Source of the DNA: Clostridia bacterium
GTDB taxonomy: Bacteria; Bacillota; Clostridia; Christensenellales; Borkfalkiaceae
Reading direction: 5' to 3'
DNA length: 64,000 nucleotides
NCBI GenBank assembly: GCA_017399945.1
Contig: JAFQAQ010000024.1
Span: 1-64,000 of the forward strand
Shown here: one piece after another, positions 1 to 64,000 of the stretch
How positions within the stretch are numbered: the stretch's first letter is position 1
Layout of the letters: every line of letters starts with the position of its first letter
Notes under the pieces: generated by a model
Seen by the model: only the letters and a program-made list of their open reading frames with translations
Databases searched by the model: none
Told to the model about the DNA's origin: nothing
Program-made: the position numbers and the translations under genes

Positions 1-15
1 TATAAAAACTTGTAT

Positions 16-91
16 GCCTCGGTAGCTCAGTCGGTAGAGCAAGGGACTGAAAATCCCTGTGTCGGTGGTTCGATTCCGCCCCGAGGCACCA
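16..91 (+). tRNA. tRNA-Phe (GAA)
   Basis: Cloverleaf with acceptor GCCTCGG pairing to CCGAGGC, anticodon loop CTGAAAA (anticodon GAA), T-loop TTCGATT, discriminator A and an encoded CCA. It is the first of three closely spaced tRNAs that end in one terminator, so they are probably cotranscribed. Confidence 0.97.
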
Positions 92-109
92 AGTTATTTA
101 TACCACTTT

Positions 110-185
110 GCTGGTGTAGCTCAACTGGCAGAGCAGCTGATTTGTAATCAGCAGGTTGCGGGTTCGATTCCAGTCACCAGCTCCA
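110..185 (+). tRNA. tRNA-Thr (TGT)
   Basis: Acceptor GCTGGTG pairs with CACCAGC; the anticodon stem GCTGA/TCAGC encloses loop TTTGTAA (anticodon TGT, reads ACA). CCA is encoded. It lies 18 nt after tRNA-Phe. Confidence 0.96.
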
Positions 186-212
186 ATCGAACTTAATTAA
201 ATATTATAATAT

Positions 213-297
213 GGAAGGGTTCCCGAGTGGCCAAAGGGAACAGACTGTAAATCTGTCGTCAGCGACTTCGGTGGTTCGAATCCACCTCCTTCCACCA
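213..297 (+). tRNA. tRNA-Tyr (GTA)
   Basis: Class II tRNA with a long variable arm. Acceptor GGAAGGG pairs with the CTCCTTCC side (one G:T), the anticodon loop is CTGTAAA (anticodon GTA), and CCA is encoded. It is the last tRNA of the array before the terminator. Confidence 0.96.
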
Positions 298-298
298 A

Positions 299-331
299 AT
301 CCGTGATAGTAATTATCACGGATTTTTATTT
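299..331 (+). terminator. Terminator of the tRNA array
   Basis: A perfect 10-bp stem ATCCGTGATA/TATCACGGAT closes a short loop and is followed by a T-rich tract. It starts immediately after the tRNA-Tyr CCA. Confidence 0.85.
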
Positions 332-337
332 TAGGTA

Positions 338-373
338 TAAAAAAAAGAAGGTATCACTACCCTCTTTTTTTTA
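338..373 (-). terminator. Terminator of the SNF symporter gene
   Basis: An A/T-flanked hairpin (GAAGGTA against TACCCTC, one G-U pair in the minus-strand RNA) whose 3' arm runs into uridines in the minus direction. It lies just after the symporter stop codon and faces the tRNA terminator. Confidence 0.7.
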
Positions 374-385
374 TACAAATATCTA

Positions 386-1771
386 TTAGATTTTTACAAA
401 TAAACCGGTAATCAAAATTGCAAGTATGCAAATAGGAGCAACATATTTAACTACTATAGTAAAATATTTTTCAAACCATTTTTTCTTTTCAAAACATATT
501 TCTTTCTTAATAATATTAGTATCGATAAACCATCCAGCAATCAAACAAGTAATAATAGCAACTATTGGCATTAATATATTGTTTGCCAAGTAGTCAAAGA
601 TATCTAAAATAGACTTACCACTTATCGCCAAACCAGATAAAGGACCAAACCCGAGCGAAGAAAGAGAACCAAGTACGAGTATTATCGAGAAAACTGTGAT
701 ACAAGCAGTTATTCTTTTCATTTTTCCATTTTCACATAGTACTGCTACTATTGATTCAACTAACGACACGGAAGACGTTATAGCAGCAAAAAGAACCAAC
801 ACAAAGAATACAATTCCAACGACTCTTCCTAAGGGGATACTATTAAACACGTTAGTTAATTGAATAAACATCAACGATGGTCCGTTGTTAGTCATAACGT
901 CGGCAGGGTTTGCAGAAAAAGCAAATACGGCAGGAATAATAATAAGACCTGAAATGATAGCAAATAAGCTATCAAATGATGCGATTTGTATAGAAGACGT
1001 TGTAATATTAACGTCTTTTTTCATATAAGAACCATAGGTAATCATTATACACATACCTATAGATAACGAATAGAATAATTGCCCTAACGCGCCTAAAACC
1101 GTTTTAAAACTTAATTTTGTAAAATCCGGCACGAAGAAATATCCAACACCTTCCATTGCTCCAGGTTGACACATTACGTAAATCATCAATACAACAGCGA
1201 TAACAGCAAGTGCAGGCATTAAAATTTTACTCATTCTTTCAATACCCTTCTGAACACCAAAAGCAACTATACCGATTGTTATAAAGGCAAATATCAAAAA
1301 GAATACTAATGGTTGCCAAGGACTTGAAATAAAATTGGTAAAGAAGGTACCAGTAACCGTTGCGTCAGTAGCGCCAACTAAACCCTCAGCACCACCAATA
1401 AACGAAAACAAATACTTAACAACCCAACCACCGATAACGCAGTAATAAGGTACGATTATCGTAGGCACGATAAGACAAAAATATCCAAACCATTTAAACT
1501 TTGAATTAAGTTTAGTAAAGGCACCGATAACGCTTTTCCCAGTGTTTCTACCAATAGCGATTTCAAGCATTAAAAGAATTAAACCAAAAAACAACGCTAA
1601 TAAAACATAAGTAAATACAAATATTCCACCACCATATTGCGCGGCAAGATAAGGGAATCTCCACATGTTACCCAACCCCACGGCAGAGCCGGCAGCAGCT
1701 AAAACAAAACCTAGTTTACTTGTAAAACCACTACGTTTTTTATTAGAAAACTCAGCAATTTTTTCTTCCAT
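386..1771 (-). CDS. Sodium-dependent transporter, SNF/NSS family
   Basis: 461-residue integral membrane protein of the neurotransmitter:sodium symporter family (LeuT fold), which in bacteria usually imports amino acids with Na+. The family hallmark GSAVGLGNMWRFPY lies near residues 28-41 in the unwound TM1 that binds Na+ and substrate, followed by AAQYGGG. About eleven hydrophobic segments can be read, the usual number for bacterial members. The ATG has an AGAGGTG ribosome site, 9 bp after the mrp-like stop, so the two genes are probably cotranscribed. The substrate cannot be deduced. Confidence 0.93.
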   Translation of the reverse strand: MEEKIAEFSNKKRSGFTSKLGFVLAAAGSAVGLGNMWRFPYLAAQYGGGIFVFTYVLLALFFGLILLMLEIAIGRNTGKSVIGAFTKLNSKFKWFGYFCLIVPTIIVPYYCVIGGWVVKYLFSFIGGAEGLVGATDATVTGTFFTNFISSPWQPLVFFLIFAFITIGIVAFGVQKGIERMSKILMPALAVIAVVLMIYVMCQPGAMEGVGYFFVPDFTKLSFKTVLGALGQLFYSLSIGMCIMITYGSYMKKDVNITTSSIQIASFDSLFAIISGLIIIPAVFAFSANPADVMTNNGPSLMFIQLTNVFNSIPLGRVVGIVFFVLVLFAAITSSVSLVESIVAVLCENGKMKRITACITVFSIILVLGSLSSLGFGPLSGLAISGKSILDIFDYLANNILMPIVAIITCLIAGWFIDTNIIKKEICFEKKKWFEKYFTIVVKYVAPICILAILITGLFVKI

Positions 1772-1780
1772 AAAGCACCT

Positions 1781-2596
1781 CTATAATTTAATAATCTGGT
1801 CGCAGATATCGCCTAGCAAATCCCCGTCAAATTCTTCAATCAAACCATTATCAACAAGATTTGTTAAATTTGAATCAATAGGCAACTTTTCAACGGTTTT
1901 AATATTATGATAGTTAGCAATAGATTCAATATTGCTATCGCCAAACACGTTAATAATCTTTCCACAATCAGGACATTTATAATATGACATATTTTCGACT
2001 AATCCAATTATAGGAACGTTCATCATATTTGCCATTTTAACAGCTTTTGAAACTATCATAGAAACCAAGCCCTGTGGAGAGGTTACAACAACGATTCCGT
2101 CAATTGGTAAGGATTGAAATACAGTCAAAGGAACGTCACCAGTTCCTGGAGGCATGTCCACAAACATGTAATCAACGTCGCCCCACGCAACGTCAGTCCA
2201 AAATTGTTTAACAGCGCCGGCAATAACCGGACCACGCCATACGACAGGATCTTGATCATTTTCAAGGAGTAAGTTAATTGACATTACCTTTACTCCGCCC
2301 TTAGACTTGCAAGGATAAATAAAAGTTCCATCAGATACAGCCTTGTCAGTAATACCAAAAGTCTTAGGTATAGACGGTCCAGTTATATCCGCATCAAGTA
2401 TTGCGGAATTCAACCCCATTTTACAAATTCTATCAGCAAGAAGTGAAGTAACTAGTGATTTCCCAACACCACCTTTTCCGCTTACTACACCTATTACTTT
2501 TTTAATTTTACTTTGTTCGTTTTGCTTTTCCTTAACGATTCTATTAGAACATTTTTCAGCGCAGTTAGAACAATCGTGAGAACAATTTTCGCTCAT
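1781..2596 (-). CDS. mrp: Mrp/NBP35 (ApbC) family P-loop ATPase, Fe-S cluster carrier
   Basis: 271-residue cytosolic ATPase of the Mrp/ApbC/Nbp35 group, which binds and transfers [4Fe-4S] clusters. The deviant Walker A SGKGGVGKS is at about residues 39-47, PPGTGD follows in the switch region, and a CPDC pair near residue 213 matches the dimer-bridging cluster site. The N-terminal 18 residues hold four cysteines, as in Nbp35-like members. The start ATG has AAAGGAG at good spacing. It precedes the SNF transporter in the same direction. A MinD/ParA relative was considered, but the CxxC near the C-terminus favours Mrp. Confidence 0.92.
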   Translation of the reverse strand: MSENCSHDCSNCAEKCSNRIVKEKQNEQSKIKKVIGVVSGKGGVGKSLVTSLLADRICKMGLNSAILDADITGPSIPKTFGITDKAVSDGTFIYPCKSKGGVKVMSINLLLENDQDPVVWRGPVIAGAVKQFWTDVAWGDVDYMFVDMPPGTGDVPLTVFQSLPIDGIVVVTSPQGLVSMIVSKAVKMANMMNVPIIGLVENMSYYKCPDCGKIINVFGDSNIESIANYHNIKTVEKLPIDSNLTNLVDNGLIEEFDGDLLGDICDQIIKL

Positions 2597-2649
2597 AAAA
2601 ATCTCCTTTTTGTTATTATGTCAAACATAATCAAGCATGTTTTTATCAA

Positions 2650-3186
2650 TTAAATACAAGCATTATAAAATTTTATATTATCATTAGAAACAAAGCCGTA
2701 AGATAAAATATATTTATTATTAAAAACATCAAAAAGCGCGATATTAATATGGTTATTTATTGAATTTTCTTTTACCCTACACTCTCTTTCCGTCCAAAAA
2801 ATAGCAAGTTCATCTTTAGATGAATTGACGTCTTTATTTAATTTTTTGAAAGGCAATAACTTATCCGAACAAGCCTCAACGTCTACAACGCAAGGGCCGT
2901 CATCTGACACAGCAACAGCAACTATATTGTTCGAGTGAGAAAAGGAAAAAAAAGGTCCTTTTTCAAAAAACCATTTTCCATCTAATACTTTTAATGAATT
3001 AATATTATAATCGGTAAAATATTTATCTAAAATTTTAATTAATAACTTAAAAACAAAATAACTTTGCTTCTTTCTCCCCTCGTGACTTATAGAGTTAATA
3101 TAATTTTCTCTAATTTTGGGAAAAATGGAAAAATCATAATTAAAATCTTGAACTTTACCAATATCTAAATATGCTATAATTTTCAC
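2650..3186 (-). CDS. Probable 4'-phosphopantetheinyl transferase, Sfp-type (divergent)
   Basis: 178 residues with the Sfp/AcpT motif order: FSFSHS (residues 80-85), VVDVE (D102 and E104, the likely Mg2+ ligands) and FWTERECRVK (W131, E135, K139), corresponding to the family's W-x-x-KE-x-x-x-K helix. The usual KE lysine is R here. Such enzymes attach phosphopantetheine from CoA to acyl or peptidyl carrier proteins; none is encoded nearby. It is shorter than Sfp (about 225 residues), mostly at the C-terminus. The GTG start has no Shine-Dalgarno but sits 6 nt after a TATAAT box, suggesting a leaderless mRNA. Confidence 0.72.
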   Translation of the reverse strand: MKIIAYLDIGKVQDFNYDFSIFPKIRENYINSISHEGRKKQSYFVFKLLIKILDKYFTDYNINSLKVLDGKWFFEKGPFFSFSHSNNIVAVAVSDDGPCVVDVEACSDKLLPFKKLNKDVNSSKDELAIFWTERECRVKENSINNHINIALFDVFNNKYILSYGFVSNDNIKFYNACI

Positions 3187-3192
3187 CGTATT

Positions 3193-3221
3193 ATTATAAC
3201 AAAATTATTGATTTTTCGCAA
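3193..3221 (-). promoter_or_regulatory. Promoter of the PPTase gene, probably giving a leaderless mRNA
   Basis: On the minus strand TTGCGA (3216-3221), a 17-nt spacer and TATAAT (3193-3198), followed by 6 nt and the GTG start. The expected transcription start coincides with the G of GTG. Confidence 0.7.
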
Positions 3222-3270
3222 TATAATAAGTCAATATTTTTAATAATTAGTAGATAATAATAAATTTTAG

Positions 3271-3299
3271 TTGCTTTATTTACAATAAAGTGCTAAAAT
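3271..3299 (+). promoter_or_regulatory. Sigma-A-type promoter of ppa
   Basis: TTGCTT (3271-3276), a 17-nt spacer, TAAAAT (3294-3299); ppa begins 22 nt downstream behind an AAGGAG site. Confidence 0.7.
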
Positions 3300-3321
3300 A
3301 ACAAACCTAAGGAGAAAAAGT

Positions 3322-3864
3322 ATGAATATTTGGCACGACATAGAAAGTAGTAGAATAACTCCCGAGGAGTTTATTGCGGTTATAGAAATAAGCAAAGCTT
3401 CTAAACAAAAATATGAACTTGATAAGAAGACTGGCTTACTAAGATTAGATAGAATTTTATACACGTCAACGCATTATCCTGCAAACTATGGTTTTATTCC
3501 ACATACACTCGCACAAGATAACGACCCATTAGACGTTTTAATCCTTTGTTCTGAAAGCTTGATCCCAATGAGTTTAGTAAAATGCTATCCCATAGGCGTT
3601 ATTATCATGAACGATAACGGTGCTTTGGACGAAAAAATCATAGCAATACCAGAAACCGATCCAAATTATAATACATATAAAAGCATACACGATTTACCTA
3701 AACATATATTTGACGAAATGAGACATTTCTTTTCAGTTTATAAACAACTAGAAAACAAGCAAACGTCCGTTGACGTAGAACTCGACAAGGATGAAGCCAT
3801 AAAAATTATTAAAAATTCAATGGAAAGCTATAAAAAGAATCTTTATGAATTAACAGCAAAATAA
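3322..3864 (+). CDS. ppa: Inorganic pyrophosphatase, family I
   Basis: 180-residue soluble Mg2+-dependent pyrophosphatase that hydrolyses PPi released by biosynthetic reactions. The family I signature DNDPLDV is at residues 66-72 with metal-binding D66, D68 and D71; the upstream YELDKKTG and HYPANYGF motifs are also typical. Length fits the bacterial family (about 175). Start ATG has AAGGAG. It is a single-gene unit: its own promoter at 3271-3299 and a terminator beginning one base after the stop codon. Confidence 0.96.
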   Translation: MNIWHDIESSRITPEEFIAVIEISKASKQKYELDKKTGLLRLDRILYTSTHYPANYGFIPHTLAQDNDPLDVLILCSESLIPMSLVKCYPIGVIIMNDNGALDEKIIAIPETDPNYNTYKSIHDLPKHIFDEMRHFFSVYKQLENKQTSVDVELDKDEAIKIIKNSMESYKKNLYELTAK

Positions 3865-3892
3865 AAAAGCACCCTGATGGGTGCTTTTAATA
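3865..3892. terminator. Bidirectional terminator between ppa and yidD
   Basis: Perfect 10-bp stem AAAAGCACCC/GGGTGCTTTT with a TGAT loop; A- and T-tracts on the two sides let it work for ppa on plus and yidD on minus. Confidence 0.88.
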
Positions 3893-3904
3893 TTTACGAA
3901 GTTT

Positions 3905-4390
3905 TTACGGTGGATCGTAACCTCCGTTTGGTGGTTTGCATCGTTTCATACGATTTATACCCTTTTTTAGTCCTTTTACAACTCCATACTTTTGTAACGA
4001 TAGAATCATATACTCCGAACAAGAAGGCTCAAATCGGCAACGTTCTCGCCTTTCTTTAGAAGCAAAACGTTGATATAAATGAACAAACCAAATTAAAATA
4101 GCTTTTGCAAATATTATACAAATAATAAGCAAAACAAAAATTCCAGACAAAATAGAGACAGCAATACTTTCAATAAAATAATAAATCACAATTCCAACGA
4201 TTGAAGAAAGTATAAAAGAAATCAAACAACAACAAATCGCCTTAAAAAAATTGATTTTAGGACGCACCAATTTTCTTTCATAATAAATAGAAGACGGGTC
4301 CTTTTTATCTTGTTTTTGATATTCCTCTAATAGCTCTTCATAAGTTGGCGGCTTTTTATAAGTTGTCTCTTCCTCGCTAGAAAATTTCAC
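3905..4390 (-). CDS. yidD: YidD family membrane-insertion factor with a membrane-spanning N-terminal extension
   Basis: 161 residues. The C-terminal part (about 98-161) is YidD: LYQRF, CRFEPSCSEYM (C118, C124), then CKPPNGGYDPP at the end. Ordinary YidD is 70-90 residues and helps the YidC/Sec insertion route. Here about 97 residues precede it: a charged head and two strong hydrophobic segments (roughly 48-72 and 76-100). The GTG start is backed by AAGGA, and the upstream gene's TAG shares one base with it (TAGTG). It is not near rpmH-rnpA-yidC, its usual place. Confidence 0.85.
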   Translation of the reverse strand: MKFSSEEETTYKKPPTYEELLEEYQKQDKKDPSSIYYERKLVRPKINFFKAICCCLISFILSSIVGIVIYYFIESIAVSILSGIFVLLIICIIFAKAILIWFVHLYQRFASKERRERCRFEPSCSEYMILSLQKYGVVKGLKKGINRMKRCKPPNGGYDPP

Positions 4391-4626
4391 TATTCGTCCT
4401 TTTCAAAAATTAACATGTAAATATCGTGATTGGTAACGATAGTTTGCTTGTTAAATAAACAACCGGTCTTAGTAGATTCGGTAGTCTTGATGGTTTCTAA
4501 AGAATAGAATCTCCATCCATCAGTAGCATTTGCATTGATAAGATCAGCAAACGCGTTAGTTGCCATAGAAAGGTTATCATTTTCGATAGTAATTACCTTT
4601 GGACCTGGAACTGCCTTGTAAATCAT
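4390..4626 (-). CDS. Small conserved protein, DUF4177-like
   Basis: 78 residues when started at the ATG at 4624-4626, which has AAGGAG about 9 nt upstream. The open frame extends further (to 4764), but those codons are A/T-rich, lack a ribosome site and cover a promoter. The pattern of an N-terminal strand, a helix and 'GWRFYSLE' recalls the DUF4177 family, whose role is unknown. The stop overlaps the yidD start by one base, so the two are likely translationally coupled. Confidence 0.65.
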   Translation of the reverse strand: MIYKAVPGPKVITIENDNLSMATNAFADLINANATDGWRFYSLETIKTTESTKTGCLFNKQTIVTNHDIYMLIFEKDE

Positions 4627-4675
4627 TTTTTCTTTCTCCTTAATAAAAAAATTGGCTAATTTATAGCACATATAT

Positions 4676-4704
4676 ACTTTAACCCAACAAAGTGCTTTTG
4701 TCAA
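4676..4704 (-). promoter_or_regulatory. Promoter of the DUF4177-like/yidD operon
   Basis: Minus strand TTGACA (4699-4704), 17-nt spacer, TAAAGT (4676-4681). It lies inside the spurious N-terminal extension of the downstream frame and so supports the shorter start. Confidence 0.55.
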
Positions 4705-4791
4705 TATACTTTTTAAAAGTTTATTGTTATAAATATAAAAAATCATAAACTTTAATAGATTCAAACCCCTCTACTATATTACACAAAATAA

Positions 4792-4824
4792 AAGACAAAG
4801 CCGAAACAAATTCGGATTTGTCTT
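4792..4824 (-). terminator. Strong hairpin, probable minus-strand terminator
   Basis: AAGACAAA/TTTGTCTT plus CCGAA/TTCGG separated by one mismatch, with a T-rich tract on the minus side. It could end transcription from the lipoprotein gene, whose stop lies about 160 bp upstream. Confidence 0.55.
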
Positions 4825-4983
4825 CCGTTGTGAAAGGGTTACGAAAAGGATACAAAATGGAAAGCGGATGAATTAAGCAAAAACTGATAATTTTTTTGAA
4901 AACGGTTTTAATTTTAATTATTCGGCTGAAACTTAAAGCTAATTTGCTTGTCCTTTGCTTTCTCCAATACGTGTAATAAGTTA
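4825..4983. other. Gene-free spacer
   Basis: A/T-rich 3' flank of the lipoprotein gene. I see no open frame with a ribosome site and only a weak AAGC/GCTT inverted repeat. Confidence 0.5.
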
Positions 4984-5898
4984 TTACTGTCTTGTGTATG
5001 TGTCAAATACCCAGACCGAGTCCTGAATTTCGGTGGGGCTATCTGGATGATGATAGAGCCCGTTTATAACGATGCTGTTGTCATTGTTATCGAAGCTGCC
5101 GCGGAGATAGAAATCGGGCGGATAGTACATGCTGACGGTGGTGTCGTAGTTAGCCTTATCGGATTTTCTTACCTTCTCATAGATGTCGTTCTCGATATAG
5201 AGATAGAGCGTATTTCTATCTTCGGAAATATTGAAGATTCCCTCAATGACTGTCTCGCCGTTTGTGTAGATGAAGAGCGAAAAGCTCTGATTTATCAGAG
5301 GCAGTACAAATAAGTTCTGACCGCCCTCTGCGGTGTATATACCCTCGGGCAGACGATACTTTCCGTCGTTATAGATGTCCTTGCCGTAGGACTTATGAGA
5401 ATTACCCTCCAGCACGTAAGTTCCGAATTTGTATGGCATCTCGCCTATGCGGTAAACGTGAGTATAGACCGTGCCGTCCGTGAAGCCTAGGTCCTCCTCG
5501 GCGTAAATGATGCTGAACTGCGTGAAGCCATTGTCAACACCTTCGGCGTAGCAGCTGATCCAGTCCTCCTTATCCTTGTCGCTTCTTGTAAGAATGAAGG
5601 TCAAGGGGGTCTTTGCATCGGCGGAAGTTTTGTATATAGCTCTGAAGCCGCCCTGATATTCCAGCGCGCCGTCCTCGTAGTAGCTGAAGGTCATAGCACC
5701 CTCCGAGCCGTCAAAAACGAAGTATGTATCTTCCTCGTCCAAAAGTAGCCACTTTCCCGTGGAGGCATCCATTTTTTTGTCATAATTAACCGTACCGTCA
5801 GTCTTTTGACCGAAAATCAGGTCACAGCCCGAAAGCATAGCCAAAGCAGTCACGACAATAAGTAAAAGCGCAATAAATCTTCCTCCGATTTTTCTCAT
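4984..5898 (-). CDS. Predicted lipoprotein of unknown function, G+C-rich for this genome
   Basis: 304 residues with a positively charged start, a hydrophobic signal segment and lipobox LSGC (Cys about residue 25), so probably exported and lipid-anchored on the outer face of the membrane. The rest is soluble, acidic, rich in Tyr, Asp and Gly, and looks beta-rich; no catalytic motif was recognised. Start ATG has AAGGAG and a good promoter (5928-5956). Codon use stands out: 60-nt lines within it count about 50-55% G+C against about 30% in typical neighbours, with many C-ending codons. It may be acquired; it lies beside the disturbed tRNA-Ser locus. Confidence 0.8.
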   Translation of the reverse strand: MRKIGGRFIALLLIVVTALAMLSGCDLIFGQKTDGTVNYDKKMDASTGKWLLLDEEDTYFVFDGSEGAMTFSYYEDGALEYQGGFRAIYKTSADAKTPLTFILTRSDKDKEDWISCYAEGVDNGFTQFSIIYAEEDLGFTDGTVYTHVYRIGEMPYKFGTYVLEGNSHKSYGKDIYNDGKYRLPEGIYTAEGGQNLFVLPLINQSFSLFIYTNGETVIEGIFNISEDRNTLYLYIENDIYEKVRKSDKANYDTTVSMYYPPDFYLRGSFDNNDNSIVINGLYHHPDSPTEIQDSVWVFDTYTRQ

Positions 5899-5927
5899 GG
5901 CATTTCTCCTTTCCTTTGTCTACCATG

Positions 5928-5956
5928 ATCATATCATATTTATTCAATAATTTCAA
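5928..5956 (-). promoter_or_regulatory. Promoter of the lipoprotein gene
   Basis: Minus strand TTGAAA (5951-5956), 17-nt spacer, TATGAT (5928-5933) preceded by TGA. An 8-bp palindrome ATGATCAT (5925-5932) overlaps the -10 and could be an operator. Confidence 0.65.
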
Positions 5957-6063
5957 CACTATTTTATCCTTTGCCATCTATATTTTAATGATTGCCCCTT
6001 AATTTTAACGAAAGTAAAAAGAACCCATCAACCGAAGGCGCAAATAACCTCGGAACATGGACT

Positions 6064-6121
6064 CTTTTTATGGTTAGATATGCATTTTATGCCTTGAAAG
6101 GTCAAAAATGCCCATAAAAAG
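6064..6121. repeat. Imperfect long hairpin
   Basis: Outer arms CTTTTTATGG (6064-6073) and CCATAAAAAG (6112-6121) pair perfectly; inner arms GCATTTT (6082-6088) and AAAATGC (6105-6111) add 7 bp. It lies between the lipoprotein promoter and the tRNA-Ser remnants. From 5957 to 6063 I see no gene. Confidence 0.6.
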
Positions 6122-6125
6122 CAAT

Positions 6126-6176
6126 AAAGAAACGCAGAATTGACACAAATAATTGTATCCTTTTCTGCGTTTCTTT
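6126..6176 (-). terminator. Terminator-like hairpin behind the stranded tRNA-Ser 3' fragment
   Basis: A perfect 13-bp inverted repeat (6126-6138 and 6164-6176) closes a 25-nt loop. It starts one base after the CCA of the fragment at 6178-6198, the same arrangement as the intact tRNA-Ser and its terminator. Confidence 0.6.
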
Positions 6177-6177
6177 A

Positions 6178-6198
6178 TGGCGGAGAGCGAGGGATTCG
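6178..6198 (-). pseudogene. tRNA-Ser remnant, 3' end only
   Basis: 21 nt identical to the 3' end of the intact tRNA-Ser (6371-6391), including acceptor strand and CCA. Upstream bases diverge abruptly inside the T-loop. Confidence 0.85.
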
Positions 6199-6218
6199 CT
6201 TCTCTCGAGCCTCCCGAT

Positions 6219-6272
6219 AAATGGTGGGTGTCCACCATTTAGTCCTAACGGACAAATTTGTAAAGCAAATTT
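6219..6272. repeat. Three contiguous perfect stem-loops
   Basis: AAATGGTGG/CCACCATTT with loop GTGT (6219-6240), GTCC/GGAC with loop TAAC (6242-6253), AAATTTG/CAAATTT with loop TAAAG (6254-6272). Only one base separates the first two and none the last two. Confidence 0.8.
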
Positions 6273-6335
6273 TCTCCCAATACTCATCCATTTCATTACT
6301 GAGAGCTTCGCCCTAATCCCTCTTCATTCACAAAC

Positions 6336-6369
6336 AAAAAACCTAAACCAAAAATGGTTTAGGTTTTTT
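6336..6369 (-). terminator. Terminator of tRNA-Ser
   Basis: 14-bp perfect stem between 6336-6349 and 6356-6369, ending in six T on the minus strand, one base after the tRNA CCA. Confidence 0.88.
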
Positions 6370-6370
6370 G

Positions 6371-6459
6371 TGGCGGAGAGCGAGGGATTCGAACCCCCGT
6401 GGGCGTGAACCCAAACGGTTTTCAAGACCGCCTCGTTGTGACCACTTCGATAGCTCTCC
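6371..6459 (-). tRNA. tRNA-Ser (TGA)
   Basis: Class II tRNA: acceptor GGAGAGC pairs with GCTCTCC, the anticodon loop CTTGAAA gives TGA (reads UCA), with a long variable arm and TTCGAAT T-loop; discriminator G and CCA are encoded. Its first 28 and last 21 nucleotides are each duplicated nearby (6557-6585 and 6178-6198). Confidence 0.95.
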
Positions 6460-6556
6460 ATATTATATATATTTTAATTTATTTGTTGAAAGAACTGAAA
6501 ACCGTTACACGGTTTGAATCTCCGCTTCACTACGATTGCTACGCCCAAAACATGCA

Positions 6557-6585
6557 CTCGTTGTGACCACTTCGATAGCTCTCCA
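6557..6585 (-). pseudogene. tRNA-Ser remnant, 5' end only
   Basis: 29 nt identical to 6432-6460, i.e. the base before the tRNA plus its acceptor and D-arm. Identity stops abruptly at the D-arm/anticodon border. From 6460 to 6556 and 6586 to 6650 I see no gene. Confidence 0.85.
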
Positions 6586-6650
6586 CGTTATTTATTATTT
6601 AGTGTAATTACTTAAAAAAGTAAACTAGCTAAATATATATCGATATTAAA

Positions 6651-7103
6651 TTAAAGTTCGTCGTATTTAATCAATTCCACGTCTGATTGTGCGAAAAGTT
6701 GTTTTGCAAATTCGTCTGGATATCCGTTTTTATAAATAACCTTTTTTATCCCTGAATTTATAATCATACGAGTGCAAATAACACATGGTTGATGAGTAAC
6801 GTACATTGTAGCCCCATCTAAACTAACACCAAGTTTTGCAGCTTGACAAATTGCGTTTTGCTCTGCATGAACAGCATAACACACTTCTTGCATAGTGCCA
6901 CTTGGAATATTTTTTACCCTACGCAAACATTCGTTACGTTCGGAGCAACTTTCAATCCCCTGAGGCGCACCGTTATATCCAGTAGTTAAAACTCGTTTAT
7001 CCTTAACAGCAACAGCGCCAACGTGCCTATTTGCTTGATAGCAACTTGACCAACTCGCAACTGTTTCGGCAAGGCTCATAAACCTTTCATCCCACTTGTT
7101 CAT
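6651..7103 (-). CDS. dCMP deaminase (ComEB-like)
   Basis: 150-residue zinc enzyme converting dCMP to dUMP, the precursor of dTMP. The active-site motif HAE (H79, E81) and PCVIC (C107, C110) bind zinc and carry the catalytic glutamate; a second set of cysteines around residues 53-75 matches the structural zinc seen in this family. Length is typical. It lies 4 bp after nrdR in the same direction, pairing two deoxynucleotide functions. Confidence 0.93.
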   Translation of the reverse strand: MNKWDERFMSLAETVASWSSCYQANRHVGAVAVKDKRVLTTGYNGAPQGIESCSERNECLRRVKNIPSGTMQEVCYAVHAEQNAICQAAKLGVSLDGATMYVTHQPCVICTRMIINSGIKKVIYKNGYPDEFAKQLFAQSDVELIKYDEL

Positions 7104-7107
7104 ATAA

Positions 7108-7563
7108 CTAATCCTTATTAACTAATTTTTCAAGTTCCTTCATAAAAGAAGTTTTATCAGTAAAAGAACGATATACGGACGCAAATCTCACGTAAGCAAC
7201 TTCGTCAATATTTTTTAGTTCTTCACAAACCATCTCACCAAGTTCTTTGCTAGTAATCTCTTGCACTAATGAATTATAAATCTTTTTTTGAATATCGTCA
7301 ATCAATTTATCAATTCTGCTAGTTGGAACAGGACGTTTTTCACAAGCTTTTATAATTCCGTTTTTAAGCTTGTTGATATCAAAAGCTTGACGACTGCCGT
7401 TAGATTTAATTACAAAAATCGGTGTGTTTTCAACCGTCTCATAAGTGGTGAAACGTTTGCCACAATTTATACATTCTCTACGGCGACGGATAATGGTCCC
7501 GTCTTCTGCTGAGCGAGAGTCTATAACCTTACTGTCCAAACAACCACAGTACATACACTTCAT
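7108..7563 (-). CDS. nrdR: Transcriptional repressor NrdR
   Basis: 151-residue repressor of ribonucleotide reductase genes that senses ATP and dATP. The N-terminal zinc ribbon uses C3, C6, C31 and C34 with the [17 protein letters not shown] signature, followed by an ATP-cone domain (about residues 48-138). Full length, ATG start with an AGGACC-like site. An extended -10 promoter lies upstream at 7589-7597. It is followed at once by the dCMP deaminase. Confidence 0.96.
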
Positions 7564-7588
7564 AACAAGGACCTCTATCTTTTTAAGT

Positions 7589-7597
7589 ATTATAACA
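7589..7597 (-). promoter_or_regulatory. Extended -10 promoter of nrdR
   Basis: Minus strand TG-T-TATAAT, about 25 nt before the nrdR start. No clear -35 at the usual distance. Confidence 0.5.
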
Positions 7598-7674
7598 TAT
7601 TCTTAAAAAAAATACTACAAAAAATATTAAATTTTTAGGATTTTGTTCATAATATTTTTATAAAAAGGTAAAAA

Positions 7675-7983
7675 ATGAAAATTTTTTTGTATATTATACT
7701 TATAACATACCTCGTTGCAGTTAACGGATATGGAATTTTAATATTATTTTTTCAAAAAAGAGAACTTGAAGAATCGCGCGAGGAGGAAAAAAGCATTTCG
7801 GACGGTAGACTTTTAATAGTTGGCGCTCTTGGTGGCGCAACGGGAATTTTAACGTTCATGTTTATATTAAAGTATAGACTTAAAAATCTACCGTTAATGT
7901 TACTATTGCCCGTTCTCGTTGCAATTAACGTTTTTCTAATAATACTTGCTTTTAGATTTGGCACAAATTACTTTATTCGATAA
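7675..7983 (+). CDS. Small membrane protein, DUF1294-like
   Basis: 102 residues with a hydrophobic N-terminal segment, a charged loop (about 29-43), a glycine-rich segment LIVGALGGATGIL and a final hydrophobic segment, the layout of the DUF1294 family of unknown function. ATG start with AAAAGG upstream. It converges on nnr: the last 11 bp overlap the nnr 3' end on the other strand. Confidence 0.65.
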   Translation: MKIFLYIILITYLVAVNGYGILILFFQKRELEESREEEKSISDGRLLIVGALGGATGILTFMFILKYRLKNLPLMLLLPVLVAINVFLIILAFRFGTNYFIR

Positions 7984-9412
7984 TTGCGTTAATTACTGAA
8001 GGTAAAACCTTAACCACGTCAGACGGTGTTAACGTATACGAATTTTGCAAGTTTTGGGCAAACTCTCCTGCCTTGCCAAAGACGTAAGCAGAAGCACCAA
8101 CAGCCGTTAATAATTCGTGATTATTCGCGCACATACCCGCACAAATACCAGTCAAAGTATCTCCACTTCCTCCTTTAGCCATTCCAGAACAACCTGTTGA
8201 ATTTATTATTGAAAGTGTTCCATCGGTTATAATAGACGTGGAATTTTTTAGTAATAAAACAACTTGATATTCTTTTGCAAAATTTTCAGCAATTTCAACT
8301 GAGTTTTCTTTAATTTTTTCTACTTTAATATCAGCTAGCCTTTCAAATTCTTTAAGATGAGGCGTTAAAACAACTTTACACGCCTTGTTTTTTAGTATTT
8401 CAACTCCGTATTTAGATAACGTATTTATCCCATCAGCATCAATTATTAAAACGCCATAATAATTTGACAAAAGATATTTTAAGGTATCATAAACACCTTC
8501 GCCAACCCCAACACCCATACCAAAAGCAATACAATCGTATTTTAGTATTTTATCTATACTTTTTTTATCAAAAATTATATTACCATCTAAATCGTCAACG
8601 CAAGTATAGGTAATTTCCGGATAACGTCCAGCATATACCGAATATAAACTATTTGGTATAGCCAAATTTACGTATCCCAACCCCATTTTTAAGGCTAAAA
8701 TAGCGTTAACTGAAAGAATAACACTCCCCGAGTAAGCTTTACTACCACCAAAAATACACGCCTTACCAAAAGATCCTTTATTAACGTTTCTCTTTCTATC
8801 CAAAAAGAAAGGTTTTAAGTCTTCTAAACGCATTTTTCTAACGTGACCTTCACTCCAAACGCTTATTCCAATATCTTTTAGTATAATTTTTCCACAATAA
8901 TCAACGCCGTCATTTAAGAAGTGACCTAATTTATAATCTTGAATTGCAACGGTTATATCAGCCTTTACAGCACCGCCCATAACAAGACCATTATCACCGT
9001 TAATTCCACTAGGAATATCACAAGAAATAATCTTTGAATTTGAATCGTTTATTCTTTTTATGATTTGCAAGTATTTATCATCTAGTTGGCGATTCAATCC
9101 GGTTCCAAACAAACAATCTATTATGATATCAAATTTTTTATCAAAAACAGACAAATCGTCCTTCTCAGCAAAAAAATTTACTACGTTAAAACCGTGTATT
9201 TTTGATAAAAGCACACTAAGATGCTTTCCATCTTCTCCGTTGTTACCTTTACCTATACAAACAAGTACCCTTCCGCCCTTATAATTATCAAGAATAACTT
9301 CAAGAATAGCATTTGCCGCTCTTTCAATTAATACCTCAGACGGGATACCAAGTTCATTTATTGTATAGCTATCAGCTTCACGCATTTGCGCGTTAGTAAG
9401 AACTCTTTCCAC
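7973..9412 (-). CDS. nnr: Bifunctional NAD(P)H-hydrate epimerase and dehydratase
   Basis: 479-residue repair enzyme for hydrated NAD(P)H. The N-terminal NnrE half has GKGNNGEDG (one G of the common GNNGGDG is E), CLFGTGLNR and DIPSGINGDNG; the C-terminal NnrD half (from about 205) has LTPHLKEF and CSGMAKGGSGDTLTG, the ADP/ATP-binding kinase-like loop. Length matches the usual fusion. The GTG start overlaps the recX TAG by one base and has GGAGG in the end of recX. Confidence 0.94.
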   Translation of the reverse strand: MERVLTNAQMREADSYTINELGIPSEVLIERAANAILEVILDNYKGGRVLVCIGKGNNGEDGKHLSVLLSKIHGFNVVNFFAEKDDLSVFDKKFDIIIDCLFGTGLNRQLDDKYLQIIKRINDSNSKIISCDIPSGINGDNGLVMGGAVKADITVAIQDYKLGHFLNDGVDYCGKIILKDIGISVWSEGHVRKMRLEDLKPFFLDRKRNVNKGSFGKACIFGGSKAYSGSVILSVNAILALKMGLGYVNLAIPNSLYSVYAGRYPEITYTCVDDLDGNIIFDKKSIDKILKYDCIAFGMGVGVGEGVYDTLKYLLSNYYGVLIIDADGINTLSKYGVEILKNKACKVVLTPHLKEFERLADIKVEKIKENSVEIAENFAKEYQVVLLLKNSTSIITDGTLSIINSTGCSGMAKGGSGDTLTGICAGMCANNHELLTAVGASAYVFGKAGEFAQNLQNSYTLTPSDVVKVLPSVINAIIE

Positions 9413-10026
9413 TAGTCTTCCTCCTTAAATGATGAAATAGCATAATTAGCATCTTCGTAGGTAAAACCTTTCGAAATCAAATAACGATAGGTTTTTGATA
9501 TATTTTCTTTGGTAATTTCTTTGTTTTTAAGTCTTTTTTCAGCAAGAGCTTTTGCATTTTCTTTTGAATCAATGTCTAAAGAGGAATAAGCGTTTTCTAT
9601 ATCTTGCTTTTTCACTCCCTTCATCAATAATTTATAATTCAACAAATTCTTACCCTGAGTTTTAGCCGATGACTCTATATATCTTTTTGCATAGTTTTCA
9701 TCGTCTATTAAACCGTATTCTTTCAACTTATCAATACAATAGAAAACAACTTCGCTCGAATACCCTTTTTTTAGCAAGTATTCTTTTAATTGTTTTTTTG
9801 TTTTTAAGTATTTAGAAATATAGGAAACAGCTTTTTCAACTATTTCAATTTTATCTTTCTCAATAGCAATTTCTTTTAACTTATCTTTTTCTATCTGTTG
9901 TCCAACTCTTAAAGAATATGAATATACTATTTCAATAGGCACACCAATAAAAAAATCGCCGTCAATAAATATATTGCAGCGGTTTTTATTGTTTTTTTGA
10001 ATTGATAGATTAGTTATTTTAGACAT
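9412..10026 (-). CDS. recX: Regulatory protein RecX
   Basis: 204 residues, a RecA modulator built of three-helix repeats: YLKTKKQLKEYLLKKGY, then CIDKLKEYGLIDDENYAKRYIES and KTQGKNLLNYKLLMKGV are typical. recA itself is not in the window. It lies 3 bp after yigZ and overlaps nnr by one base, in one operon with tyrS. Confidence 0.88.
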   Translation of the reverse strand: MSKITNLSIQKNNKNRCNIFIDGDFFIGVPIEIVYSYSLRVGQQIEKDKLKEIAIEKDKIEIVEKAVSYISKYLKTKKQLKEYLLKKGYSSEVVFYCIDKLKEYGLIDDENYAKRYIESSAKTQGKNLLNYKLLMKGVKKQDIENAYSSLDIDSKENAKALAEKRLKNKEITKENISKTYRYLISKGFTYEDANYAISSFKEED

Positions 10027-10029
10027 CTC

Positions 10030-10653
10030 TTAAAAAGGGTAAAAACTTTTACCTTTCTCCTCAATTATTTCCTTGCCTTTAAAAAAATCAGAGAATTCTT
10101 GCATTAAAATAGAATAATAGTTATCTATTACAACAAGATCTATACCAACTGTATCGCCAAAATCAGTAGAAATTATTTTAATATTATCGTTCGTAATTAT
10201 TCTTAGTAGTTTAGAATACTCGTCGTAATTACAAGTAATTTTTATCGATTGGGAATATTTCATTTTGGCAATTTTTGATAGAGCCAAACAAGAAGAAACA
10301 GCACCCGAATAGGCACGCGTAAGACCTCCCGTCCCCAGCTTTATGCCACCGAAATATCTTGTTACTACGGCAACAGTTTTATATAAACCCTTGTTTTTTA
10401 ACACTTCTAACATAGGTAAGCCAGCCGTTCCCTGTGGCTCACCATCATCAGAAAACTTCATACATAGTCCTTTATCGTCGGCTATATACGCGTAACAATT
10501 ATGATTAGCAAGAGAGTTTAGTTTCTTAATTTTACTTATAAATTCTTTTGCTTGTTCTTCATTATCCACACCTTTTAAGTAACAAATAAATTTAGAACGC
10601 TCAATAATAGTAACGTTAGAAAACTCCCCGTTTACGGTTAAAAACTCTATCAT
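10030..10653 (-). CDS. yigZ: YigZ/IMPACT family protein
   Basis: 207 residues with the family core: [42 protein letters not shown], then a DUF1949-like C-terminus. Bacterial members have been linked to proteolysis control or RNA binding, but the exact role is unsettled. The start overlaps the tyrS stop by 4 bp (ATGA), implying translational coupling. Confidence 0.92.
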
Positions 10654-11867
10654 TTAATTACAACTTTAATGTGTACCTTTTTGCCTTTGTGTAATATTAC
10701 TTGACCTTTATCGAGAACTTCATCTGGTATTTTAGCAAATGGGTCACTTATCTTACAATCATCAAGAGAAACTCCGCCACCTTCAATAAGCCTTTTCGCT
10801 TCGCCCTTAGATTTAGCTTGTCCACAAGCAACAAGCAAATCACTTACAAATCCAATACTCGATTTTTCTAATTCCACAGAAGGCATATCATCTAAACTAC
10901 CGGTAGAAAAAGCAGCTTTTGCTTGTTTTTGCGCTTCTAACGCCTTTTCTTCACCATGAACAAGTTTAGTTACTTCAAATGCTAGTCTTTCCTTTGCAAG
11001 GTTAATACGTTCGTCTTTATGCTTTGTAAGTTCATAAATTTCTTCCAAATCCATAAAGGTGAGCAAACGCAAACATTCCTCTACTTTTACGTCTTCTACG
11101 TTACGGAAATATTGATAAAAATCATAAACAGAACACTTATTTTCGTCAAGCCATAAAGCTCCTTTTTGAGTTTTACCCATTTTCTTACCCTCACTATTCA
11201 AAAGCAAGGTACAAGTAAGACAAAAAGCACTCTTTTTCTCTTTTCTTCTAATTAATTCAACACCAGCAAGCATATTGCTCCATTGATCGTCGCCACCAAC
11301 TTCAAGAACGCAACCATACTTTTGGAAAAGATGCAAGAAATCGTATCCTTGCATTAGCATATAGTTAAATTCTAAAAAGGTTAAACCTTTTTCCATTCTT
11401 TGCTTAAAACATTCTGCTGTAAGCATTTTATTAACAGAAAAATGCACGCCAATATCTCTTAAAAACTCAACGTAGTTAAGATTTAATAACCAATCGGCAT
11501 TATTCGCAATAATTGCTGCATTTTCTCCCTCAAAATTAATAAATCTTGACATTTGTTGTTTAAAACATTCAATATTATGATTAATTGTTTCAATAGTCAT
11601 CATTTGGCGCATATCACTTCTACCCGAGGGGTCGCCAATCATACCGGTACCGCCACCAAAAAGAGCAATAGGAGTATGCCCGCATCTTTGCATCCACGCC
11701 ATAGCCATTATCGGAATGTAATGCCCTATATGTAAACTATCTGCCGTTGGATCGAAACCAATGTAAAAAGGAACGCTTTCTTCTCCTAACAACTTATAAA
11801 GTTCATCTTCGTATATAGTTTGTTTAATAAAGCCTCTTTCTTTAAGAATATCAAAAACGTTTTTCAT
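10650..11867 (-). CDS. tyrS: Tyrosyl-tRNA synthetase
   Basis: 405-residue class I synthetase charging tRNA-Tyr. HIGH at residues 46-49, GGDDQWSNM in the tyrosine pocket, KMGKT as the second signature (a usual TyrRS form) and a C-terminal S4 domain (about 335-400). The ATG has AGGTG 5 nt upstream. No T-box leader is visible in the short upstream region, unlike many Firmicutes tyrS genes. It heads an operon with yigZ, recX and nnr. Confidence 0.97.
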
Positions 11868-11948
11868 CGTACACCTATTTATTAAATATTTTAATTAATT
11901 ATACTATACTTCTAATAAATAAGTCAATGAAATACTACAAAAATAAAA

Positions 11949-11969
11949 GCAATTTGCACTGCAAATTGC
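11949..11969 (-). terminator. Terminator of the min operon
   Basis: Perfect 9-bp stem GCAATTTGC/GCAAATTGC with loop ACT, then a T-rich tract on minus. It starts two bases after the stop of the small frame at 11972-12118. From 11868 to 11948 there is nothing else. Confidence 0.82.
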
Positions 11970-11971
11970 CT

Positions 11972-12118
11972 TTAATTCCTTTTTGAACTCTTTAACAAAG
12001 ATATTACAACAAGCGATAGGTTGGCACCAATAATTAAACCAATTAAAAATAATTTCATATACCATATTATGCGATAATTACCAAAAATTATTCCAACATT
12101 AGTTATTATGTCTAACAT
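11972..12118 (-). CDS. Candidate small single-span membrane protein
   Basis: 48 codons from ATG at 12118 or 28 codons from an internal ATG at 12058; neither has a strong Shine-Dalgarno. The C-terminal 28 residues are a clean hydrophobic helix (KLFLIGLIIGANLSLVVISL) followed by a basic tail, resembling other tiny clostridial membrane proteins. The stop falls just before the operon terminator, 31 bp downstream of minE, which is the main support. Function unknown. Confidence 0.45.
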   Translation of the reverse strand: MLDIITNVGIIFGNYRIIWYMKLFLIGLIIGANLSLVVISLLKSSKRN

Positions 12119-12149
12119 AATCTGTTAAAAATTATAAGTATTTTACTAA

Positions 12150-12377
12150 TTATTCTATACAAATAAATTTTTTTATAGAAGAAGCTTTGAAATTAACGTT
12201 TACAATCATTTCTCCTGCTCTTTTTTCCATGGAAACGATTGGCTTTTTATCGATTTCGAAATATTCTTTCAATAATTCATTTAGGTCGTGTTCAATTAAC
12301 GTAGCAAAGGAATCACTTGAACTTAACCTATCCCCTGAAATAATTTCATTCGCCCTTATCAATTCTTTATTCTTCAT
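12150..12377 (-). CDS. minE: Probable MinE, cell-division topological specificity factor (divergent)
   Basis: 75 residues, near MinE's usual 80-90. The C-terminal half, DLNELLKEYFEIDKKPIVSMEKRAGEMIVNVNF, follows the MinE dimer domain pattern (helix, 'I-x-K-Y', then two strands). The N-terminal MinD-contact helix is poorly conserved. The start overlaps the minD stop by 4 bp, and position behind minD is the strongest argument. Many Clostridia have MinD/MinE, while others use DivIVA; minC is not in the window. Confidence 0.65.
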   Translation of the reverse strand: MKNKELIRANEIISGDRLSSSDSFATLIEHDLNELLKEYFEIDKKPIVSMEKRAGEMIVNVNFKASSIKKFICIE

Positions 12378-13162
12378 AAACAGTTTTTAATACTCCTTTT
12401 TATACTGCCAAAAAAACCTGAGTATTTACTAGTAACGTCGTATATAACGTTTTTATCGTTTAAAATGTTTTTACACATAACTTTATATGCTTTATAACTT
12501 TCACACTTTTTATACAGTTCCTTTCCAACCGATAGAAAAACTGAATCTTCCTCTGGAAGAACACCTATAATTGGTATTTTTAATATTTCTTTAATATCTA
12601 ATGGATACAACATTTTGTTTGAGAGTATTAAATCGCCTCTCGCCCTATTAACAACTAGTCCAACTTTATCTAATTTGTAACTTTTAATAATATTTATCAC
12701 TTTATCGGCATCGCGTATACTAGTAAGCGTTGGTGTGGTTACAACTAACACCTCCTCAGCGCAAGATAAAGCTCTATGAAAACCAACGTCTATCCCTGCT
12801 GGGCAGTCTATTATACAAAAATCAAAAATTTTTGATAAACTTTCTATTAGCAATTTTACGTTTTGACCAGTTATTAACGATTGAGCCTCAATTCGCCCCG
12901 AAGGCAGTACGTATAGATTTTTTCTTTTTTTATCTTGTATTAAAGCTTGTTTTAACCTACACCTACCCTCAAAAACGTCTAGCATATCGTAATTCACACT
13001 TGACTCAAGTCCTAACACAACGTCTAGGTTGTTAAGCCCAAAATCAACATCTATCAATACGACTCTATAACCCAAATCAGCAAACATCCTTCCTACGTTA
13101 GCAGTAACCGTTGTTTTACCAACGCCACCCTTACCAGAAGTTACGACTATTTTTCTTGCCAT
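12374..13162 (-). CDS. minD: Septum site-determining ATPase MinD
   Basis: 262 residues starting at ATG 13162, which has AGAGGTG at good distance; the frame extends 22 codons further but without a ribosome site and into a terminator hairpin. Deviant Walker A SGKGGVGKTT (residues 9-18), VVLIDVDFGLNNLDVVLGLE and DCPAGID are MinD hallmarks. The C-terminal FFGSIKRSIKNCL can form the amphipathic membrane-targeting helix. It inhibits division at the poles together with MinC. Confidence 0.93.
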   Translation of the reverse strand: MARKIVVTSGKGGVGKTTVTANVGRMFADLGYRVVLIDVDFGLNNLDVVLGLESSVNYDMLDVFEGRCRLKQALIQDKKRKNLYVLPSGRIEAQSLITGQNVKLLIESLSKIFDFCIIDCPAGIDVGFHRALSCAEEVLVVTTPTLTSIRDADKVINIIKSYKLDKVGLVVNRARGDLILSNKMLYPLDIKEILKIPIIGVLPEEDSVFLSVGKELYKKCESYKAYKVMCKNILNDKNVIYDVTSKYSGFFGSIKRSIKNCL

Positions 13163-13192
13163 AGACACCTCTTTGATACTATACAATAAAAA

Positions 13193-13233
13193 AAACCGTG
13201 TATTTTTGGATAAAAACCAAAATAACACGGTTT
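13193..13233 (-). terminator. Terminator of the mreB-like gene
   Basis: AAACCGTGT (13193-13201) pairs with ACACGGTTT (13225-13233), extended inside by A/T pairs; a T-rich run follows on minus. It separates the mreB-like gene from minD. Confidence 0.82.
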
Positions 13234-13249
13234 ATCGTCGATTATTAAA

Positions 13250-14251
13250 CTATATTTTTAAGGATAACTTCTTTTGTAAATCTTTATTGTCAAGTAAAAC
13301 ACCACCGCCAAGGACAACGGAAGAATAACCGTCTTTCGCAAGATTAATCTGCATGTCAAATTTTTTTTGATAGTATTTTTCAAGACCGTATACTGAACTA
13401 GCAATACCAGATAAATACACTCCCGAGTGTCTAATTTCAGCAGAAACTTCGGGTGGAAGCTGTTTTATCACACTTAGCGCAAGTTCAGCTATTTTATCAT
13501 AATAGTTTTTAACGGCTTCAAATAATTCGTATGATTTAATGGAGAAAGCAACAGGCGTTCCCTCTTTAATATTCCGTCCGTTAATAACGGTAGATAAAGC
13601 GTCAAATTCGTCTAGACTCGCTATTTCCTTTTTTATTCTTTCAGCGGTTAATAATCCGATTTGAATACCGTATCTTTCAGATATAAAGTCAATTAAATCG
13701 GTTGTAATTTTGTTATATCCATAATTAATAGAAATACCGGAAATAACACCATCGAGGGATACCGTGGCAATATTAGTAACACCACCAGCCATATCTATAA
13801 TAAAAAATGGTTTAGAATCACTTAGAGGAATACGTTGACCTAACGCTGAAAGTAATGGAGCTTCAACGAAGGAAACTTTACCGAGCCCGCATTCTTTGCA
13901 AACGTTACGATAGGATTCTATCATCTTATAATCAGCACCGCATGGAACAGACATTACAGTTTCGCTTGAAAATAATTTTGAAGATTTTCCAACCTTTTTT
14001 AAAAATCCATTGAGCAATTCAACCGCAACTTTTTCGTTAACGATTTCACCTTCAAATACAGGAAAAATAGTTTTTGTATTTTTTGAGGTTTTTCCAATTA
14101 ATTTATTTGCATCTAGACCAATAGCTTTAACTTCCGTTTTAGAGCTATCATCAACAGCAGCAACAGTTGGTTCTGACAAAACTAATCCACTGCCAAGTTT
14201 ATATATATTCGTTAAACTACTATCTAAATCAATAGCATATTTATCGGACAT
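13250..14251 (-). CDS. Divergent MreB-like actin homolog
   Basis: 333 residues from ATG 14251 (GGGAG 6 nt upstream; a longer start 7 codons earlier has none). The actin-type phosphate loops are visible: AIDLDSSLTNIY near the start, then FFIIDMAGGVTNIATVSLDGV, and the C-terminal GVYLSGIAS and VVLGGGVLLD. MreB normally reads GIDLGTANT and DIGGGTTE, so this copy is clearly drifted. MreB-type proteins form membrane-bound filaments that guide wall synthesis. Its site next to minDE suggests a role in shape or division. A true MreB may be elsewhere. Confidence 0.75.
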   Translation of the reverse strand: MSDKYAIDLDSSLTNIYKLGSGLVLSEPTVAAVDDSSKTEVKAIGLDANKLIGKTSKNTKTIFPVFEGEIVNEKVAVELLNGFLKKVGKSSKLFSSETVMSVPCGADYKMIESYRNVCKECGLGKVSFVEAPLLSALGQRIPLSDSKPFFIIDMAGGVTNIATVSLDGVISGISINYGYNKITTDLIDFISERYGIQIGLLTAERIKKEIASLDEFDALSTVINGRNIKEGTPVAFSIKSYELFEAVKNYYDKIAELALSVIKQLPPEVSAEIRHSGVYLSGIASSVYGLEKYYQKKFDMQINLAKDGYSSVVLGGGVLLDNKDLQKKLSLKI

Positions 14252-14263
14252 AGTATTCTCCCA

Positions 14264-14291
14264 ATAAAACAAACGCCGAATTAACGGCGTT
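14264..14291. terminator. Terminator after ppx/gppA
   Basis: 7-bp stem AACGCCG/CGGCGTT (14272-14278, 14285-14291) with T-rich tracts on both sides. It falls between the ppx stop and the mreB-like ribosome site. Confidence 0.7.
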
Positions 14292-14297
14292 AGTTTT

Positions 14298-15812
14298 TTA
14301 TAATATTTCTAAGTTTTTCTTAAAGTTTTTTCTAAAATCAGAACTAACTTGAAGGGCTGAACTAATTTCTAAAGAAGCATCACCTTCAACCTCTGTCTTC
14401 ATAATTACCGAATCGCCTAAGATATCACAATTAATACCCTTAATAACCGAAGAAAGGCTTCTATCTAGACAACTTGCAATTTTTAGAATAATTCCGAGTT
14501 TTCTAACTGCATCAAGGTCTTCGTCGTTAAGTAGTTCACGATATCTAGCCCAATCAACCAAATTTACGTCGTCTATTCCCGTACTTGCCGCAACGAACGA
14601 CGCCATAACCAAGTCTCTATGACTAATACCATAAATGTTTGCATTAAGTATTATATAACTGCTATGTTTTTCAAAATTATAGAATCCCGTACTCTTACCA
14701 GCATCGTACAAATAAGAAGCTACTTTAAGTATTTTTAGGTATTGACGTGGAAACTTATGCAAAACTCTAAGCTGTTTAAATAATTGAATAGAAAGAGAAA
14801 CAACTTGTTCGACGTGTTTGGTGTTACAGCCATAAAATTCGACAAGGGAATTTAAACTATAAGTTAAAACGTCAGAAATAGGTTTATCCACAGTAGTTGG
14901 AACAACGTAGTTAAATAATAAGCCAGTACGTAAACCATTTCCACTTATGGTGATATTTTCTAGGTTCATATACTTCTTAAATGCAGAAGTGCAAGCAAGT
15001 GCCGCAGGTAAAATATCAGCACGTCCACTAGAAAGACCTTTTATCTTTTTCTTTCTGTCAAGGTCCAACCCTTTAATCAAATCGTAAACGTGGTTAAAGT
15101 CATTATCGTTAATAACGTAATTATGAATAGTTTTAAGCGGGTATTTTTTCATAATCTTAGTCATTCTGCAAAGATTTCTAAAAGAACCACCACTACAAAT
15201 CAATTGAGCTTCTGGATCTACCGTCGATAACCATTCTATATTTTTAAGTTGTTCGGTTATAAACTGCTCTATTTTTTCAGCTTGCTCAACGGGTGTAAGT
15301 CCGTCGTTCGCAAATAATTCAGTTAACGTAATGGCACCAAACGGAAGCGTTTCATAATTAAGTAAATTTCGCCTATTATAATAAACTATCTTGGTACTAC
15401 CACCACCAATTTCAAGAATAATACCCTTAGGAATATCCATGGTATTTATAATACCACGATATACTAGGAGCGCTTCTTCTTCGGCACTTAAAACACGAAG
15501 CTTTATTCCACAGGTCGCAGACACTTCATCCAAAAAACTACGTTGATTCTTTGCACGCCTAACTGCTGCAGTAGCAACTGCAGTTATACGTTCAATACCG
15601 TTAACGTCGCAAAGTTTTCTAAACATCTTTAACGTGTTAATAGTTTCATGTATTCTATCGGGTTTTAAAAACCCGTCTCTCTCCATACCCTCTCCGAGTC
15701 TTGGAGCTTCCTTTAATTGATCTACAATATAAAAGTGACCATTATCGGTAACGTCAACGATAAGAAGCCTTGCGGTATTTGAGCCTAAATCTATTATTGC
15801 AATTTTTTCCAC
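14298..15812 (-). CDS. Ppx/GppA family phosphatase with C-terminal HD-like domain
   Basis: 504 residues. The ASKHA phosphatase part has IIDLGSNTARLLI (residues 5-17), the conserved EEEALLVYRG and LEIGGGSTKIVY; the C-terminal third (about 310-504) is helical and HD-like, as in exopolyphosphatases of about 500 residues. It degrades polyphosphate and/or pppGpp in the cytosol; which cannot be told by motif. GTG start with GGAGAG; an extended -10 promoter lies upstream. Confidence 0.88.
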   Translation of the reverse strand: MEKIAIIDLGSNTARLLIVDVTDNGHFYIVDQLKEAPRLGEGMERDGFLKPDRIHETINTLKMFRKLCDVNGIERITAVATAAVRRAKNQRSFLDEVSATCGIKLRVLSAEEEALLVYRGIINTMDIPKGIILEIGGGSTKIVYYNRRNLLNYETLPFGAITLTELFANDGLTPVEQAEKIEQFITEQLKNIEWLSTVDPEAQLICSGGSFRNLCRMTKIMKKYPLKTIHNYVINDNDFNHVYDLIKGLDLDRKKKIKGLSSGRADILPAALACTSAFKKYMNLENITISGNGLRTGLLFNYVVPTTVDKPISDVLTYSLNSLVEFYGCNTKHVEQVVSLSIQLFKQLRVLHKFPRQYLKILKVASYLYDAGKSTGFYNFEKHSSYIILNANIYGISHRDLVMASFVAASTGIDDVNLVDWARYRELLNDEDLDAVRKLGIILKIASCLDRSLSSVIKGINCDILGDSVIMKTEVEGDASLEISSALQVSSDFRKNFKKNLEIL

Positions 15813-15876
15813 TAATAACTCTCCATTGAATTTTTATTATCGAGCAAAAAACAAACATGCCCACTTTTTCTCACTA

Positions 15877-15885
15877 ATTATATCA
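15877..15885 (-). promoter_or_regulatory. Extended -10 promoter of ppx/gppA
   Basis: Minus strand TG-A-TATAAT about 65 nt before the GTG start. No good -35. The rest of 15813-16014 is A/T-rich with no gene. Confidence 0.5.
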
Positions 15886-16014
15886 CATCAAATTTTATTT
15901 GTATAGACCATTTTTAAAAAAATTTTTCAAAATTTTGTTTTTATCGATTAAAAAATTGTGATATTCAATTTTCCATTCATAACGAGTTGTGAAAAAAATA
16001 ATTTTTAAGAAACA

Positions 16015-16401
16015 TTATTCTTTTTCTTCTTTTGAAGATTTAACGTTTTTAAGACCCAAAACAAACTGAATAATAGATAGAATAATTAAAAAACCACCAA
16101 ATAATCTTTTAAGCAAAGCTCCCCCGACAGATTTTGCAATGTAACTTCCAAAAAAGCAAGAGACAAGTCCGGGTAATATTATCAACAAGATATTATCAAA
16201 CTTAACGTATTTATTTTTTAAATGGATTATTAGAGCAATAATCGCCATCGGAATAAAACTAACCAAATTCATTGCTTGTGCCGAGTGTTGACCACAATTA
16301 AATAGTAACGTCAATAACGGTATAAGCAAAGTTCCTCCGCCCATTCCCATTCCACCAAGTATTCCAGCTAAAAATCCAGTTAATGCATATAAAATAATCA
16401 T
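16015..16401 (-). CDS. Half-size TSUP (TauE/SafE) membrane protein, second of pair
   Basis: 128 residues with four hydrophobic segments and the family loop GMGMGGGTLLIP near residue 18. Full-length TauE/SafE permeases have about 250 residues made from two such repeats; here each repeat is its own gene. The partner (16417-16803) ends 15 bp upstream, so the two probably assemble as a heteromer. Family members move anions such as sulfite, sulfonates or sulfoacetate; the substrate is unknown here. Confidence 0.82.
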   Translation of the reverse strand: MIILYALTGFLAGILGGMGMGGGTLLIPLLTLLFNCGQHSAQAMNLVSFIPMAIIALIIHLKNKYVKFDNILLIILPGLVSCFFGSYIAKSVGGALLKRLFGGFLIILSIIQFVLGLKNVKSSKEEKE

Positions 16402-16416
16402 TTATTTCACCTTTAT

Positions 16417-16803
16417 TTAAAATACTAATAATTTCACACCAGCACCCAACATAACAATGGAAAATATTATAACAATCCATTTACTAGATAGTCCCGCCAA
16501 AAGATAAGCCCCCGCGACGCCACCTATCGTCACACCAATTAGAACTGGTAAAAACAAATTTAATGATAAGGGCGCAAAACTCGAGTATAATAAACAACTA
16601 AGTATTGATAATGGTAGAATTATAAGAATTGCTGTTGCGTGAGAATTTTTTTCCTTATAACCAAGCAAAAACGTAAGCATTGGAACTATAATCATCCCAC
16701 CACCCCCACCAAAGATTCCGTTTGCAATTCCAGCAGAAACTCCACAAACAATACTTAAAAAAACTCTTTTCTTATTAATTTTCTTTCTATTTTTCATTTC
16801 CAT
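16417..16803 (-). CDS. Half-size TSUP (TauE/SafE) membrane protein, first of pair
   Basis: 128 residues: a basic N-terminus, then four hydrophobic segments with GIFGGGGGMIIVPML near residues 29-43, the TSUP repeat signature. No clear Shine-Dalgarno precedes the first ATG; a second ATG two codons on is an alternative. It is followed 15 bp later by the second half gene. See that entry for the family. Confidence 0.8.
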   Translation of the reverse strand: MEMKNRKKINKKRVFLSIVCGVSAGIANGIFGGGGGMIIVPMLTFLLGYKEKNSHATAILIILPLSILSCLLYSSFAPLSLNLFLPVLIGVTIGGVAGAYLLAGLSSKWIVIIFSIVMLGAGVKLLVF

Positions 16804-16877
16804 ACGGTTATTTTTGGCAAAATTTTAAAAAATAAGAGATAAAATTAAAAAATTCCTAACAAAAACACCTTTGGCGG

Positions 16878-16906
16878 TTGATTTTTTATTAGAAATAATA
16901 TATAAT
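16878..16906 (+). promoter_or_regulatory. Promoter of the large surface protein
   Basis: TTGATT (16878-16883), a 17-nt spacer and TATAAT (16901-16906), about 80 nt before the ATG. Confidence 0.75.
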
Positions 16907-16921
16907 TAACTCAATATGTAT

Positions 16922-16945
16922 CGTGCGCGCAATCGCACGCGCGCG
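16922..16945 (+). repeat. G+C-rich alternating hairpin in the 5' leader
   Basis: An island of almost pure alternating C and G, containing CGTGCG/CGCACG as inverted arms, in otherwise A/T-rich DNA. It would lie at about +10 to +33 of the mRNA and could fold or form Z-DNA. Confidence 0.55.
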
Positions 16946-16984
16946 TTATATTCGTTTAATTGAAAATTTTAACAGGTGGGTTTT

Positions 16985-19900
16985 ATGACAAACAACAAAT
17001 TATTTCTCAAACTAAAAAATAAAATCGCAATAGTACTCGCAGTATTGTTCGTTTTCTGCATGTCTGTATTTTGCCTTACTGCATGTAATAACGACAAAGA
17101 CGAATCTACAACCAAGCCTTCGTTCTCGTTTACCAATCCAGAGGATGGTAAAATTGCTAACGGTTTATTCGTTAACGATACCGCAACCAAAAAATTAGAC
17201 GCATATCCTATCGTATCAGCATCAAGCTGGACGAAAAAATATCATGAAAGCGCAGTTAGTTCTTACGTTGATTCTGGTGTTATTGACGTTTCAAAAACGC
17301 CATGGGACACCCTTTCAAAAAAACTAAAAGATGACGGTGATCTTATCAACGCACTAGTTGCAGTTCATAACGACGAAATCGTAAACGAACTTAAAACTCG
17401 CGCAGAAAACCCTATAACAAACCCCACCACTGACGACGTTAAAAATTATATTAAGGATAATTTTGACACTATTTACTTCAAAAATCCCGGTTATCACGAT
17501 GGCGCAACCGAATCTAAAATGTATATGCTCAACAACTACTCACAAAGCGAGCAATACAAAATTAAGGGTACTGCACAAACCGTTACGTCTTCCACGACGG
17601 TAACTGTTGAAGCTGGCTCTATCGGTAAATTAACTTTTTGGGTTAAAACTGCAAACATTTGTGGTCCTAACCACCCAGACAATCAAGGCGCTAACGTTAG
17701 ACTTACCAATACTCTAAATGGTGTTACCCAAAACGAGTATAGAATTACAGCAATTAAGGATACCGAATGGACACAGTACACTTTATATTTGTTTGGTGAT
17801 ACTGATTATGCAAGCACCTTTATCCTTTCTTTTGGTTTAGGTCTTGGACAAGGAAGCAGCACTGCCTCCAACTACTATACGCAAGGTACAGCTTTCTTTG
17901 ACGATATCGTATACGAAGAAATAGAATCTGTTGACGATAACGTTGTAAACCAAATTACTACCAACGGCAACTACAAAAAGCTTGATCTTCTTTCCAAAAA
18001 AGCTTATACAGTAATTGCAAATGATTATAAAACTTATGCATTTGAAACGTCGATCGACTCCCCTGTTAATTTCTTTGATCAACTTACTTCATCTAACTTG
18101 GTAGGTTTAGAAAGTGATGACGACTACTTCACTTACTCCAACGTTACTGGTCAATCAGACAAAAAAATCAATAGCAAACATTTTGTTGCTAATAGTTATG
18201 TTTCAGTAGATAAATCAGTTGCCAACAAAGCAGAAGTTACTCTATATAAATCAAGCGCATCATTAAAGCTTACCGACGATTCTTTTGTTCTTAATAGTAA
18301 AGAATATGCTTTAGTATCGTTTAGAATTAAAAACCAACTTAAAGTTCAAGGAACACAATCCATTGAAATTGACGTGTACGACGTTTACGGAAATGAAATT
18401 GAAAAGAACGCAAACTTAGTTACTATTAGTGAAGTAAGCGAAGACGAAGTTTTGTACACAATTGAAATTAAAAACAATTTCGCATCTGTAAATGGTAGAG
18501 AATTCTATATAGCTATTGTAATAGGACCTTCAAGTTTTGCTAACCTCTCTTATCACAGCAACCTATCTTCTGGTAAAGTTACAATTTCCGATATTAAAAT
18601 CAACAAAGGCACTTTGGACGAAGAAAACGTTAATTTTGATGAAGATTTAGACACCTATCGTAGTTTCTATGCTCAAAACGCTAACGCTTCAATCAGTTTA
18701 TTTGCCGGATATGCTAAGGACTATGAAGAAGTTAAAGATGAAGTTGAAAATTATGGTTTATCTACCAAACCTAGTGACTTTGGCACGATCATTAACTACC
18801 CTGCAAACGTAAAAGGTTATGAAGGTATTGTTTCCAATCATATTTACGTTGTAGAAGACTTAAACGATAGCGCTGAAAAGAAAGTTAATACTAGAAGTGG
18901 TAAAGGCGACAATGGTAGTTATGCGGGTTTAATCAATACGAAATTCCTTAATAATTACGACACCGCGCAAACTGGTTTAGACATCGAAAATAATATTGGC
19001 ACCGTAAACGAAAATATTCAACCTATTATGATTTATAATAAAGTTGCTGACAATTACGGTTTTATTGGTGAAAAACAAACTATCGAAGCAAACTCTTACG
19101 CTTTATTCTCAGTAGACGTTAGAGTTACCGATAATGCAGTTGCTTATATCTATATTGTCGACGTTTCTCTAGTTGACAAGAGCGTTATGTCTATGGGTTC
19201 TTTTGCAAAAGCAGATACTCTTGACGGATTCTCTCAAGGAACTGTAGACGAAAACACTAAACTTGAATTAGCTTTAAGAATAGACGCAACCACCCTTTCG
19301 GAAGAAGATGAAGAATGGGTAACCGTTAATTTCTACGTTGCAACTGGCAATACCGCAAAGGACGTTCGTTTAGAAATGTGGAATGGTAGTCGTTCTTCTG
19401 CACAGGAAAAATCACAAGGCTACGTATTCTTTAATAACGTTAACGTAGAATTGCTAGACGCATTTGCTGAAACAGACGCATACTACAAAGTTACTGCTGA
19501 TAGCAAACACCCATTATTTAACGTTATCCCAACTATAGCACAAAATGTAAACAATCAATTACTTGCATACAAAAGACCTTTAACCGATAAAGAAAAAGAA
19601 TTTAACGTTGAATACCCCGATCAAGCTGTTTCTTACGAAGCAAATTACGTTTGGGCAAAAACGAACACACTTGTTTATGCAGTACTAAATACTATAGACC
19701 CATTAGAAATTGATCCATACGACGATATTGAAGAAGAAGACCAAGGTGCTGGATGCACTCTCAACACCGATCCTTCAACTTTCTGGTTGAACTTCTCCTC
19801 TATTCTCCTAGGCGTATGTCTTGTGGTTGCAATAGTAATGCTTATTATAAAGAGAACAGTTTCTAAACGTAAAGCAAACAAAAACGATGCAGTATCTCAC

Positions 19901-20155
19901 TACAAAGTAACAAGTCGTATCAAGTCTGACAAATCTAAAAAAGAAAAGGTTGAAAATGAAAATAACTCTCAAGAAGATGAAGTTCAATCGGAAAACGAGT
20001 TAGACGAACAACCGTTAGAAGAACAACAACCTGAAGACCAAACGGAAGACGAACAACAACCTGAAACCTTAGATGAATACGTTTATGGCGAAGTTGAAGA
20101 TTTCGGCTCAGGCGAACAAAACGATTCACAAGACGACAATCAACCTAACGAATAA
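16985..20155 (+). CDS. Large exported lipoprotein-like surface protein with a C-terminal membrane anchor
   Basis: 1056 residues from ATG 16985, which has AGGTGG at ideal spacing (a GTG at 16976 overlaps that site and is rejected). Signal segment then lipobox LTAC (Cys near residue 34). The long exterior looks like beta-sandwich, carbohydrate-binding-like modules: each has 'KLTFWVKT'-type strands, aromatic-rich strands and 'FFDDIVYEE'-type ends. Near residue 930 a hydrophobic span (SSILLGVCLVVAIVMLII) is followed by a basic stop-transfer stretch and a roughly 100-residue tail rich in Glu, Gln and Asp. Dual anchoring would be unusual. Function unknown; monocistronic with its own promoter and terminator. 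Confidence 0.8.
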   Translation: MTNNKLFLKLKNKIAIVLAVLFVFCMSVFCLTACNNDKDESTTKPSFSFTNPEDGKIANGLFVNDTATKKLDAYPIVSASSWTKKYHESAVSSYVDSGVIDVSKTPWDTLSKKLKDDGDLINALVAVHNDEIVNELKTRAENPITNPTTDDVKNYIKDNFDTIYFKNPGYHDGATESKMYMLNNYSQSEQYKIKGTAQTVTSSTTVTVEAGSIGKLTFWVKTANICGPNHPDNQGANVRLTNTLNGVTQNEYRITAIKDTEWTQYTLYLFGDTDYASTFILSFGLGLGQGSSTASNYYTQGTAFFDDIVYEEIESVDDNVVNQITTNGNYKKLDLLSKKAYTVIANDYKTYAFETSIDSPVNFFDQLTSSNLVGLESDDDYFTYSNVTGQSDKKINSKHFVANSYVSVDKSVANKAEVTLYKSSASLKLTDDSFVLNSKEYALVSFRIKNQLKVQGTQSIEIDVYDVYGNEIEKNANLVTISEVSEDEVLYTIEIKNNFASVNGREFYIAIVIGPSSFANLSYHSNLSSGKVTISDIKINKGTLDEENVNFDEDLDTYRSFYAQNANASISLFAGYAKDYEEVKDEVENYGLSTKPSDFGTIINYPANVKGYEGIVSNHIYVVEDLNDSAEKKVNTRSGKGDNGSYAGLINTKFLNNYDTAQTGLDIENNIGTVNENIQPIMIYNKVADNYGFIGEKQTIEANSYALFSVDVRVTDNAVAYIYIVDVSLVDKSVMSMGSFAKADTLDGFSQGTVDENTKLELALRIDATTLSEEDEEWVTVNFYVATGNTAKDVRLEMWNGSRSSAQEKSQGYVFFNNVNVELLDAFAETDAYYKVTADSKHPLFNVIPTIAQNVNNQLLAYKRPLTDKEKEFNVEYPDQAVSYEANYVWAKTNTLVYAVLNTIDPLEIDPYDDIEEEDQGAGCTLNTDPSTFWLNFSSILLGVCLVVAIVMLIIKRTVSKRKANKNDAVSHYKVTSRIKSDKSKKEKVENENNSQEDEVQSENELDEQPLEEQQPEDQTEDEQQPETLDEYVYGEVEDFGSGEQNDSQDDNQPNE

Positions 20156-20170
20156 TTAATCGTAAATTAA

Positions 20171-20203
20171 AAAAACACCTTCTTTTAAAGAGGGTGTTTT
20201 TTG
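20171..20203 (+). terminator. Terminator of the large surface protein
   Basis: AAAAACACC/GGTGTTTTT stem extended by TCTTT/AAAGA around a short loop, ending in T. It starts 13 nt after the stop. Confidence 0.85.
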
Positions 20204-20235
20204 TTAACTTGTATACAAGTAAGATATCAAAAACA

Positions 20236-20241
20236 TACTAT
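20236..20241 (+). promoter_or_regulatory. Possible -10 of murG, 6 nt before the ATG
   Basis: TACTAT followed by TAATAT and then ATG. No convincing -35 at 17 nt and no Shine-Dalgarno, so a leaderless start is possible but less certain than for the PPTase gene. Confidence 0.35.
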
Positions 20242-20247
20242 TAATAT

Positions 20248-21297
20248 ATGAAATGCGTTGTACTTACAGGAGGGGGAACGGCAGGACATTGCACCCCTAA
20301 CATTGCACTAATACCACACTTAAAAAATTATTTTGATAAGATTATTTACGTTGGTAGTTATGAAGGTATAGAAAAAGATTTAGCCGTTAAAAACAATTTA
20401 GAATACTTCCCTATAAGTTGCGTAAAACTTAAAAGAGATAAGATTCTATCAAATATTTCTATACCAATAAAATTATCAAAAGCAATTAAGGAGGCTAAAT
20501 ATACCCTTAAATTAATTAAACCTAACGTTATATTCTCCAAAGGAGGTTACGTATCGTTACCAGTTGTTATTGCAGGTAAAATGCTTAAAATACCCGTGAT
20601 ATCACATGAGAGTGACTTAACCGTTGGGTTAAGCAACAAAATAGCTTCGCATTTTTCAAAATCAACCCTAACAAGTTTTCCAGAAACAGCAAAAAGTATA
20701 AAAAGAGGCATATACGTTGGACCTCCGTTAGGATGTATTTCACCTTGTAAAATAAATTCATTAGATTCTAAAATATTAAATTTCACTCCAAATAAACCTA
20801 TTATATTTATTACAGGTGGAAGTCAGGGATCTAGAACAATAAACAACGTAATAATTAATAGTTTAAATTTGATTTTAGATAAGTTTTGCGTTATACATCA
20901 ATGCGGAAAGAACAATCTTTCTAACATTACCCTAAAAGACTATTATCAATGCGAATTTATATCTGATATGCAAAGCATATATAAACTTTGCTCAGTATGT
21001 GTTGCAAGGGCAGGTTCTAATACGGTTTTTGAACTTATAAGTAATAACGTTCCAACGATATTTATCCCATTGCCCAAAGGAGCCTCACGTGGCGACCAAA
21101 TATTAAACGCTAAATACTTTAATAAAAAGGGTTTATGCCAAATTTTAGAACAAGAAAACTTATCCCCTAAATCACTTTACGAACAAATTATTAAAACGTA
21201 TGAAAAAAGAAGCCAACTAATTTCTCTCATGCAAAAGGAAAAGGTAGTTGACTCCTGCCCGTTAATAGCTGAAATTATTAGCAAAAACGCTCTTTAA
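20248..21297 (+). CDS. murG: UDP-GlcNAc:undecaprenyl-pyrophosphoryl-MurNAc-pentapeptide GlcNAc transferase
   Basis: 349-residue GT28 glycosyltransferase making lipid II on the inner membrane face. GGGTAGH (residues 8-14) and the glycine loop GGSQGSRTINN (around 190) shape the donor site; CVARAGSNTVFEL and the conserved 'IPLPKGASRGDQILNA' bind UDP-GlcNAc. It is outside any division/cell-wall cluster, as in several Clostridia. No Shine-Dalgarno precedes the ATG. Its last 20 bp overlap the convergent 69-codon frame. Confidence 0.94.
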   Translation: MKCVVLTGGGTAGHCTPNIALIPHLKNYFDKIIYVGSYEGIEKDLAVKNNLEYFPISCVKLKRDKILSNISIPIKLSKAIKEAKYTLKLIKPNVIFSKGGYVSLPVVIAGKMLKIPVISHESDLTVGLSNKIASHFSKSTLTSFPETAKSIKRGIYVGPPLGCISPCKINSLDSKILNFTPNKPIIFITGGSQGSRTINNVIINSLNLILDKFCVIHQCGKNNLSNITLKDYYQCEFISDMQSIYKLCSVCVARAGSNTVFELISNNVPTIFIPLPKGASRGDQILNAKYFNKKGLCQILEQENLSPKSLYEQIIKTYEKRSQLISLMQKEKVVDSCPLIAEIISKNAL

Positions 21298-21487
21298 ATA
21301 ATTTTTGGTAGAACTTTTCTCTACTTTCAAAAACTTCTATTACGTCTTTGGTAACGGAAGTTTTTATTTTGTTTGGTTTTTTTGTCAACTGGATACTTTT
21401 TATTTCTCTGTTCTTACCTTTAATAACCATTGAATTTTTGTTATCACGCTTATTAGTAAATAATAAATTTAAGATATAATCAATCAT
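21278..21487 (-). CDS. Small basic protein of unknown function
   Basis: 69 codons, ATG with AAGGGGG 8 nt upstream. The product is Lys/Arg-rich with a short hydrophobic start and no recognised motif. It converges on murG (20-bp overlap) and is divergent from the WYL regulator, so it could share that control region. It may be a genuine small gene or a chance frame; the ribosome site is the main support. Confidence 0.4.
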   Translation of the reverse strand: MIDYILNLLFTNKRDNKNSMVIKGKNREIKSIQLTKKPNKIKTSVTKDVIEVFESREKFYQKLFKERFC

Positions 21488-21500
21488 TTCATAATCCCCC

Positions 21501-21529
21501 TTTACAAAAACATAATACTATGCTATAAT
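21501..21529 (+). promoter_or_regulatory. Promoter of the WYL regulator
   Basis: TTTACA (21501-21506), 17-nt spacer, TATAAT (21524-21529); predicted start near 21536, within the inverted repeat at 21528-21545. Confidence 0.7.
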
Positions 21530-21545
21530 GACATATGGTTGTCAT
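21528..21545. promoter_or_regulatory. Candidate operator of the WYL regulator
   Basis: Perfect inverted repeat ATGACA-6-TGTCAT covering the end of the -10 and the predicted transcription start, a good place for autorepression. Confidence 0.5.
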
Positions 21546-21594
21546 GTTTGATTATCTTTTTATATTATTTTATGAAATTTAGAGGAGATTTATT

Positions 21595-22521
21595 ATGAAA
21601 TATGAAATTATGCTTGGTATTCTATTTGATTTACTTTCTAAAAGAACTATTACCGCGCCATATTTAGCCGAAAAATATCAAGTATCTATACGAACAATTT
21701 ATAGATATCTAGAAAGTTTGGAAGGCGCAGGCGTTCCTTTGTACACCGTGCGTGGTAATAACGGTGGAATACGTATAGTAGATACTTATAGACTTTCATC
21801 TACCTTTATGTCACAAAAAGAATACGAGCATACCTTAGACGCACTCACCTCACTTAATAATAACCTTAACGATAAAACGCTTGATTCTGTTATTAATAAA
21901 CTTAAATCTATTATTAAACCTGAACAATCAAAATTGAGCGTATGTACGAATAGTTTACTAATAGATGCTGGTCCTTGGGGCGAAACAACTGGTTATAAGA
22001 ATAAGCTTTCAGTTATACAAAAAAGTTTAGACGAGTGCAAAATATTATCTATAAAATATCACGATAGAAATGGAGAAATTTCCGAAAGAACTGTCGAGCC
22101 TCATTTAATAATGTTTAAACAGGGACTTTGGTACACGTATGCATATTGTCATTTAAGAAACGAATTTAGATTTTTTAAGACAGGTAGAATTGAACACGCA
22201 ACGATAACTAACGAGCGTTTTGTTAGACGTAAATTCAATATAGAAGAATTGCCATTAAACTTTTGGGAAAATGCACCAAAATCAACGGATATTGTTTTAG
22301 AAATTAATAAAAGCATTTTATCGGACGTTGAAGAATGGTTAGGAATTGAATGTATTCAAAATATTAACGGCAAATTTATTGCCGAAGCCTCACTTCCTTA
22401 CGACAACGGATTAATAAGTAAGATTATGAGTTTTGGAAACAATTTAAAAGTTGTTTACCCAAAAGAACTTAGAAACGACGTAAAGAAAGTAGCAAACGAG
22501 ATAGTTAATAATTATAAATAG
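21595..22521 (+). CDS. HTH-WYL transcriptional regulator
   Basis: 308 residues. An N-terminal winged helix (about 1-58: TAPYLAEKYQVSIRTIYRYLESLEGAGVPL) is followed by a WYL domain (about 140-215) with KYHDRNG, RTVEPHLIMFKQGLWYTYAYCHLRNEFRFFKTGRIE. WYL regulators sense ligands, often nucleic-acid derived or nucleotide, and control stress, defence or metabolic genes. AGAGGAG precedes the ATG. An inverted repeat at the promoter suggests it controls itself. No obvious target operon lies beside it. Confidence 0.9.
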   Translation: MKYEIMLGILFDLLSKRTITAPYLAEKYQVSIRTIYRYLESLEGAGVPLYTVRGNNGGIRIVDTYRLSSTFMSQKEYEHTLDALTSLNNNLNDKTLDSVINKLKSIIKPEQSKLSVCTNSLLIDAGPWGETTGYKNKLSVIQKSLDECKILSIKYHDRNGEISERTVEPHLIMFKQGLWYTYAYCHLRNEFRFFKTGRIEHATITNERFVRRKFNIEELPLNFWENAPKSTDIVLEINKSILSDVEEWLGIECIQNINGKFIAEASLPYDNGLISKIMSFGNNLKVVYPKELRNDVKKVANEIVNNYK

Positions 22522-22550
22522 AAAAATCCACCTTAAAGGTGGATTTTTTA
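22522..22550. terminator. Bidirectional terminator between the WYL gene and gpsA
   Basis: Perfect stem AAAAATCCACCT/AGGTGGATTTTT around a short loop; serves both convergent genes and overlaps the last codons of gpsA. Confidence 0.88.
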
Positions 22551-23513
22551 TAAATTAAATTCAATTCTTGTACTTCTAGAAAACAAGCCCAAAAGTACTT
22601 CCATAGGTTCTGCCTTATCGTATAAAATGGAGTATACGGCATTAGTTATCGGCATATCTACGTTAAATTTCTCACCCAACAATTTTAGTGATTTACACGT
22701 GGAAACACCTTCGGCAAGTTTTGTAAATGGAAGGTTTTTCACGTAACATTCACCAAATTTTCTATTGTGAGAATGCTCTGAAAACAACGTAGTTTCATAA
22801 TCACCAAGATGACATAAACCGTAAGCAGACAAGGGATCCCCTCCCATGGCTTTTATTAGTTTTGCAACTTCATAAGCGCCTCGTGCCATTAAAGGACCTT
22901 TTAAGGTTGAAAAACCACCACCATCAAGCATACCGGCAGCAATTCCCATAACGTTTTTTGCAGCGGCGCCAATTTCAGACCCAATTACGTCGTTACCGTA
23001 ATAAAACCTAATAAGCTCCGTTCTAAAACTATCAGCAAGCATTTTAGTTAACTCTTGCGAATAAGAGTCAATTACCATACAGTTTGGATAACCACTTACA
23101 AAATCTTGAATGTGTCCGGGGCCAACCCAAACGGCAACTTTGTTTTTATCAACCCCGTAATCTAAAACTACTTCTGTTAATCGTTTACCAGAATCACACT
23201 CAACTCCTTTCATGCAAAGAAGAATTATCTTATCTTTTATATTGTAATTAGATAAGGTTGACATAAATTCTCTTAGTGATTGAGAGCTTATGGATATAAT
23301 AATAATTTGAGCATGTTTAACGGCGTTAGATAAGTCATCGGTTAATAATACGTTTTCATTTATAGAAACGTATTCGTTTTTACGTGTTTGTTTAAGGGAA
23401 TTAAATTTTTCACTACCAGTTCTCCCCCAAAGCACGACTTGATGGCCATGATTTGAAAGATACCAAGTAATAAAAGTTCCCCATCTACCACAACCTATTA
23501 CCGAAATATTCAT
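22548..23513 (-). CDS. gpsA: NAD(P)H-dependent glycerol-3-phosphate dehydrogenase
   Basis: 321-residue cytosolic enzyme reducing dihydroxyacetone phosphate to sn-glycerol-3-phosphate for phospholipids. Rossmann loop GCGRWG at residues 7-12; GSEIGAAAKNVMGIAAG contains the catalytic lysine; the C-terminal domain follows. Slightly shorter than average (330-340). It lies one base from recR and ends the dnaX-ybaB-recR run. Confidence 0.93.
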   Translation of the reverse strand: MNISVIGCGRWGTFITWYLSNHGHQVVLWGRTGSEKFNSLKQTRKNEYVSINENVLLTDDLSNAVKHAQIIIISISSQSLREFMSTLSNYNIKDKIILLCMKGVECDSGKRLTEVVLDYGVDKNKVAVWVGPGHIQDFVSGYPNCMVIDSYSQELTKMLADSFRTELIRFYYGNDVIGSEIGAAAKNVMGIAAGMLDGGGFSTLKGPLMARGAYEVAKLIKAMGGDPLSAYGLCHLGDYETTLFSEHSHNRKFGECYVKNLPFTKLAEGVSTCKSLKLLGEKFNVDMPITNAVYSILYDKAEPMEVLLGLFSRSTRIEFNL

Positions 23514-23514
23514 A

Positions 23515-24108
23515 TTATAACTCTTTTCTATCTACAAAAGCCCTAGCAAGGCTTACTTCGTCAGCATATTCAAGGTCGGTTCCAATAGGAATCCCATGCG
23601 CTAATCTTGACACCTTTATCCCTAAGGGTTTTAATAGATTGGAAATATAAAGAGCAGTTGCTTCACCTTCAACGTCTGGATTAGTAGCCATAATAACTTC
23701 CTTCACGCCACCCTTAGCAATTCTATCAAGCAATCCTTTAATATTTATATCATTAGGTCCTATTCCATCGAGCGGAGAAATTGTGCCGTGCAAAACGTGA
23801 TACACACCACTATATTCATTTAATTTTTCAATAGCAATAACGTCTTTTGGTTCTTTTACGACGCATATAGTATCGTTTGGACGAATCTTGCACACGTCGC
23901 AAATATCGCTTTCAGAAAAATTACCACATATAGAACAATATCTAACGTTCTTTTTAACGTTCATAATCGCATCGGCAAAATTCTTTGCTTCTTCAGTAGG
24001 CATATTAATAATTTTATAGGCATATCTTTGCGCAGTTTTAGTACCAACTCCAGGGAGTTTACTAAACTCATTTATAAGCCTACCAATTGGTTCAATATAA
24101 ATTTTCAT
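23515..24108 (-). CDS. recR: Recombination protein RecR
   Basis: 197 residues: helix-hairpin-helix (LPGVGTKTAQRYAYKI), a four-cysteine zinc finger (C58, C61, C70, C73) and a Toprim domain (about 80-175). With RecF and RecO it loads RecA at gaps. Position behind ybaB is the standard Firmicutes order. One base separates it from ybaB. Confidence 0.96.
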   Translation of the reverse strand: MKIYIEPIGRLINEFSKLPGVGTKTAQRYAYKIINMPTEEAKNFADAIMNVKKNVRYCSICGNFSESDICDVCKIRPNDTICVVKEPKDVIAIEKLNEYSGVYHVLHGTISPLDGIGPNDINIKGLLDRIAKGGVKEVIMATNPDVEGEATALYISNLLKPLGIKVSRLAHGIPIGTDLEYADEVSLARAFVDRKEL

Positions 24109-24109
24109 A

Positions 24110-24445
24110 TTATAAGCCTAAGCCACCAAAAGCGCCCATTTTTTCGTTATACACCTTGTCAGCCTTAGAATATCCATCGTTTAATGCAGCAACTAAAAGG
24201 TCTTCTAGCATAGTTATATCGTCTAAATCAACTGCGTCAGGGTTAATCTCTACCGAGGTAACAACTTTCTTTGCGGACATAGTTACTTTAACAAGACCAC
24301 CACCCGCACTTCCTTCAATTTCCATATCCTCAAGCTCTTGTTGTGCTTTAAGCATTTCTTCTTGCATTTTTTGGGCTTGTTTCATAAGGTTTTGCATTTG
24401 ATTGCCACCACCGAAACCGCCATAACCACCTCTGTATCCTGCCAT
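24110..24445 (-). CDS. ybaB: YbaB/EbfC nucleoid-associated protein
   Basis: 111 residues: a glycine-rich head, an amphipathic helix MQNLMKQAQKMQEEMLKAQQELEDMEIEG and a small beta-alpha core (VKVTMSAKKVVTSVEINP). These dimers bind DNA. AAGGAG precedes the ATG; it sits between dnaX and recR. Confidence 0.95.
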   Translation of the reverse strand: MAGYRGGYGGFGGGNQMQNLMKQAQKMQEEMLKAQQELEDMEIEGSAGGGLVKVTMSAKKVVTSVEINPDAVDLDDITMLEDLLVAALNDGYSKADKVYNEKMGAFGGLGL

Positions 24446-24465
24446 TTTTAATTCTCCTTTTAAAA

Positions 24466-26010
24466 TTAATCTTTTATAACGACGATATCGTCACCAAATA
24501 TTTTTTTAATTCTATCGGTCGCATCGTCAATTTCTTGTTTTTCTATGTTCTCTCTAGATCGTTTTACTTCAAGTTCAAACGGAGCGAACTCTTTTAGGGA
24601 AGCAATAATCTTATCTTTATTTTCTTTTCTATCGACGTAATCAAAATCGTTATCATTTAAAACGCTTATCGTAACGATTCTACCGTTTACCGTCACCGAT
24701 AGTTTTTGAAATATAGTTAAAAGCATTTCGGAATTTTGTTCTCTAAGGCCGTTAGTAATTTTTGCTTTTAACTCAACTTCTGACAAATCCGATAATTTGG
24801 GTTTAATTTGAATATCCGCATTAGTTGATTGTTCGTTTTTATCGACAACTTGAAAATTACCGTTTTTTATTTTATTTTCTATTTCCGTTATCCTTGACAA
24901 AAGAGAAGAAATGTCGTAATCAGTTTGTGGAAAAGAAGCTTTTAGGGTTGCGTTTTCAAATAATATTCTAGGTGAGGTTGTAAATTTCAACGAGTTACCA
25001 ATTTCTGAGAATATTTCCATAATTCTAACTAGCCTACTAAGGTCAGTTTTATCACAAACCTTTTTCATTTCGTTTAACTTTATATCAGGCAAACGTAAAA
25101 TTTTATTAGGTTCAGCACATGCTTTTATAATAATAAGATCTCTTAACAAAGCATTAACGTCCTTACATAATACGCCAATACTTTTACCCATCAAACATAA
25201 ATCGTCAATATATTTTAAGGCATTACCCGATTTTCCTTCAACTATACAATTAATAAAGTTAAGGATTTGTTCTTCCCCAGAAGAACCAAGCACGTCCATC
25301 ACGTCTTTATAAGTAAGCTTGCCATTATTATGCGATATAGCAATATCAGCTATTGATAAAGCATCTCTAACACTACCTTCGCCAGCTTTAGCAATAGCAA
25401 AAACTGCTTCTTCTTCGAATTCTTTGCCTTCTTTTTTATAAATATCAGCAATTAAATTGGAAATAAGGTCGGTACTAACAAGTCTAAAATCAAAACGCAT
25501 ACAACGTGATAATATAGTTGCTGGTATTTTGTGGACTTCGGTCGTAGCAAGAATAAATATTGCGTGTTTTGGTGGTTCTTCCAACGTCTTTAATAAAGCG
25601 TTAAAAGCCGCACCAGAAAGCATATGAACTTCGTCTACAATATAAACCTTGTACTTGCACGAAACTGGCGGATATTGCACGTTTTCTCGTATATCTCTTA
25701 TTTCATTTACTCCGTTATTAGACGCTGCGTCAATTTCAATTACGTCTATATTAGATGGATCAGAAAGCGCTATGCAACTTTGACATTTACCGCATGGTGA
25801 ACCATCTTTTGAGTTTGTACAATTAATTGCCTTTGCAAAAATTTTAGCAACCGAAGTCTTACCGGTACCTCTTGTACCAGTAAATAAATATGCGTGACCT
25901 AGCCTATCGCCTTTTATTTGGTTAATAAGCGTTTGAACGATATGTTCTTGACCGATAACTCCATCAAAACCAGATGGTCTATATCGTCTGTATAATGCTA
26001 AATATCCCAT
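24466..26010 (-). CDS. dnaX: DNA polymerase III subunit gamma/tau
   Basis: 514-residue clamp-loader ATPase. Walker A GTRGTGKT (residues 45-52), zinc cysteines C64, C73, C76 and C79, Walker B VDEVHML, sensor TTEVHKIP. The C-terminal 150 residues are the variable tau/gamma part. ATG with GGAG; next to sigH, with 1 bp between. Confidence 0.96.
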   Translation of the reverse strand: MGYLALYRRYRPSGFDGVIGQEHIVQTLINQIKGDRLGHAYLFTGTRGTGKTSVAKIFAKAINCTNSKDGSPCGKCQSCIALSDPSNIDVIEIDAASNNGVNEIRDIRENVQYPPVSCKYKVYIVDEVHMLSGAAFNALLKTLEEPPKHAIFILATTEVHKIPATILSRCMRFDFRLVSTDLISNLIADIYKKEGKEFEEEAVFAIAKAGEGSVRDALSIADIAISHNNGKLTYKDVMDVLGSSGEEQILNFINCIVEGKSGNALKYIDDLCLMGKSIGVLCKDVNALLRDLIIIKACAEPNKILRLPDIKLNEMKKVCDKTDLSRLVRIMEIFSEIGNSLKFTTSPRILFENATLKASFPQTDYDISSLLSRITEIENKIKNGNFQVVDKNEQSTNADIQIKPKLSDLSEVELKAKITNGLREQNSEMLLTIFQKLSVTVNGRIVTISVLNDNDFDYVDRKENKDKIIASLKEFAPFELEVKRSRENIEKQEIDDATDRIKKIFGDDIVVIKD

Positions 26011-26011
26011 A

Positions 26012-26608
26012 TTATTTCTCCGTTTGTTTGTAAAAATCAGAAATCTTCTTTTTTATACGTTGCAATGCGTTATCAACAGACTTTGGTTGTTTGTCCAATT
26101 TTATACTAATATCCTTATAAGTAAAACCTTCTAAATAAAGAGTTAGTATTTTCCATTCATATTTACTAAGTGTTTTCTTAATATTGTCTTTTAGTTCTTG
26201 AACTGTTTCAGTGTTAATGTAGGACTGCTCTGGTCCAAAATTATCGTCTGCTACCAAAAAATTTTTATCGTTATCCCCACTAGAAAATCCATAGATAGAC
26301 ACGTAGTTATTCAGGGGAAGATTTTTTTGAGAAAAAGACTTTTTTATTGCTGTAAAAATAGCATTTTTTACGCATTTAGAAACGTAGAACTTAAATTCAA
26401 CTTTATTAGAAAAAGTTTGGATTGCCTTAAAAACAGCAATCATTCCGACTTGAACAAGGTCCTCAACGTCACCGTCAACCAAAAAGTACGAGTGGGCAAT
26501 TGATGCCACAACGTGCTTATATCGTGATATTAAGGTTTCCATTGCTTCGGAATCCTTATTTTGTGCCATTTCACACAGCTTTTGGTCGGAATAAGAGTTA
26601 TAATCCAT
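26012..26608 (-). CDS. sigH: RNA polymerase sigma factor, SigH-like
   Basis: 198 residues: region 2 (ALISRYKHVVASIAHSYF, DVEDLVQVGMIAVFKAIQTF) and region 4 helix-turn-helix at the end (YKDISIKLDKQPKSVDNALQRIKKKI). The SYF and VDGDVEDLVQ features are those of SigH (Spo0H), which starts sporulation and competence genes in Bacillus. The order mrnC-rlmB-sigH supports it, but a different ECF-like specificity cannot be excluded. Confidence 0.85.
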   Translation of the reverse strand: MDYNSYSDQKLCEMAQNKDSEAMETLISRYKHVVASIAHSYFLVDGDVEDLVQVGMIAVFKAIQTFSNKVEFKFYVSKCVKNAIFTAIKKSFSQKNLPLNNYVSIYGFSSGDNDKNFLVADDNFGPEQSYINTETVQELKDNIKKTLSKYEWKILTLYLEGFTYKDISIKLDKQPKSVDNALQRIKKKISDFYKQTEK

Positions 26609-26612
26609 AAAA

Positions 26613-27335
26613 CTACTTGCTTATCCTTTGTCTAACCGCCTCGTAAACTGCAACGCCACAAGCTACCGATGCGTTTAATGAGTTTACCTTTCCAAACATT
26701 GGTATGGACACGATTCCATCGCATTTTTCTTTAGTGAGTCTTTTTACGCCACTATCTTCCCCACCGATAACTAAACATAATTTACCAGTTAGATTAGCTT
26801 TGTAAATTTGCTCCCCACCGATTTCAGCGCCGTATACCCAATATCCGTTTTTCTTCAAGTAATCAATAGAATTATTTATATTTGTAACCCTACATACTTT
26901 AACGTGGTTTAACGCCCCGGCAGATATACGCATTACCGTATCGTTAACAGATGCACTTCTATCTTTGCCAATAATTAATCCGTCAACGCCAGCGCATTCG
27001 CACACACGAATGATACTACCTAAATTATGTGGATCAAGAATTTCATTTAAAATAACGATGAAACCATCCTTGTCTTTACAAGCGTCAATAACGTCTTCAA
27101 TTTCAAAATATTTATAATCGGAAACAAAAGCAATAAACCCTTGACTTCTTTTGCTTTCACTTTCCTTTTCAATAACGTATTTATCTACTAACTGAACTTT
27201 AACTTTATTAGAACGAATTATATTTATAAGACGTTTACTAGCTTCGTCTTTAAGGTCTTTTTGAACTAAAACCTTATCTATTTCTTTGTCCATTTTTAAT
27301 AGTTCGTATACAGAGTTTCTTCCTTCAATTTTCAT
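26613..27335 (-). CDS. rlmB: 23S rRNA 2'-O-methyltransferase RlmB (SpoU family)
   Basis: 240 residues. SPOUT trefoil-knot motifs: ILNEILDPHNLGSIIRVCECAGVDGLII, then LCLVIGGEDSGVKRLTKEKCD and VSIPMFGKVNSLNASVACGVAVYE. It methylates the ribose of G2251 (E. coli numbering) in 23S rRNA. It overlaps mrnC by 11 bp and precedes sigH, as in Bacillus. Confidence 0.93.
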   Translation of the reverse strand: MKIEGRNSVYELLKMDKEIDKVLVQKDLKDEASKRLINIIRSNKVKVQLVDKYVIEKESESKRSQGFIAFVSDYKYFEIEDVIDACKDKDGFIVILNEILDPHNLGSIIRVCECAGVDGLIIGKDRSASVNDTVMRISAGALNHVKVCRVTNINNSIDYLKKNGYWVYGAEIGGEQIYKANLTGKLCLVIGGEDSGVKRLTKEKCDGIVSIPMFGKVNSLNASVACGVAVYEAVRQRISK

Positions 27336-27729
27336 TTTCGTATCCTTTATTTAGCAAAAAATTTAATCTATCAAATTGACCTGTTATATATAAGTATCCA
27401 AGCAACGCTTCAAATCCGGTGGAAACGTTATATTCGGCGACCGAAGCACTTTTGGATCTTGTGGTTTTTTTAGAGTTTCTTGCACGCTTAAAAACAAGTA
27501 GTTCATCTTCGGTTAAAAGATCCTCAATTTGCCTAAAAAACTTGGATTGAGCGATTGCGTTAACTTCATTTATAGCAAGTTTATTTAATTCTCCTGCTTT
27601 TTTATCACAAGAAAACGTAATCTTTTCGCGCACGAACAACGAATATACGGCGTCGCCAACGAAAGCAAGCACTATAGGATTAAGATTTTTTGCTTTAACC
27701 TTATCCATTACGTCGCCAAGATTAAACAC
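27325..27729 (-). CDS. mrnC: Mini-ribonuclease III
   Basis: 134-residue RNase III-type nuclease without a double-stranded-RNA-binding domain, which matures 23S rRNA. Catalytic core VLAFVGDAVYSLFVRE holds the acidic D; LLGYLYITGQ holds later acidic/helix elements. GTG start with GGGAG. Head of mrnC-rlmB-sigH. Confidence 0.92.
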   Translation of the reverse strand: MFNLGDVMDKVKAKNLNPIVLAFVGDAVYSLFVREKITFSCDKKAGELNKLAINEVNAIAQSKFFRQIEDLLTEDELLVFKRARNSKKTTRSKSASVAEYNVSTGFEALLGYLYITGQFDRLNFLLNKGYENEN

Positions 27730-27793
27730 AACACACTCCCATTATCATTTTTATTTAATTATACAATATTTTTATAAAAAAAACAATATAAAA

Positions 27794-27816
27794 AGCCCGA
27801 AAAAGAATTTCGAGCT
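27794..27816 (-). terminator. Terminator of cwlD
   Basis: AGC-CGAAA/TTTCG-GCT stem with one mismatch and T-rich tract on minus, between the cwlD stop and mrnC. Confidence 0.65.
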
Positions 27817-27830
27817 AATAATTTTTAACG

Positions 27831-28538
27831 TCAGTTGCTTTCCAAAATAGTAAGATACTCTATAACTCCCTTATATATTGTATACGCAAGCTTATCTTGA
27901 TACTCATCGGTAACGAGCAGTGCTTCGTCTTGTGGATTAGATAAAAAACCACACTCCGCTATTATAGAAGGATATTTACTACAATTTAGTATGTAATAAT
28001 CTCCGCATAAAGCCGAACATTTTCTACTAGCTTCTTCCATATTATTAAAACTTTCTTGTACGCAATTTGCTAAAAGTTTACCTTTTTCATCGTTAGCTTT
28101 ATAAAAAACTTGCGCTCCCCTTCTCGTTGTAATGCTAAACTTATTCATATGTATACTTATTACGACGTTTGGTTTAGTTTTTTCTATTATTTCCTTTCTT
28201 TTTAGCATATCTTTACGTTTAAGATTACCAGAAGCCGAACCATACAAACCTGCTTCGGTTGAACGAGTTAACGTTACCGAAAAACCACCCGAAATAAAAT
28301 AATTAGATAGTTTATTAGATACGGATAAATTAATATCGCTTTCCTTAACACCCGAAATTGCCCCACTAACTCCCCCGTCAATCCCACCATGCCCTGCATC
28401 AATTACCACCTTAAATACTTTTGCATCAGCCTTATCAGATAAGGAATTATTCATAGCTGAAATACATATTACAGAGGATATAAATATTAACGACAAGGTA
28501 ATTGAAATAATTATTTTTCTACTTTTAATAACGAACAT
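27831..28538 (-). CDS. cwlD: N-acetylmuramoyl-L-alanine amidase CwlD
   Basis: 235 residues: an N-terminal membrane/signal segment (about 9-29) then amidase_3 with zinc ligands H50, E66 and H130 and catalytic E195 (IIAECGFLSN). In Bacillus CwlD starts muramic delta-lactam formation in spore cortex. Length and 'GISGV.ESDINL'-type motif fit CwlD better than vegetative amidases. No Shine-Dalgarno is visible; TATAAT lies 10 nt before the ATG. A vegetative wall-amidase role is the alternative. Confidence 0.82.
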   Translation of the reverse strand: MFVIKSRKIIISITLSLIFISSVICISAMNNSLSDKADAKVFKVVIDAGHGGIDGGVSGAISGVKESDINLSVSNKLSNYFISGGFSVTLTRSTEAGLYGSASGNLKRKDMLKRKEIIEKTKPNVVISIHMNKFSITTRRGAQVFYKANDEKGKLLANCVQESFNNMEEASRKCSALCGDYYILNCSKYPSIIAECGFLSNPQDEALLVTDEYQDKLAYTIYKGVIEYLTILESN

Positions 28539-28573
28539 AGTATATAATATTATATTTTATTAAAGTATATGAA

Positions 28574-28599
28574 AAAAAGCCCTAATTTCAGGGCTTTTT
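28574..28599 (-). terminator. Terminator of the 28611-29384 gene
   Basis: 10-bp perfect stem AAAAAGCCCT/AGGGCTTTTT, loop AATTTC, T tract on minus. Confidence 0.85.
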
Positions 28600-28610
28600 G
28601 TAATAATTAT

Positions 28611-29384
28611 CTACACTATTTTACGCGATTTAAATACCAATTTAGTAATTAAAATAATTATACCTAATAAAGCATGCGCAACCGCACTAAACGTTGCGAT
28701 GGTTAACGGGAGCATGTTTATAGAAAGAGCTACTCCACCAACAACTGCGCCAACCGGAACTAAACTATAAGGTAGATAGTATGATAAAATAATCATTATA
28801 GCATAAAAAATTGGGTATATTACTGAAGAAGCACTGTCTTTAAAGTCTAGTATATCTCCAAGAGTTGGTATGATTAAGGAAATTATAAATACAATAACAG
28901 ACTTAAAAATATTTTTAGATAAGGCATTATTGGTTTGTTTTTTATATTTATTTACAACCTTTAGTTTTTCTTGATAAGACACTTTATGTCCAGTAATCAA
29001 CTTAAAAAACCCAAACAATACGTTCTTAAATAGAAAAATTATACAACTTATGGCTAATACGATAATTTTTGTAAATATGTACCATAAACCTAAGTAAAAA
29101 ATAATATCAGGACAATTATATTTATTTTGAAATGTTTCCAAATAAGAAGATATTTGACTTTCTATACTACCGTCATCTTGGGTTTTAGAAATATAATCCG
29201 AATAAGCCACGTTGTTTCCACCAATGTTTAAAATAGGATAAATAAACAAAGCAACTAATGAAACTATTACTGCTAAAACAGAGAGGAATTTTAAAACCTT
29301 AATTACCTTTTCGCGCCCTTTAATTTGTTCATATTGCCTTTCTACTTCTCGAATTTTATCATCATATAAATCTTCTTCGTACAT
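28611..29384 (-). CDS. Multispanning membrane protein of unknown function
   Basis: 257 residues with a charged N-terminal 30 residues and about five hydrophobic segments (near 33-55, 95-120, 160-180, 190-210, 215-250). No family recognised. It follows the small membrane protein at 29393-29629 by 8 bp and ends in a strong terminator. Before the rlmD islet was inserted, both would have followed rlmD directly. Confidence 0.65.
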   Translation of the reverse strand: MYEEDLYDDKIREVERQYEQIKGREKVIKVLKFLSVLAVIVSLVALFIYPILNIGGNNVAYSDYISKTQDDGSIESQISSYLETFQNKYNCPDIIFYLGLWYIFTKIIVLAISCIIFLFKNVLFGFFKLITGHKVSYQEKLKVVNKYKKQTNNALSKNIFKSVIVFIISLIIPTLGDILDFKDSASSVIYPIFYAIMIILSYYLPYSLVPVGAVVGGVALSINMLPLTIATFSAVAHALLGIIILITKLVFKSRKIV

Positions 29385-29392
29385 ACTCTTTC

Positions 29393-29629
29393 CTATTCCT
29401 TTTTTTCATTTTTAGATTCTTTTATCCTGTTTACAATATAACAAATTAAAAGAAAAATTGCAATAAAAATAACACAACCTATTAATAAAACTACGTCAGT
29501 ATCAATTGAAGAAACGTTTACGTTAAAAAGTTTTAATATAAAACAACCTATCACAAAACAAAATATTGCAAGTATAAGTTCAAGCAATGCTTCAAGCAAA
29601 TTATTCCAAATTTTAGATTTCTTTTTCAT
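29393..29629 (-). CDS. Two-span small membrane protein
   Basis: 78 residues: basic start, two hydrophobic segments (about 13-35 and 44-68) and a Lys/Glu tail. No family recognised. The ATG lies 7 bp after the stranded native rlmD stop (29637-29639), implying that it was coupled to rlmD before the insertion. Confidence 0.6.
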   Translation of the reverse strand: MKKKSKIWNNLLEALLELILAIFCFVIGCFILKLFNVNVSSIDTDVVLLIGCVIFIAIFLLICYIVNRIKESKNEKKE

Positions 29630-29636
29630 TATAAAA

Positions 29637-29672
29637 TTATATCTTACTTAAATTAACAACCGTTTCGACGTG
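29637..29672 (-). pseudogene. Stranded original 3' end of rlmD
   Basis: Minus-strand codons read HVETVVNLSKI-stop, beginning within CACGTCGA at 29665-29672. Joined to the rlmD body at the matching CACGTCGA (31481-31488) they give a typical RlmD ending, FPQTK-HVETVV-x-LS. Base use is A/T-rich like the host, unlike rlmD's present end. Confidence 0.75.
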
Positions 29673-29683
29673 GGTCATAATAT

Positions 29684-29735
29684 CAAAAGGTATATTTTTG
29701 TGCCAAATACGGGGGTTTTAAAGCCAAAAGGTATA
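29684..29735. repeat. Direct repeat near the islet end
   Basis: CAAAAGGTATAT occurs at 29684-29695 and again at 29724-29735, 40 bp apart, between the stranded rlmD end and the nitrilase-GDPD stop. Confidence 0.6.
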
Positions 29736-29742
29736 TATTTTA

Positions 29743-31371
29743 TTACTTGCGCTTGAAGTAATCTTCTTTCACCGCATTGTATATCGTCAAATAATCATTC
29801 GTCAAAACAGTGTCTATGCCCATTTCAAAATAGTGTTTCGCTTCTTCGGGATCATCCGCCCAAAATACATTGCAAAGAATTCCATGGACATGCGCTTTAT
29901 CAATGCTTTCTTGATTGAAATACGGCTTAAATAACTGCACCTTATAGGCGCCAAGAGCAATAGCGCGGTCAACGATAGAAGTTGGTTCCTTATTGCCATC
30001 CCATCCCACACAGACTTTGAGGTCCGGTGCGTATTCCATCACCTGTTTGATGATTTCATCATTGGTCGTCATAAAGTAAATGTGCTTTTCACAGTCGTAC
30101 TTTCGAATGAGCGCAACTATTTCCTCAATCATAGGATTTTCAAAAGCTGCATCCCAAATCTTGACGTGAATATTCATAATAACTCGCCCTGCGAATTTTT
30201 GTAGAATCTCTTCAAAGGTTGGGATTTTCAAGCCCTTGAATTTTTCGCCGTGCTTTGCACCAAAGTCAAGCTGCAAGAGCTCCTCGTATGTATGCTCATA
30301 AATTTTTCCGCTTCCGTCACTTACACGGTCAAGCGTCGAGTCGTGGCAAGAAACAAGCATACCATCCTTCGTCGACCACAGATCAAATTCGATCTCCTCT
30401 GCTCCGAGAGCGACCGCCGCACCGAATGCGGGCATACTGTTTTCGGGCGCAATTGTATTGAAGCCTCGGTGTGCGCAAAGACGGGGATATTTCATAACAC
30501 CGTCAAAAGGAACGACCGATGCGCCACCGTTTCGATAGAGCCACGGTCTGCGCCCCTCTTCAATATATTCGTAGTGCGATTTCAGCTTACCAAGATGCCC
30601 TGCAGGCTTGTAATATTTGTTCTTCGGGTCAATTTCGCAAACACCAAGTCCTACACGGCTTTCCATGTTGAGAAGCATTTCGCCCTTTGGAGAAACTACC
30701 ATACTGCAGCCGCAAAGCTCGGAGTCCTCTCCAAGCGATACAGATGCGCGGATCAGGTATGCATTTGTGTTATAGCAAAGAAATTTATTGATGATTGAAA
30801 GCGCATTGTGACTGTCGGTGCGTTGCAAAGAGCAACCGATAATGATATCTACATTCTCTCGTGCAATTTTTGCAAAATTTTCGTAAAAATAAAAATCATA
30901 GCAGGTAAGAAAAGCGAAACGCAAGCCCTCTATTTCCAAAATGTAGGGAGAGGCAACCTCATAGCTGTATGCCACGTCCAACTCGTGCCCGCCCTCAGCA
31001 TCGGTCTTAACTTCGCTGGGCGCGGGATGCGCCTTGAAATATCGACCAACGATATTGCCGCATCTGTCAAAGGCATGAGTGGTATTTCTAATACCGGTTT
31101 CGGTTTCATATCCCGCATTGACAAACACAAGCGAATTACATCTCTTTGCTGTTTCACTTGCCTTGCGTAAAAGAATAGAATTATATTGCTTGACCGCACG
31201 ATAAAATCCATCCTTTCCCTTCACGTCCGCAAGAGCATCGCTGTATTCGGGAAGAACGATTAAATCCAGACTTTCATCGCATTTGTCAAGCAAAGCCAAA
31301 AGACCTTCAAAGCACTGTTTTATATCCTTCTCTTCGAAGGAATATTTGGGTTGAATCACACAAACTTTCAT
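29743..31371 (-). CDS. Nitrilase-superfamily amidohydrolase fused to glycerophosphodiester phosphodiesterase
   Basis: 542 residues from ATG 31371, with AAGGAG 8 nt upstream; an upstream in-frame start has none. N-terminal nitrilase/carbon-nitrogen hydrolase (about 1-270) with catalytic triad E42, K113 and C157 (FLTCYDF). C-terminal GDPD (about 295-540): CAHRG (H301, R302), PEN, E328, D330, H343, the standard acid-base set. The two halves could act in turn on a phosphodiester with an amide or nitrile. Cytosolic; no signal. G+C-rich and alone in the rlmD islet. Each domain is common; this fusion is not one I recognise as standard. Confidence 0.88.
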   Translation of the reverse strand: MKVCVIQPKYSFEEKDIKQCFEGLLALLDKCDESLDLIVLPEYSDALADVKGKDGFYRAVKQYNSILLRKASETAKRCNSLVFVNAGYETETGIRNTTHAFDRCGNIVGRYFKAHPAPSEVKTDAEGGHELDVAYSYEVASPYILEIEGLRFAFLTCYDFYFYENFAKIARENVDIIIGCSLQRTDSHNALSIINKFLCYNTNAYLIRASVSLGEDSELCGCSMVVSPKGEMLLNMESRVGLGVCEIDPKNKYYKPAGHLGKLKSHYEYIEEGRRPWLYRNGGASVVPFDGVMKYPRLCAHRGFNTIAPENSMPAFGAAVALGAEEIEFDLWSTKDGMLVSCHDSTLDRVSDGSGKIYEHTYEELLQLDFGAKHGEKFKGLKIPTFEEILQKFAGRVIMNIHVKIWDAAFENPMIEEIVALIRKYDCEKHIYFMTTNDEIIKQVMEYAPDLKVCVGWDGNKEPTSIVDRAIALGAYKVQLFKPYFNQESIDKAHVHGILCNVFWADDPEEAKHYFEMGIDTVLTNDYLTIYNAVKEDYFKRK

Positions 31372-31427
31372 TATTGATTCTCCTTCCGATATGTTATACC
31401 GTACTGCTGTAAAAGGCAACTTCACTT

Positions 31428-31439
31428 GCCCGCAAGGGC
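31428..31439. repeat. Small hairpin near the islet's rlmD end
   Basis: GCCC-GCAA-GGGC stem-loop in the leader before the nitrilase-GDPD gene. No convincing promoter: TTGCCT and TATAAC are only 15 nt apart. Confidence 0.4.
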
Positions 31440-31443
31440 GAAC

Positions 31444-32859
31444 TTAGTTGTCGAGTCGTCGTGTGAGACACACGACAGACTCGACGTGCTTGGTTTGAGG
31501 AAACATATCAAAAAGCGTAATTGAATTCACTTTATATAAACGTTTATCGCTTTCATTTTTAACGATACCATTATTTCCAACAACTAAACTGCCCGTCAAA
31601 ACACCTAAATCCCTTGCTAGCGTCGCGGGATTACACGAAACGTAAATAACGTTATCTATATTGTTTTCTATGAGAGATTGAATTACCGAAAGGTCACAGC
31701 CTTTTCTTGGAGGGTCTAACACTACCGTAACTCGTTCACCATTTACTACTTCTTTTTCAAGTACTTTTGGTAAAATTTCTTCACATTTACCAGTATAGTT
31801 AACAATTTTTGATTTTAGACCGTTACTTTCAGCTAGTTTGTTCGATAGTTCAACAGCTTGTGGAATAATTTCTATACCAATAGCCTTTTTTGCGTTTTTT
31901 GCCAAAATTGAAGTCATCAGACCGGCACCACTATACGCGTCAATTACAACTGATTGACAATCAGCGTTAACAGTTTTTTCAACGTGAGAATATAATTTTT
32001 CGCAAATGTTATCGTTTACTTGCATAAAACTTTGCACGCTCATCGGAAATTTTATCGATAACATTTCACCGTAGTATTCATTATCGCCGTAAACTTTATA
32101 GAATTCGTCGCCGTATATTACGTTTGAATTCGTTGTATTAACGTTAACAAAAAGAGAAAACTTGTTTGGTAAATATAGCCTTAATATATCAACAAAGCGT
32201 TGCATTCCATCAACTTTTTTCTTATTAATAACCAACGTAATAATTAGATTGCCCTTAACTTCTCTTACGGTTATTTCTCTTAAATCACCCTTACGAGTAA
32301 ATTGGTCGTATCCCTTTAAATTAAATTCTTTTGCGTATTGTTTAACGGATTGTATAATACCCCTTGTCCAATCGGCGTTTATTAAACAATCGTCAATTTC
32401 AACTACTCTATGTGAATTTTCTGCATAAAACCCAACGGCAAGATTATCATCAACGTTAGAAATCGGTAACTGTAGTTTATTCCTATATCTAAACTCATTA
32501 TCACACCCAACTACGTCCGTAACTTGATTATCGATAAACGCAACTTTTTTCAGAGTATTTTCAACAGATTGCTTTTTTAATAACAATTGTTTTTCATATA
32601 AAACGTGTTGAAGTTGACACCCACCGCATTTACAAAATACTTCACACGGTGGAGTTACTCTATCACGCGATTTTTCAGTTACTTTTAATAACTTTGCAAA
32701 AACACATTTAGACGTTACTTTTAAAACTTTATATTCAACAACTTCACCCAATAAAGCAAACGGAACGAAGATAACTTTATCTTCGTCCTTAATAATCCCT
32801 TCTCCATTGTTTCCAATAGAAATAATTTTCCCTGTTTTAACGTCGTTTTTCTTAATCAT
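31444..32859 (-). CDS. rlmD: 23S rRNA (uracil-1939-C5)-methyltransferase RlmD
   Basis: 471 residues: N-terminal TRAM domain (about 1-60), [4Fe-4S] ligands C72, C78 and C81 (CKCGGC), and methyltransferase core with DPPRKGC and the nucleophile in VSCNPATLARDLG. Full length and functional-looking. The last codons (after HVE) are element-derived: SVVCLTRRLDN, G+C-rich, overlapping a long dyad at 31449-31484. The native end lies at 29637. Start shares one base with the stop of the upstream gene. Confidence 0.92.
   Translation of the reverse strand: MIKKNDVKTGKIISIGNNGEGIIKDEDKVIFVPFALLGEVVEYKVLKVTSKCVFAKLLKVTEKSRDRVTPPCEVFCKCGGCQLQHVLYEKQLLLKKQSVENTLKKVAFIDNQVTDVVGCDNEFRYRNKLQLPISNVDDNLAVGFYAENSHRVVEIDDCLINADWTRGIIQSVKQYAKEFNLKGYDQFTRKGDLREITVREVKGNLIITLVINKKKVDGMQRFVDILRLYLPNKFSLFVNVNTTNSNVIYGDEFYKVYGDNEYYGEMLSIKFPMSVQSFMQVNDNICEKLYSHVEKTVNADCQSVVIDAYSGAGLMTSILAKNAKKAIGIEIIPQAVELSNKLAESNGLKSKIVNYTGKCEEILPKVLEKEVVNGERVTVVLDPPRKGCDLSVIQSLIENNIDNVIYVSCNPATLARDLGVLTGSLVVGNNGIVKNESDKRLYKVNSITLFDMFPQTKHVESVVCLTRRLDN
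31449..31484 (-). terminator. Dyad at the new 3' end of rlmD: attachment-site arm or terminator
   Basis: GTCGAGTC-x-GTCGTGTG pairs with CACACGAC-x-GACTCGAC around a 2-4 nt loop. It adjoins the CACGTCGA core. No T tract follows, so an attachment-site role is as likely as termination. Confidence 0.5.
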
Positions 32860-33401
32860 TAGTTCTCTCTAATAAATCTATACAAATAACGCTCTAACAG
32901 CGCTTTTGCGACATGTAAAAACCTATCGTATATAACGAAGAATATTATCGCAATAGGCGCCAAAAGATATAAAATAGCGTCTGATATAAAACTTGGCAAG
33001 TCAGCGAGCGACAAACCCATAATCAACGTATAATAAAAATATAGACCGTAAATAATGGCAACACACCATACGCAACCAATAAAAAATCGCAAAAAAACTT
33101 TTAGTTTGGTTTTAATAAGAATATTTTTAATTATAGGATAAATGCCAAAAAAAGTAAAATATGCCGGTATTACGAAAGAAAAAGCAAAGGTTGGTAAACA
33201 AGCTATTACGCCAATCGCCCCACCAACTAAATATGCCAAAAAACTGCCCTTATATGAATTAATTGCAAGAGGTATAATAACAAAAACCGAGGATATAATC
33301 GTGCAAAAAACGTCTGAAACGGTCAAATAAGATCCTATCACCAAAAATATAGCTGTAAGCGCTGCCGAAATAGCCGAAATTGCAATAGTTTTACTTTTCA
33401 T
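32859..33401 (-). CDS. Five/six-span membrane protein, possibly an ECF transporter S component
   Basis: 180 residues, nearly all hydrophobic, with segments near 5-28, 35-50, 55-80, 85-105, 110-130 and 140-165. Size and layout fit a substrate-binding (S) subunit of an ECF vitamin importer or a DUF2232-like protein; no specificity motif is visible. Its stop overlaps the rlmD start (TAATG). It follows the J-like gene. Confidence 0.5.
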   Translation of the reverse strand: MKSKTIAISAISAALTAIFLVIGSYLTVSDVFCTIISSVFVIIPLAINSYKGSFLAYLVGGAIGVIACLPTFAFSFVIPAYFTFFGIYPIIKNILIKTKLKVFLRFFIGCVWCVAIIYGLYFYYTLIMGLSLADLPSFISDAILYLLAPIAIIFFVIYDRFLHVAKALLERYLYRFIREN

Positions 33402-34009
33402 TATCTACAACACATAGAGCACAACATGTCCATACAGCACCAAGTAGCACACATAGACATACACTCGTTAGAACTACCACCCATTTGTCTCGTTTCGGTA
33501 TTTGGATCGTTAGCGCCGTAATATGCGTTACCCGAATGGAACTGCCTTTGATTACCTTCTATCTTAGCCAAAAGTTTGCTGTAAGCAGTTGAATATTTAG
33601 TGTTTTTTGGATCCATTTTAATTGCAATTTCAAGTTGTTTTTTACTCTCGTTATTCCAATTCTTTTTGTAATAAACAACAGACTGCATATAATGCCACTC
33701 TGCGCTTCTAACGGTAAAAGCGTCAAGTTCGTTTTGGGCGTCGTTTAACGCACCGTCTCTAATCAATCTTTCAACGTTAGAAAAATCATCGTTAGACTTC
33801 TTTTCTTGTTGTTCTTTTTCCGTTCTAGACTCCATAATTTCCTTATAGGCAGTTTCAAGTTTGGTTAAATTCCTTGCTGCCTCATTACCTTTTTCACCTT
33901 CTAAAAAACGATCTTTTGAATATTGTTCTTTCAAAGTTTTATAAGCGATTTCGATTTCTTCATTAGAAGCCGTTTCGGGTACGTTTAAAATTTTGTAGTA
34001 TTCTTGCAT
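33401..34009 (-). CDS. J-domain-like protein lacking HPD, with cysteine-rich tail
   Basis: 202 residues. The first 70 resemble a J-domain (EYYKILNVPETASNEEIEIAYKTLKEQY), but HPD is replaced by SKD, so it should not stimulate DnaK in the usual way. A TPR-like helical pair (about 76-150) follows and the last 20 residues hold seven cysteines. It overlaps the DUF5685 gene by 25 bp and is likely cotranscribed. The tail suggests metal binding or a redox role; inference only. Confidence 0.7.
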   Translation of the reverse strand: MQEYYKILNVPETASNEEIEIAYKTLKEQYSKDRFLEGEKGNEAARNLTKLETAYKEIMESRTEKEQQEKKSNDDFSNVERLIRDGALNDAQNELDAFTVRSAEWHYMQSVVYYKKNWNNESKKQLEIAIKMDPKNTKYSTAYSKLLAKIEGNQRQFHSGNAYYGANDPNTETRQMGGSSNECMSMCATWCCMDMLCSMCCR

Positions 34010-34851
34010 TTTTTATTCTCCATTACAATTTTAGTTTGTTGTTTTAAACCTAAAACTAAAACGTTTGAAATTAAATCGTGATTAAATTTATAGTCTAATT
34101 GTCTAGATAGATTTTCAATAGAAACTAACACGTCGCTAAATATCTCAACAATTTCTTTTCCGTGTTTATTTAAAAGCTGTTCTTTATCTAAAGAATCAGT
34201 ATAGGCATTAATCAAAACGTTAAAGTTGCCCTTTTTATAATCTTTATCAAAATCGTCTAAAGCATCGATTAAATAAATCCATTTCCCAAGATTATAAGAT
34301 AAATCACTTAAAGGTTTAGAAAAATTATCTTTTGCTAGAAACTTAACAACGTCTAGTATCAAATTACCAAAAGGATCACAAACCATATCTATACTTGAAA
34401 CGTTTTGTTTTTCATAATCAAGTAATTGATTAAAGCGGTTTGAAACTATTTTATCAAGTTCAGGATACAATCTTTTTGCTTTTTTGTAAGGCCTTTTGAA
34501 AAAACTTCTCTTTAAGCGACCTTTATTATTATCTAAAACGTCATCGTTGAGTTTGTAATAAGCTAAAATTACGTTTAGAGCCCCAATTGCAGAACTTAGC
34601 TCGTCCACTTTTGCCATAGGACGTTTTACTATATGATGGATAACGCAACGTTGTTTTGTTATCTCTATGTCTTTATCACACAAATTATGAAGGAGTAAAG
34701 ATAAAAAAGTTAAGTCGTAACTAAGCAAAAATCTTGCTTTTTGACCACAGGTTTTACCTATACTCTTACAAAGCCCACAATACAGCGCCTTATATAGTAC
34801 AGTGTCCTTAACGTAAACGTTAGGCAAATCGGTTTTTACGTATCCGAACAT
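33985..34851 (-). CDS. DUF5685 family protein
   Basis: 288 residues beginning MFGYV with CGLCKSIGK, LSYDLTFLSLLL, a His/Cys-rich CVIHHIVKRP, and a later DALDDFDKDYKKGNFNV. I recognise this as the clostridial DUF5685 family. The two Asp-rich and helix-rich stretches recall isoprenoid-synthase-like folds, but this is only a resemblance. The family usually lies beside the J-like gene, as here (25-bp overlap). One bp separates it from trpS. Confidence 0.72.
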   Translation of the reverse strand: MFGYVKTDLPNVYVKDTVLYKALYCGLCKSIGKTCGQKARFLLSYDLTFLSLLLHNLCDKDIEITKQRCVIHHIVKRPMAKVDELSSAIGALNVILAYYKLNDDVLDNNKGRLKRSFFKRPYKKAKRLYPELDKIVSNRFNQLLDYEKQNVSSIDMVCDPFGNLILDVVKFLAKDNFSKPLSDLSYNLGKWIYLIDALDDFDKDYKKGNFNVLINAYTDSLDKEQLLNKHGKEIVEIFSDVLVSIENLSRQLDYKFNHDLISNVLVLGLKQQTKIVMENKKCKNTTKF

Positions 34852-34852
34852 A

Positions 34853-35854
34853 TTAACGATTCCTTAAAACTAATCCTACTTTTTTATAAACTTTATTAAG
34901 CGTTCTATATGCTAACCTTTCCGCTTTGTTTGCACCTTCAGAAAGAACTGAGTCTAAGTATTGCTTATCAGAAAGGAACTTATTCTTTTCAAGTCTTATA
35001 GGGTCAATTTTATCAGCTACTACCTCGCCAACGGCAATTTTGAAATCACCATATCCCTTACCCTCAAAGTACTCTTGTGCTTGTTCAAAGGTTAAACCAG
35101 TGAACGCACAATAGATGGATAATAAATTACTAATACCGGGTTTTTCGGGTGATACGACGATCTTATTATCACTATCGGTAACGGCTCTTTTGAACTTACG
35201 AATAATAGTATCTTTATCGTCGTCCATAGAAATAAAAGCATTTAGATTAGCGTCTGACTTACTCATTTTTCTAGTAGGATCAGCAAGACTCATAATTCTT
35301 GCCGATGATTTAGAAATATAACCTTCGGGAACCTTAAAAGTCTCACCGTATAGATTATTAAATCTTATAGCTAAATCTCTTGAAAGTTCAAGATGTTGCT
35401 TTTGATCGGCACCAACAGGAACAAGTTCTGTTTGATACAATAAAATATCAGCAGCCATCAAAACAGGATAATCCATTAAGCCCATGTTAATATTATCTTC
35501 ATGTCGCTTACTTTTATCCTTAAACTGCGTCATACGGGATAATTCACCAGGATAACAAATAGTATTCAAAATCCAAGCAAGTTCAGCATGAGCGCTAACG
35601 TGTGATTGAGCAAATAAAATTGATTTAGACACGTCTATTCCACAAGCAAGATATAACGCAGCGAGTTGATAAACGTTAGCCCTTAAAACGGACGGTTGTT
35701 GACGAACGGTTAAGGTGTGCAAATCAGCAATTGCAAAAATACCGTTATAATCGTCTTGTAATTTTTTAAAATTTTGTAATGCACCTAAATAATTTCCAAT
35801 TGTTAAAATGCCACTTGGTTGAATTGCACTAAAAAGTATTTTCTTATCATCCAT
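34853..35854 (-). CDS. trpS: Tryptophanyl-tRNA synthetase
   Basis: 333-residue class I synthetase: the HIGH equivalent TIGN (about 17-20), KMSKSDAN (around 196), and ADLHTLT. Normal bacterial length. No T-box leader can fit in the 33 bp behind thrC, so it is probably read with upstream genes or a short promoter. Confidence 0.96.
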   Translation of the reverse strand: MDDKKILFSAIQPSGILTIGNYLGALQNFKKLQDDYNGIFAIADLHTLTVRQQPSVLRANVYQLAALYLACGIDVSKSILFAQSHVSAHAELAWILNTICYPGELSRMTQFKDKSKRHEDNINMGLMDYPVLMAADILLYQTELVPVGADQKQHLELSRDLAIRFNNLYGETFKVPEGYISKSSARIMSLADPTRKMSKSDANLNAFISMDDDKDTIIRKFKRAVTDSDNKIVVSPEKPGISNLLSIYCAFTGLTFEQAQEYFEGKGYGDFKIAVGEVVADKIDPIRLEKNKFLSDKQYLDSVLSEGANKAERLAYRTLNKVYKKVGLVLRNR

Positions 35855-35887
35855 AATACTATTCCTACCTTTAATAAACCTTGAAAA

Positions 35888-37369
35888 CTACTTTTCAATA
35901 AAATCGAATACTGCCTTTAAGGTTTTGGTCTTGTCAATAACGTCTACAAAACGTCTATTTTTTGATTTAAGCGATAAAATCTGTTCTGGAATTTCCATAG
36001 CCGTCATTTCATAAAGTTCCTTAGCTGCAACAAACGGATCGTTAATTGCATTTTCCTTTAACGCATCAAGAACGGTGAAAGTAAACTTATAAGGACTAGC
36101 CGTTGATAATACGACAACAGGATTTTCTTTTCCAAACTTATCCACGTAATCATTTGAAACTTTTAACGCAACCGAAGTATGTGTATCACATAAGTACCCT
36201 AAATCATTAAAAGTTTTCTCTATGGTAAGCATACAATTGTCTTCCGAACAACAAGAAGCAAAGAATTCCTTATCTAAACTTGTTTTTTCATCCTTGCTTA
36301 TTGAATATTTACCACAAGATTTTAGTTGACTCATGCGCTCGGCAGTAATATCGGCATTTCTACCACTAACCTCAAACAAAAGTCTTTCTAAGTTACTAGA
36401 AATCAATATATCCATTGACGGAGAATAGGTCTTGAAAAATTCTCTATTCGCGTCGTAATCACCTTCAACAAAAAAGTCGGTTAAAACGTTATTAGAATTA
36501 GACGCACAAATGAGTTTACCAACGGGCAAGCCCATCTTCTTTGCGTAATATCCCGCTAAAATATTACCAAAATTGCCGGTAGGCACGACAAAATCTACTT
36601 TGTCGCCAAGTTTTATTTCATTGCTATTAACCAAATCGCAATACGCAGAGAAATAATAACTTATTTGAGGAACTAATCTACCAAAGTTAATTGAATTGGC
36701 ACTAGATAAAACAACGTTTTTATCAAACAAATCTTTATGTACTTGATTGTCAGAGAAAATATTTTTTACGGCAGTTTGACAGTCGTCAAAGTTACCTTTC
36801 ACACCAACAACGTTAACGTTACAGCCTTCTTGAGTTTGCATTTGAAGTTTTTGCATGTCGCTAACGCCTTCAGACGGATAGAAAACCATAATTTTAATAC
36901 CGTCGGCATCCTTAAAACCTTCTAATGCAGCTTTACCCGTATCGCCACTAGTAGCAACTAAAATCAAAATAGTTTGTTTTACGCCACAATAGTCTGCACC
37001 TTTTCTTAAAAGATAAGGTAATATTGTTAAAGCAATATCCTTAAAAGCAAGCGTAGGACCATGGAACAACTCTAAAACAAAAGTTTTTTCGTCAAGTTTC
37101 ACTAATGGTGCCGCATCTTGGTTTTCAAACTTGTTATAAGCATTTTGACATGCCGATAATAAATCTTGATAGTCGTATTCTTCTAAAAACTGATGCATTA
37201 CAAAGCATGCACGTTCAGCAAAAGTCATATCAAGTAATTGTGGTAATTTATCCCATATTTGTGGAAAATATTCGGGCACAAACAAACCACCATCGCTAGC
37301 AAGGCCTTGTACTATTGCTTCTGATGCGTTGTTTTTAAATTGTTTTCCTCTAGTACTAACGAACTTCAT
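35888..37369 (-). CDS. thrC: Threonine synthase
   Basis: 493 residues from ATG 37369, with GGAG 6 nt upstream; a longer TTG frame would include that site. PLP enzyme forming threonine from O-phosphohomoserine. PLP lysine in LAFKDIA (around 112), phosphate loop and GNFGN. Type of the larger bacterial group (about 460-500). Head of thrC-trpS. The end of a terminator abuts its ribosome site. Confidence 0.95.
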   Translation of the reverse strand: MKFVSTRGKQFKNNASEAIVQGLASDGGLFVPEYFPQIWDKLPQLLDMTFAERACFVMHQFLEEYDYQDLLSACQNAYNKFENQDAAPLVKLDEKTFVLELFHGPTLAFKDIALTILPYLLRKGADYCGVKQTILILVATSGDTGKAALEGFKDADGIKIMVFYPSEGVSDMQKLQMQTQEGCNVNVVGVKGNFDDCQTAVKNIFSDNQVHKDLFDKNVVLSSANSINFGRLVPQISYYFSAYCDLVNSNEIKLGDKVDFVVPTGNFGNILAGYYAKKMGLPVGKLICASNSNNVLTDFFVEGDYDANREFFKTYSPSMDILISSNLERLLFEVSGRNADITAERMSQLKSCGKYSISKDEKTSLDKEFFASCCSEDNCMLTIEKTFNDLGYLCDTHTSVALKVSNDYVDKFGKENPVVVLSTASPYKFTFTVLDALKENAINDPFVAAKELYEMTAMEIPEQILSLKSKNRRFVDVIDKTKTLKAVFDFIEK

Positions 37370-37379
37370 AAGGGTCTCC

Positions 37380-37410
37380 AAAAAAAATAGTCGGATATAC
37401 TCCGACTATT
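37380..37410 (-). terminator. Terminator of the P-loop gene, directly before thrC
   Basis: 10-bp perfect stem AATAGTCGGA/TCCGACTATT (37386-37395, 37401-37410) with a T tract ending one base before the thrC GGAG. Confidence 0.85.
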
Positions 37411-37442
37411 ATTTTACAACATTTTATACACAAAATCAACTA

Positions 37443-37847
37443 TTAGATGTGCTTAACTACAAAATCAGGCAAATCTTCTTTAGCTGCACTGCACGTTAAA
37501 ACAAATTTAACGTCATAATCATTTTCAAGTTTTTCCAAAGCCGCAAAAATCTTGTCTAATTCGGCTAGGGGTTTGCCAGTTATTCTGGAAATACCATCAA
37601 TGAATATGTATTCGTTATCACCGTTTGCAGCAACGATTCCTTTAACAAAACCACGGAAACCGTCTTCGCATTGAACGCCAAATTCAGCAACGTCCAATAA
37701 TCTAATTTGATATTTTAAATCATAATTATATCTTTTGGTGTCGGTAATAAATACAACGTGACCTTTTGCACTATCTAACGTTTCGTTAGCAAAGTCAATA
37801 ATCGCTTTGGTTTTACCGGTACCTTTAGGTCCATAAAAAATTTTCAT
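37443..37847 (-). CDS. Small P-loop ATPase of unknown function
   Basis: 134 residues with Walker A GPKGTGKT (residues 6-13) and a Walker B-like YIFIDGI (about 79-85), then a C-terminal helical part. It looks like a compact AAA/RecA-like nucleotide-binding protein seen in Clostridia without assigned role. Start has AGGGGG and its own promoter (37888-37916); ends in a strong terminator, so it is transcribed alone. Confidence 0.75.
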   Translation of the reverse strand: MKIFYGPKGTGKTKAIIDFANETLDSAKGHVVFITDTKRYNYDLKYQIRLLDVAEFGVQCEDGFRGFVKGIVAANGDNEYIFIDGISRITGKPLAELDKIFAALEKLENDYDVKFVLTCSAAKEDLPDFVVKHI

Positions 37848-37887
37848 AATATGTAGTCCCCCTGTAATTAAAATATTTGGTACTTAT

Positions 37888-37916
37888 ATTTTAATATACT
37901 TTGAGCGAAAATACAA
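37888..37916 (-). promoter_or_regulatory. Promoter of the P-loop gene
   Basis: Minus strand TTGTAT (37911-37916), 17-nt spacer, TAAAAT (37888-37893). Confidence 0.65.
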
Positions 37917-37950
37917 TAGTGTTTTTAAAATTTTTTAATTATTTGACAAT

Positions 37951-39144
37951 TTATTTTAAACTTGTTATAAATTTGTCTAATCTTTCAAGACCTTCTTTAA
38001 TGTCTTCAATAGAAATGGCATATGATAACCTAATGCAATCATCATCGCCAAACGCAATGCCCGGGATAACGGCAACCCCTAGTTTAAGAGCGTTTTCAGC
38101 AAAAGAAAGCGAACCGTTTATAACCTTGCCATCATATGATTTTCCATAATAGGAAGAAACGTTAACAAACACGTAAAAAGCACCCTTTGGCTCTACACAA
38201 ACGATACCTTTTATATTTTTAAGGTAATCAACCATAAACTTTCTTCTTTGATCGAAAATTTGTTGCATTTCGCCTATAAACTTATCTCCTTCAGGAGAGG
38301 TTAAAGCCTCAGTCGAAGCGTATTGAGCTATTGAACAAGCATTGCTAGTCGTATGACTTTGCATACTAGAAACTGCTTTTGCGATATCAGTAGGAGCGGC
38401 AATATAACCTATTCTCCAACCAGTCATTGCATACGTTTTACTCATACCGTTAACTATTACGGTATGTTCTTTCATATAATCACTACAACTTGCTATAGAA
38501 AAATGCTTTTCATCTGCATAAACAAGTTTTTCGTAAATTTCGTCTGACAAAACGTAAATACCGTGCTTTTCGCAAACTTTTGCAATTTCACGAATTTCTT
38601 CTTCGCTATAAACAGCGCCCGTAGGGTTATTTGGAGTGTTTAATATTAAACATTTAGTTTTATCATTAATAGCATTATCTAATTGTTGTGCCGTGATTTT
38701 ATAACCACTTTCTTCGCCTGCGTGAATATAAACGACTTCGCCACCACAAAGCTTAATAAGTTCAGGATAGGTAAGCCAGAATGGAGTGGGTAGAATAACT
38801 TGGTCACCCTCGTTAATTAAAGCAGCAAGCGCATGATAAATCGAACTCTTTGCGCCCGATGATATTACTATTTGTTCGGGTTTATAAACAAGGTTATTGT
38901 CTTTTAAGAACTTATCGCAAACTGCTTTTTTTAATTCAACCGTACCCGAAGCAGGAGTATATTTAGTAAAACCAATATCAATTGCCTTTTTCGCAGCGTC
39001 GTTTATGTAATCAGGCGTATTAAAATCAGGTTCGCCTGCTCCAAATCCAATAACGGATATTCCTTCAGCTTTCATCTTTTTTGCCTTAGCAGTAATTTCT
39101 AAGGTTAAAGATGGACAAATTCCTTCTACTCTTTTTGATACCAT
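37951..39144 (-). CDS. Aspartate aminotransferase, class I/II fold
   Basis: 397-residue PLP enzyme. Markers: GFGAGEPDFNTP, TKYTPASGTVELKKA, LNTPNNPTGAVYS, LSDEIYE, and the PLP lysine in VNGMSKTYAMTGWRIGY. Best match is the AspC/PatA group making aspartate from oxaloacetate; a broader aminotransferase is possible. Next upstream gene is prfA, 18 bp away. Confidence 0.92.
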   Translation of the reverse strand: MVSKRVEGICPSLTLEITAKAKKMKAEGISVIGFGAGEPDFNTPDYINDAAKKAIDIGFTKYTPASGTVELKKAVCDKFLKDNNLVYKPEQIVISSGAKSSIYHALAALINEGDQVILPTPFWLTYPELIKLCGGEVVYIHAGEESGYKITAQQLDNAINDKTKCLILNTPNNPTGAVYSEEEIREIAKVCEKHGIYVLSDEIYEKLVYADEKHFSIASCSDYMKEHTVIVNGMSKTYAMTGWRIGYIAAPTDIAKAVSSMQSHTTSNACSIAQYASTEALTSPEGDKFIGEMQQIFDQRRKFMVDYLKNIKGIVCVEPKGAFYVFVNVSSYYGKSYDGKVINGSLSFAENALKLGVAVIPGIAFGDDDCIRLSYAISIEDIKEGLERLDKFITSLK

Positions 39145-39162
39145 AAATAAATCTCCTGTAAA

Positions 39163-40239
39163 TTAATCTTCGTCAAAGCCTTTAGCAAGTTTTGCTTCTC
39201 TATCAGCAATAGCGAGAGCCTCTGTCATTTCCTCTATATCACCCATTAAAAAATTATCTATTGAATGTAAAGTAAGACCTATTCTATGGTCGGTTACTCT
39301 ACCTTGTGGGAAGTTATACGTTCTAATTCTTTCAGAGCGATCACCCGTTCCCACTTGACTACGTCTATTTTCCGAGTATTCCTTGTCAGCTTGCGATTGA
39401 TAATAATCGTAAAGCCTACTCTTTAATACCTTCATAGCTTTTTCACGGTTTTTAGTTTGCGAACGTTCGTCTTGACATAGAACTACAATACCCGTCGGCA
39501 AGTGAGTCATACGAATACAAGATTCAGTTTTGTTAACGTGTTGCCCACCAGCACCACTACTACGCAAAGTATCGATTTTAAGATCTTTTTCGTCTATATG
39601 AATTTCAACGTCCGTCGCTTCGGGAAGAACTGCGACGGTAACCGTAGAAGTATGAACTCTACCTTGTGATTCGGTTTCGGGTACCCTTTGAACTCTATGA
39701 ACGCCACTTTCATACTTTAATTTACTATAAGCGTTTTTACCGTTTATAGAAAAAACAACTTCTTTTATACCGCCAAGTTCGGTGGAGTTGTTTTCAATTT
39801 CTTCCGTTCTCCAACGATTCTTTTCGGCAAACTTAACGTACATACGATAAAGTTCATAAGCAAATAAACTAGCTTCTTCGCCACCTGCGCCACCGCGAAT
39901 TTCCATAATAACGTTTTTGTCGTCGTCAGGATCTTTTGGAAGCAATAAAATTCTTAATTCTTCGCTTATATTTTCAATATTCTTTTGACATTGAAAGATT
40001 TCCTCTTCCATAAGCGCTTTCATTTCGCCATCGGTTTCCAAGCCAACCATTTCTTTTAGTTGATCTCTTTCTGACACCGCTTTCTTATACTCAGTGTACT
40101 TTTCCACCGTTTCAGTTATATCGGATAATTCTTTGGTATAAGATTTCCACTCGTCAATTCTAGATATAACTTCACTATCGCTCACTAGTTCGTTTAATTT
40201 ATCAAAACGTTCTAGCATTTTATCTAATTTTTTAAACAT
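39163..40239 (-). CDS. prfA: Peptide chain release factor 1
   Basis: 358 residues: helical N-terminal domain, codon-recognition region and [14 protein letters not shown] with the GGQ loop (around 230) that PrmC methylates. [19 protein letters not shown] is typical. Reads UAA and UAG. Its ATG shares one base with the stop of the DUF1385-PrmC gene, coupling substrate and modifier. Confidence 0.97.
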
Positions 40240-42041
40240 TAAAGCACCGCCTTAATAATTCTATCTTTACCTTCTAAATCTTTAATAATTTCAACGCTTG
40301 AAAAATCATTAAAAAGCTGTTTAACTTGTTGTCCTTGATCAAAGCCTATCTCAACTAGAATAATCCCGTTATCGCAAAGAAAATCTTTACAATCCTTTGC
40401 TATTCTACGATAAAAATCCAAACCAGATTCCCCACCATCCAAAGCAATTCTCGGTTCGAAATCTTTAACTTCTTTTTGTAGGTTATCAATGTCAGACGTT
40501 TTAATATATGGAGGATTTGAAACTATAACGTTATATTTATTGCCAATAACCCCCTCAAACAAATCACTTCTCACAAAAGTCACTTGGGCTTGGTTAAGGC
40601 TTGCATTCTCAGTAGCAAGATTAATTGCTTCTTGGCTAATATCAACAGCCGTCATACAACAATCTCTTTGTTTTTGTATAGCTATTGCAACACAACCACT
40701 TCCAGTACAAAGATCCAACACGTTACTTTGCGAATCAATATACATCAATGCATTTTCAACCAATAATTCGGTTTCGGGTCTAGGAATAAGCACCCTTTCG
40801 TCAACTTTTATAGTATAACCATAAAAATCAGTGTCGCCTATACAATACCAAAGTGGTCTACCCTTTATTCTACAATTAACTATATCTTTAATTTTTTCCA
40901 CCAAATCGGCAGTTACCAAGTCATTTGTATATAATTGACTTCTTTTAACGTTTATAGCAATCGAAACTATCCATTCGGCTTCCGAAGAATCGTCGATTCC
41001 GTTATCCAAAAGTTCTTTTTTAACCTTTTCAACTAAATCTTTTCGCTTTAACGGAATAACAAATTTTACCTCTGGAATAGTTGGATCAGCATCCATTTCC
41101 ATTACGGTTGTAAATGCCTTGATTGCAACTTCTATCATTTTATCGTCTGGTTCCTTAGTTGTAATTCTTTGTAATAACAACCCTGGAACTTTAAGAGGAT
41201 AAAATATAAAGCATTTAGTTTTGGCAAGACCTTTTAATAATTCATAAGAAAGACCTGCGACTATTGGAAGTAAAAGCACCTTACAAACAACCCTAAGTAA
41301 TCCCGTTACCGATTGCCCAACTATACTTTCAAAACAAGCAAAAACTAATATACTGATAATCAAAACGAAAACCATAAAAGTTGTCCCACACCTATCGTGA
41401 ACACGAGAACATGTTTTAACGTTTTCCACAGTAAGTTCTTTGCCTTGTTCAAAGCAAGAAATAGTTTTATGCTCAGCACCGTGATACATAAAGGTTCTTT
41501 TAACGTCTTTTAAAAGCGAACAAAAAAGAATATACAAAACGAATATAGTTAATTTTAATCCGCCTTCAATTAAATTGTCTACCCAAATACTTAAATTAGT
41601 TGCAAACAATTTTTCAAGCAAACCTCTAACCGTTTGTGGCAACCACATGAACAAAAATATAGCTAGTCCAAGACCAATAATTAACGAAAGTACGCTTATA
41701 ACACTCATTACGTTAACTTTAAGCTTGTCCGAAAGCCATTTCTCAAACTTAGAAGGTTCTTCTTCTCCGTAAACCTCAGCAGAGCGCATTAAATAATGCA
41801 TACCACCAAAAAGCGAACTCACGAAAGATAGAACACCCCTTATAATTGGTATTCTAAAAAATATGCTTTTTTCAGTTATTGGTTTTATCCTTTCGGTTTC
41901 TAGTCGGATAACGCCTTGTTCGTCCCTAACGGCAGTAGCAACCGAACGATTACCACGCATCATAACGCCTTCTAAAACGGCTTGACCACCAATAGAAGTA
42001 CATTTTTTGTTAGAGGTTTTTGCATTGTTTGTTTTTGCCAT
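40239..42041 (-). CDS. prmC: Fusion of DUF1385 membrane protein and release-factor glutamine methyltransferase PrmC
   Basis: 600 residues in one frame. Residues about 1-305 are DUF1385 (YqhQ-like): [26 protein letters not shown], with four or more hydrophobic segments. About 330-600 is Prm[23 protein letters not shown] (SAM loop), and NPPY near 510, which methylates the GGQ glutamine of release factors. These are separate neighbouring genes in most Clostridia. No in-frame internal ribosome site stands out. The methyltransferase would be membrane-tethered. Confidence 0.9.
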
Positions 42042-42050
42042 ATGCTCTTA

Positions 42051-42089
42051 AAAAAATCGGCTTTAAGGAATAATACACCTTAAAGCCGA
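42051..42089 (-). terminator. Terminator of rpmE
   Basis: 12-bp perfect stem TCGGCTTTAAGG/CCTTAAAGCCGA, loop of 9 nt, then T6 on minus. Confidence 0.9.
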
Positions 42090-42102
42090 ATTATATAGTC
42101 AA

Positions 42103-42312
42103 CTATTTTGCTTTACTATATCTCTTGTTGAACTTATCTACGCGGCCACCCGTGTCTACCAATTTTTGCTTACCCGTAAAGAAGGGATGACATTTAGAGC
42201 AAATATCAACCTTGATAACGTCTGTTTTCTTAGTAGAACCGGTCTTGAAAGTTTCCCCACAAGCGCACTGAACGGTTACCTCGTGATAATCGGGATGAAT
42301 ATCCTGTTTCAT
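42103..42312 (-). CDS. rpmE: Ribosomal protein bL31, zinc-binding form
   Basis: 69 residues beginning [16 protein letters not shown] with zinc ligands C16, C18, C38 and C41 ([13 protein letters not shown]). The cysteine-bearing (C+) form. ATG with AGAGGTG; promoter at 42344-42372. It ends in a terminator, apart from the DUF1385-PrmC gene. Confidence 0.97.
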
Positions 42313-42343
42313 AATACACCTCTAAAACTGATTTACTTTGGTA

Positions 42344-42372
42344 ATTATATATTATTTTGCAAAGATAGTCAA
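42344..42372 (-). promoter_or_regulatory. Promoter of rpmE
   Basis: Minus strand TTGACT (42367-42372), 17-nt spacer, TATAAT (42344-42349): near-consensus sigma-A. Confidence 0.8.
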
Positions 42373-42438
42373 CTATTAACAACCAATTTTCAACATTTTT
42401 ATAAAAAAGTTTTTAATAATTTTGATATTAAAAATTTG

Positions 42439-42467
42439 TTGCTTTTTTTGATTAAATATAATATAAT
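42439..42467 (+). promoter_or_regulatory. Promoter of the MDR-like gene
   Basis: TTGCTT (42439-42444), 17-nt spacer, TATAAT (42462-42467), 28 nt before the ATG. Divergent from the rpmE promoter. Confidence 0.72.
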
Positions 42468-42495
42468 GATAAAAATTTCTTTTTTGGAGAGATTT

Positions 42496-43506
42496 ATGAA
42501 AGGATGGAAACTAGTAAGCCCCAATAAGCTTGACGAAGTTGAACTTAACGAGGTTTACGAAGGCGTTTCAAAATGCAAAGTTAAAATTACTAAGTCTCTT
42601 TTAAGTTTTTCAGACTTATTAAGATATAACGGCGAAATTGAAACAGAACAAGTAGTTTTAGGAAGTGCCGGCATTGGCGTAATCGTTGAGAACGACGCCA
42701 ATCTTTTCGGTTTGGAAAAAGGTAAAAGAGTTTTTATTGAACCAAATCAAAAATGCCAACAATGCTACAACTGTAAAAGTGGCGAATCTAATTGCTCCAA
42801 CCTTCAAATAGCCGGTGAAGATTACGATGGGTTTTTGCGCGATTTTTGCCTTTCTTCTTCAGATAAGTTATTTTTACTACCCGACTCAGTAAGTGATATA
42901 GACGCTCTTTTTATTAGTCACGTATCTAATGCCCTTGCCATTATTGATAAGTTAAGAGTCCAAAAAGGTGATTACGTTGCAATTTTAGGTGGAAACAACT
43001 TTTCTATTATTTTAGCTCAATTGCTTATCTATTATCAAGCGGTTCCAATTATGCTAACAATTGAAGACCAAAGCTATACTGCTGCAAAAGAATCCGGAGT
43101 TTACTACGTCCTAGATAAAGATGATAACTGGCAAAGAGAAGTTTCTATAATAACAGGCGGAAGAATGGCTGAAAAGGTCGTTTATATTACAGACAGTTAT
43201 ATCCCCTCGGCAAAAGCCTTCCAGCTAGCATCCTTTAATGCAGGAGTTGTTTTTACAGGTACTTCTAGCGGTAAACCCGTCCAATTTAACCAAGCGGTTA
43301 AAAAACAGCTAAACATTTTGTGCGTAAACGATGCAAGTGGTTATACTGCTTCTAGCATAAACCTTTTAGCAAACAAAGCTATTAGCCTTGCATACGTAAC
43401 CATAAATAAAGGTAATTACAGGGACGTGCCCGAAATCTTAAAAACACTTAATGCTAGTTATGAGAACGACCAGTTAATTAGCGAAACTATAATCGAAATG
43501 ATATAA
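42496..43506 (+). CDS. MDR-fold (zinc alcohol dehydrogenase-like) protein without catalytic zinc site
   Basis: 336 residues from ATG 42496 with GGAGAG upstream; a longer frame running back over rpmE is rejected. The MDR layout is clear and the structural zinc cysteines C87, C90, C93 and C100 are present. But the catalytic ligands are gone: the usual 'CGTDxH' reads FSDLLRY and 'GHE' reads GSA (near 56-58). The nucleotide-binding glycine motif reads ILGGNNF. It may have lost dehydrogenase activity or use another chemistry. Single-gene unit. Confidence 0.75.
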   Translation: MKGWKLVSPNKLDEVELNEVYEGVSKCKVKITKSLLSFSDLLRYNGEIETEQVVLGSAGIGVIVENDANLFGLEKGKRVFIEPNQKCQQCYNCKSGESNCSNLQIAGEDYDGFLRDFCLSSSDKLFLLPDSVSDIDALFISHVSNALAIIDKLRVQKGDYVAILGGNNFSIILAQLLIYYQAVPIMLTIEDQSYTAAKESGVYYVLDKDDNWQREVSIITGGRMAEKVVYITDSYIPSAKAFQLASFNAGVVFTGTSSGKPVQFNQAVKKQLNILCVNDASGYTASSINLLANKAISLAYVTINKGNYRDVPEILKTLNASYENDQLISETIIEMI

Positions 43507-43525
43507 ATTTCAATCTATAAAAATC

Positions 43526-43555
43526 AAAAGGATAGCATTTTTGCTATCCTTTTTT
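43526..43555. terminator. Bidirectional terminator between the MDR-like gene and spoVM
   Basis: 12-bp perfect stem AAAAGGATAGCA/TGCTATCCTTTT, loop TTTT, T tract on plus and A/T-rich tract on minus. Confidence 0.88.
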
Positions 43556-43580
43556 GTTTAATTAAAGAAATAAATTTTCT

Positions 43581-43649
43581 TTAGTTTTTAATAAAAATCC
43601 TTAAAATCTTTCTTATTATCATGGGTGGTTTAATACATATAATTTTCAT
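43581..43649 (-). CDS. spoVM: Stage V sporulation protein SpoVM
   Basis: 22 codons starting at ATG 43649 with AAGAGGTG 5 nt upstream. Alignment to Bacillus SpoVM (26 residues) keeps M1, K2, I6, K7, P9, I15 and R17, including the key IKxP turn, and the rest is hydrophobic with a basic C-terminal half: an amphipathic helix. SpoVM binds the convex forespore membrane and anchors SpoIVA coat assembly. It lies immediately after rpe, as in Bacillus (rpe-thiN-spoVM). Slightly short at the C-terminus. Confidence 0.8.
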   Translation of the reverse strand: MKIICIKPPMIIRKILRIFIKN

Positions 43650-43665
43650 AATTACACCTCTTTAA

Positions 43666-43692
43666 ATTATATGCACTAAAATCAAAATATGC
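43666..43692 (-). promoter_or_regulatory. Possible sporulation-type promoter of spoVM
   Basis: Minus strand GCATATT (43686-43692) and CATATAAT (43666-43673), resembling sigma-E elements, but the 12-nt spacer is about 2 nt short. The TATAAT could equally serve sigma-A. Confidence 0.3.
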
Positions 43693-43700
43693 CACGATAA

Positions 43701-44357
43701 TTACATTTCTCTTAATTCTTTAATAATCTTTGCTCTATCAGGCTCGTTAAATACAGTACTTCCCGCAACGATTACGTTAGCGCCTGCGTTTTTAACGGCA
43801 ACTACATTTTCTTTTGTAATACCACCATCAATTTCTAAATCAATATCTTTCCCCGTAGAATTGATAAGTTCGCGCGCTTCTTTAATCTTAGGAAGAACGT
43901 ATTCTATAAACTTTTGCCCACCAAAACCAGGGAAAACGCTCATTAATAAAAGCATATCGCATTCTTCTATAACGGAAGCAATGGCACTAACGGGAGTATC
44001 TGGGTTAATAACAGCACCACACTTTACACCAAGAGCCTTGATTTCTTTTAGGGTTTCTTTAAGTCTAGCACCACAAGCTTCGTGATGTACAGTAATAATA
44101 TCAGAGCCAGCTTTTGCAAAACTTTCAATATATTTCCATGGATTTAAAATCATTAAATGTGTATCAAAAACCTTGTCGGAAAACGGTCTAACTTCTTTAA
44201 TAAGTTTTTGACCGAAAGAAAAGTTGGGAACAAAATTTCCGTCCATAACGTCAAGGTGAATAACGTCTGCTCCACACTTAGAAATATCAGCGATTTCTTG
44301 TCCCATTTTTGAAAAGTCAGCAGATAAAATCGACGGTGCAATTTTTATAATACTCAT
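43701..44357 (-). CDS. rpe: Ribulose-phosphate 3-epimerase
   Basis: 218-residue TIM barrel interconverting ribulose-5-P and xylulose-5-P in the pentose phosphate path. Metal/catalytic features: ILSADF, HLDVMDG, MIxNPxxYIE-like region, MSVFPGFGGQKF, and LEIDGGITKENV. Standard length. One bp after rlmN; in Bacillus rsgA and prkC/prpC lie between, here absent. Confidence 0.96.
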   Translation of the reverse strand: MSIIKIAPSILSADFSKMGQEIADISKCGADVIHLDVMDGNFVPNFSFGQKLIKEVRPFSDKVFDTHLMILNPWKYIESFAKAGSDIITVHHEACGARLKETLKEIKALGVKCGAVINPDTPVSAIASVIEECDMLLLMSVFPGFGGQKFIEYVLPKIKEARELINSTGKDIDLEIDGGITKENVVAVKNAGANVIVAGSTVFNEPDRAKIIKELREM

Positions 44358-44358
44358 T

Positions 44359-45414
44359 TTATATCTCCTTTTTATTATAATCTTTCAAATATCTACGTCT
44401 TAACTGTCCACAAGCGCCCTCAATGTCGTCGCCCATACGTCTTCTAACGGTAGCTGAAACACCACCGCGCTCTAACAACCCTAAGAACCTATAAGCATCT
44501 TTATCGGCTACGCTTTTAAGTTGATTTTCTTTTACTTCGTTTAGTCTAATCAAATTAACGTGACATGGTTTTTTAGAAAGTAAATCAATAAGCGTTTGCG
44601 CATGCTTTGGCGTATCGTTATTCCCTTTTATTAAAACGTATTCGAATATAAACCTTCTACCAGTTTTTTCAAAATAGTTATCACACGCTTTAATAATTTC
44701 AGCAATAGAATATGCGTTTGCAATAGGCATGATTTTTTTGCGTTCTTCGTCTATCGGCGAATGTAAGGAAACGGTTAAATTTACAGGTAAGCCTTCATCA
44801 GCTAATTTATACATTTGCGGAACTAATCCTGCGGTAGATAAACTCACGTTTCGTGGACTTATATTTATTCCATGTTCGTCCGACACTAATCTCAAAAACT
44901 TTATTACGTTATCGTAATTATCTAAAGGTTCTCCACTGCCCATCAAAACGACGTTGGTGATCTGCCTTTTATCTTTAAGCCCACCACCCAAGTAAGCATT
45001 AACCGAAACAATTTCACCAAGCATTTCCGCCGGCTCTAAATTTCGAACAAGCCCCTCTAAACCAGAAGCGCAAAACGCACAACCCATTCTACATCCAACT
45101 TGCGTAGAAATACAAATAGTGTTGCCGTATTTATATCGCATCAAAACACCTTCGATAAGATTTCCGTCTTTAAGAGAAAACAAAAACTTTTCCGTTCCGT
45201 CTTGCGCTTTAATCGATTGCAAAATCTTTATCGATTGCGAAATATACTTTTCATTTAGTTTTTGGCGTAATTCCTTTGAAATGTCGGTCATATTATCAAA
45301 ATCTAGTCCCATATGCAAGGACTTGAAAATTTGACCTGCTCTAAACGCCTTTTCCCCAGAATTTAACAAACTTTCTTTAAGCTGATTAAAATCTAGATTC
45401 ATTATGTGTTCCAT
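44359..45414 (-). CDS. rlmN: Dual-specificity 23S rRNA/tRNA adenine-C2 methyltransferase RlmN
   Basis: 351-residue radical-SAM enzyme methylating A2503 of 23S rRNA and A37 of some tRNAs. [4Fe-4S] motif CRMGCAFC (around 110-117), the second-half C-terminal cysteine in GDDIEGACGQLRRRYL that forms the methyl-Cys intermediate with its partner. Two ATGs, 4 codons apart, both plausible. Confidence 0.95.
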   Translation of the reverse strand: MEHIMNLDFNQLKESLLNSGEKAFRAGQIFKSLHMGLDFDNMTDISKELRQKLNEKYISQSIKILQSIKAQDGTEKFLFSLKDGNLIEGVLMRYKYGNTICISTQVGCRMGCAFCASGLEGLVRNLEPAEMLGEIVSVNAYLGGGLKDKRQITNVVLMGSGEPLDNYDNVIKFLRLVSDEHGINISPRNVSLSTAGLVPQMYKLADEGLPVNLTVSLHSPIDEERKKIMPIANAYSIAEIIKACDNYFEKTGRRFIFEYVLIKGNNDTPKHAQTLIDLLSKKPCHVNLIRLNEVKENQLKSVADKDAYRFLGLLERGGVSATVRRRMGDDIEGACGQLRRRYLKDYNKKEI

Positions 45415-45416
45415 AA

Positions 45417-46661
45417 TTATTTTAACCTTTGTAATTTTGCAATAAAAAATCCTGCGCCACTAGATATATCGGGCAAAAATTGATTAGCACCCTTTATATT
45501 TAAATGTGGCAGTACACTATCAATTTCAACAATTTTATAGTTATCGTTTACTGCTAAAAAATTGTCTATCGTTCCTATATTTTCCTCAGGCAGAATTGAA
45601 CAAGTTGAATAATACAAGTGTCCCCCTACCTTAACGTATTTACTAACGTTATTAAGAATAGACGTTTGCTCATTTTTTAAACATTCAACGTCTTTATAAG
45701 TTCTATTTAATTTTATATCTGGATTATCGTTAACAACACCAAGCCCAGAACAAGGAGCATCACACAAAACTGCGTCAAACGAGCATTCTAGTTCTTTATT
45801 AAACACCTTTGAATCTTGAACTAACGCAGTAACGTTCTCTCTACGCATACGAGCCTTATAGTCATTAATTAATCCAACGCGATGCTCGTAAATATCAAAG
45901 GACAATACGCTTTTACATTTATAGGAAAGTCTAATACTTTTACCACCGGGGGCGGCGCAACAATCTAAAAGTAATTCACACGGTTCAACCAAGTCGCATA
46001 TAGATACAGAGCCTATGGATTGAAAGGTGTATTTCCCAAGGTCATAATCGGAATTACGAACAAAATTTTCCACCATAAAAACGTTATGAAAGGGAGTTTT
46101 TTGGTAATTTACACCCATTTCTGATAAGTATTTTTCTCCGTCTATATCATAAAACACCAAAGTGCCTTTTGTAGAATGATAGGATATAATACTTTCAGTT
46201 TTTTGACGTCCATATTCTTTTATTAAGGAACTAATTGCAAATTCAGGATAAGAATACTTAATAGACAATGCTTTTATTTCGTCCTTAGGCAGTCGAATAT
46301 CAGCACTTATAAACTTTCTTAATATTGCGTTTACAAATCCACTAACCCCTTTTTTGCCTAGCTTTTTTGTAAGTTCTACGGCACTTTTAGTAACAGCATA
46401 CTCTTTTTTGCCAAGATATTTAATCGCATACATAGCAATTTTTACTATCGTTCTAATCACTAGTTTGGGAGACTTATCGCAAAGCTTAGAAATATAATAG
46501 GACAACTCAATATCCTTATCTAAAACTCCATAAACGGTTTTTATCGTTAGCGAACGATTGCTTTCTTCAATAAAAGTTCCGTTAATTGCTTGTTTTAGAT
46601 AGGTTTTATCACTATAAACCTTATTTAGAATGACGTAGCAATCGTAAAAATAGTTAACCAT
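45417..46661 (-). CDS. rsmB: 16S rRNA (cytosine-967-C5)-methyltransferase RsmB
   Basis: 414 residues: NusB-like N-terminal half (about 1-130) and NOL1/NOP2/Sun methyltransferase with SAM loop LLDCCAAPGGKS, DAPCSGLGV and the catalytic cysteine in YSTCSILPEEN. Overlaps fmt by 8 bp in the def-fmt-rsmB-rlmN order. Confidence 0.94.
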   Translation of the reverse strand: MVNYFYDCYVILNKVYSDKTYLKQAINGTFIEESNRSLTIKTVYGVLDKDIELSYYISKLCDKSPKLVIRTIVKIAMYAIKYLGKKEYAVTKSAVELTKKLGKKGVSGFVNAILRKFISADIRLPKDEIKALSIKYSYPEFAISSLIKEYGRQKTESIISYHSTKGTLVFYDIDGEKYLSEMGVNYQKTPFHNVFMVENFVRNSDYDLGKYTFQSIGSVSICDLVEPCELLLDCCAAPGGKSIRLSYKCKSVLSFDIYEHRVGLINDYKARMRRENVTALVQDSKVFNKELECSFDAVLCDAPCSGLGVVNDNPDIKLNRTYKDVECLKNEQTSILNNVSKYVKVGGHLYYSTCSILPEENIGTIDNFLAVNDNYKIVEIDSVLPHLNIKGANQFLPDISSGAGFFIAKLQRLK

Positions 46662-47580
46662 TAAAAATTATACTACCCTTATTGATTTTATTCCCTAGTA
46701 GAAAACTTTTTGCATCCATTTGTTTTCCACCTGCTTTTTGAACGGAAAGTAAAGATAAACAATCTTTTCCCGTTCCTATGATAAACTCGCCGTCAGAACA
46801 AACTACTTGTCCTGCTAAGGCTTGACCTTTTACTACCCTAGCCGAAAAGATTTTAAAAGGCATACCGTCTAGCATGGTGTATGCGACGGGCGATGGATTA
46901 AAAGCCCTTATTTTATTAAAAATATTTTCAGCCGTATCATACCAATCTATTTTTGCATGTTCTTTTTTAATAATTTTCGTATATGACGCAAAGTTATCGT
47001 CTTGTTTAGTATAGGTTATTTGATTGTTTTCAAATGCCTTTAAGAAATCTAAGATACACTCGCTACCTAGTTTAGATAATTTTTCAAAGAGTTGTCCACA
47101 ATTTTCATTATCATCAATATCAACTGATTTTTGAAGTATAATATCGCCCGTATCGATACCTGCATCAGTTTTCATTATGGTAATTCCCGTTTGCCTTTCG
47201 CCGTTTAATATTGCGTAATGAATAGGCGATGCTCCACGATAAGCAGGTAATAACGAGGCGTGAATATTAAACGTTCCAAAAACAGGAATATCTAGTATTT
47301 CTTGAGATAAAATTTGACCAAAAGCGCAAGTAATCATCATGTCTGGTTTAAGACTTTTTAAGTCCTCAACACCTTCCAGCCTAATTTTATCGTATTGAAA
47401 TACTTTAATACCTTTTTCTTGGGCGTATAATTTAACGGGTGGCGCTGTCATTATTTTTTTTCTACCAACCGGTTTATCCTTATTACAAACCACACCAACT
47501 ACTTGATGGTTGGTGTTTTCTACGATATTTTTTAGTGGAAGAACGGAAAACTCTGGAGTCCCCAAATATACTATTCTCAC
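46654..47580 (-). CDS. fmt: Methionyl-tRNA formyltransferase
   Basis: 308 residues: formyltransferase core with GTPEFSV, HASLLPAYRGASPIHYAIL and the catalytic NIHxSLLP...D region (GIDTGDI), and the C-terminal oligonucleotide-binding domain. GTG start sharing one base with the def TAG. Confidence 0.95.
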   Translation of the reverse strand: MRIVYLGTPEFSVLPLKNIVENTNHQVVGVVCNKDKPVGRKKIMTAPPVKLYAQEKGIKVFQYDKIRLEGVEDLKSLKPDMMITCAFGQILSQEILDIPVFGTFNIHASLLPAYRGASPIHYAILNGERQTGITIMKTDAGIDTGDIILQKSVDIDDNENCGQLFEKLSKLGSECILDFLKAFENNQITYTKQDDNFASYTKIIKKEHAKIDWYDTAENIFNKIRAFNPSPVAYTMLDGMPFKIFSARVVKGQALAGQVVCSDGEFIIGTGKDCLSLLSVQKAGGKQMDAKSFLLGNKINKGSIIFNG

Positions 47581-48035
47581 TAATTATCCTCCCTAATATC
47601 AATCGCCTTATCAACGAAAACTATACCATCTAAATGATCATATTCGTGACAGAAAATCCTTGCAAGATACCCTTCTGCTTTAATAATGTGTTCATTTCCC
47701 TTTCTATCTTGGTATTTAAGTTTAATTTTATTTGGGCGCACAACTTCTCCCGACTTTCCTTTAACGGAAAGACATCCTTCTAAATCTATTTGTTTGCCCG
47801 ATTGTGATAGCATAACGGGATTTATACACTCCAAATAAAAATCTTCATAACTAACGATAAAAACTCTACGCAGAACCCCCACTTGTGGCGCTGCTAAGCC
47901 AACACCGCCTGATGCTTGTAAAGTTTGTTTCATATCGTCAAGTAATGTTGACGTTTTCTCACCAAAATCAACTACTTCAAAACTTTTTTTTCTTAACGTG
48001 GGATCTCCCAACTGAATAATATTTCTTAATGCCAT
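47580..48035 (-). CDS. def: Peptide deformylase
   Basis: 151-residue metalloenzyme removing N-formyl from new proteins. All three motifs are present: GVGLAAPQVG, EGCLSVKG (metal Cys) and HEYDHLDG (metal His x2, catalytic Glu). Between priA and fmt, coupled to fmt by a TAGTG overlap. Confidence 0.96.
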   Translation of the reverse strand: MALRNIIQLGDPTLRKKSFEVVDFGEKTSTLLDDMKQTLQASGGVGLAAPQVGVLRRVFIVSYEDFYLECINPVMLSQSGKQIDLEGCLSVKGKSGEVVRPNKIKLKYQDRKGNEHIIKAEGYLARIFCHEYDHLDGIVFVDKAIDIREDN

Positions 48036-48047
48036 ATTTATTCTCCC

Positions 48048-50249
48048 TTAAACTAAACTGTTAGGATTTACTTCAAATGAAATTTGAATTGAACGACTAT
48101 TAAACGCATTTGATATAGCGTATAATTCGTCTATAACTTCTTTATGATTACTTTCAAGCCTTAAAAGAACTTGGAAACGGAATTTATTTTGCAATCGTTT
48201 TAACGGCGCTTTCATTGAACCGAAAAATCTAAAAATATCTCTTTTTTGCGTGTATAAAAGGTTAACTTTATCGTGAAGTTGGTGGGTTACTTCAAGAGTT
48301 TTTTCTTCGTCTTCGCCACTTATAAGTATTCTAACGATATCGGCAAATGGTGGAAATGCAGTGGCTTTTCTAATAGAAACTTCTTGTGCAAAAAAGTTTT
48401 TATAATCGTAGGCAATAGCGTGCTTTAATACTGAATTTGAAGGTTGATAGGTTTGCAACACGACCTTTCCGGCTTCTTCAGCCCTGCCACTTCTTCCAGC
48501 CACTTGAGTAATTAATTGAAAAGTTCTTTCGGAACTCCTAAAATCAGAGAAAAACAAACTCGCATCAGCATCAAGTATACCTACCAAAGTTACGAAAGGA
48601 AAATCGTGACCTTTTGCAATCATTTGCGTTCCCACTAAAATATCAGCCTTCCTTTGAGCAAATTGACTAAGAATCTTGTAATGTCCTTCTTTATTTTGCG
48701 TGGTGTCTCTATCCATTCTTAAAATTCTCGCGTTCGGATATAGCGTTTGAAGTTCTTCTACAACTCTTTCCGTACCAGTACCACCATATCTCAAAAACTT
48801 ACTACCACATTCGGTACACGCAGAAATCATCTTATACTTTGCTCCACAATAATGACAAAGCAAAGAATCGTCTTCCCTATGGTACGTAAGCGAGACGTCA
48901 CAATTTTCACACTTTTGAACGTGTCCACATTCAGTACAAACCACCGTCTTTGAGTATCCTCTTTGATTAAGGAAAATCATTGCTTGATTGCCTTTTTCCA
49001 AACACTCGCTAAGTTCGGCTTTTAATATCGAAGAAAAGAAAGAGTTATTCCCCCTGCGAATTTCGTTTCGCATATCGGCGATTTCAACTAACGGTAAAGG
49101 TTTTTTGTTTACTCTTTCAGGAAGTTCGATTAAATTATATTTTCCGTTTAATGCGTTGTTATAACTTTCAATAGAAGGAGTAGCACTGCCCAAAACAAGT
49201 TTTGCACCATAATATTCAGCCCTAAACTTAGCAATTTCAGACGTAACGTAACGAGGAGAAGATTCGCTAGAATAACTCCCATCGTGCTCTTCGTCTATAA
49301 TAATTACGCCAATATTGGTTAACGGCGCAAAAATAGCGCTTCTTGCCCCAATAGCAATTTTTGCCGAACCATTACGCAAACGCCACCATTCGTCAAAACG
49401 TTCACCTGCTGAAAGTCCACTATGTAATATTGCGGCATTATCGCCAAATCTTGCCCTTAATTGCTTTAACATCTGTGGAGTAAGCGCTATTTCGGGCACT
49501 AACATTATAGCCGTTTTATCGGCTTTTATGGTTCTATCGATTATTTCAAGATAAACTTCAGTCTTACCACTACCAGTAACGCCGAACAACAACGACGTAC
49601 CTTTTTCAGAATTCTCTACGGATTCAACAGCTTCTAGCTGTTTTGCAGTTAGTTGAACACGTTTACGTTGCTCGTCTAACTGCTTGTAAGGAGAACGAAC
49701 TACTTGTTCTTTTAATTCGTATATAAATTGTCTTTTTAGTAACGCAAGAACGGCAGAACGACCGAACGCATCGGAAAGTTCAGCCGAAGAAGTCTTGCCG
49801 TTTTCTGCTAAAAAATAAAGTAATTCTCTTTGTTTTTTTGCAGATGCTTTTAATTGACTTATTGCTTGGTCAACGTTTATATCGCTAGCAAGTTCATAAA
49901 AGATTGTGTATTTTTCTTTTATTTTACCTTTTCGCATTTCGCTCGGAAGAAGAAGCCTTAACGCACAAGCACGAGTTACGTAGCAACTTTTGCAAACGAA
50001 TTCGGTTAATGCAAGCGTTTCTTCGGTTAAAACGGGCGTATCTTCCAAAACCTTAAAGATAGGTTTAATTTTATTCACAGGATATTCGCTTGTTGATTTT
50101 ATTCCAATAACAATCCCTTCTATCATTTTTTTGCCGAACGGAACTATAACACGACTGCCAAGTTTTACACCGTCGTGTTCTGAAAAAGAATATTCAAAAA
50201 TTTTATCCACTTCAACGTGAATAATATCAACAATAACCTGCGCAAACAT
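48048..50249 (-). CDS. priA: Primosomal replication protein N' (PriA helicase)
   Basis: 733 residues: DNA-binding N-terminal domain, DEAH-type helicase with GVTGSGKTEVYLE and DEEHD, and eight zinc cysteines in CxxC pairs (CTECGHVQKCENC..., CHYC, CTEC) of the restart helicase. Restarts stalled forks. In the gmk-rpoZ-priA-def order, here without coaBC. Confidence 0.95.
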   Translation of the reverse strand: MFAQVIVDIIHVEVDKIFEYSFSEHDGVKLGSRVIVPFGKKMIEGIVIGIKSTSEYPVNKIKPIFKVLEDTPVLTEETLALTEFVCKSCYVTRACALRLLLPSEMRKGKIKEKYTIFYELASDINVDQAISQLKASAKKQRELLYFLAENGKTSSAELSDAFGRSAVLALLKRQFIYELKEQVVRSPYKQLDEQRKRVQLTAKQLEAVESVENSEKGTSLLFGVTGSGKTEVYLEIIDRTIKADKTAIMLVPEIALTPQMLKQLRARFGDNAAILHSGLSAGERFDEWWRLRNGSAKIAIGARSAIFAPLTNIGVIIIDEEHDGSYSSESSPRYVTSEIAKFRAEYYGAKLVLGSATPSIESYNNALNGKYNLIELPERVNKKPLPLVEIADMRNEIRRGNNSFFSSILKAELSECLEKGNQAMIFLNQRGYSKTVVCTECGHVQKCENCDVSLTYHREDDSLLCHYCGAKYKMISACTECGSKFLRYGGTGTERVVEELQTLYPNARILRMDRDTTQNKEGHYKILSQFAQRKADILVGTQMIAKGHDFPFVTLVGILDADASLFFSDFRSSERTFQLITQVAGRSGRAEEAGKVVLQTYQPSNSVLKHAIAYDYKNFFAQEVSIRKATAFPPFADIVRILISGEDEEKTLEVTHQLHDKVNLLYTQKRDIFRFFGSMKAPLKRLQNKFRFQVLLRLESNHKEVIDELYAISNAFNSRSIQISFEVNPNSLV

Positions 50250-50265
50250 AGTTTAATAAAAACAA

Positions 50266-50286
50266 AGCCCACCGTTTTGATGGGCT
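50266..50286 (-). terminator. Terminator of rpoZ
   Basis: AGCCCA/TGGGCT stem around a 9-nt loop, followed by a T-rich tract on minus, within the rpoZ-priA gap. Confidence 0.65.
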
Positions 50287-50291
50287 AAAAA

Positions 50292-50495
50292 TTAATCGTT
50301 TACAGCAACAAGTTTTCCGTCGTAAATTTCTTGAGCAGCAACGGATAAAGGTTTTTCTTTATCGGGTAATTCGATTAAACCTTGATTTTGTGCTTGTTCC
50401 ATAAGTTGTCTTGCCCTTTTACTTGCAACTACGCACAAAGTATATTTAGAGCCAACTTTTTCGGTTAATTCGTCAATTGGTGGTTTATGTATCAT
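50292..50495 (-). CDS. rpoZ: RNA polymerase omega subunit
   Basis: 67 residues, start at the ATG at 50495: AAGGAG is 8 nt upstream, whereas the ATG two codons earlier is only 2 nt from it. PPIDELTEKVGSKYTLCVVASKRARQL and the ending are RpoZ. Assembles RNA polymerase. Between gmk and priA as usual. Confidence 0.94.
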   Translation of the reverse strand: MIHKPPIDELTEKVGSKYTLCVVASKRARQLMEQAQNQGLIELPDKEKPLSVAAQEIYDGKLVAVND

Positions 50496-50516
50496 AATCA
50501 TATCTCCTTCAAATAA

Positions 50517-51074
50517 TTAGATGTTTTTTTGCAATTTTATATATTCCTCGATTTTTTCAACTGCCGTGATTAATTTATCGTTGACAACTGAAAAATCGTA
50601 TAAGCTCTTTTTTTCAAGTTCGTATTTAATCCGCTGCATTCTTAAATCAATTTTTTGTATAGATTCCGTACTGCGTTTTATTAATCTATTGCGAATTTCT
50701 TCAATGGATGGTGGCAATATCATAATAAGCAACGCTTGGGGAAATTCTTCTTTAACTTTAAGCCCGCCGTTCACGTCGATTTCCAATAAAACGTCGTGCG
50801 TTTTAAGTTTTTCTTCAACGAATTGTCTTGGAGTGCCATAAAAATTTTCGAAATGATTAGAATACTCCAACAAACCGTTATTATCAATTTTATTTTGAAA
50901 CTCTTGCTTGCTTATAAAAAAATAATCGATACCGTCTTTCTCGCCCGGTCTAGGGCTTCTAGTCGTACAAGAAATACTTAAAGCAAACTGAGAATTTCGT
51001 TCTACTAACTTTTTAGCTATCGTGCCTTTGCCAACACCTGACGGACCGGAAATTACAAATAATACGTTTCTCAT
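50517..51074 (-). CDS. gmk: Guanylate kinase
   Basis: 185 residues: P-loop GPSGVGKGT (10-18), the GMP-binding TRSPRPGEKDGIDYFF, and the lid. Phosphorylates GMP to GDP. One bp from the yicC stop. Confidence 0.96.
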   Translation of the reverse strand: MRNVLFVISGPSGVGKGTIAKKLVERNSQFALSISCTTRSPRPGEKDGIDYFFISKQEFQNKIDNNGLLEYSNHFENFYGTPRQFVEEKLKTHDVLLEIDVNGGLKVKEEFPQALLIMILPPSIEEIRNRLIKRSTESIQKIDLRMQRIKYELEKKSLYDFSVVNDKLITAVEKIEEYIKLQKNI

Positions 51075-51075
51075 A

Positions 51076-51945
51076 CTACTCTAAATTTTGCACTTGTTCT
51101 CTAATTTTTTCTATCTCGTTTTTAAGGGATAATGCAAGTGAGGTAACTTCAATATCGTTAGATTTTGAACAAATTGTGTTTGATTCTCTATTAAATTCTT
51201 GCATCAAAAAGTCAAGTTTCTTGCCAGGTAAAGCCGATTTGATAATTTGTTTAAATTGTTCAACGTGAGAACTTAATCTAGTTAATTCTTCGTCAATATT
51301 AACTTTATCGGTATAAAAAGCAACTTCATTAAGAAGTCTTGTTTCGTCAACCTTTATATCCCCAAGCATATCGCCAATTCTTTGTTCTAATTTCTTTTTG
51401 TGTTCTGCAACTACCAACGGGGCCCTTAAAGCAATCTTTTTAGTCGTTTGCAATATGTTATCTACCCTTTCAAGCATATCGGCAACCAACTTTTCGCCTT
51501 CAACTTTACGCATTTGATTCAGTTTTTCACAAGCATTTTCAACTGTGGAAATAAGAATATCTTCAATTTCAGTACTATCAAAAACCGAATTGTCAACGAT
51601 TACGTCTGGCAATTTCATTAAAGAGTTTACAGAACAATCGTTTTGAATGCCAAGTTTTTCAGAAATAAGCTTGGACGCATTATAGTACGATAAAGCTTTT
51701 TCCAAATTTACTTCAAGATATACTGGTTTTTCCCTAGAATCAGTAAAATTTACAAATAAATCTATTCTTCCTCTATTAACGTACTTTGAAACAGTTTTCC
51801 TAACGCCGTCTTCTAACGAAATAAACGATCTTGGCATTTTTGCGTTAAAATCAAAATTTCGATTATTAACGGTTTTTATCTCTACGGTAAGCAAAATACC
51901 ATCTTGATTATATTCGGCTTTGCCGTATCCTGTCATGCTAAACAT
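51076..51945 (-). CDS. yicC: YicC family endoribonuclease-like protein
   Basis: 289 residues beginning MFSMTGYGKAE with RGRIDLFVNF and, near the C-terminus, GKKLDFLMQEFNRESNTICSKS, the family signatures. YicC-type proteins act as RNases on stem-loops in other bacteria. Head of the gmk cluster. In Bacillus remA lies between yicC and gmk; it is absent here. Confidence 0.93.
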   Translation of the reverse strand: MFSMTGYGKAEYNQDGILLTVEIKTVNNRNFDFNAKMPRSFISLEDGVRKTVSKYVNRGRIDLFVNFTDSREKPVYLEVNLEKALSYYNASKLISEKLGIQNDCSVNSLMKLPDVIVDNSVFDSTEIEDILISTVENACEKLNQMRKVEGEKLVADMLERVDNILQTTKKIALRAPLVVAEHKKKLEQRIGDMLGDIKVDETRLLNEVAFYTDKVNIDEELTRLSSHVEQFKQIIKSALPGKKLDFLMQEFNRESNTICSKSNDIEVTSLALSLKNEIEKIREQVQNLE

Positions 51946-51996
51946 CGCTAATCTCCTTAGTTTATTTATATATTATAATACAAAAATCTACTTTAA

Positions 51997-53937
51997 TCAA
52001 GTTTTTATCATAGATTTAAATTGTTCTTCGTCAATTATTTTTATATCTAACGCGCGCGCCTTATCAAGTTTACTTCCAGCATCAACACCTGCTAAAACCA
52101 AGGTCGTATTTTTAGATACACCAGACATAATTTGACCACCTAAACTTTCGATTATTCTTGCCGCTTGGTCTCGTTTGAAGTCAGTTAAAGTACCCGTTAA
52201 AACAACTTTTTCGCCATTAAACACACCTTCTTTAACCGAATTATCGTAAACTATTTTGACACCAAGTTTCAAAAGTTTTTCAATTTCTAAAAGGTTCTTT
52301 TCGTTATTAAAATAATCACGCACGTTATCAGCAATAATATCACCAATTTCTGGTATAAACAAAAGCTGTTCCTTGGTGGATTTAATTAGACTATCTAAAT
52401 CGTGAAAGGTTTTCGATAAATCTTTTGCCGTTTTTTTACCAACTCCTTCTATTCCCAAAGCATATATAAACCTATAAAAATCAACTGTTTTAGACTTTTC
52501 TATCGAGGATAAAAGATTATCCGTCTTTGCTTTCTTAAACCCATCAAGTTTAAGTAATTCGTCATTTGTCAGCGTATATAGTTGTGAAAAACTTTTAACA
52601 TGCAAACTATCGTATAATTGCCCCGCAGTCATCTCCGAAAAACCCTCGATGTTCATACCGTCTTTGCAAGCGAAATTAGCAAGCGAAGCAACTACTCTCG
52701 GTCTACAATTGTCATTAGGACAAAATAAGTTGGCACCAATTTCAACAAGGTCAGTATTACAATAAGGACAAGTTATAGGTTTTTGTACTTTTACGCAATG
52801 ATCAAAAACTTCCGTCACACCTAAAATTTCAGGAATAACTTCGTTACTCCTTCTAATAAGTACTCTTGCGCCTATTAATATACCTTTCCTTTCTAAATCC
52901 CCGTAATTATTTAAGGTTGCTTTTTTAACGGTTGCACCAGCTAAAACCGTAGGTTCAACTTCCCCTAAGGGTGTAAGTTTACCAGTTCTTCCGACTTGCC
53001 ATCTTACGTTGTGTAAAATCGTAGTAACTTCCTCAGCTTCAAACTTATAAGCAATTGCCCAGCGAGGAAATTTATCCGTAGCACCTAATAATTTTCTCTT
53101 TTCAAAGTCATTAACTTTAACAACGGCTCCATCAGTTAAAATATCAAGGTTTTTCCTATTATTTTCTATTTCATTTATAGCTGACATAACGTCAGAAATA
53201 CCATTGCACAACCTTAAATATGGATAAACCTTAAAACCTTGTTTTTTCAAAAACTCCACGCACTCAGTTTGAGATGACATGTGCCCTTCAGACATATAGT
53301 TTACGTTATAAAATAGTATTTCAACCTTACGTTTAGCCGTTATCTTTGGGTCTAAATTTCGTATTGCACCGGCAACAGCGTTCCTAGCATTTTTTAGTTG
53401 TTCACGAGCAGTTTTATTATACTCGTCTAAAACGGATAGGCGCATAATTGCCTCGCCCTGTACTTCAATTAAACCTTTATAATCTATGGTTAACGGATAA
53501 CTTTTTATTGTTAAAACTTGCGCCGTAACGTCCTCTCCTTCTATACCGTTACCACGCGTTGTTGCCCTTACAAACTCGCCTTTATCATAGGTTAAACAAA
53601 TAGTAAGCCCATCGAACTTATATTCAACGGTGTATTCTAATTTTTCTCCTTCCTTATTGATACGTTTTTCAAACGCTAATATTTCTTCTTGACTAGTCGC
53701 TTTATCTAGACTATAAAGACGTTCTACGTGTTTGTGTTTTTCAAACGCCGAAATAGGCTCTCCCCCAACCCTTTTAGAAGGAGAATCCGAATACACAACT
53801 CCCGTTTGTTTTTCCAAAGCTAAGAGTTGATCGTATAACACGTCATACTCTTTATCAGACACTGTTGGGTTATCTAAAACGTAATATTCGTAGGAATATT
53901 TGTTTAAGATATCCACCAATTCTCTCATTTTATCCAT
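51997..53937 (-). CDS. ligA: NAD-dependent DNA ligase
   Basis: 646 residues: NAD domain, AMP-accepting lysine K107 in YKFDG, OB fold, four-cysteine zinc finger (CPYC...CPND-C), helix-hairpin-helix repeats, and C-terminal BRCT (about 570-646). Normal length. Directly abuts the pcrA stop. Confidence 0.96.
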   Translation of the reverse strand: MDKMRELVDILNKYSYEYYVLDNPTVSDKEYDVLYDQLLALEKQTGVVYSDSPSKRVGGEPISAFEKHKHVERLYSLDKATSQEEILAFEKRINKEGEKLEYTVEYKFDGLTICLTYDKGEFVRATTRGNGIEGEDVTAQVLTIKSYPLTIDYKGLIEVQGEAIMRLSVLDEYNKTAREQLKNARNAVAGAIRNLDPKITAKRKVEILFYNVNYMSEGHMSSQTECVEFLKKQGFKVYPYLRLCNGISDVMSAINEIENNRKNLDILTDGAVVKVNDFEKRKLLGATDKFPRWAIAYKFEAEEVTTILHNVRWQVGRTGKLTPLGEVEPTVLAGATVKKATLNNYGDLERKGILIGARVLIRRSNEVIPEILGVTEVFDHCVKVQKPITCPYCNTDLVEIGANLFCPNDNCRPRVVASLANFACKDGMNIEGFSEMTAGQLYDSLHVKSFSQLYTLTNDELLKLDGFKKAKTDNLLSSIEKSKTVDFYRFIYALGIEGVGKKTAKDLSKTFHDLDSLIKSTKEQLLFIPEIGDIIADNVRDYFNNEKNLLEIEKLLKLGVKIVYDNSVKEGVFNGEKVVLTGTLTDFKRDQAARIIESLGGQIMSGVSKNTTLVLAGVDAGSKLDKARALDIKIIDEEQFKSMIKT

Positions 53938-56190
53938 TTATATTATCTCCATAGGCGCGTATTTAACCGATAGCGATTTTATACCAACACCCTTAAACGC
54001 AACGTCTACAATAATATTATCCCCTTCGCCTTTAACTAATATTACCGTCCCCTCTCCAAATTTTACGTGTTTTACCTTGGTGCCAGACTTGTAATTTCCA
54101 ACTGTTTTAGAATATACGGGTTTAGGTTTACTACTATTATTCAAAAAGCTTTTTGCATAGCTTGAAGAATATCCACCAACGTTATTATGAGATAACCCCT
54201 GATCATCTTCAATAAAATTAGACCTTCCGTAAGGTGTTTGACTAGGCTTAGCGTTAGGCTGATAATTAGGATTTAATATATGTTGAACGTCTTTTAAGAA
54301 TCTTGACTGAGTCATATATTCTCGACGCCCGTACATGTATCTACTAGTTGCCCTAGTTAAGTATAAACGGTATTTTGCACGCGTTATAGCAACGTATAAC
54401 AATCTTCTTTCTTCTTCGAGTTCGTCGTCATCACCAACCGAACGAGCAATCGGTAAAACTCCTTCGTCACAACCAGCAAGGAATACCGTTGGATATTCCA
54501 AACCTTTTGCCGAGTGAATAGTTGCTATCGTTACGACGTTATCTTCGTTAATAGAATCGGTATCCGAACTTAACGTAATTGAATTTAAATAATCGTGAAG
54601 TGTTGCCCCGTAGTTATCTTTATAAAATTGTTCAGCAGAGTTTTTCAATTCACTAATATTGTAAATTCTTGATAAATCTTCCTCTGTCTTTTCTTCAAAT
54701 TGTTTCATAAAAGCAGTAGTTTCTAAAACGTAGTCGATAAGTTCCACGTAAGAATGAGCTAATAAATATTCCTTAAAGGAAATAATCATATTTTTGAAGT
54801 TAATGAGTTTTGTTTTAGAAGCTTGCGATAAGGTAGTTAAATCTAAAAAATCTATCGCAGAAAATATAGACTCTCCACGGCTTACGGCAAATTCTAAAGT
54901 TTCTTGCAAAGTTTTGTCGCCTATACCACGTTTTGGGCACGCAACCGAACGCAAAAAAGACTCGTCGTCACTAGGATTTGCAACTAATTTTAAATAAGAC
55001 AAAACGTCTTTGATTTCCTTACGTTCAAAGAACCTAAATCCACCAAAAATAGTATATGGAATACCGTATTTTGTAAACTCTTGTTCAAAGGCTCTCGAAA
55101 GAGCGTTAAGACGCATAAAAACTGCAAAATCCTTGTATGACGATTCTGGGGATCTTGCCATCAAACTTTTAATTTGCATCGCAACGTAAGCAGCTTCGTT
55201 ATTTTCGTCGGTACCTATAAAAGTTTCCACCCTACACCCGTCGGGATTATCCGTCCATAATTCCTTTGGGCGTCTTTTAGTGTTTTTGCAAATAACGCCG
55301 TTTGCTAATTGAAGTATTTTTTTTGTCGAACGATAGTTCCTTTGGAGTTTATAAATCTTTGCTCCCCTATAAACGTCATCAAAAGACAAAATGTTTTCAA
55401 TTTTAGCGCCACGCCAACCGTAAATACTCTGATCATCGTCTCCTACGACAAAAATATTGCCGTGTTTAACAGAAAGTCTTTGGCAAATAGCAAACTGAAC
55501 TTTGTTTGTATCTTGAAATTCGTCTATATGGATATATTTAAACTTTTCGGCGAAATAATCAGCAACGTCTGGATTTTTAACGAAAAGTTCGTAAGTCTTA
55601 AATAATAAATCATCAAAATCTAAGCAATTAGAACGTTCCAACGTGGATTGATAGGCACTATAAACTTTATAAATAACGTCTATTTGATACAAATCTGAAT
55701 TTTCCGACGCAAATTCTTCAGGTGTCATGCACTCGTTCTTAGCAATGGATATATAGTTCTTACAAGTTTTTAATACCTTATCAACGTCAAAATCTAGTTC
55801 CTTAATAACTCTTTTAAGCACCTTGTCTTTATCAGTTTCGTCATAAATATTAAAATCTTTACTATAACCTATTCTATCAATAAAACTGCGTAAAATTTTA
55901 ACGCACATGCTATGTATAGTAGAAACCCACATACCACTTACGTTACCAACTAGTCTAACTAGTCTTTCCTTCATTTCTCCGGCAGCTTTATTTGTAAACG
56001 TTATTGCCAAAATATTTGATGGAGAAACCTTTTTTTCGGCAATAAGATAACAAATACGCGTCGTCAAAACACGCGTCTTACCACTTCCTGCGCCGGCAAT
56101 AACCAATACCGCCCCCTCAGTATCTAGTACCGGTTTTATTTGTTCGTCATTTAATTTTTTTAATAATAGGTCTATATTTTCAACTGACAT
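53938..56190 (-). CDS. pcrA: ATP-dependent DNA helicase PcrA/UvrD
   Basis: 750-residue SF1A 3'-5' helicase: Walker A AGAGSGKTRVL (33-43), DEFQDTN, QRNYRS, and the C-terminal TUDOR-like (GTKVKHVKFGEGTVILV). Used in repair and rolling-circle replication. First gene of pcrA-ligA. Confidence 0.96.
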   Translation of the reverse strand: MSVENIDLLLKKLNDEQIKPVLDTEGAVLVIAGAGSGKTRVLTTRICYLIAEKKVSPSNILAITFTNKAAGEMKERLVRLVGNVSGMWVSTIHSMCVKILRSFIDRIGYSKDFNIYDETDKDKVLKRVIKELDFDVDKVLKTCKNYISIAKNECMTPEEFASENSDLYQIDVIYKVYSAYQSTLERSNCLDFDDLLFKTYELFVKNPDVADYFAEKFKYIHIDEFQDTNKVQFAICQRLSVKHGNIFVVGDDDQSIYGWRGAKIENILSFDDVYRGAKIYKLQRNYRSTKKILQLANGVICKNTKRRPKELWTDNPDGCRVETFIGTDENNEAAYVAMQIKSLMARSPESSYKDFAVFMRLNALSRAFEQEFTKYGIPYTIFGGFRFFERKEIKDVLSYLKLVANPSDDESFLRSVACPKRGIGDKTLQETLEFAVSRGESIFSAIDFLDLTTLSQASKTKLINFKNMIISFKEYLLAHSYVELIDYVLETTAFMKQFEEKTEEDLSRIYNISELKNSAEQFYKDNYGATLHDYLNSITLSSDTDSINEDNVVTIATIHSAKGLEYPTVFLAGCDEGVLPIARSVGDDDELEEERRLLYVAITRAKYRLYLTRATSRYMYGRREYMTQSRFLKDVQHILNPNYQPNAKPSQTPYGRSNFIEDDQGLSHNNVGGYSSSYAKSFLNNSSKPKPVYSKTVGNYKSGTKVKHVKFGEGTVILVKGEGDNIIVDVAFKGVGIKSLSVKYAPMEII

Positions 56191-56373
56191 ATCTACTTTT
56201 TTAGCGAAATTTATAAATTAAAAAAATTTCGCAAACTCAAAAATTTTATAGTTCATTTATTATATCATGTATACAAAAATTTTTCAAGTAAGCATTGCAT
56301 CATAACTTATAAATATTTATATTACTATTGCATTTTTTTGATTTTAGTGTTAATCTAACTATTGGAGATTATT

Positions 56374-57216
56374 ATGAAGAAGAATTGGCTTTATCAAAAA
56401 ACTGTTATAATTAGTGGAGCAAGTGGTGGCATTGGCTTTTCCGTAGCCAAGATGCTTATTGAAAAGTTTGACTGCAAAATTATAGGAATTGCAAGGAACG
56501 AACAAAAAATTCTATCGGCTATACAAACCCTAAATGATAAAAAAGAAAATTTTTCTTACTACCTATTCGACGTGTCCAAGAAAGAAAATTGGGAAAATTT
56601 CGCAAAAAATCTAAAAGAAAATAATATAATACCTGACGTTTTAATTAATAATGCAGGATTTATGTTGCCCTTTGCAAAGTTTGAAAAATACACCGATCAA
56701 GAAATAGAGGAAATAATCAATACCAACTTAACTTCTTACATCTATTCAACAAAAGCCTTACTCCCACTTTTAAAACAATCCTCCACCCCTGCTATATATA
56801 ACGTTAGCAGTGCCGCAGGCCTATGCGCAGTTGTTGGTGAAAGTATGTATTGCGCAACCAAATTCGGCGTTCGTGGATTTACAGAATGTTTACAGCAAGA
56901 ATATAAAAAACAAATTTTAATCGGTGGTATATACCCCGGATTTATTCGCACGAATATTTTAGGCAGAATGGATATAAGCGATAAAAATAATAAGCTAATT
57001 TCAAAACTTATGATGCCCTTAAACAAGGCGACGAAAAAAATTGTCAATACAATTAAACGAAAGAAAAAAAGACTAGTGATGGGTTTTGACGGTTGTTCAA
57101 TGGGTTTGTTTTCAAGACTTATGCCAAAAATCACGCCAAGTATTATTACAAGCGTACTTAAAGCTTCTAAATTAGCTATGTTTGAAGAAGTTTTTGAATA
57201 CGATAACAAAAAATAA
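56374..57216 (+). CDS. Short-chain dehydrogenase/reductase
   Basis: 280 residues from ATG 56374 with GGAG 6 nt upstream (an earlier TTG would include that site). Classical SDR: SGASGGIG nucleotide loop (14-21), NNAG, catalytic S and YCATK (around 152). Substrate unknown. Ends in a hairpin terminator shared with the convergent PTS gene. Confidence 0.9.
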   Translation: MKKNWLYQKTVIISGASGGIGFSVAKMLIEKFDCKIIGIARNEQKILSAIQTLNDKKENFSYYLFDVSKKENWENFAKNLKENNIIPDVLINNAGFMLPFAKFEKYTDQEIEEIINTNLTSYIYSTKALLPLLKQSSTPAIYNVSSAAGLCAVVGESMYCATKFGVRGFTECLQQEYKKQILIGGIYPGFIRTNILGRMDISDKNNKLISKLMMPLNKATKKIVNTIKRKKKRLVMGFDGCSMGLFSRLMPKITPSIITSVLKASKLAMFEEVFEYDNKK

Positions 57217-57218
57217 AA

Positions 57219-57245
57219 AAAGGCTTTGCATTTTGCAAAGCCTTT
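57219..57245. terminator. Bidirectional terminator between SDR and PTS IIC
   Basis: 12-bp perfect stem AAAGGCTTTGCA/TGCAAAGCCTTT with TTT loop, A- and T-tracts on both sides. Confidence 0.9.
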
Positions 57246-57249
57246 AATA

Positions 57250-58404
57250 TTAGTCAGGTAATTTCATATCCCCAAACTTAATTAGATTTTTCTTTCGCAT
57301 AAACTCGCTTATCACTAAATTCAGAATTGCAGGAAGAACGATCATTAGTAAAACGATACCTATGACACCAAGAGCACCATCGGTATATTTAAAAGAGTCA
57401 AACACACCCACTAGTCCACTAGTTCCCATTCCACCGCCACTTTGTCCGCAATAAATCTTAAACACACAAGTTGATAACGGTCCACAAATCGCACTTGAAA
57501 TAATCATTGGTAACATAATAATTGGTTTCTTCATTATATTTGGAATCTGCAACATACTAGTTCCGATTCCTTGTGAAATAAGTCCACCAAAACCATTTTC
57601 TCTATAACTAGCAACGGCAAACCCAACCATATGACACGCGCATCCAACGACAGCAGCGCCACCAGCTAAAAGCATTGCGTTATACTCGCTTGATCCGGGT
57701 AAATATTTAGTTAATACCGGCGAAGCAACTGCCACCCATATCGCCGCTGAGGAAGTCGGCATAGTCAATAATATTCCCATAATCACAGATACGATAATTC
57801 CCATAAAGAAGGGTGCGGCGTTAGTCGCTATCGCAATTAGTTCGCCAAGTTGATTAATAAGCCAAACGAAAGGATAGGAAACGTAAACACCTACAAAAGA
57901 TAAAAGCATTGTACCAATAGGTATCAAAATAATATCTAGTTTAGTTTTACCAGCATATAGCTCAACTAATTCTACAACCAACATGGTAACGACGTACGCG
58001 CCGATTGGATTGCCAGGAAGTTTCTTTGCTAAAATTAATGCAAAAATAGTATCAAAACTTCCACCGCCGACAATAAGTTGATCAGCCCAAGCTCCAATAA
58101 AACCTGCTATACCCGCAGAAAAAACGAGTAATTTGTTCTTGCCAAGAGCGTGTGCAATGCCTACACCTATTCCCACCCCCATCAATACCTTTGCAATATT
58201 TGCAATAGCATTAAGAGTGTTACCTACGTAATTATCGCCAATCCAACCTGCAATTTGTGCAAGTATTGTGCCGGCAATAAGTGTTACGAATAAGCCTTGC
58301 GCCATACCCGAAAAAGCAGTTATAAAAAACCTTTTGGGCATGCTTTTAAGGTAGGATTTAAACTTACCTTTGTCTTGTGTTTTCGAATTAATTGTTTCGC
58401 TCAT
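57250..58404 (-). CDS. PTS IIC-like membrane permease
   Basis: 384 residues, about ten hydrophobic segments with glycine-rich helices and TMPTSSAAIWVA. This is the PTS_EIIC_2-type permease without IIA or IIB domains and without PTS genes in view, so the sugar and mode of energy coupling are unknown. It overlaps the metallophosphoesterase gene by 4 bp. Confidence 0.85.
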   Translation of the reverse strand: MSETINSKTQDKGKFKSYLKSMPKRFFITAFSGMAQGLFVTLIAGTILAQIAGWIGDNYVGNTLNAIANIAKVLMGVGIGVGIAHALGKNKLLVFSAGIAGFIGAWADQLIVGGGSFDTIFALILAKKLPGNPIGAYVVTMLVVELVELYAGKTKLDIILIPIGTMLLSFVGVYVSYPFVWLINQLGELIAIATNAAPFFMGIIVSVIMGILLTMPTSSAAIWVAVASPVLTKYLPGSSEYNAMLLAGGAAVVGCACHMVGFAVASYRENGFGGLISQGIGTSMLQIPNIMKKPIIMLPMIISSAICGPLSTCVFKIYCGQSGGGMGTSGLVGVFDSFKYTDGALGVIGIVLLMIVLPAILNLVISEFMRKKNLIKFGDMKLPD

Positions 58405-59099
58405 AATAGTATCTCCGTTAATTTATTTTCTACTTGATCACAAGAAGTCAAATAGTATTTAATTCCATTTTTTTCAACGAGTTTATCGTTTCTAACGTTT
58501 TTACCATGCAAATGACCATAAATTACGGCATCCACACGGTTTTCTTCAAATATTTTTGTAAATAAACTATCTTCTCTTTTAACGTTAAAAGGTGGAAAGT
58601 GCACTAAGGCGACTAATTTATCACCTTCTTGTTTTAACGAGTTAGCGTCCTTTAATGAAAGTTTAAGTCTCTCAGTTTCCCTTAGATAAATTTTCATATC
58701 CTGCTCTTTAAAATCAGAAGATCCGGGAACCGACCAACATCGAGAACCACAAATTACAATATTCTCTATTTTTATCGAATCGTTTTGAAGTGCGTAAAAC
58801 CCTTCGGGTAAAACGTCCCTAACCTTAGTTATACCACTCCACCAATAATCGTGGTTACCTTTTATAAGAACTTTTTTACCCTTTAACTCGGATAAGGATT
58901 GCAAATCTATAACAGCATCTTCTAAGTGCATTGCCCAACTAATATCTCCACCTATTAAAACAACGTCGTCATCAGAAACTTTTTTTTCCCAATCCTCTTT
59001 AATTTTATCAATATAATCAACCCAATTACCACCAAACACGTCCATTGGCTTATCAACTGTGTTTGCAAGATGAAGGTCGCTTATCGCAAATATTTTCAT
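58401..59099 (-). CDS. Metallophosphoesterase
   Basis: 232 residues with the calcineurin-like motifs in order: SDLHL (D7, H9), GGDISWA, KGNHDYWW, VHFPP, YGHLHG. Substrate unknown. The ATG has no Shine-Dalgarno; TTGCAT-17-TATTAT ends 6 nt before it, predicting leaderless mRNA. Its stop overlaps the PTS-like gene's start. Confidence 0.9.
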   Translation of the reverse strand: MKIFAISDLHLANTVDKPMDVFGGNWVDYIDKIKEDWEKKVSDDDVVLIGGDISWAMHLEDAVIDLQSLSELKGKKVLIKGNHDYWWSGITKVRDVLPEGFYALQNDSIKIENIVICGSRCWSVPGSSDFKEQDMKIYLRETERLKLSLKDANSLKQEGDKLVALVHFPPFNVKREDSLFTKIFEENRVDAVIYGHLHGKNVRNDKLVEKNGIKYYLTSCDQVENKLTEILL

Positions 59100-59105
59100 A
59101 AGGAT

Positions 59106-59134
59106 ATAATATCATAACAAAAATTAAAATGCAA
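59106..59134 (-). promoter_or_regulatory. Promoter of the metallophosphoesterase gene, predicted leaderless
   Basis: Minus strand TTGCAT (59129-59134), 17-nt spacer, TATTAT (59106-59111), ATCCTT, ATG. Same geometry as the PPTase promoter. Confidence 0.7.
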
Positions 59135-59151
59135 CAAAATAAAAGACATAT

Positions 59152-59174
59152 AAAAAACCACCCTTAAGGGTGGT
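59152..59174 (-). terminator. Terminator of the coat-like gene
   Basis: Perfect palindrome ACCACCCTTAAGGGTGGT (59157-59174) followed by T6 on minus. Confidence 0.85.
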
Positions 59175-59192
59175 TTAATAAATTTTAAGGAT

Positions 59193-59825
59193 TTATTCAG
59201 GATACATTGGCAGTTCAAAAAAACCAGCGCAAACTTCCTGAGTGTACTCTTGACACGGCGGAATGGCTGCATAGCCGTATGAGGGTATCAATAATTCAAC
59301 TTCCATAACAACCTTTAATAGTATTGAAACACAAGCATCGATAGTAAACTGGTTGTCGGCAGTATAGCTACCAAGCGTTGACACAAGTGAAACTACTGCT
59401 TCAATATCATATGGCATAATAGACGCCGAAGGCACGTTAAGTATTACGTCTTTGGTAATAGTAACGCTAGAAGTAGCAGCACCTTCCACACCGTTTGCAT
59501 CCGTATAAGCGACAGAAACTGGAATAGTAACGTCGGCACGTACCCTTGCTGAATGCGGTCTTTCAGGTAACGGTTCAATCAAAAGATTACTTATAACTCC
59601 TTTGCTAACCATGCTTTTAGCACTTACAAAGGTCAACGGATATGTAGGATTAGCTGGCGTTAAGTTTGTTATGTTAAGAACGATATCGTTAAGTTGACTT
59701 TGTTGTATACATGCGTCAAACACCTTTTTTGCTTGAATACAAACCTTTTCACACAAGCCGTTTAAAGGATTTCCGCTAATAGCGCCTGGGCATCTATCAG
59801 ATTGAAAATTACAAAAAAACGACAT
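59193..59825 (-). CDS. Conserved clostridial protein, possibly spore-coat related
   Basis: 210 residues starting MSFFCNF, with GNPLNGLCEKVCIQAKKVFDACIQQ, and a beta-rich rest ending PPCQEYTQEVCAGFFELP. I recognise the pattern as common in clostridial genomes but not its function; the Cys-rich N-terminus and size suggest a coat or matrix protein. A near-ideal AAGGAGG site suggests high expression. Ends in a strong terminator. Confidence 0.55.
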   Translation of the reverse strand: MSFFCNFQSDRCPGAISGNPLNGLCEKVCIQAKKVFDACIQQSQLNDIVLNITNLTPANPTYPLTFVSAKSMVSKGVISNLLIEPLPERPHSARVRADVTIPVSVAYTDANGVEGAATSSVTITKDVILNVPSASIMPYDIEAVVSLVSTLGSYTADNQFTIDACVSILLKVVMEVELLIPSYGYAAIPPCQEYTQEVCAGFFELPMYPE

Positions 59826-59917
59826 TTTTATCCTCCTTTTAAGCTTTATGTTTTAATATATGCAAAAACGGAGTGATTATGTCACATATAATCGTCGTTA
59901 AATTTACGTACAAACAC

Positions 59918-60352
59918 CTACCTAATATACCGTTCAAGGTAAGACAAGTCTAGTTTCCAAGCATCAATCTCGTTTCTTCTTTGATGTTGGGTGTTTGCCA
60001 TGCCTAAATCCTTTAAAAAATCAGTATAAGAACACGCATTAACTTTCATATAATGCTTTTCGGCACGCTCCATATTCCCTACCAAAGAAGTCCTTCCAAT
60101 ATGAATAACCGAGTGACAATCATGACAAACGGCTATTATATCTTCTAATTTTTGGACCTTATTCTTTTCGTCATAACTCCACTTTTCGTGTGCTTCAAGA
60201 CGTTTTGCAGATCGGCCACAAATCATACAACGACCTTGAGCCCTATCATAAGCTTCTTTTCTTAAATAGTCCCACTGTTTTTTTGATAAAATAGATCTTA
60301 AATTGGAATACCAGCAAGAATCAGGTACTAGTTCAAATTGAAGTTTACGCAT
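59918..60352 (-). CDS. HNH endonuclease
   Basis: 144 residues with CMICG, HEKWSYDEK, and CHDCHSVIHIG: two CxxC zinc pairs around the HNH core. N-terminal part helical. It overlaps the 3' end of the YhaN-like gene by 8 bp and so belongs with the YhaN-YhaO pair. Target unknown. Confidence 0.85.
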   Translation of the reverse strand: MRKLQFELVPDSCWYSNLRSILSKKQWDYLRKEAYDRAQGRCMICGRSAKRLEAHEKWSYDEKNKVQKLEDIIAVCHDCHSVIHIGRTSLVGNMERAEKHYMKVNACSYTDFLKDLGMANTQHQRRNEIDAWKLDLSYLERYIR

Positions 60353-62327
60353 CTATCACCCTAGAACTATGACATGTAAAGTATATAATTTGATATTGCC
60401 GCGATAAACTATTAGTTAACTTTTTAGCAAGTTCCATTTTTTCTTTATCTAAATTACTAAACGGGTCGTCCAGCACGATAAAGGGTTTTTCCTTGCCGAA
60501 AAGAACTTCTATCATGGCAAAACGTTTACATATCTCGTATAGATTTTGATATCCCTTACTATAATATTCGGTATCAGCCGAAAAACCGCCCTCGTTTACA
60601 CTTACCTTAAAATTGACGTCTATGTCTGCCGAGGCGTTTTCATCAACCAATAAAGAAAGATATTTATTATAAGCATCTTTTAACGGTTTTTTGTATCTTG
60701 TTTTCAAATTATCATCTGCCATCTTTAAGAATTCTTGAGTTTGTTTTAATATTTTATAATTCTCGTTATATTCGTTTAGTTGACTTTCCAAATCCCCCCT
60801 TTCACTTTCTAAAAAGCTCAAATTATTAGATTCAGCTTCCAGTCCTTTAATCCTTGACCACAAATTAGAACGCTCCTTAAATAAATCTTCTAGTTCGTTT
60901 TTCTTTTCATTTATTTGCCTTTTCAGTAATTCCAAGTCAATATTAGGTAATAAAAAAACCTTTTCGTCAGCGGGAAATTCTTTTATCTTATCTAACAAAA
61001 AACTCTTTCTTTCATTAAAAGATTTTATTGAATTTAGTGCGTTTTCAATCTCAACGATAGCATTTTCGTAATCTAAATCTGATAAATTAAAAGAAGTTAC
61101 GAAAGCATTTAAACTCTGTGAATACGTAGATATAATACCATCAATCTCGACAAGTTGTTTTTTCTTATCATCGATAAACTTATAACTATCTTTATTCTTC
61201 TTAGCAAAAACCGTTAATGGTAAAATTATCGCACATACTAAAACAGCGACAAGCATAGGTATCCCAACAACAGGCAAACTAAATGATAACAATCCAAAAG
61301 CAACTGCCATAACGCACGCTACTATTACAAACGATATTAAACCCTTTTTCTTGTTGTTCTTATTATTTGTGCTATAAGTTGAATATTTATCAACGTCTTC
61401 TAGCAATATTTGTTTTTTTGTTTTGCAATCCTTAAACTCTTTTAGACATTCCTTAAACGTAGCTAACTGTTCAATAGAGACGTTTTTATAATTGAGTTTT
61501 TTCAAATTTTGATCGATCTGCTTATCTAAGGAATCAAGTTCGTCGGCCAACTCTTTTCGTTGGCGTTGTTTCATAATCTCCGCCTCTTGCTTTAACGCAT
61601 CGTCGTAACTTTGCTCCAAGTCCTTAATTTCAGAATTTAAATGGTTAATTCTTTCGGTTAGTTTTTTTTCATTGTTATTTAGAGAAACTAAAATATCCTC
61701 TGACGATTTAGCACTTAAAATTGCTTGATCCACCTCGTTAATTTTCCTTTTTGTATCAGAAATCAAACCACGATCACCCGTCTTTTTATATTCTTTTAGT
61801 TTATCACTAACTCTTTCTAAAGATTTTTCAAAATCAAAAGGGTTCTCTTGTTGATACTCTGAATTATATCTAGCCGTTAAACTTGAATTCCCAGTAGTTT
61901 CAAAATCGTTTTGAGATAAGAATAAGGTAGATAAAAACCCCTCTTCATCAACCTTAAAAACACTATTTCCAATAGGTTTATCATAGTTATAAGTTTTACC
62001 TGTTTCTAGATCCGTTAAAAGATTTGTATCATCAGACGATTTATTACCAAAAAATCTTTCGATTTTATAATTCTTACCATCTTTTTCAAATATTAAATAA
62101 CCACCAAATTTTTCAGTCGAAAGCCACGGTCTATACTTTAATCTTTCGTTAGTTGAAAGAATTTTTCTTTTATCGTTAAGCCCGTAAAACATAGCCTTCA
62201 AAAAATACGTTAAAGTTGTTTTGCCATATCCGTTTTCATGTTGAATAACGTTTAACCCTTGATTGAATTTATAAGAATAATTTCTTAGTTTACCAAAGGA
62301 ATTTATATAACATTCTATCAGTCTCAT
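60345..62327 (-). CDS. YhaN-like AAA/SMC-type ATPase
   Basis: 660 residues: Walker A HENGYGKTTL near the start, long coiled coils, two hydrophobic segments mid-protein (about 325-372), and an SMC-type end VLDDPFSNLD with the following H-motif. The interior membrane hairpin marks the YhaN group, relatives of SbcC. It would partner with the nuclease encoded just before (4-bp overlap). ATG with GGGGAGG. Confidence 0.88.
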   Translation of the reverse strand: MRLIECYINSFGKLRNYSYKFNQGLNVIQHENGYGKTTLTYFLKAMFYGLNDKRKILSTNERLKYRPWLSTEKFGGYLIFEKDGKNYKIERFFGNKSSDDTNLLTDLETGKTYNYDKPIGNSVFKVDEEGFLSTLFLSQNDFETTGNSSLTARYNSEYQQENPFDFEKSLERVSDKLKEYKKTGDRGLISDTKRKINEVDQAILSAKSSEDILVSLNNNEKKLTERINHLNSEIKDLEQSYDDALKQEAEIMKQRQRKELADELDSLDKQIDQNLKKLNYKNVSIEQLATFKECLKEFKDCKTKKQILLEDVDKYSTYSTNNKNNKKKGLISFVIVACVMAVAFGLLSFSLPVVGIPMLVAVLVCAIILPLTVFAKKNKDSYKFIDDKKKQLVEIDGIISTYSQSLNAFVTSFNLSDLDYENAIVEIENALNSIKSFNERKSFLLDKIKEFPADEKVFLLPNIDLELLKRQINEKKNELEDLFKERSNLWSRIKGLEAESNNLSFLESERGDLESQLNEYNENYKILKQTQEFLKMADDNLKTRYKKPLKDAYNKYLSLLVDENASADIDVNFKVSVNEGGFSADTEYYSKGYQNLYEICKRFAMIEVLFGKEKPFIVLDDPFSNLDKEKMELAKKLTNSLSRQYQIIYFTCHSSRVIDA

Positions 62328-63400
62328 ATAATTTCCTCCCCGTTAAGCGCATTAAGGCCACAAGTTATAACTTTCTTTTTATATTCGTCTGAAAGATCAC
62401 TATTCCAAACCAATGAAATAAACTCTCCCCTTACGGTTTTATCGTTTAGATAATCATTCTCGGTAATAGATAAAGTGGTTTTATCCTCTACTTTAACGTA
62501 AAAGAAATTTTGACTTAATTTTAAAGACAATTGATTGACGTCAAGATAAAAATCAGTTCCACATTCACCAACAAGTTCTACTTTTATCATGGAATCTTTT
62601 GAATATTTAGAGGTAACGTCCCTAACGATTTCCGAAAGAGCAATCGCCCAAGAGTCGAAGGGCGTTAAATCATATTCAACCACGTGAACAGTACGGGCAC
62701 AAAACTTTATAAAAGAATAAGGAACTAGTTTATTTTCAGTATCTATTAAAACAAAGCCTTTTTCCCCTTCCTCATCAAACCCCCTTCCTTCAAGACATCC
62801 ACTATAGGCGTATTGGCCATAGAGGTCTATTTTACCTTCAATAAAGGAGTGATAGTGCCCTAATGCAAGATAGTTGATGTTTCTGTCTTTAAGTCTAGGT
62901 AAACTTATCACGTCGTTTTTAGGAGTTCCTTTATAATCAACGATTTGACCGTGAAGAGTTAATATATTAAAGTTATTCTTCTCAAAGGAAATACTTTCGT
63001 AATCAGAAATTGTAAGTACGTTTTGATACGATATACCACCAATAGACACACCGTCATAATTAAAACAAGTAAACTCACTACCAAAAACCTTAAAATTTTT
63101 AGAGAAATATGAATAATCAATATTAGCGCCACCATCGTGATTACCACTAAGATACAAAAAATCGATATCGGGATAGTTAGCTATAGTAACAACCACCCTT
63201 TCTAACACTTTTTTAGAAACTTTTTCTCCATCAAAAAGGTCACCCGCTATTATAATAGCAGAGACAAAATTTTGTTTAGCGTAATCACAAAGACGCTCAA
63301 AAGAGCGCAAAACCTCTTCCTTCCTTAAAGTTGATTTTGCCTTGTCCTTTATATCAATTTTTGAATCAAGATGCAAATCTGCACAATGTATAATTTTCAT
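62324..63400 (-). CDS. YhaO-like DNA exonuclease (SbcD-type)
   Basis: 358 residues with DLHLDS (D8, H10), GDLFDG, GNHDGG, LHGQI and GHYH, the Mre11/SbcD set. Probably processes DNA ends with the YhaN-like ATPase. AAGGAG precedes the ATG. First gene of the three-gene set. Confidence 0.9.
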   Translation of the reverse strand: MKIIHCADLHLDSKIDIKDKAKSTLRKEEVLRSFERLCDYAKQNFVSAIIIAGDLFDGEKVSKKVLERVVVTIANYPDIDFLYLSGNHDGGANIDYSYFSKNFKVFGSEFTCFNYDGVSIGGISYQNVLTISDYESISFEKNNFNILTLHGQIVDYKGTPKNDVISLPRLKDRNINYLALGHYHSFIEGKIDLYGQYAYSGCLEGRGFDEEGEKGFVLIDTENKLVPYSFIKFCARTVHVVEYDLTPFDSWAIALSEIVRDVTSKYSKDSMIKVELVGECGTDFYLDVNQLSLKLSQNFFYVKVEDKTTLSITENDYLNDKTVRGEFISLVWNSDLSDEYKKKVITCGLNALNGEEII

Positions 63401-63449
63401 ATTATCTCCTTTTGTTTATTATACAACAAAAATTGCGCCAAGAAAAGAG

Positions 63450-63477
63450 AAAACCGAACAAAAATTCGTTCGGTTTT
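63450..63477 (-). terminator. Terminator-like hairpin before the CrtO-like gene's end
   Basis: 10-bp stem AAAACCGAAC/GTTCGGTTTT with 8-nt loop, just downstream of the gene ending at 63485 (minus). Confidence 0.7.
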
Positions 63478-63484
63478 AATAATT

Positions 63485-63958
63485 TTAAATATTCTTTCTA
63501 TTGCAATATCGATATAAAGTATGTAGTTTGGGCAAATTATATCTTAAAACAAAAATCGATAAGAAATTATAAAAAACGTTTACAAGAGCAACAGGCATAG
63601 CAATGCACAAAACATATTTTTTTGGAGATAATAATAAAATTCCAAAACCAAAAACTATACCACAAAAATGAACGGCAATTCCGTAGTTGCTTTCGATAAT
63701 GAATCTTTTTACATACTCGGAATCAAATGGAGATATCAGTTTGCTTTTACTAAAAGAAGTAAACTGTCCTCCAAGTTCTAACAAATTGTCTTTCCAGCCT
63801 CTTATGCCCAAACCTTCGTAAAAATCAATCTCTTTTTTTGATGGTAAAAACTGTTTTTTATCAATACTAAAAATTTTTTCGGGCAATAGTTTTCTAACGA
63901 TAAACGCAAGCAACCCGTCAATTAAAATCACTAAAAATGTAAAAATTATAGTTATCAC
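63485..63958 (-). CDS. Membrane protein of the CrtO (diaponeurosporenoate acyltransferase)-like family
   Basis: 157 codons from a GTG with no clear ribosome site; the frame stays open to the window edge, so the true start may be beyond. Hydrophobic start, then FYEGLGIRGWKDNLLELGG, FIIESNYGIAVHF, and RYNLPKLHTLYRY near the end: the pattern of the clostridial CrtO-like acyltransferase family. No carotenoid genes are nearby, so another lipid substrate is likely. Confidence 0.6.
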   Translation of the reverse strand: MITIIFTFLVILIDGLLAFIVRKLLPEKIFSIDKKQFLPSKKEIDFYEGLGIRGWKDNLLELGGQFTSFSKSKLISPFDSEYVKRFIIESNYGIAVHFCGIVFGFGILLLSPKKYVLCIAMPVALVNVFYNFLSIFVLRYNLPKLHTLYRYCNRKNI

Positions 63959-64000
63959 AAATTTATTTAAAAAGGTGTTAAAAGAGTGTGAATATGCAAA

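Follow-up and report, generated by a model that had tools for sequence, protein, structure and literature searches.

A one-gene islet at the 3′ end of rlmD in a Clostridia bacterium, a probable mobile cassette with relatives in other genomes

The 3′ end of rlmD in a 64,000-nucleotide stretch of a Clostridia bacterium genome (contig JAFQAQ010000024.1; the whole stretch is hereafter called the window) carries a one-gene islet that, judging from sequence comparisons, is probably a non-autonomous mobile gene cassette moved in trans by a rumA-type large serine recombinase. The islet is inserted at the HVE codons of rumA/rlmD with exchange of the 3′ end, in the manner of a rumA-type ICE or IME. It has the layout common to its relatives, in which a left end coding for an RlmD tail is followed by one or sometimes more genes and by a conserved right end of about 70 bp.

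The islet behind rlmD in the window

An earlier note on this DNA had placed an insertion at the 3′ end of rlmD between two copies of an 8-bp repeat. The repeat, CACGTCGA (TCGACGTG on the + strand), does occur at 29665-29672 and 31481-31488 of the window, both copies forming the His-Val-Glu codons of RlmD. The rlmD gene is host-like up to the core and then runs into a cassette-type tail, its cassette-derived last codons reading HVE followed by SVVCLTRRLDN and the present C-terminus of the protein being ...PQTKHVESVVCLTRRLDN before the stop. The features of the locus are as follows.

31444-32859, - strand: rlmD, with Pfam domains tRNA_U5-meth_tr and TRAM
31484-31488, - strand: left junction core CACGT, the likeliest crossover dinucleotide being GT at 31484-31485
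31450-31485, - strand: hairpin part of the cassette left end, GTCGAGTC...GACTCGAC, doubling as coding sequence of the RlmD tail
31372-31449, - strand: cassette leader with TTTTACAGCAGTACGGTATAACAT and the ribosome-binding site GGAAGGAG
29743-31371, - strand: cargo gene of about 542 aa, a fusion of a carbon-nitrogen hydrolase (nitrilase) domain and a glycerophosphodiester phosphodiesterase (GDPD)
29673-29742, - strand: conserved cassette right end, ...ATATATACCTTTTGGCTTTAAAACCCCCGTATTTGGCACAAAAATATACCTTTTGATATTATGACC, about 70 bp, recognized by alignment and profile homology
29725-29735, - strand: first TATACCTTTTG direct repeat, in the right end of the islet
29684-29694, - strand: second TATACCTTTTG direct repeat, in the right end of the islet
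29668-29672, - strand: right junction core CACGT
29637-29672, - strand: stranded RlmD tail HVETVVNLSKI and stop, in host-like A/T-rich codons
29393-29629, - strand: 78-aa membrane protein gene, whose relatives among the fetched loci adjoin cassette sites

The dyad described earlier at the present RlmD end was confirmed as a stem of 16 bp in which one base is bulged (z -4.1, with 1 of 200 shuffles equally stable), and the G+C content of the islet is 43.9% against 34.3% for the window, a value as high being reached in 3 of 622 sliding 1.8-kb windows. The description of the islet, of about 1.8 kb, as holding a single cargo gene and no recombinase also held, the nitrilase-GDPD gene standing alone with no integrase or transfer genes and no trace of ICE genes. 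The probable start codon of the cargo gene is the ATG at 31371, which has a ribosome-binding site just upstream, rather than the GTG at 31425. The encoded protein has a match in a sheep-gut MAG (loci L137/L235), with 98.2% identity over the 398 aa that these loci contain. A search of Rfam over 28500-32000 returned four sub-gathering matches, none of them inside the islet. The conserved right end with its two direct repeats had escaped the earlier note.

The stranded segment ends in a stop at 29637 and, as previously observed, the next ATG lies 7 bp further on. This segment had been taken for the native end of rlmD left behind by the insertion, and its host-like A/T-rich codons fit that origin, but it may instead be the worn left end of an older cassette, since the 78-aa gene that follows is similar to genes found next to cassette sites in other genomes (the relative in L097 was judged by eye only). 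The 78-aa gene is itself probably the cargo of an older cassette that lacks a right end. Six same-genus relatives have an amidase gene behind rlmD and no islet.

A cassette family and its distribution among hosts

Taken alone, the 8-bp match could be due to chance; the insertion is supported by the recurrence of the same junctions and the right end of about 70 bp at the rlmD of other genomes with other cargo, as the earlier note had proposed to look for. A chance origin of the repeat was rejected on account of these relatives, among them the same-genus genome G008, in which the same left and right ends at rlmD enclose a different cargo. The right end was found in 7 of 251 genomes of the family, where the cargo differs on reading and an rlmD-like tail adjoins each (out of frame in G518).

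When 84,980 genomes were scanned with the right end as signature, 95 stretches came up, of which 55, in 52 genomes, were homologous to it (at least 30 bits), so that together with the window's own genome 53 cassette genomes were considered. The other 40 stretches, with right-end profile scores of at most 18.3 bits, were dropped; they looked like tandem repeats or chance matches and came from Bacteroidetes, Spirochaetes, Lachnospiraceae and others; a match from the order-wide comparison, G225, was likewise dropped as chance-like. In 29 of 47 regions, those whose stretch includes rlmD, this gene lay 0.3-3.8 kb upstream on the same strand, and all of the 29 first junctions, which were chosen by core pattern, read as HVE or HIE tails. 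The core CAYGT is present at both cassette ends, both ends are conserved and the flanks on either side of the cassettes are host-specific. Nearly half of the cargos (14 of 29) had no Pfam match, and a looser form of the leader motif was present in 24 of 79 cassettes. A search for a carrier left the junction unmatched in phage and plasmid collections, and of two scans of viral contigs one gave no matches and the other two chance-like ones.

Tandem arrays of 2-6 sites scoring at least 30 bits, always with all sites on one strand, were present in 17 of the 47 regions (18 at 15 bits), with 300-2693 bp between sites (n=32). The earlier note had wavered between a trans-mobilized cassette and a remnant; the islet is a cassette more than a remnant, because it belongs to a large family whose members form tandem arrays. 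The arrays might instead be old tandem accretions, each cassette being the worn remains of a different rumA-site ICE or IME and no longer a mobile unit. The CIME accretion model, as set out in PMC5704250, is consistent with insertion at the rumA site, with tandem order and with the missing recombinase, and agrees with the weak right ends of some array members and with the cargo that lacks a right end (a DUF4886 gene in L003 and the 78-aa gene of the window). We nevertheless consider accretion unlikely, given the uniform small layout with one right end throughout, the distances between sites and the occurrence of the same cassettes at 92-97% nucleotide identity in different arrays, all of which points to units moving as such, and given that comparison of the array ORFs with serine recombinases found none apart from those of L265 and L266.

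The cassettes of the window and G631 are 97.1% identical over 1304 bp, those of G539 and G618 95.4% identical in nucleotides over 305 bp although the RlmDs of these hosts are 30.1% identical, and those of G620 and G618 92.1% identical over 672 bp with RlmDs 53% identical, the boundary falling at the core in each case. These alignments show that distant hosts have cassettes in common and that the cassettes are bounded by the CAYGT within the His-Val codons of RlmD. The same data bear on the proposal that a once-mobile islet now spreads by homologous recombination over conserved rlmD flanks, without site-specific recombination. Conservation of rlmD and left ends similar enough to recombine would allow such spread, but the sharing of a cassette at 95% nucleotide identity, bounded at the core, by hosts with RlmDs 30% identical, and the host-specific flanks on both sides, make it scarcely credible.

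Recombinases and a possible mode of movement

The hairpin of the left end was found, at a strict threshold, in 30 of 95 left ends compared with 44 of 1900 shuffles, a looser threshold (64 of 95 against 515 of 1900) being uninformative. It is kept as the sequence varies (24 distinct hairpins, in which 12 of 22 arm positions have changed on both sides, pairs being counted from single folds), as in attC, and would suit a host tyrosine recombinase, Xer-type or integron-like, that moves the cassettes with the hairpin left ends acting like attC. An Xer-like protein of about 350 aa, read by eye, was present in all 13 array hosts searched. We regard this explanation as decidedly improbable: the strict hairpin is confined to fewer than a third of the left ends, and inverted duplication could also yield hairpins; PF00589, a general model used in the search for IntI with attI beside an array, had 51 matches in 17 hosts, and the 30 loci fetched, with about 1.5 kb on each side, contained no cassette site; and the only recombinase genes seen fused to a cassette end were those of the serine kind.

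Such fusions occur in G650 and G663, in which the end of a large serine recombinase gene joins the left end of a cassette at the core. The G650 protein comprises Resolvase, Recombinase and Zn ribbon domains, the C-termini of the recombinases are RlmD-like tails (..DNDTQVETIVCLCKQ and ..DNDTQVESLVCLTRK), and the recombinase genes of L265 and L266 have CAAGT where the left junction core stands. In G663 the recombinase-cassette block is off the rlmD contig. The two recombinases are nearest to rumA-type and prophage integrases, with relatives in a Streptococcus constellatus prophage record (77% identical), an Anaerococcus plasmid (76.5%) and an S. suis element named after rum (53.7%). PMC4701971 describes single serine integrases directed at rumA in which attR lies within the integrase gene; an integrase of its own with this arrangement is absent from the islet and stands beside cassettes only in L265 and L266. 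Sequence comparison found no further serine recombinases among the array ORFs, a comparison informative for the serine class only (its motif filter kept one tyrosine recombinase).

The serine recombinase that the earlier note suggested seeking in the genome was found, as a rumA-type enzyme, beside cassettes in two other genomes, whereas the best of three PF00239 matches in the window's genome is 31% identical to it. A close copy was absent from 51 of the 53 cassette hosts, mostly incomplete MAGs, and PF00239 had no match in 9 of 26 cassette hosts; with high identity in 2 of 53, supply of the recombinase in trans is therefore unseen in most genomes.

The recombination step of the cassette model is one that we infer from these sequences. 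A circular cassette would enter rlmD through the action of a large serine recombinase that an ICE, IME or prophage provides in trans and that belongs to the kind with which these elements insert themselves in rumA/rlmD. The right and left ends would each make up one half of the cassette attachment site. As the left end imitates the 3′ end of rlmD, each insertion would restore a working RlmD plus the adjoining target, and cassettes would accumulate behind rlmD, newest first, much as at an integron attI. The cargo would probably be expressed either as part of the rlmD transcript or from the leader of the cassette. The cassette right end resembles the recombinase-side half site (TTTGGACAATGATACACAAGT vs TTTTGGTCTTATGACCCACGT), a likeness that is only suggestive, and a simple serine attachment site leaves the direct repeats of the right end and the hairpin of the left end unexplained.

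Relation to known systems

The cassettes share target gene, codons, orientation, core and exchange of the rlmD 3′ end with those ICEs, IMEs and prophages of streptococci and of C. difficile (CTn5) whose single serine integrase directs them into rumA (rlmD) (PMC4701971). The family of these elements includes the recombinase of G650/G663; unlike them, a cassette comprises one gene with no integrase or transfer genes, and the cassettes have a conserved right end of their own and occur in arrays. CIMEs and their accretions likewise have attL- and attR-like ends without an integrase and tandem structures (PMC5704250), but are unrelated decayed islands, whereas the cassettes are uniform small units common to several arrays.

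Among SCC-like elements, psi-SCC members lack a recombinase. SCC/psi-SCC and ECC at rlmH also combine the 3′ region of a methyltransferase gene with large serine recombinases (Ccr; for ECC, PMC6222049), but differ from the cassettes in target gene (rlmH, not rlmD), in recombinases and in being large islands, the cassettes measuring about 0.3-2.7 kb. Integron gene cassettes resemble them as one-gene, one-strand units in fixed-site arrays with a structured end and much cargo of unknown function; here, by contrast, a housekeeping gene end serves as the fixed target, a serine-type recombinase was found and no IntI or attI was seen. Relative to attC, the hairpin lies at the cassette left end (30 of 95) and direct repeats at the right end, the R/L box consensus having been compared by eye. 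No cassette arrays at rlmD/rumA were reported in the listed titles and abstract openings of open-licence PMC literature, which dealt among other things with ordinary integrons and with streptococcal ICEs and IMEs, a weak absence.

The main known example of single genes being stockpiled at one fixed site is the integron, with its tyrosine integrase. We see the balance as even on whether the family is a serine-recombinase counterpart of the integron, in which dedicated one-gene cassettes of gut Clostridia use rlmD as a platform whose end is restored at each insertion, with a recombinase borrowed from passing rumA-type ICEs and IMEs and arrays that grow, shuffle and cross distant hosts. The testable question raised is whether rumA-type integrases move single cassettes in trans. 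A serine-recombinase cassette system at the end of a housekeeping gene, here in 53 genomes, would represent an independent route to gene capture among Firmicutes, could supply a tool for single-site integration and would account for part of the turnover of small genes in Firmicutes.

The islet at rlmD and its probably older neighbours

The window, contig 21 of 29 in a 1.59-Mb genome, carries the following features around the islet:

31444-32859, minus strand: rlmD
29637-29672: stranded segment HVETVVNLSKI
29393-29629: 78-aa membrane protein gene
27831-28538: amidase gene

Both the RlmD tail, HVESVVCLTRRLDN, and HVETVVNLSKI, the stranded segment at 29637-29672, open with CACGTCGA, confirming the same short sequence at the two islet junctions reported in the earlier note, and a single gene lies between the two RlmD-like tails, as had also been proposed. 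This cargo fuses a CN_hydrolase (nitrilase) domain to a glycerophosphodiester phosphodiesterase (GDPD) domain, and the G+C content of the islet is 43.9% against 34.3% for the window. Near-full-length relatives, 47-66% identical, were found among 396 genomes of the order in G211, G386, G349, G159, G146, G131, G384 and G069 (G numbers denote genomes, L numbers loci taken from them). Since all eight belong to families other than that of the window, the fusion gene probably arrived by a lateral route.

A second genome of the genus, G008, has left (CACGTCGAGAGTGTCGTGTGTCTCACACGG) and right ends identical in kind to those of the window and a stranded rlmD tail, HVETIVCLNKK. Its cargo is a different gene of 177 aa, so that the search for other cargo at the same rlmD end suggested earlier was answered positively. 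The conserved right end spans about 70 bp and contains two TATACCTTTTG repeats spaced 41 bp, the window copy terminating in ATGACCCACGT.

The amidase gene also lies behind rlmD in 6 of 19 other same-genus rlmD loci (flanks of 1.5 kb only), directly after it in five. In the sixth, L003 of G016, a DUF4886 gene (2190-2975) without a right end separates the two; it shares 69% identity with the cargo of a cassette in L171 and is read as a relic cassette. In the window, the islet, the 78-aa gene and a 257-aa gene occupy this interval. None of the other loci compared gave a match to the 257-aa protein; tblastn placed relatives of the 78-aa protein in L123/L239, G518 and L149/L262, in all cases next to a cassette site (a right-end match), and L097 resembles it by eye only. 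In L239, L262 and G518 the relative lies behind the last site without a right end of its own, making a terminal cassette or an end marker possible. Because of these relatives and the G016 gene, older cassettes that have lost their right ends likely lie behind rlmD in the window. The stranded tail, which the earlier note took to be the native rlmD end, may be just that, but it may also be the left end of an older cassette, given the company that the 78-aa relatives keep.

Distribution of the cassettes

The right-end pattern matched 2 of 44 genus genomes and 7 of 251 family genomes, all seven homologous on reading and with differing cargo; among the 396 sampled order genomes it matched only the window's own genome plus one chance-like hit. 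Across 84,980 genomes it returned 95 stretches, 55 of which scored at least 30 bits with a right-end profile, the remaining 40 scoring at most 18.3. The 55 came from 52 genomes, namely six family genomes found earlier and 46 further ones. The 49 stretches outside those six were labelled Clostridia or Oscillospiraceae bacterium; a ruminant and gut section was named for 39 and no host for 10 (SIG isolates). With a looser pattern, every one of the 46 gave one to three matches, although a few of these were unrelated (e.g. in G648).

We examined 47 regions, of which 40 came from 38 of these 46 genomes and the others from the six family genomes and the window. In 29, the first site followed rlmD on the same strand at a distance of 305-3750 bp. 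Of the other 18, 16 had the contig start no more than 1.7 kb before the first site, among them L269 with an rlmD fragment at the contig's far end, and two, L265 and L266, had a recombinase upstream. A second rlmD search in 17 genomes gave a match in 14; of the genomes then read, G640, G630, G625, G653, G638, G646 and G663 had a cassette-type tail, the G539 gene terminated in HVETLVCLTRVNHNI, and the tail was illegible in G501, G624 and G632. The rlmD genes of G655 (L319) and G650 (L325) carried another long tail, HVETVCLLSKLN..KQHIE.., as if another kind of element had left it at the same site. In L072 (G485), a cassette site lies 3.4 kb behind rlmD, beyond an aldolase-like gene and a fragment terminating in TKTSVESVVCLTRK; this fragment may be the worn end of a gene for a rumA-type recombinase.

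Arrays, cargo and left ends

Arrays of two to six sites at 30 bits or more occurred in 17 of the 47 regions (18 at 15 bits), with no region having sites on both strands at either threshold. In the longest (L130/L238), rlmD is followed by six sites and then by a host gene that was identified as ROK-type by eye; inter-site distances were 300-2693 bp (n = 32). Loose protein linkage grouped 75 cassette ORFs into 14 clusters with at least two members each, leaving 25 singletons. A 398-aa piece in L137 was 98.2% identical to the window cargo, with 97.1% nucleotide identity across 1304 bp that stopped just past the core (CAYGT, in the RlmD His-Val codons) and no further long match to the window in the 9.4-kb L137 contig. 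Likewise, cassettes of G539, from the window's family, and G618 were 95.4% identical across 305 bp of nucleotide sequence; their hosts' RlmDs were 30.1% identical. Searched against Pfam at E 0.01, 14 of 29 cargo proteins besides the window's had no match; GIY-YIG, HNH, peptidases S15, C26 and S51, DUF4886, a 23S rRNA-intervening-sequence protein and DUF1835 with DUF3658 exceeded the curated cut-off, and the other proteins had only matches below it.

We extracted 99 junctions (nine sites yielded none), 95 starting with CA. By eye, left ends were of three types: hairpin, leader (about 100 nt) and compact, in which the RlmD tail overlaps the cargo's ribosome-binding site. All 29 rlmD-adjoining junctions, chosen by core pattern, encode HVE or HIE tails. 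Strict hairpins were found in 30 of 95 left ends (44 of 1900 dinucleotide shuffles) and in 14 of the 29 rlmD-adjoining ones. Among 24 distinct hairpins, both sides had changed at 12 of 22 arm positions, which does not prove selection for structure because inverted duplication could yield the same. Behind hairpin-type left ends in L130 (2260-2540) and L265 (reverse strand, 2640-2880) we noted strings of short G+C-rich hairpins with TGAATT or TGAAGTT spacers.

Recombinases and a proposed route of insertion

Comparison of array ORFs with serine recombinases led to L265 (G650) and L266 (G663). In both, a cassette has a large serine recombinase upstream of it; the G650 protein has 558 aa, and the G663 copy is 92% identical. 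The C-terminus of the recombinase is an RlmD-like tail and its gene's 3' end is joined to the cassette left end at the core (CAAGT), a fusion expected if the recombinase acted at the rlmD-cassette junction. Relatives were 81% (a human-gut phage-like record), 77% (a Streptococcus constellatus prophage record), 76.5% (an Anaerococcus plasmid) and 53.7% identical (a S. suis element named after rum). Published work (PMC4701971) reports that rumA is the target of single serine integrases of streptococcal ICEs; the repeats measure 2-21 bp, and attR falls within the gene for the integrase. By eye, a reading frame upstream of the L265 recombinase resembles a Mob/Pre relaxase. Separately, a tyrosine recombinase family of about 280 aa (FPHNLRHLFAR motif, by eye) occurs in several cassette hosts (L193, L196, L198, L199, L201 and L202, loci with no cassette site) and is broken in L198 and L202.

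Against a role of the serine recombinase, a high-identity copy of it was found in only 2 of 53 cassette hosts, all other matches being partial and no more than 40% identical; moreover, PF00239 had no match in 9 of 26 hosts. From this rarity we infer that the recombinase is provided in trans. Crossover would fall within CAYGT, with GT as the simplest core, since the recombinase side reads CAAGT and most cassettes CACGT or CATGT. The right end would serve as one half site and the left end as the other. Because the left end reproduces the end of rlmD, each insertion would renew RlmD and leave a fresh target adjoining rlmD.

What the first reader, a model, noticed from the sequence alone, without database searches (positions are those of the whole stretch)
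29637..31488. A one-gene islet inserted in the 3' end of rlmD, with the native end left behind
CACGTCGA occurs at 29665-29672 and 31481-31488, in both cases as the His-Val-Glu codons of RlmD. Reading rlmD up to 31481 and continuing from 29672 reconstructs FPQTK-HVETVVNLSKI-stop, a standard RlmD ending in host-like A/T-rich codons. The present end (SVVCLTRRLDN) is G+C-rich and forms a dyad. The next gene starts 7 bp after the stranded stop. Integration at the 3' end of rum/rlmD-type genes is known for some streptococcal ICEs; here the unit is only about 1.8 kb with a single cargo gene and no recombinase, so it may be a trans-mobilised cassette or remnant.
Basis: partly seen in the sequence, partly recalled or inferred. 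Interest (0 to 1): 0.85.

Follow-up and report, generated by a model that had tools for sequence, protein, structure and literature searches.

The report
Mobile one-gene cassette at rlmD's end
A single foreign gene has been slotted cleanly into the tail of a ribosome-modifying gene in an uncultured bacterium of the class Clostridia, and it belongs to a family of small cassettes that some relatives carry at the same kind of spot, sometimes in a row, apparently moved by enzymes that other mobile elements supply.

Summary
RlmD ends in an imported tail (HVESVVCLTRRLDN); 1,816 bp further on, the same core CACGTCGA carries a stranded native tail (HVETVVNLSKI). Between them lies one gene: a carbon-nitrogen hydrolase fused to a glycerophosphodiester phosphodiesterase.

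It is not a one-off. A 78-bp right end (two repeats 41 bp apart plus the core) was verified in 17 of 251 genomes of the same family and scored strongly in two genomes of another family, beside varied cargo. At 15 of 21 right ends an ORF stops within 6 bp (2.1% of random points). Some cassettes share a leader with a ribosome-binding site, some stand in tandem, and one cassette, 94% identical from core to core, sits in different contexts in two genomes. These look like discrete mobile gene cassettes without a recombinase.

Large serine recombinases of other rlmD-targeting elements are the likely movers. The right end resembles that of a rlmD-integrated prophage with tandem recombinases more than those of rum-type elements, although only the latter were found in cassette genomes. 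Movement in trans is inferred; no excision was seen, and no empty site of the same species was available.

The parts
31444..32859 (-). rlmD (471 aa with the imported tail)
   Evidence: NCBIfam TIGR00479 rumA above cut-off
31481..31488 (-). left core CACGTCGA (attL side), host HVE codons
   Evidence: same place in L032, L033, L034
31444..31480 (-). element-supplied rlmD tail SVVCLTRRLDN-stop
   Evidence: cassette left-end weight matrix
31450..31485 (-). left-end dyad, two 8-bp stems with one unpaired T; the outer stem includes part of the core
   Evidence: fold; 6 of 16 pairs doubly changed among 6 left-end sequences
31380..31413 (-). leader TTTACAGCAGT..GGTATAACATATCG..AGGAG with ribosome-binding site
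   Evidence: same motif or close variants at 8 other places in 7 other loci
29743..31371 (-). cargo: carbon-nitrogen hydrolase + glycerophosphodiester phosphodiesterase fusion, 542 aa
   Evidence: Pfam PF00795 and PF03009; PDB matches; 3,275 relatives at E<=1e-20 among 7,999 scored
29665..29742 (-). right end: two direct repeats 41 bp apart plus core
   Evidence: repeat D2; alignment A1; model R1 E=6.4e-21 here, a sequence the model was built from
29665..29672 (-). right core CACGTCGA (attR side)
29637..29663 (-). stranded native rlmD tail TVVNLSKI-stop
29393..29629 (-). next gene, 78 aa, starts 7 bp after the stranded stop (flank, not part of the unit)
   Evidence: no Pfam family

Best explanation
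The islet is one member of a family of site-specific gene cassettes. A typical unit has a left end that supplies a new RlmD tail, often a leader with a ribosome-binding site, usually one gene, and a right end of two repeats that begins at the gene's stop codon and finishes with the core. SHOWN by sequence: the unit's borders are the two cores; the same right end stands beside different cargo in other genomes; units occur in tandem; one unit occurs in two different contexts with its borders at the cores. INFERRED: a large serine recombinase, supplied in trans by another rlmD-targeting element (a phage or conjugative island), joins a circular cassette to the core in rlmD; RlmD stays functional because the cassette brings a replacement tail; the recombinase is no longer in this genome, so the unit is now stranded; and the cargo enzyme is expressed from the cassette's own leader. 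Which recombinase is cognate is not settled.
For: Two-junction structure and a second islet in the genus. Right-end pattern in 22 of 251 family genomes (24 places; reversed-pattern control 4), 17 of them verified by an HMM of the whole end; strong scores in 2 further genomes of another family among 186 class genomes. The right core is followed by an HVE-type rlmD tail reading at 19 of 21 sites. ORF stop within 6 bp of the right end at 15 of 21 sites against 2.1% of random points (14 of 20 if the cassette shared by L065 and L067 is counted once). A whole cassette shared at 94.4% over 815 bp between L065 and L067, from core to core. Tandem units in L034 and L059. Recombinases of the rum type carry the core at their 3' end followed by an rlmD-like tail in 22 of 25 loci held, and lie downstream of an rlmD-family gene on the same strand in 13 of the 14 genomes where both are on one contig. 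A prophage in G534 sits between rlmD and a right core whose 30-nt arm scores +9.6 with the cassette matrix, against -7.2 at best for 23 rum-type arms.
Against: No excision, circle or transfer observed, and no same-species empty site. No cognate recombinase in this genome. The prophage-type recombinase (G534, G037) occurs in 0 of 17 cassette genomes, while the rum type occurs in 3 of 17 against 2 of 234 others (Fisher P = 0.0024), so co-occurrence points to the type whose arms fit less well. The prophage arm itself is far below cassette arms (+9.6 against 33-44). Left ends do not separate the types: prophage ends score 16.6 and 18.5, ordinary-looking rlmD tails up to 16.1. Cassette-end patterns found nothing in viral contigs. 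Six of 21 right ends lack an abutting stop codon. rlmD was seen upstream in only 8 of the 17 family genomes; in the other 9 the fetched stretch held none. In G145 the right end lies upstream of rlmD and is not followed by an rlmD tail. One right core (L066) reads HVG and one (L062) YVE.
Confidence: 0.75

Rival explanations
1. Ordinary decayed island (CIME): a larger conjugative island or prophage once sat here and lost everything but one gene and its two ends.
For: Att-flanked, recombinase-less islands and tandem accretion are well known, 1.2-13 kb with cargo in S. salivarius (PMC7563491 passages). G037 shows such a decayed prophage at rlmD.
Against: Different cargos sit between the same kind of leader and a right end abutting the stop codon in many genomes, which independent deletions would hardly produce; no island genes were recognised in the unit.
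Confidence: 0.15
2. The rum-type single serine recombinase (clade of P0002) is the cognate mover, not the prophage-type pair.
For: It shares the core, targets rlmD, and lies beside cassettes in G515, G606 and G622; it is enriched in cassette genomes.
Against: Its right arms do not match cassette arms (mean -21.6 bits over 23 arms, ungapped, in register with the core); identity averages 11.3 of 30 (17 arms) against 17.4 of 30 for the prophage arm.
Confidence: 0.3
3. Cassettes move by homologous recombination or transformation between shared flanks, with the ends only relics.
For: Units share conserved ends and, where rlmD is seen, lie at one locus, so flanking homology exists.
Against: The L065/L067 unit is shared exactly between the cores in different surroundings (rlmD on one side in L065, a recombinase gene in L067), with no longer shared flank around it.
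Confidence: 0.1
4. Assembly artefact or chance octamer repeat.
For: The octamer alone is common (5 in window); the genome is a draft in 29 contigs.
Against: Another MAG (SVHP01000014.1) has the same two ends around other cargo; the 78-bp right end recurs.
Confidence: 0.02

Closest known systems
rum (rlmD)-targeting single serine integrases of streptococcal ICEs and phages
   Same: Same target gene and kind of core; integration swaps the rlmD tail; attR lies in the integrase gene (PMC4701971 passages; our recombinase loci; phage hits named _rum at 53%)
   Different: Those elements carry their own integrase and are large; this unit is 1.8 kb with one enzyme gene and different right arms
CIME / tandem-accreted islands
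   Same: Ends kept, no recombinase, tandem at one site (PMC7563491, PMC3146451 passages)
   Different: Here units share a leader and a right end that abuts the stop codon; not visibly derived from islands
Staphylococcal and enterococcal cassette chromosome (SCC, ECC)
   Same: Serine-recombinase islands; SCC sits in the 3' end of another rRNA methyltransferase gene, rlmH (recalled); several attR sites in many ECCs (PMC6222049, outline and section 10 read)
   Different: Different target gene, no ccr genes in the unit; the recombinases P0002 and P0005 score 162 and 141 bits on the CcrB model against a cut-off of 900
Integron gene cassettes
   Same: One gene plus an abutting recombination site, arrayed at one locus (recalled)
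   Different: Cassettes here have their own leader and their ends look like serine-recombinase half-sites; no integron integrase was searched for
CTn5 of C. difficile at rumA
   Same: Insertion in rumA fuses a new C-terminus to it (PMC4320837 passages)
   Different: A conjugative element of about 45.6 kb by the coordinates in the passage; long SHKKPD-type tails as in L131 and L061 are another kind of left end

Membership tests
CIME | flanked by att sites of one recombination system | tested here: met
   cores and conserved ends on both sides
CIME | no recombination or conjugation genes | tested here: met
   single cargo gene
CIME | derived by deletion from an ICE or IME | tested here: inconclusive
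   no island genes recognised; shared leader and abutting end across cargos speak against it
CIME | ends still recognised by a partner element's integrase | not testable with these tools
   needs an excision assay
rum-type ICE or phage | insertion at the rlmD/rumA core with tail exchange | tested here: met
rum-type ICE or phage | own serine integrase at the attR end | tested here: not met
   none in the islet
SCC/ECC | SCC: insertion in rlmH; SCC and ECC: own ccr recombinase genes | tested here: not met
   target is RlmD; no recombinase gene in the unit
integron gene cassette | one ORF with recombination site abutting the stop codon | tested here: met
   4 bp here; 15 of 21 sites within 6 bp
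integron gene cassette | promoterless ORF | tested here: inconclusive
   a conserved leader with ribosome-binding site precedes the ORF, but promoter activity is untested
integron gene cassette | IntI tyrosine integrase and attC site | not tested
   no integron integrase or attC search was made

The most novel reading that the evidence does not exclude
A serine-recombinase counterpart of the integron: a standing cassette site in the tail of rlmD of uncultured Clostridia, filled with standardised single-gene expression cassettes (leader + gene + attachment arm at the stop codon) that are shuffled in tandem by recombinases supplied by phages or conjugative islands.
Probability: 0.35. Interest if true: 0.9.

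Novelty: new variant of a known kind. Interest (0 to 1): 0.75.

Why it matters
It would show that single-gene cassette exchange, best known from integrons, also exists in serine-recombinase form at one house-keeping locus in uncultured Clostridia, and would give a simple handle (the rlmD tail and a 78-bp end) for finding the genes, many of unknown function, that these bacteria trade. How genes become joined so closely to the attachment arm becomes directly testable.

Tried and rejected
Rejected: the octamer as proof by itself (5 in the window). The rum-type recombinase was my first candidate mover; its arms did not fit and I moved to the prophage pair, though co-occurrence favours the rum type. 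Five of the 22 family genomes matching the right-end pattern (G490, G542, G276, G489, G016) were dropped because the right-end HMM did not match them. Of 20 class genomes matching model R1 at E<=0.01 only three (G000, G117, G145) were taken as real; the other 17 have best E between 6e-4 and 0.009. In one search, L014 (E = 0.96) was dropped; the second right end of L074 (L058) is partial (E = 2.5e-4) and was left out of the 20-row alignment and the counts; L262 (G145) is also not in those counts. L012, L032 and L054 are one locus. Led nowhere: four viral contigs pattern scans, Rfam (no match), PADLOC on 10 cargo proteins (none). A pair count with a misplaced structure was replaced by a direct count. 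The phage-recombinase relatives from IMG/VR looked at (4 of 7 loci) showed no recognisable rlmD end. In one search a comparison of the own genome's recombinases with P0002/P0005/P0006/P0007 did not run because my filter skipped them; absence of the two types rests alone.
Full report
The observation. On the minus strand rlmD (32859..31444) ends with HVE-SVVCLTRRLDN. The core CACGTCGA at 31481-31488 is repeated at 29665-29672, where it is followed by TVVNLSKI-stop in the RlmD frame. The octamer occurs five times in the window against 0.79 expected, so the case rests on frame and recurrence, not on the word. The cores are 1,816 bp apart, with 41-51% GC in the windows between them against 26-39% outside, and hold one gene, a 542-residue fusion of a carbon-nitrogen hydrolase (PF00795) and a glycerophosphodiester phosphodiesterase (PF03009) (PDB relatives).

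Relatives. The rlmD search covered 44 genomes of the genus; 37 matched, the nearest at about 55% identity, and 30 loci were held (L002-L031). The tail could be read by my pattern in 25 of the 30; L003, L017, L019, L026 and L028 were not read. Of the 25, L002 is the window itself; L012 (same locus as L032) has both cassette ends; L018 (G037) has a decayed prophage; L029 has a different, long imported tail; L015 has a cassette-like left end (21.0 bits) without a right end found nearby; the other 20 look ordinary (HVETLVCL..K and the like), though the left end of a larger island cannot be excluded in each. L012/L032 repeats the window's arrangement with an 829-bp unit and other cargo: HVESVVCLTRK, then VLLTHVETIVCLNKK.

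A family of cassettes. The left-end pattern found three records in genome contigs; two of them, L033 and L034, are outside the genus, judged by 32-37% RlmD identity. L034 shows two units in tandem behind rlmD, L059 likewise. The right-end pattern with up to two mismatches matched 22 of 251 genomes of the family at 24 places, the reversed-pattern control 4 places; 17 genomes were confirmed by a profile of the whole end, five were dropped. In 8 of these 17 rlmD was seen upstream; in the other 9 the fetched stretch held none. Over the 21 sites counted, which include L034 (2) and L261, the right core is followed by an HVE-type tail at 19; L062 reads YVE and L066 HVG. Among 186 class genomes a sequence model of the end (R1) matched 20 at E<=0.01, of which only G000 (in the model), G117 and G145 (9.1e-17, 3.5e-10; one other family) are convincing. 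G117 has rlmD upstream; in G145 the right end lies upstream of rlmD and no rlmD tail follows it, so it is an exception. An exact pattern matched 2 of 391 class genomes, G000 and G363, both of this family. The end is about 78 bp: two repeats of the form TATACCTTTTGG..TTA..ACCC 41 bp apart, then the core.

Layout. Around 21 right ends an ORF of at least 60 codons stops within 6 bp of the first repeat in 15 cases; random points in the same loci do so in 2.1% (binomial P about 3e-21; 14 of 20, P about 9e-20, if the cassette shared by L065 and L067 is counted once; the sites are related, so P is only a guide). In several the stop codon is part of the repeat (TAAATATACC, TGAGAC). A leader TTTACAGCAGT..GTATAACATATCG..AGGAG or a close variant stands in the window and at eight other places in seven loci (L032, L033, L034 twice, L061, L062, L065, L067; a further match in L072 lies inside a gene and is not counted); the shorter part ATATCG..AAGGAG also occurs before ORFs in L060 and L074. 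Core-to-core distances range from 208 to 3,523 bp over the 16 listed, not all of them bounded by cassette-type left ends. Proteins of these regions include four-helix-bundle proteins (PF05635 in L070; L033, L062, L074 and L261 by DNA similarity), a ribonuclease III-like protein, Fic and Bro-N proteins and a cytosine methylase; of 20 proteins scanned, 13 had no Pfam match at E<=0.01, or 12 of 19 without the prophage gene L179:12113-13147.

Mobility. One cassette is 94.4% identical over 815 bp in L065 (directly after rlmD) and L067 (after a recombinase gene), the match starting at the left core and ending just past the right one. This is the best evidence that the core-to-core unit is what moves.

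Recombinases. A clade of large serine recombinases (query P0002 from G515) is present in 5 of 251 family genomes, the four others at 58-68% identity, the next best matches at 44% or less, and in 25 of 391 class genomes at E<=1e-150 (27 places, 20 loci held). In 22 of the 25 loci held for this clade (5 family, 20 class) the core followed by an rlmD-like tail is found, at the recombinase gene's 3' end in those inspected; L121, L122 and L125 did not show it. Where recombinase and an rlmD-family gene share a contig (14 of the 30 genomes searched) the recombinase lies downstream on the same strand in 13, 15 to 266 kb away; G222 is the exception. Its closest phage matches are Erysipelothrix phage phi1605 and three streptococcal phages named _rum, at 53-54%. 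This is the known rum system: PMC4701971 (passages seen) reports attR inside the integrase gene and exchange of the rumA 3' part. In G534 an element of about 55 kb with phage tail genes and two adjacent serine recombinases (P0006, P0005) lies between rlmD and a right core; I read 19 kb and 14 kb of that contig, not the middle. The 30 bases before that core score +9.6 with the cassette matrix, the best value on both strands of the 19-kb locus, against a mean of -21.6 and a maximum of -7.2 for 23 rum-type arms; cassettes themselves score 33-44 when left out in turn. Left ends separate the types poorly. In G037, same genus as the window, a remnant of the same prophage type follows rlmD, with a recombinase fragment 83% identical. 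Against this, cassette genomes hold the rum type more often (3 of 17 against 2 of 234, P = 0.0024) and the prophage type never (0 of 17). The own genome has three PF07508 proteins and none of either type at E<=1e-60 or 1e-70. I therefore leave the cognate recombinase open, leaning to the prophage type.

The dyad. The left end folds as a hairpin whose outer stem includes part of the core. In six left-end sequences (WIN, L033, L070, L261 twice, L062) 6 of 16 pairs show changes on both sides that keep pairing; L062 keeps only 5 of 8 outer pairs, and most other left ends folded lack the full dyad. It may be a recombinase-binding palindrome or a transcript end; this was not tested.

Cargo. 3,275 relatives at E<=1e-20 among 7,999 scored, the 120 listed at 81-98% identity and with both domains; 11 of 186 class genomes, the own one included, hold one at E<=1e-100, the others at 40-60% identity. 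The gene is thus widespread and was probably captured into the cassette; whether its relatives also lie in cassettes was not examined. Its enzyme activity is inferred from the domains.

Literature. Seen as passages: PMC4701971, PMC7563491, PMC4320837, PMC3146451; outline and section 10: PMC6222049; the rest as search listings only. The seven searches listed no title or abstract start about single-gene cassettes at rlmD; the library lacks most subscription papers and the lists are capped, so this is no proof of absence.

Noticed in passing
L267:6550-6899 (own genome, contig C15): An rlmD-type tail of another kind (..VETLVLLSHKEPDSRISV..) not joined to rlmD, in an 8.1-kb contig that also holds a serine recombinase: perhaps the end of another kind of rlmD-site element at a secondary site.
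   Followed up: partly
L061 and L131: rlmD with long SQKKPD/SHKKPD-type tails; in L061 a cassette right end follows 3.5 kb downstream, so two element types share the site.
   Followed up: partly
L033, L062, L070, L074, L261: Four-helix-bundle genes recur in these cassettes; family shown by Pfam and NCBIfam for L070 only, the others by DNA similarity.
   Followed up: partly
L033:3200-3420, L034 (minus) 7390-7190: Runs of short gtgaagtt/aacttcac repeats between the left end and the leader.
   Followed up: no
L160: An rlmD tail in another family ends in a long dyad, so hairpins at the rlmD end may be more general.
   Followed up: no
L262 (G145) 1085-1149, oriented: A cassette-type right end upstream of rlmD and not followed by an rlmD tail: a rearrangement or another target site.
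   Followed up: partly
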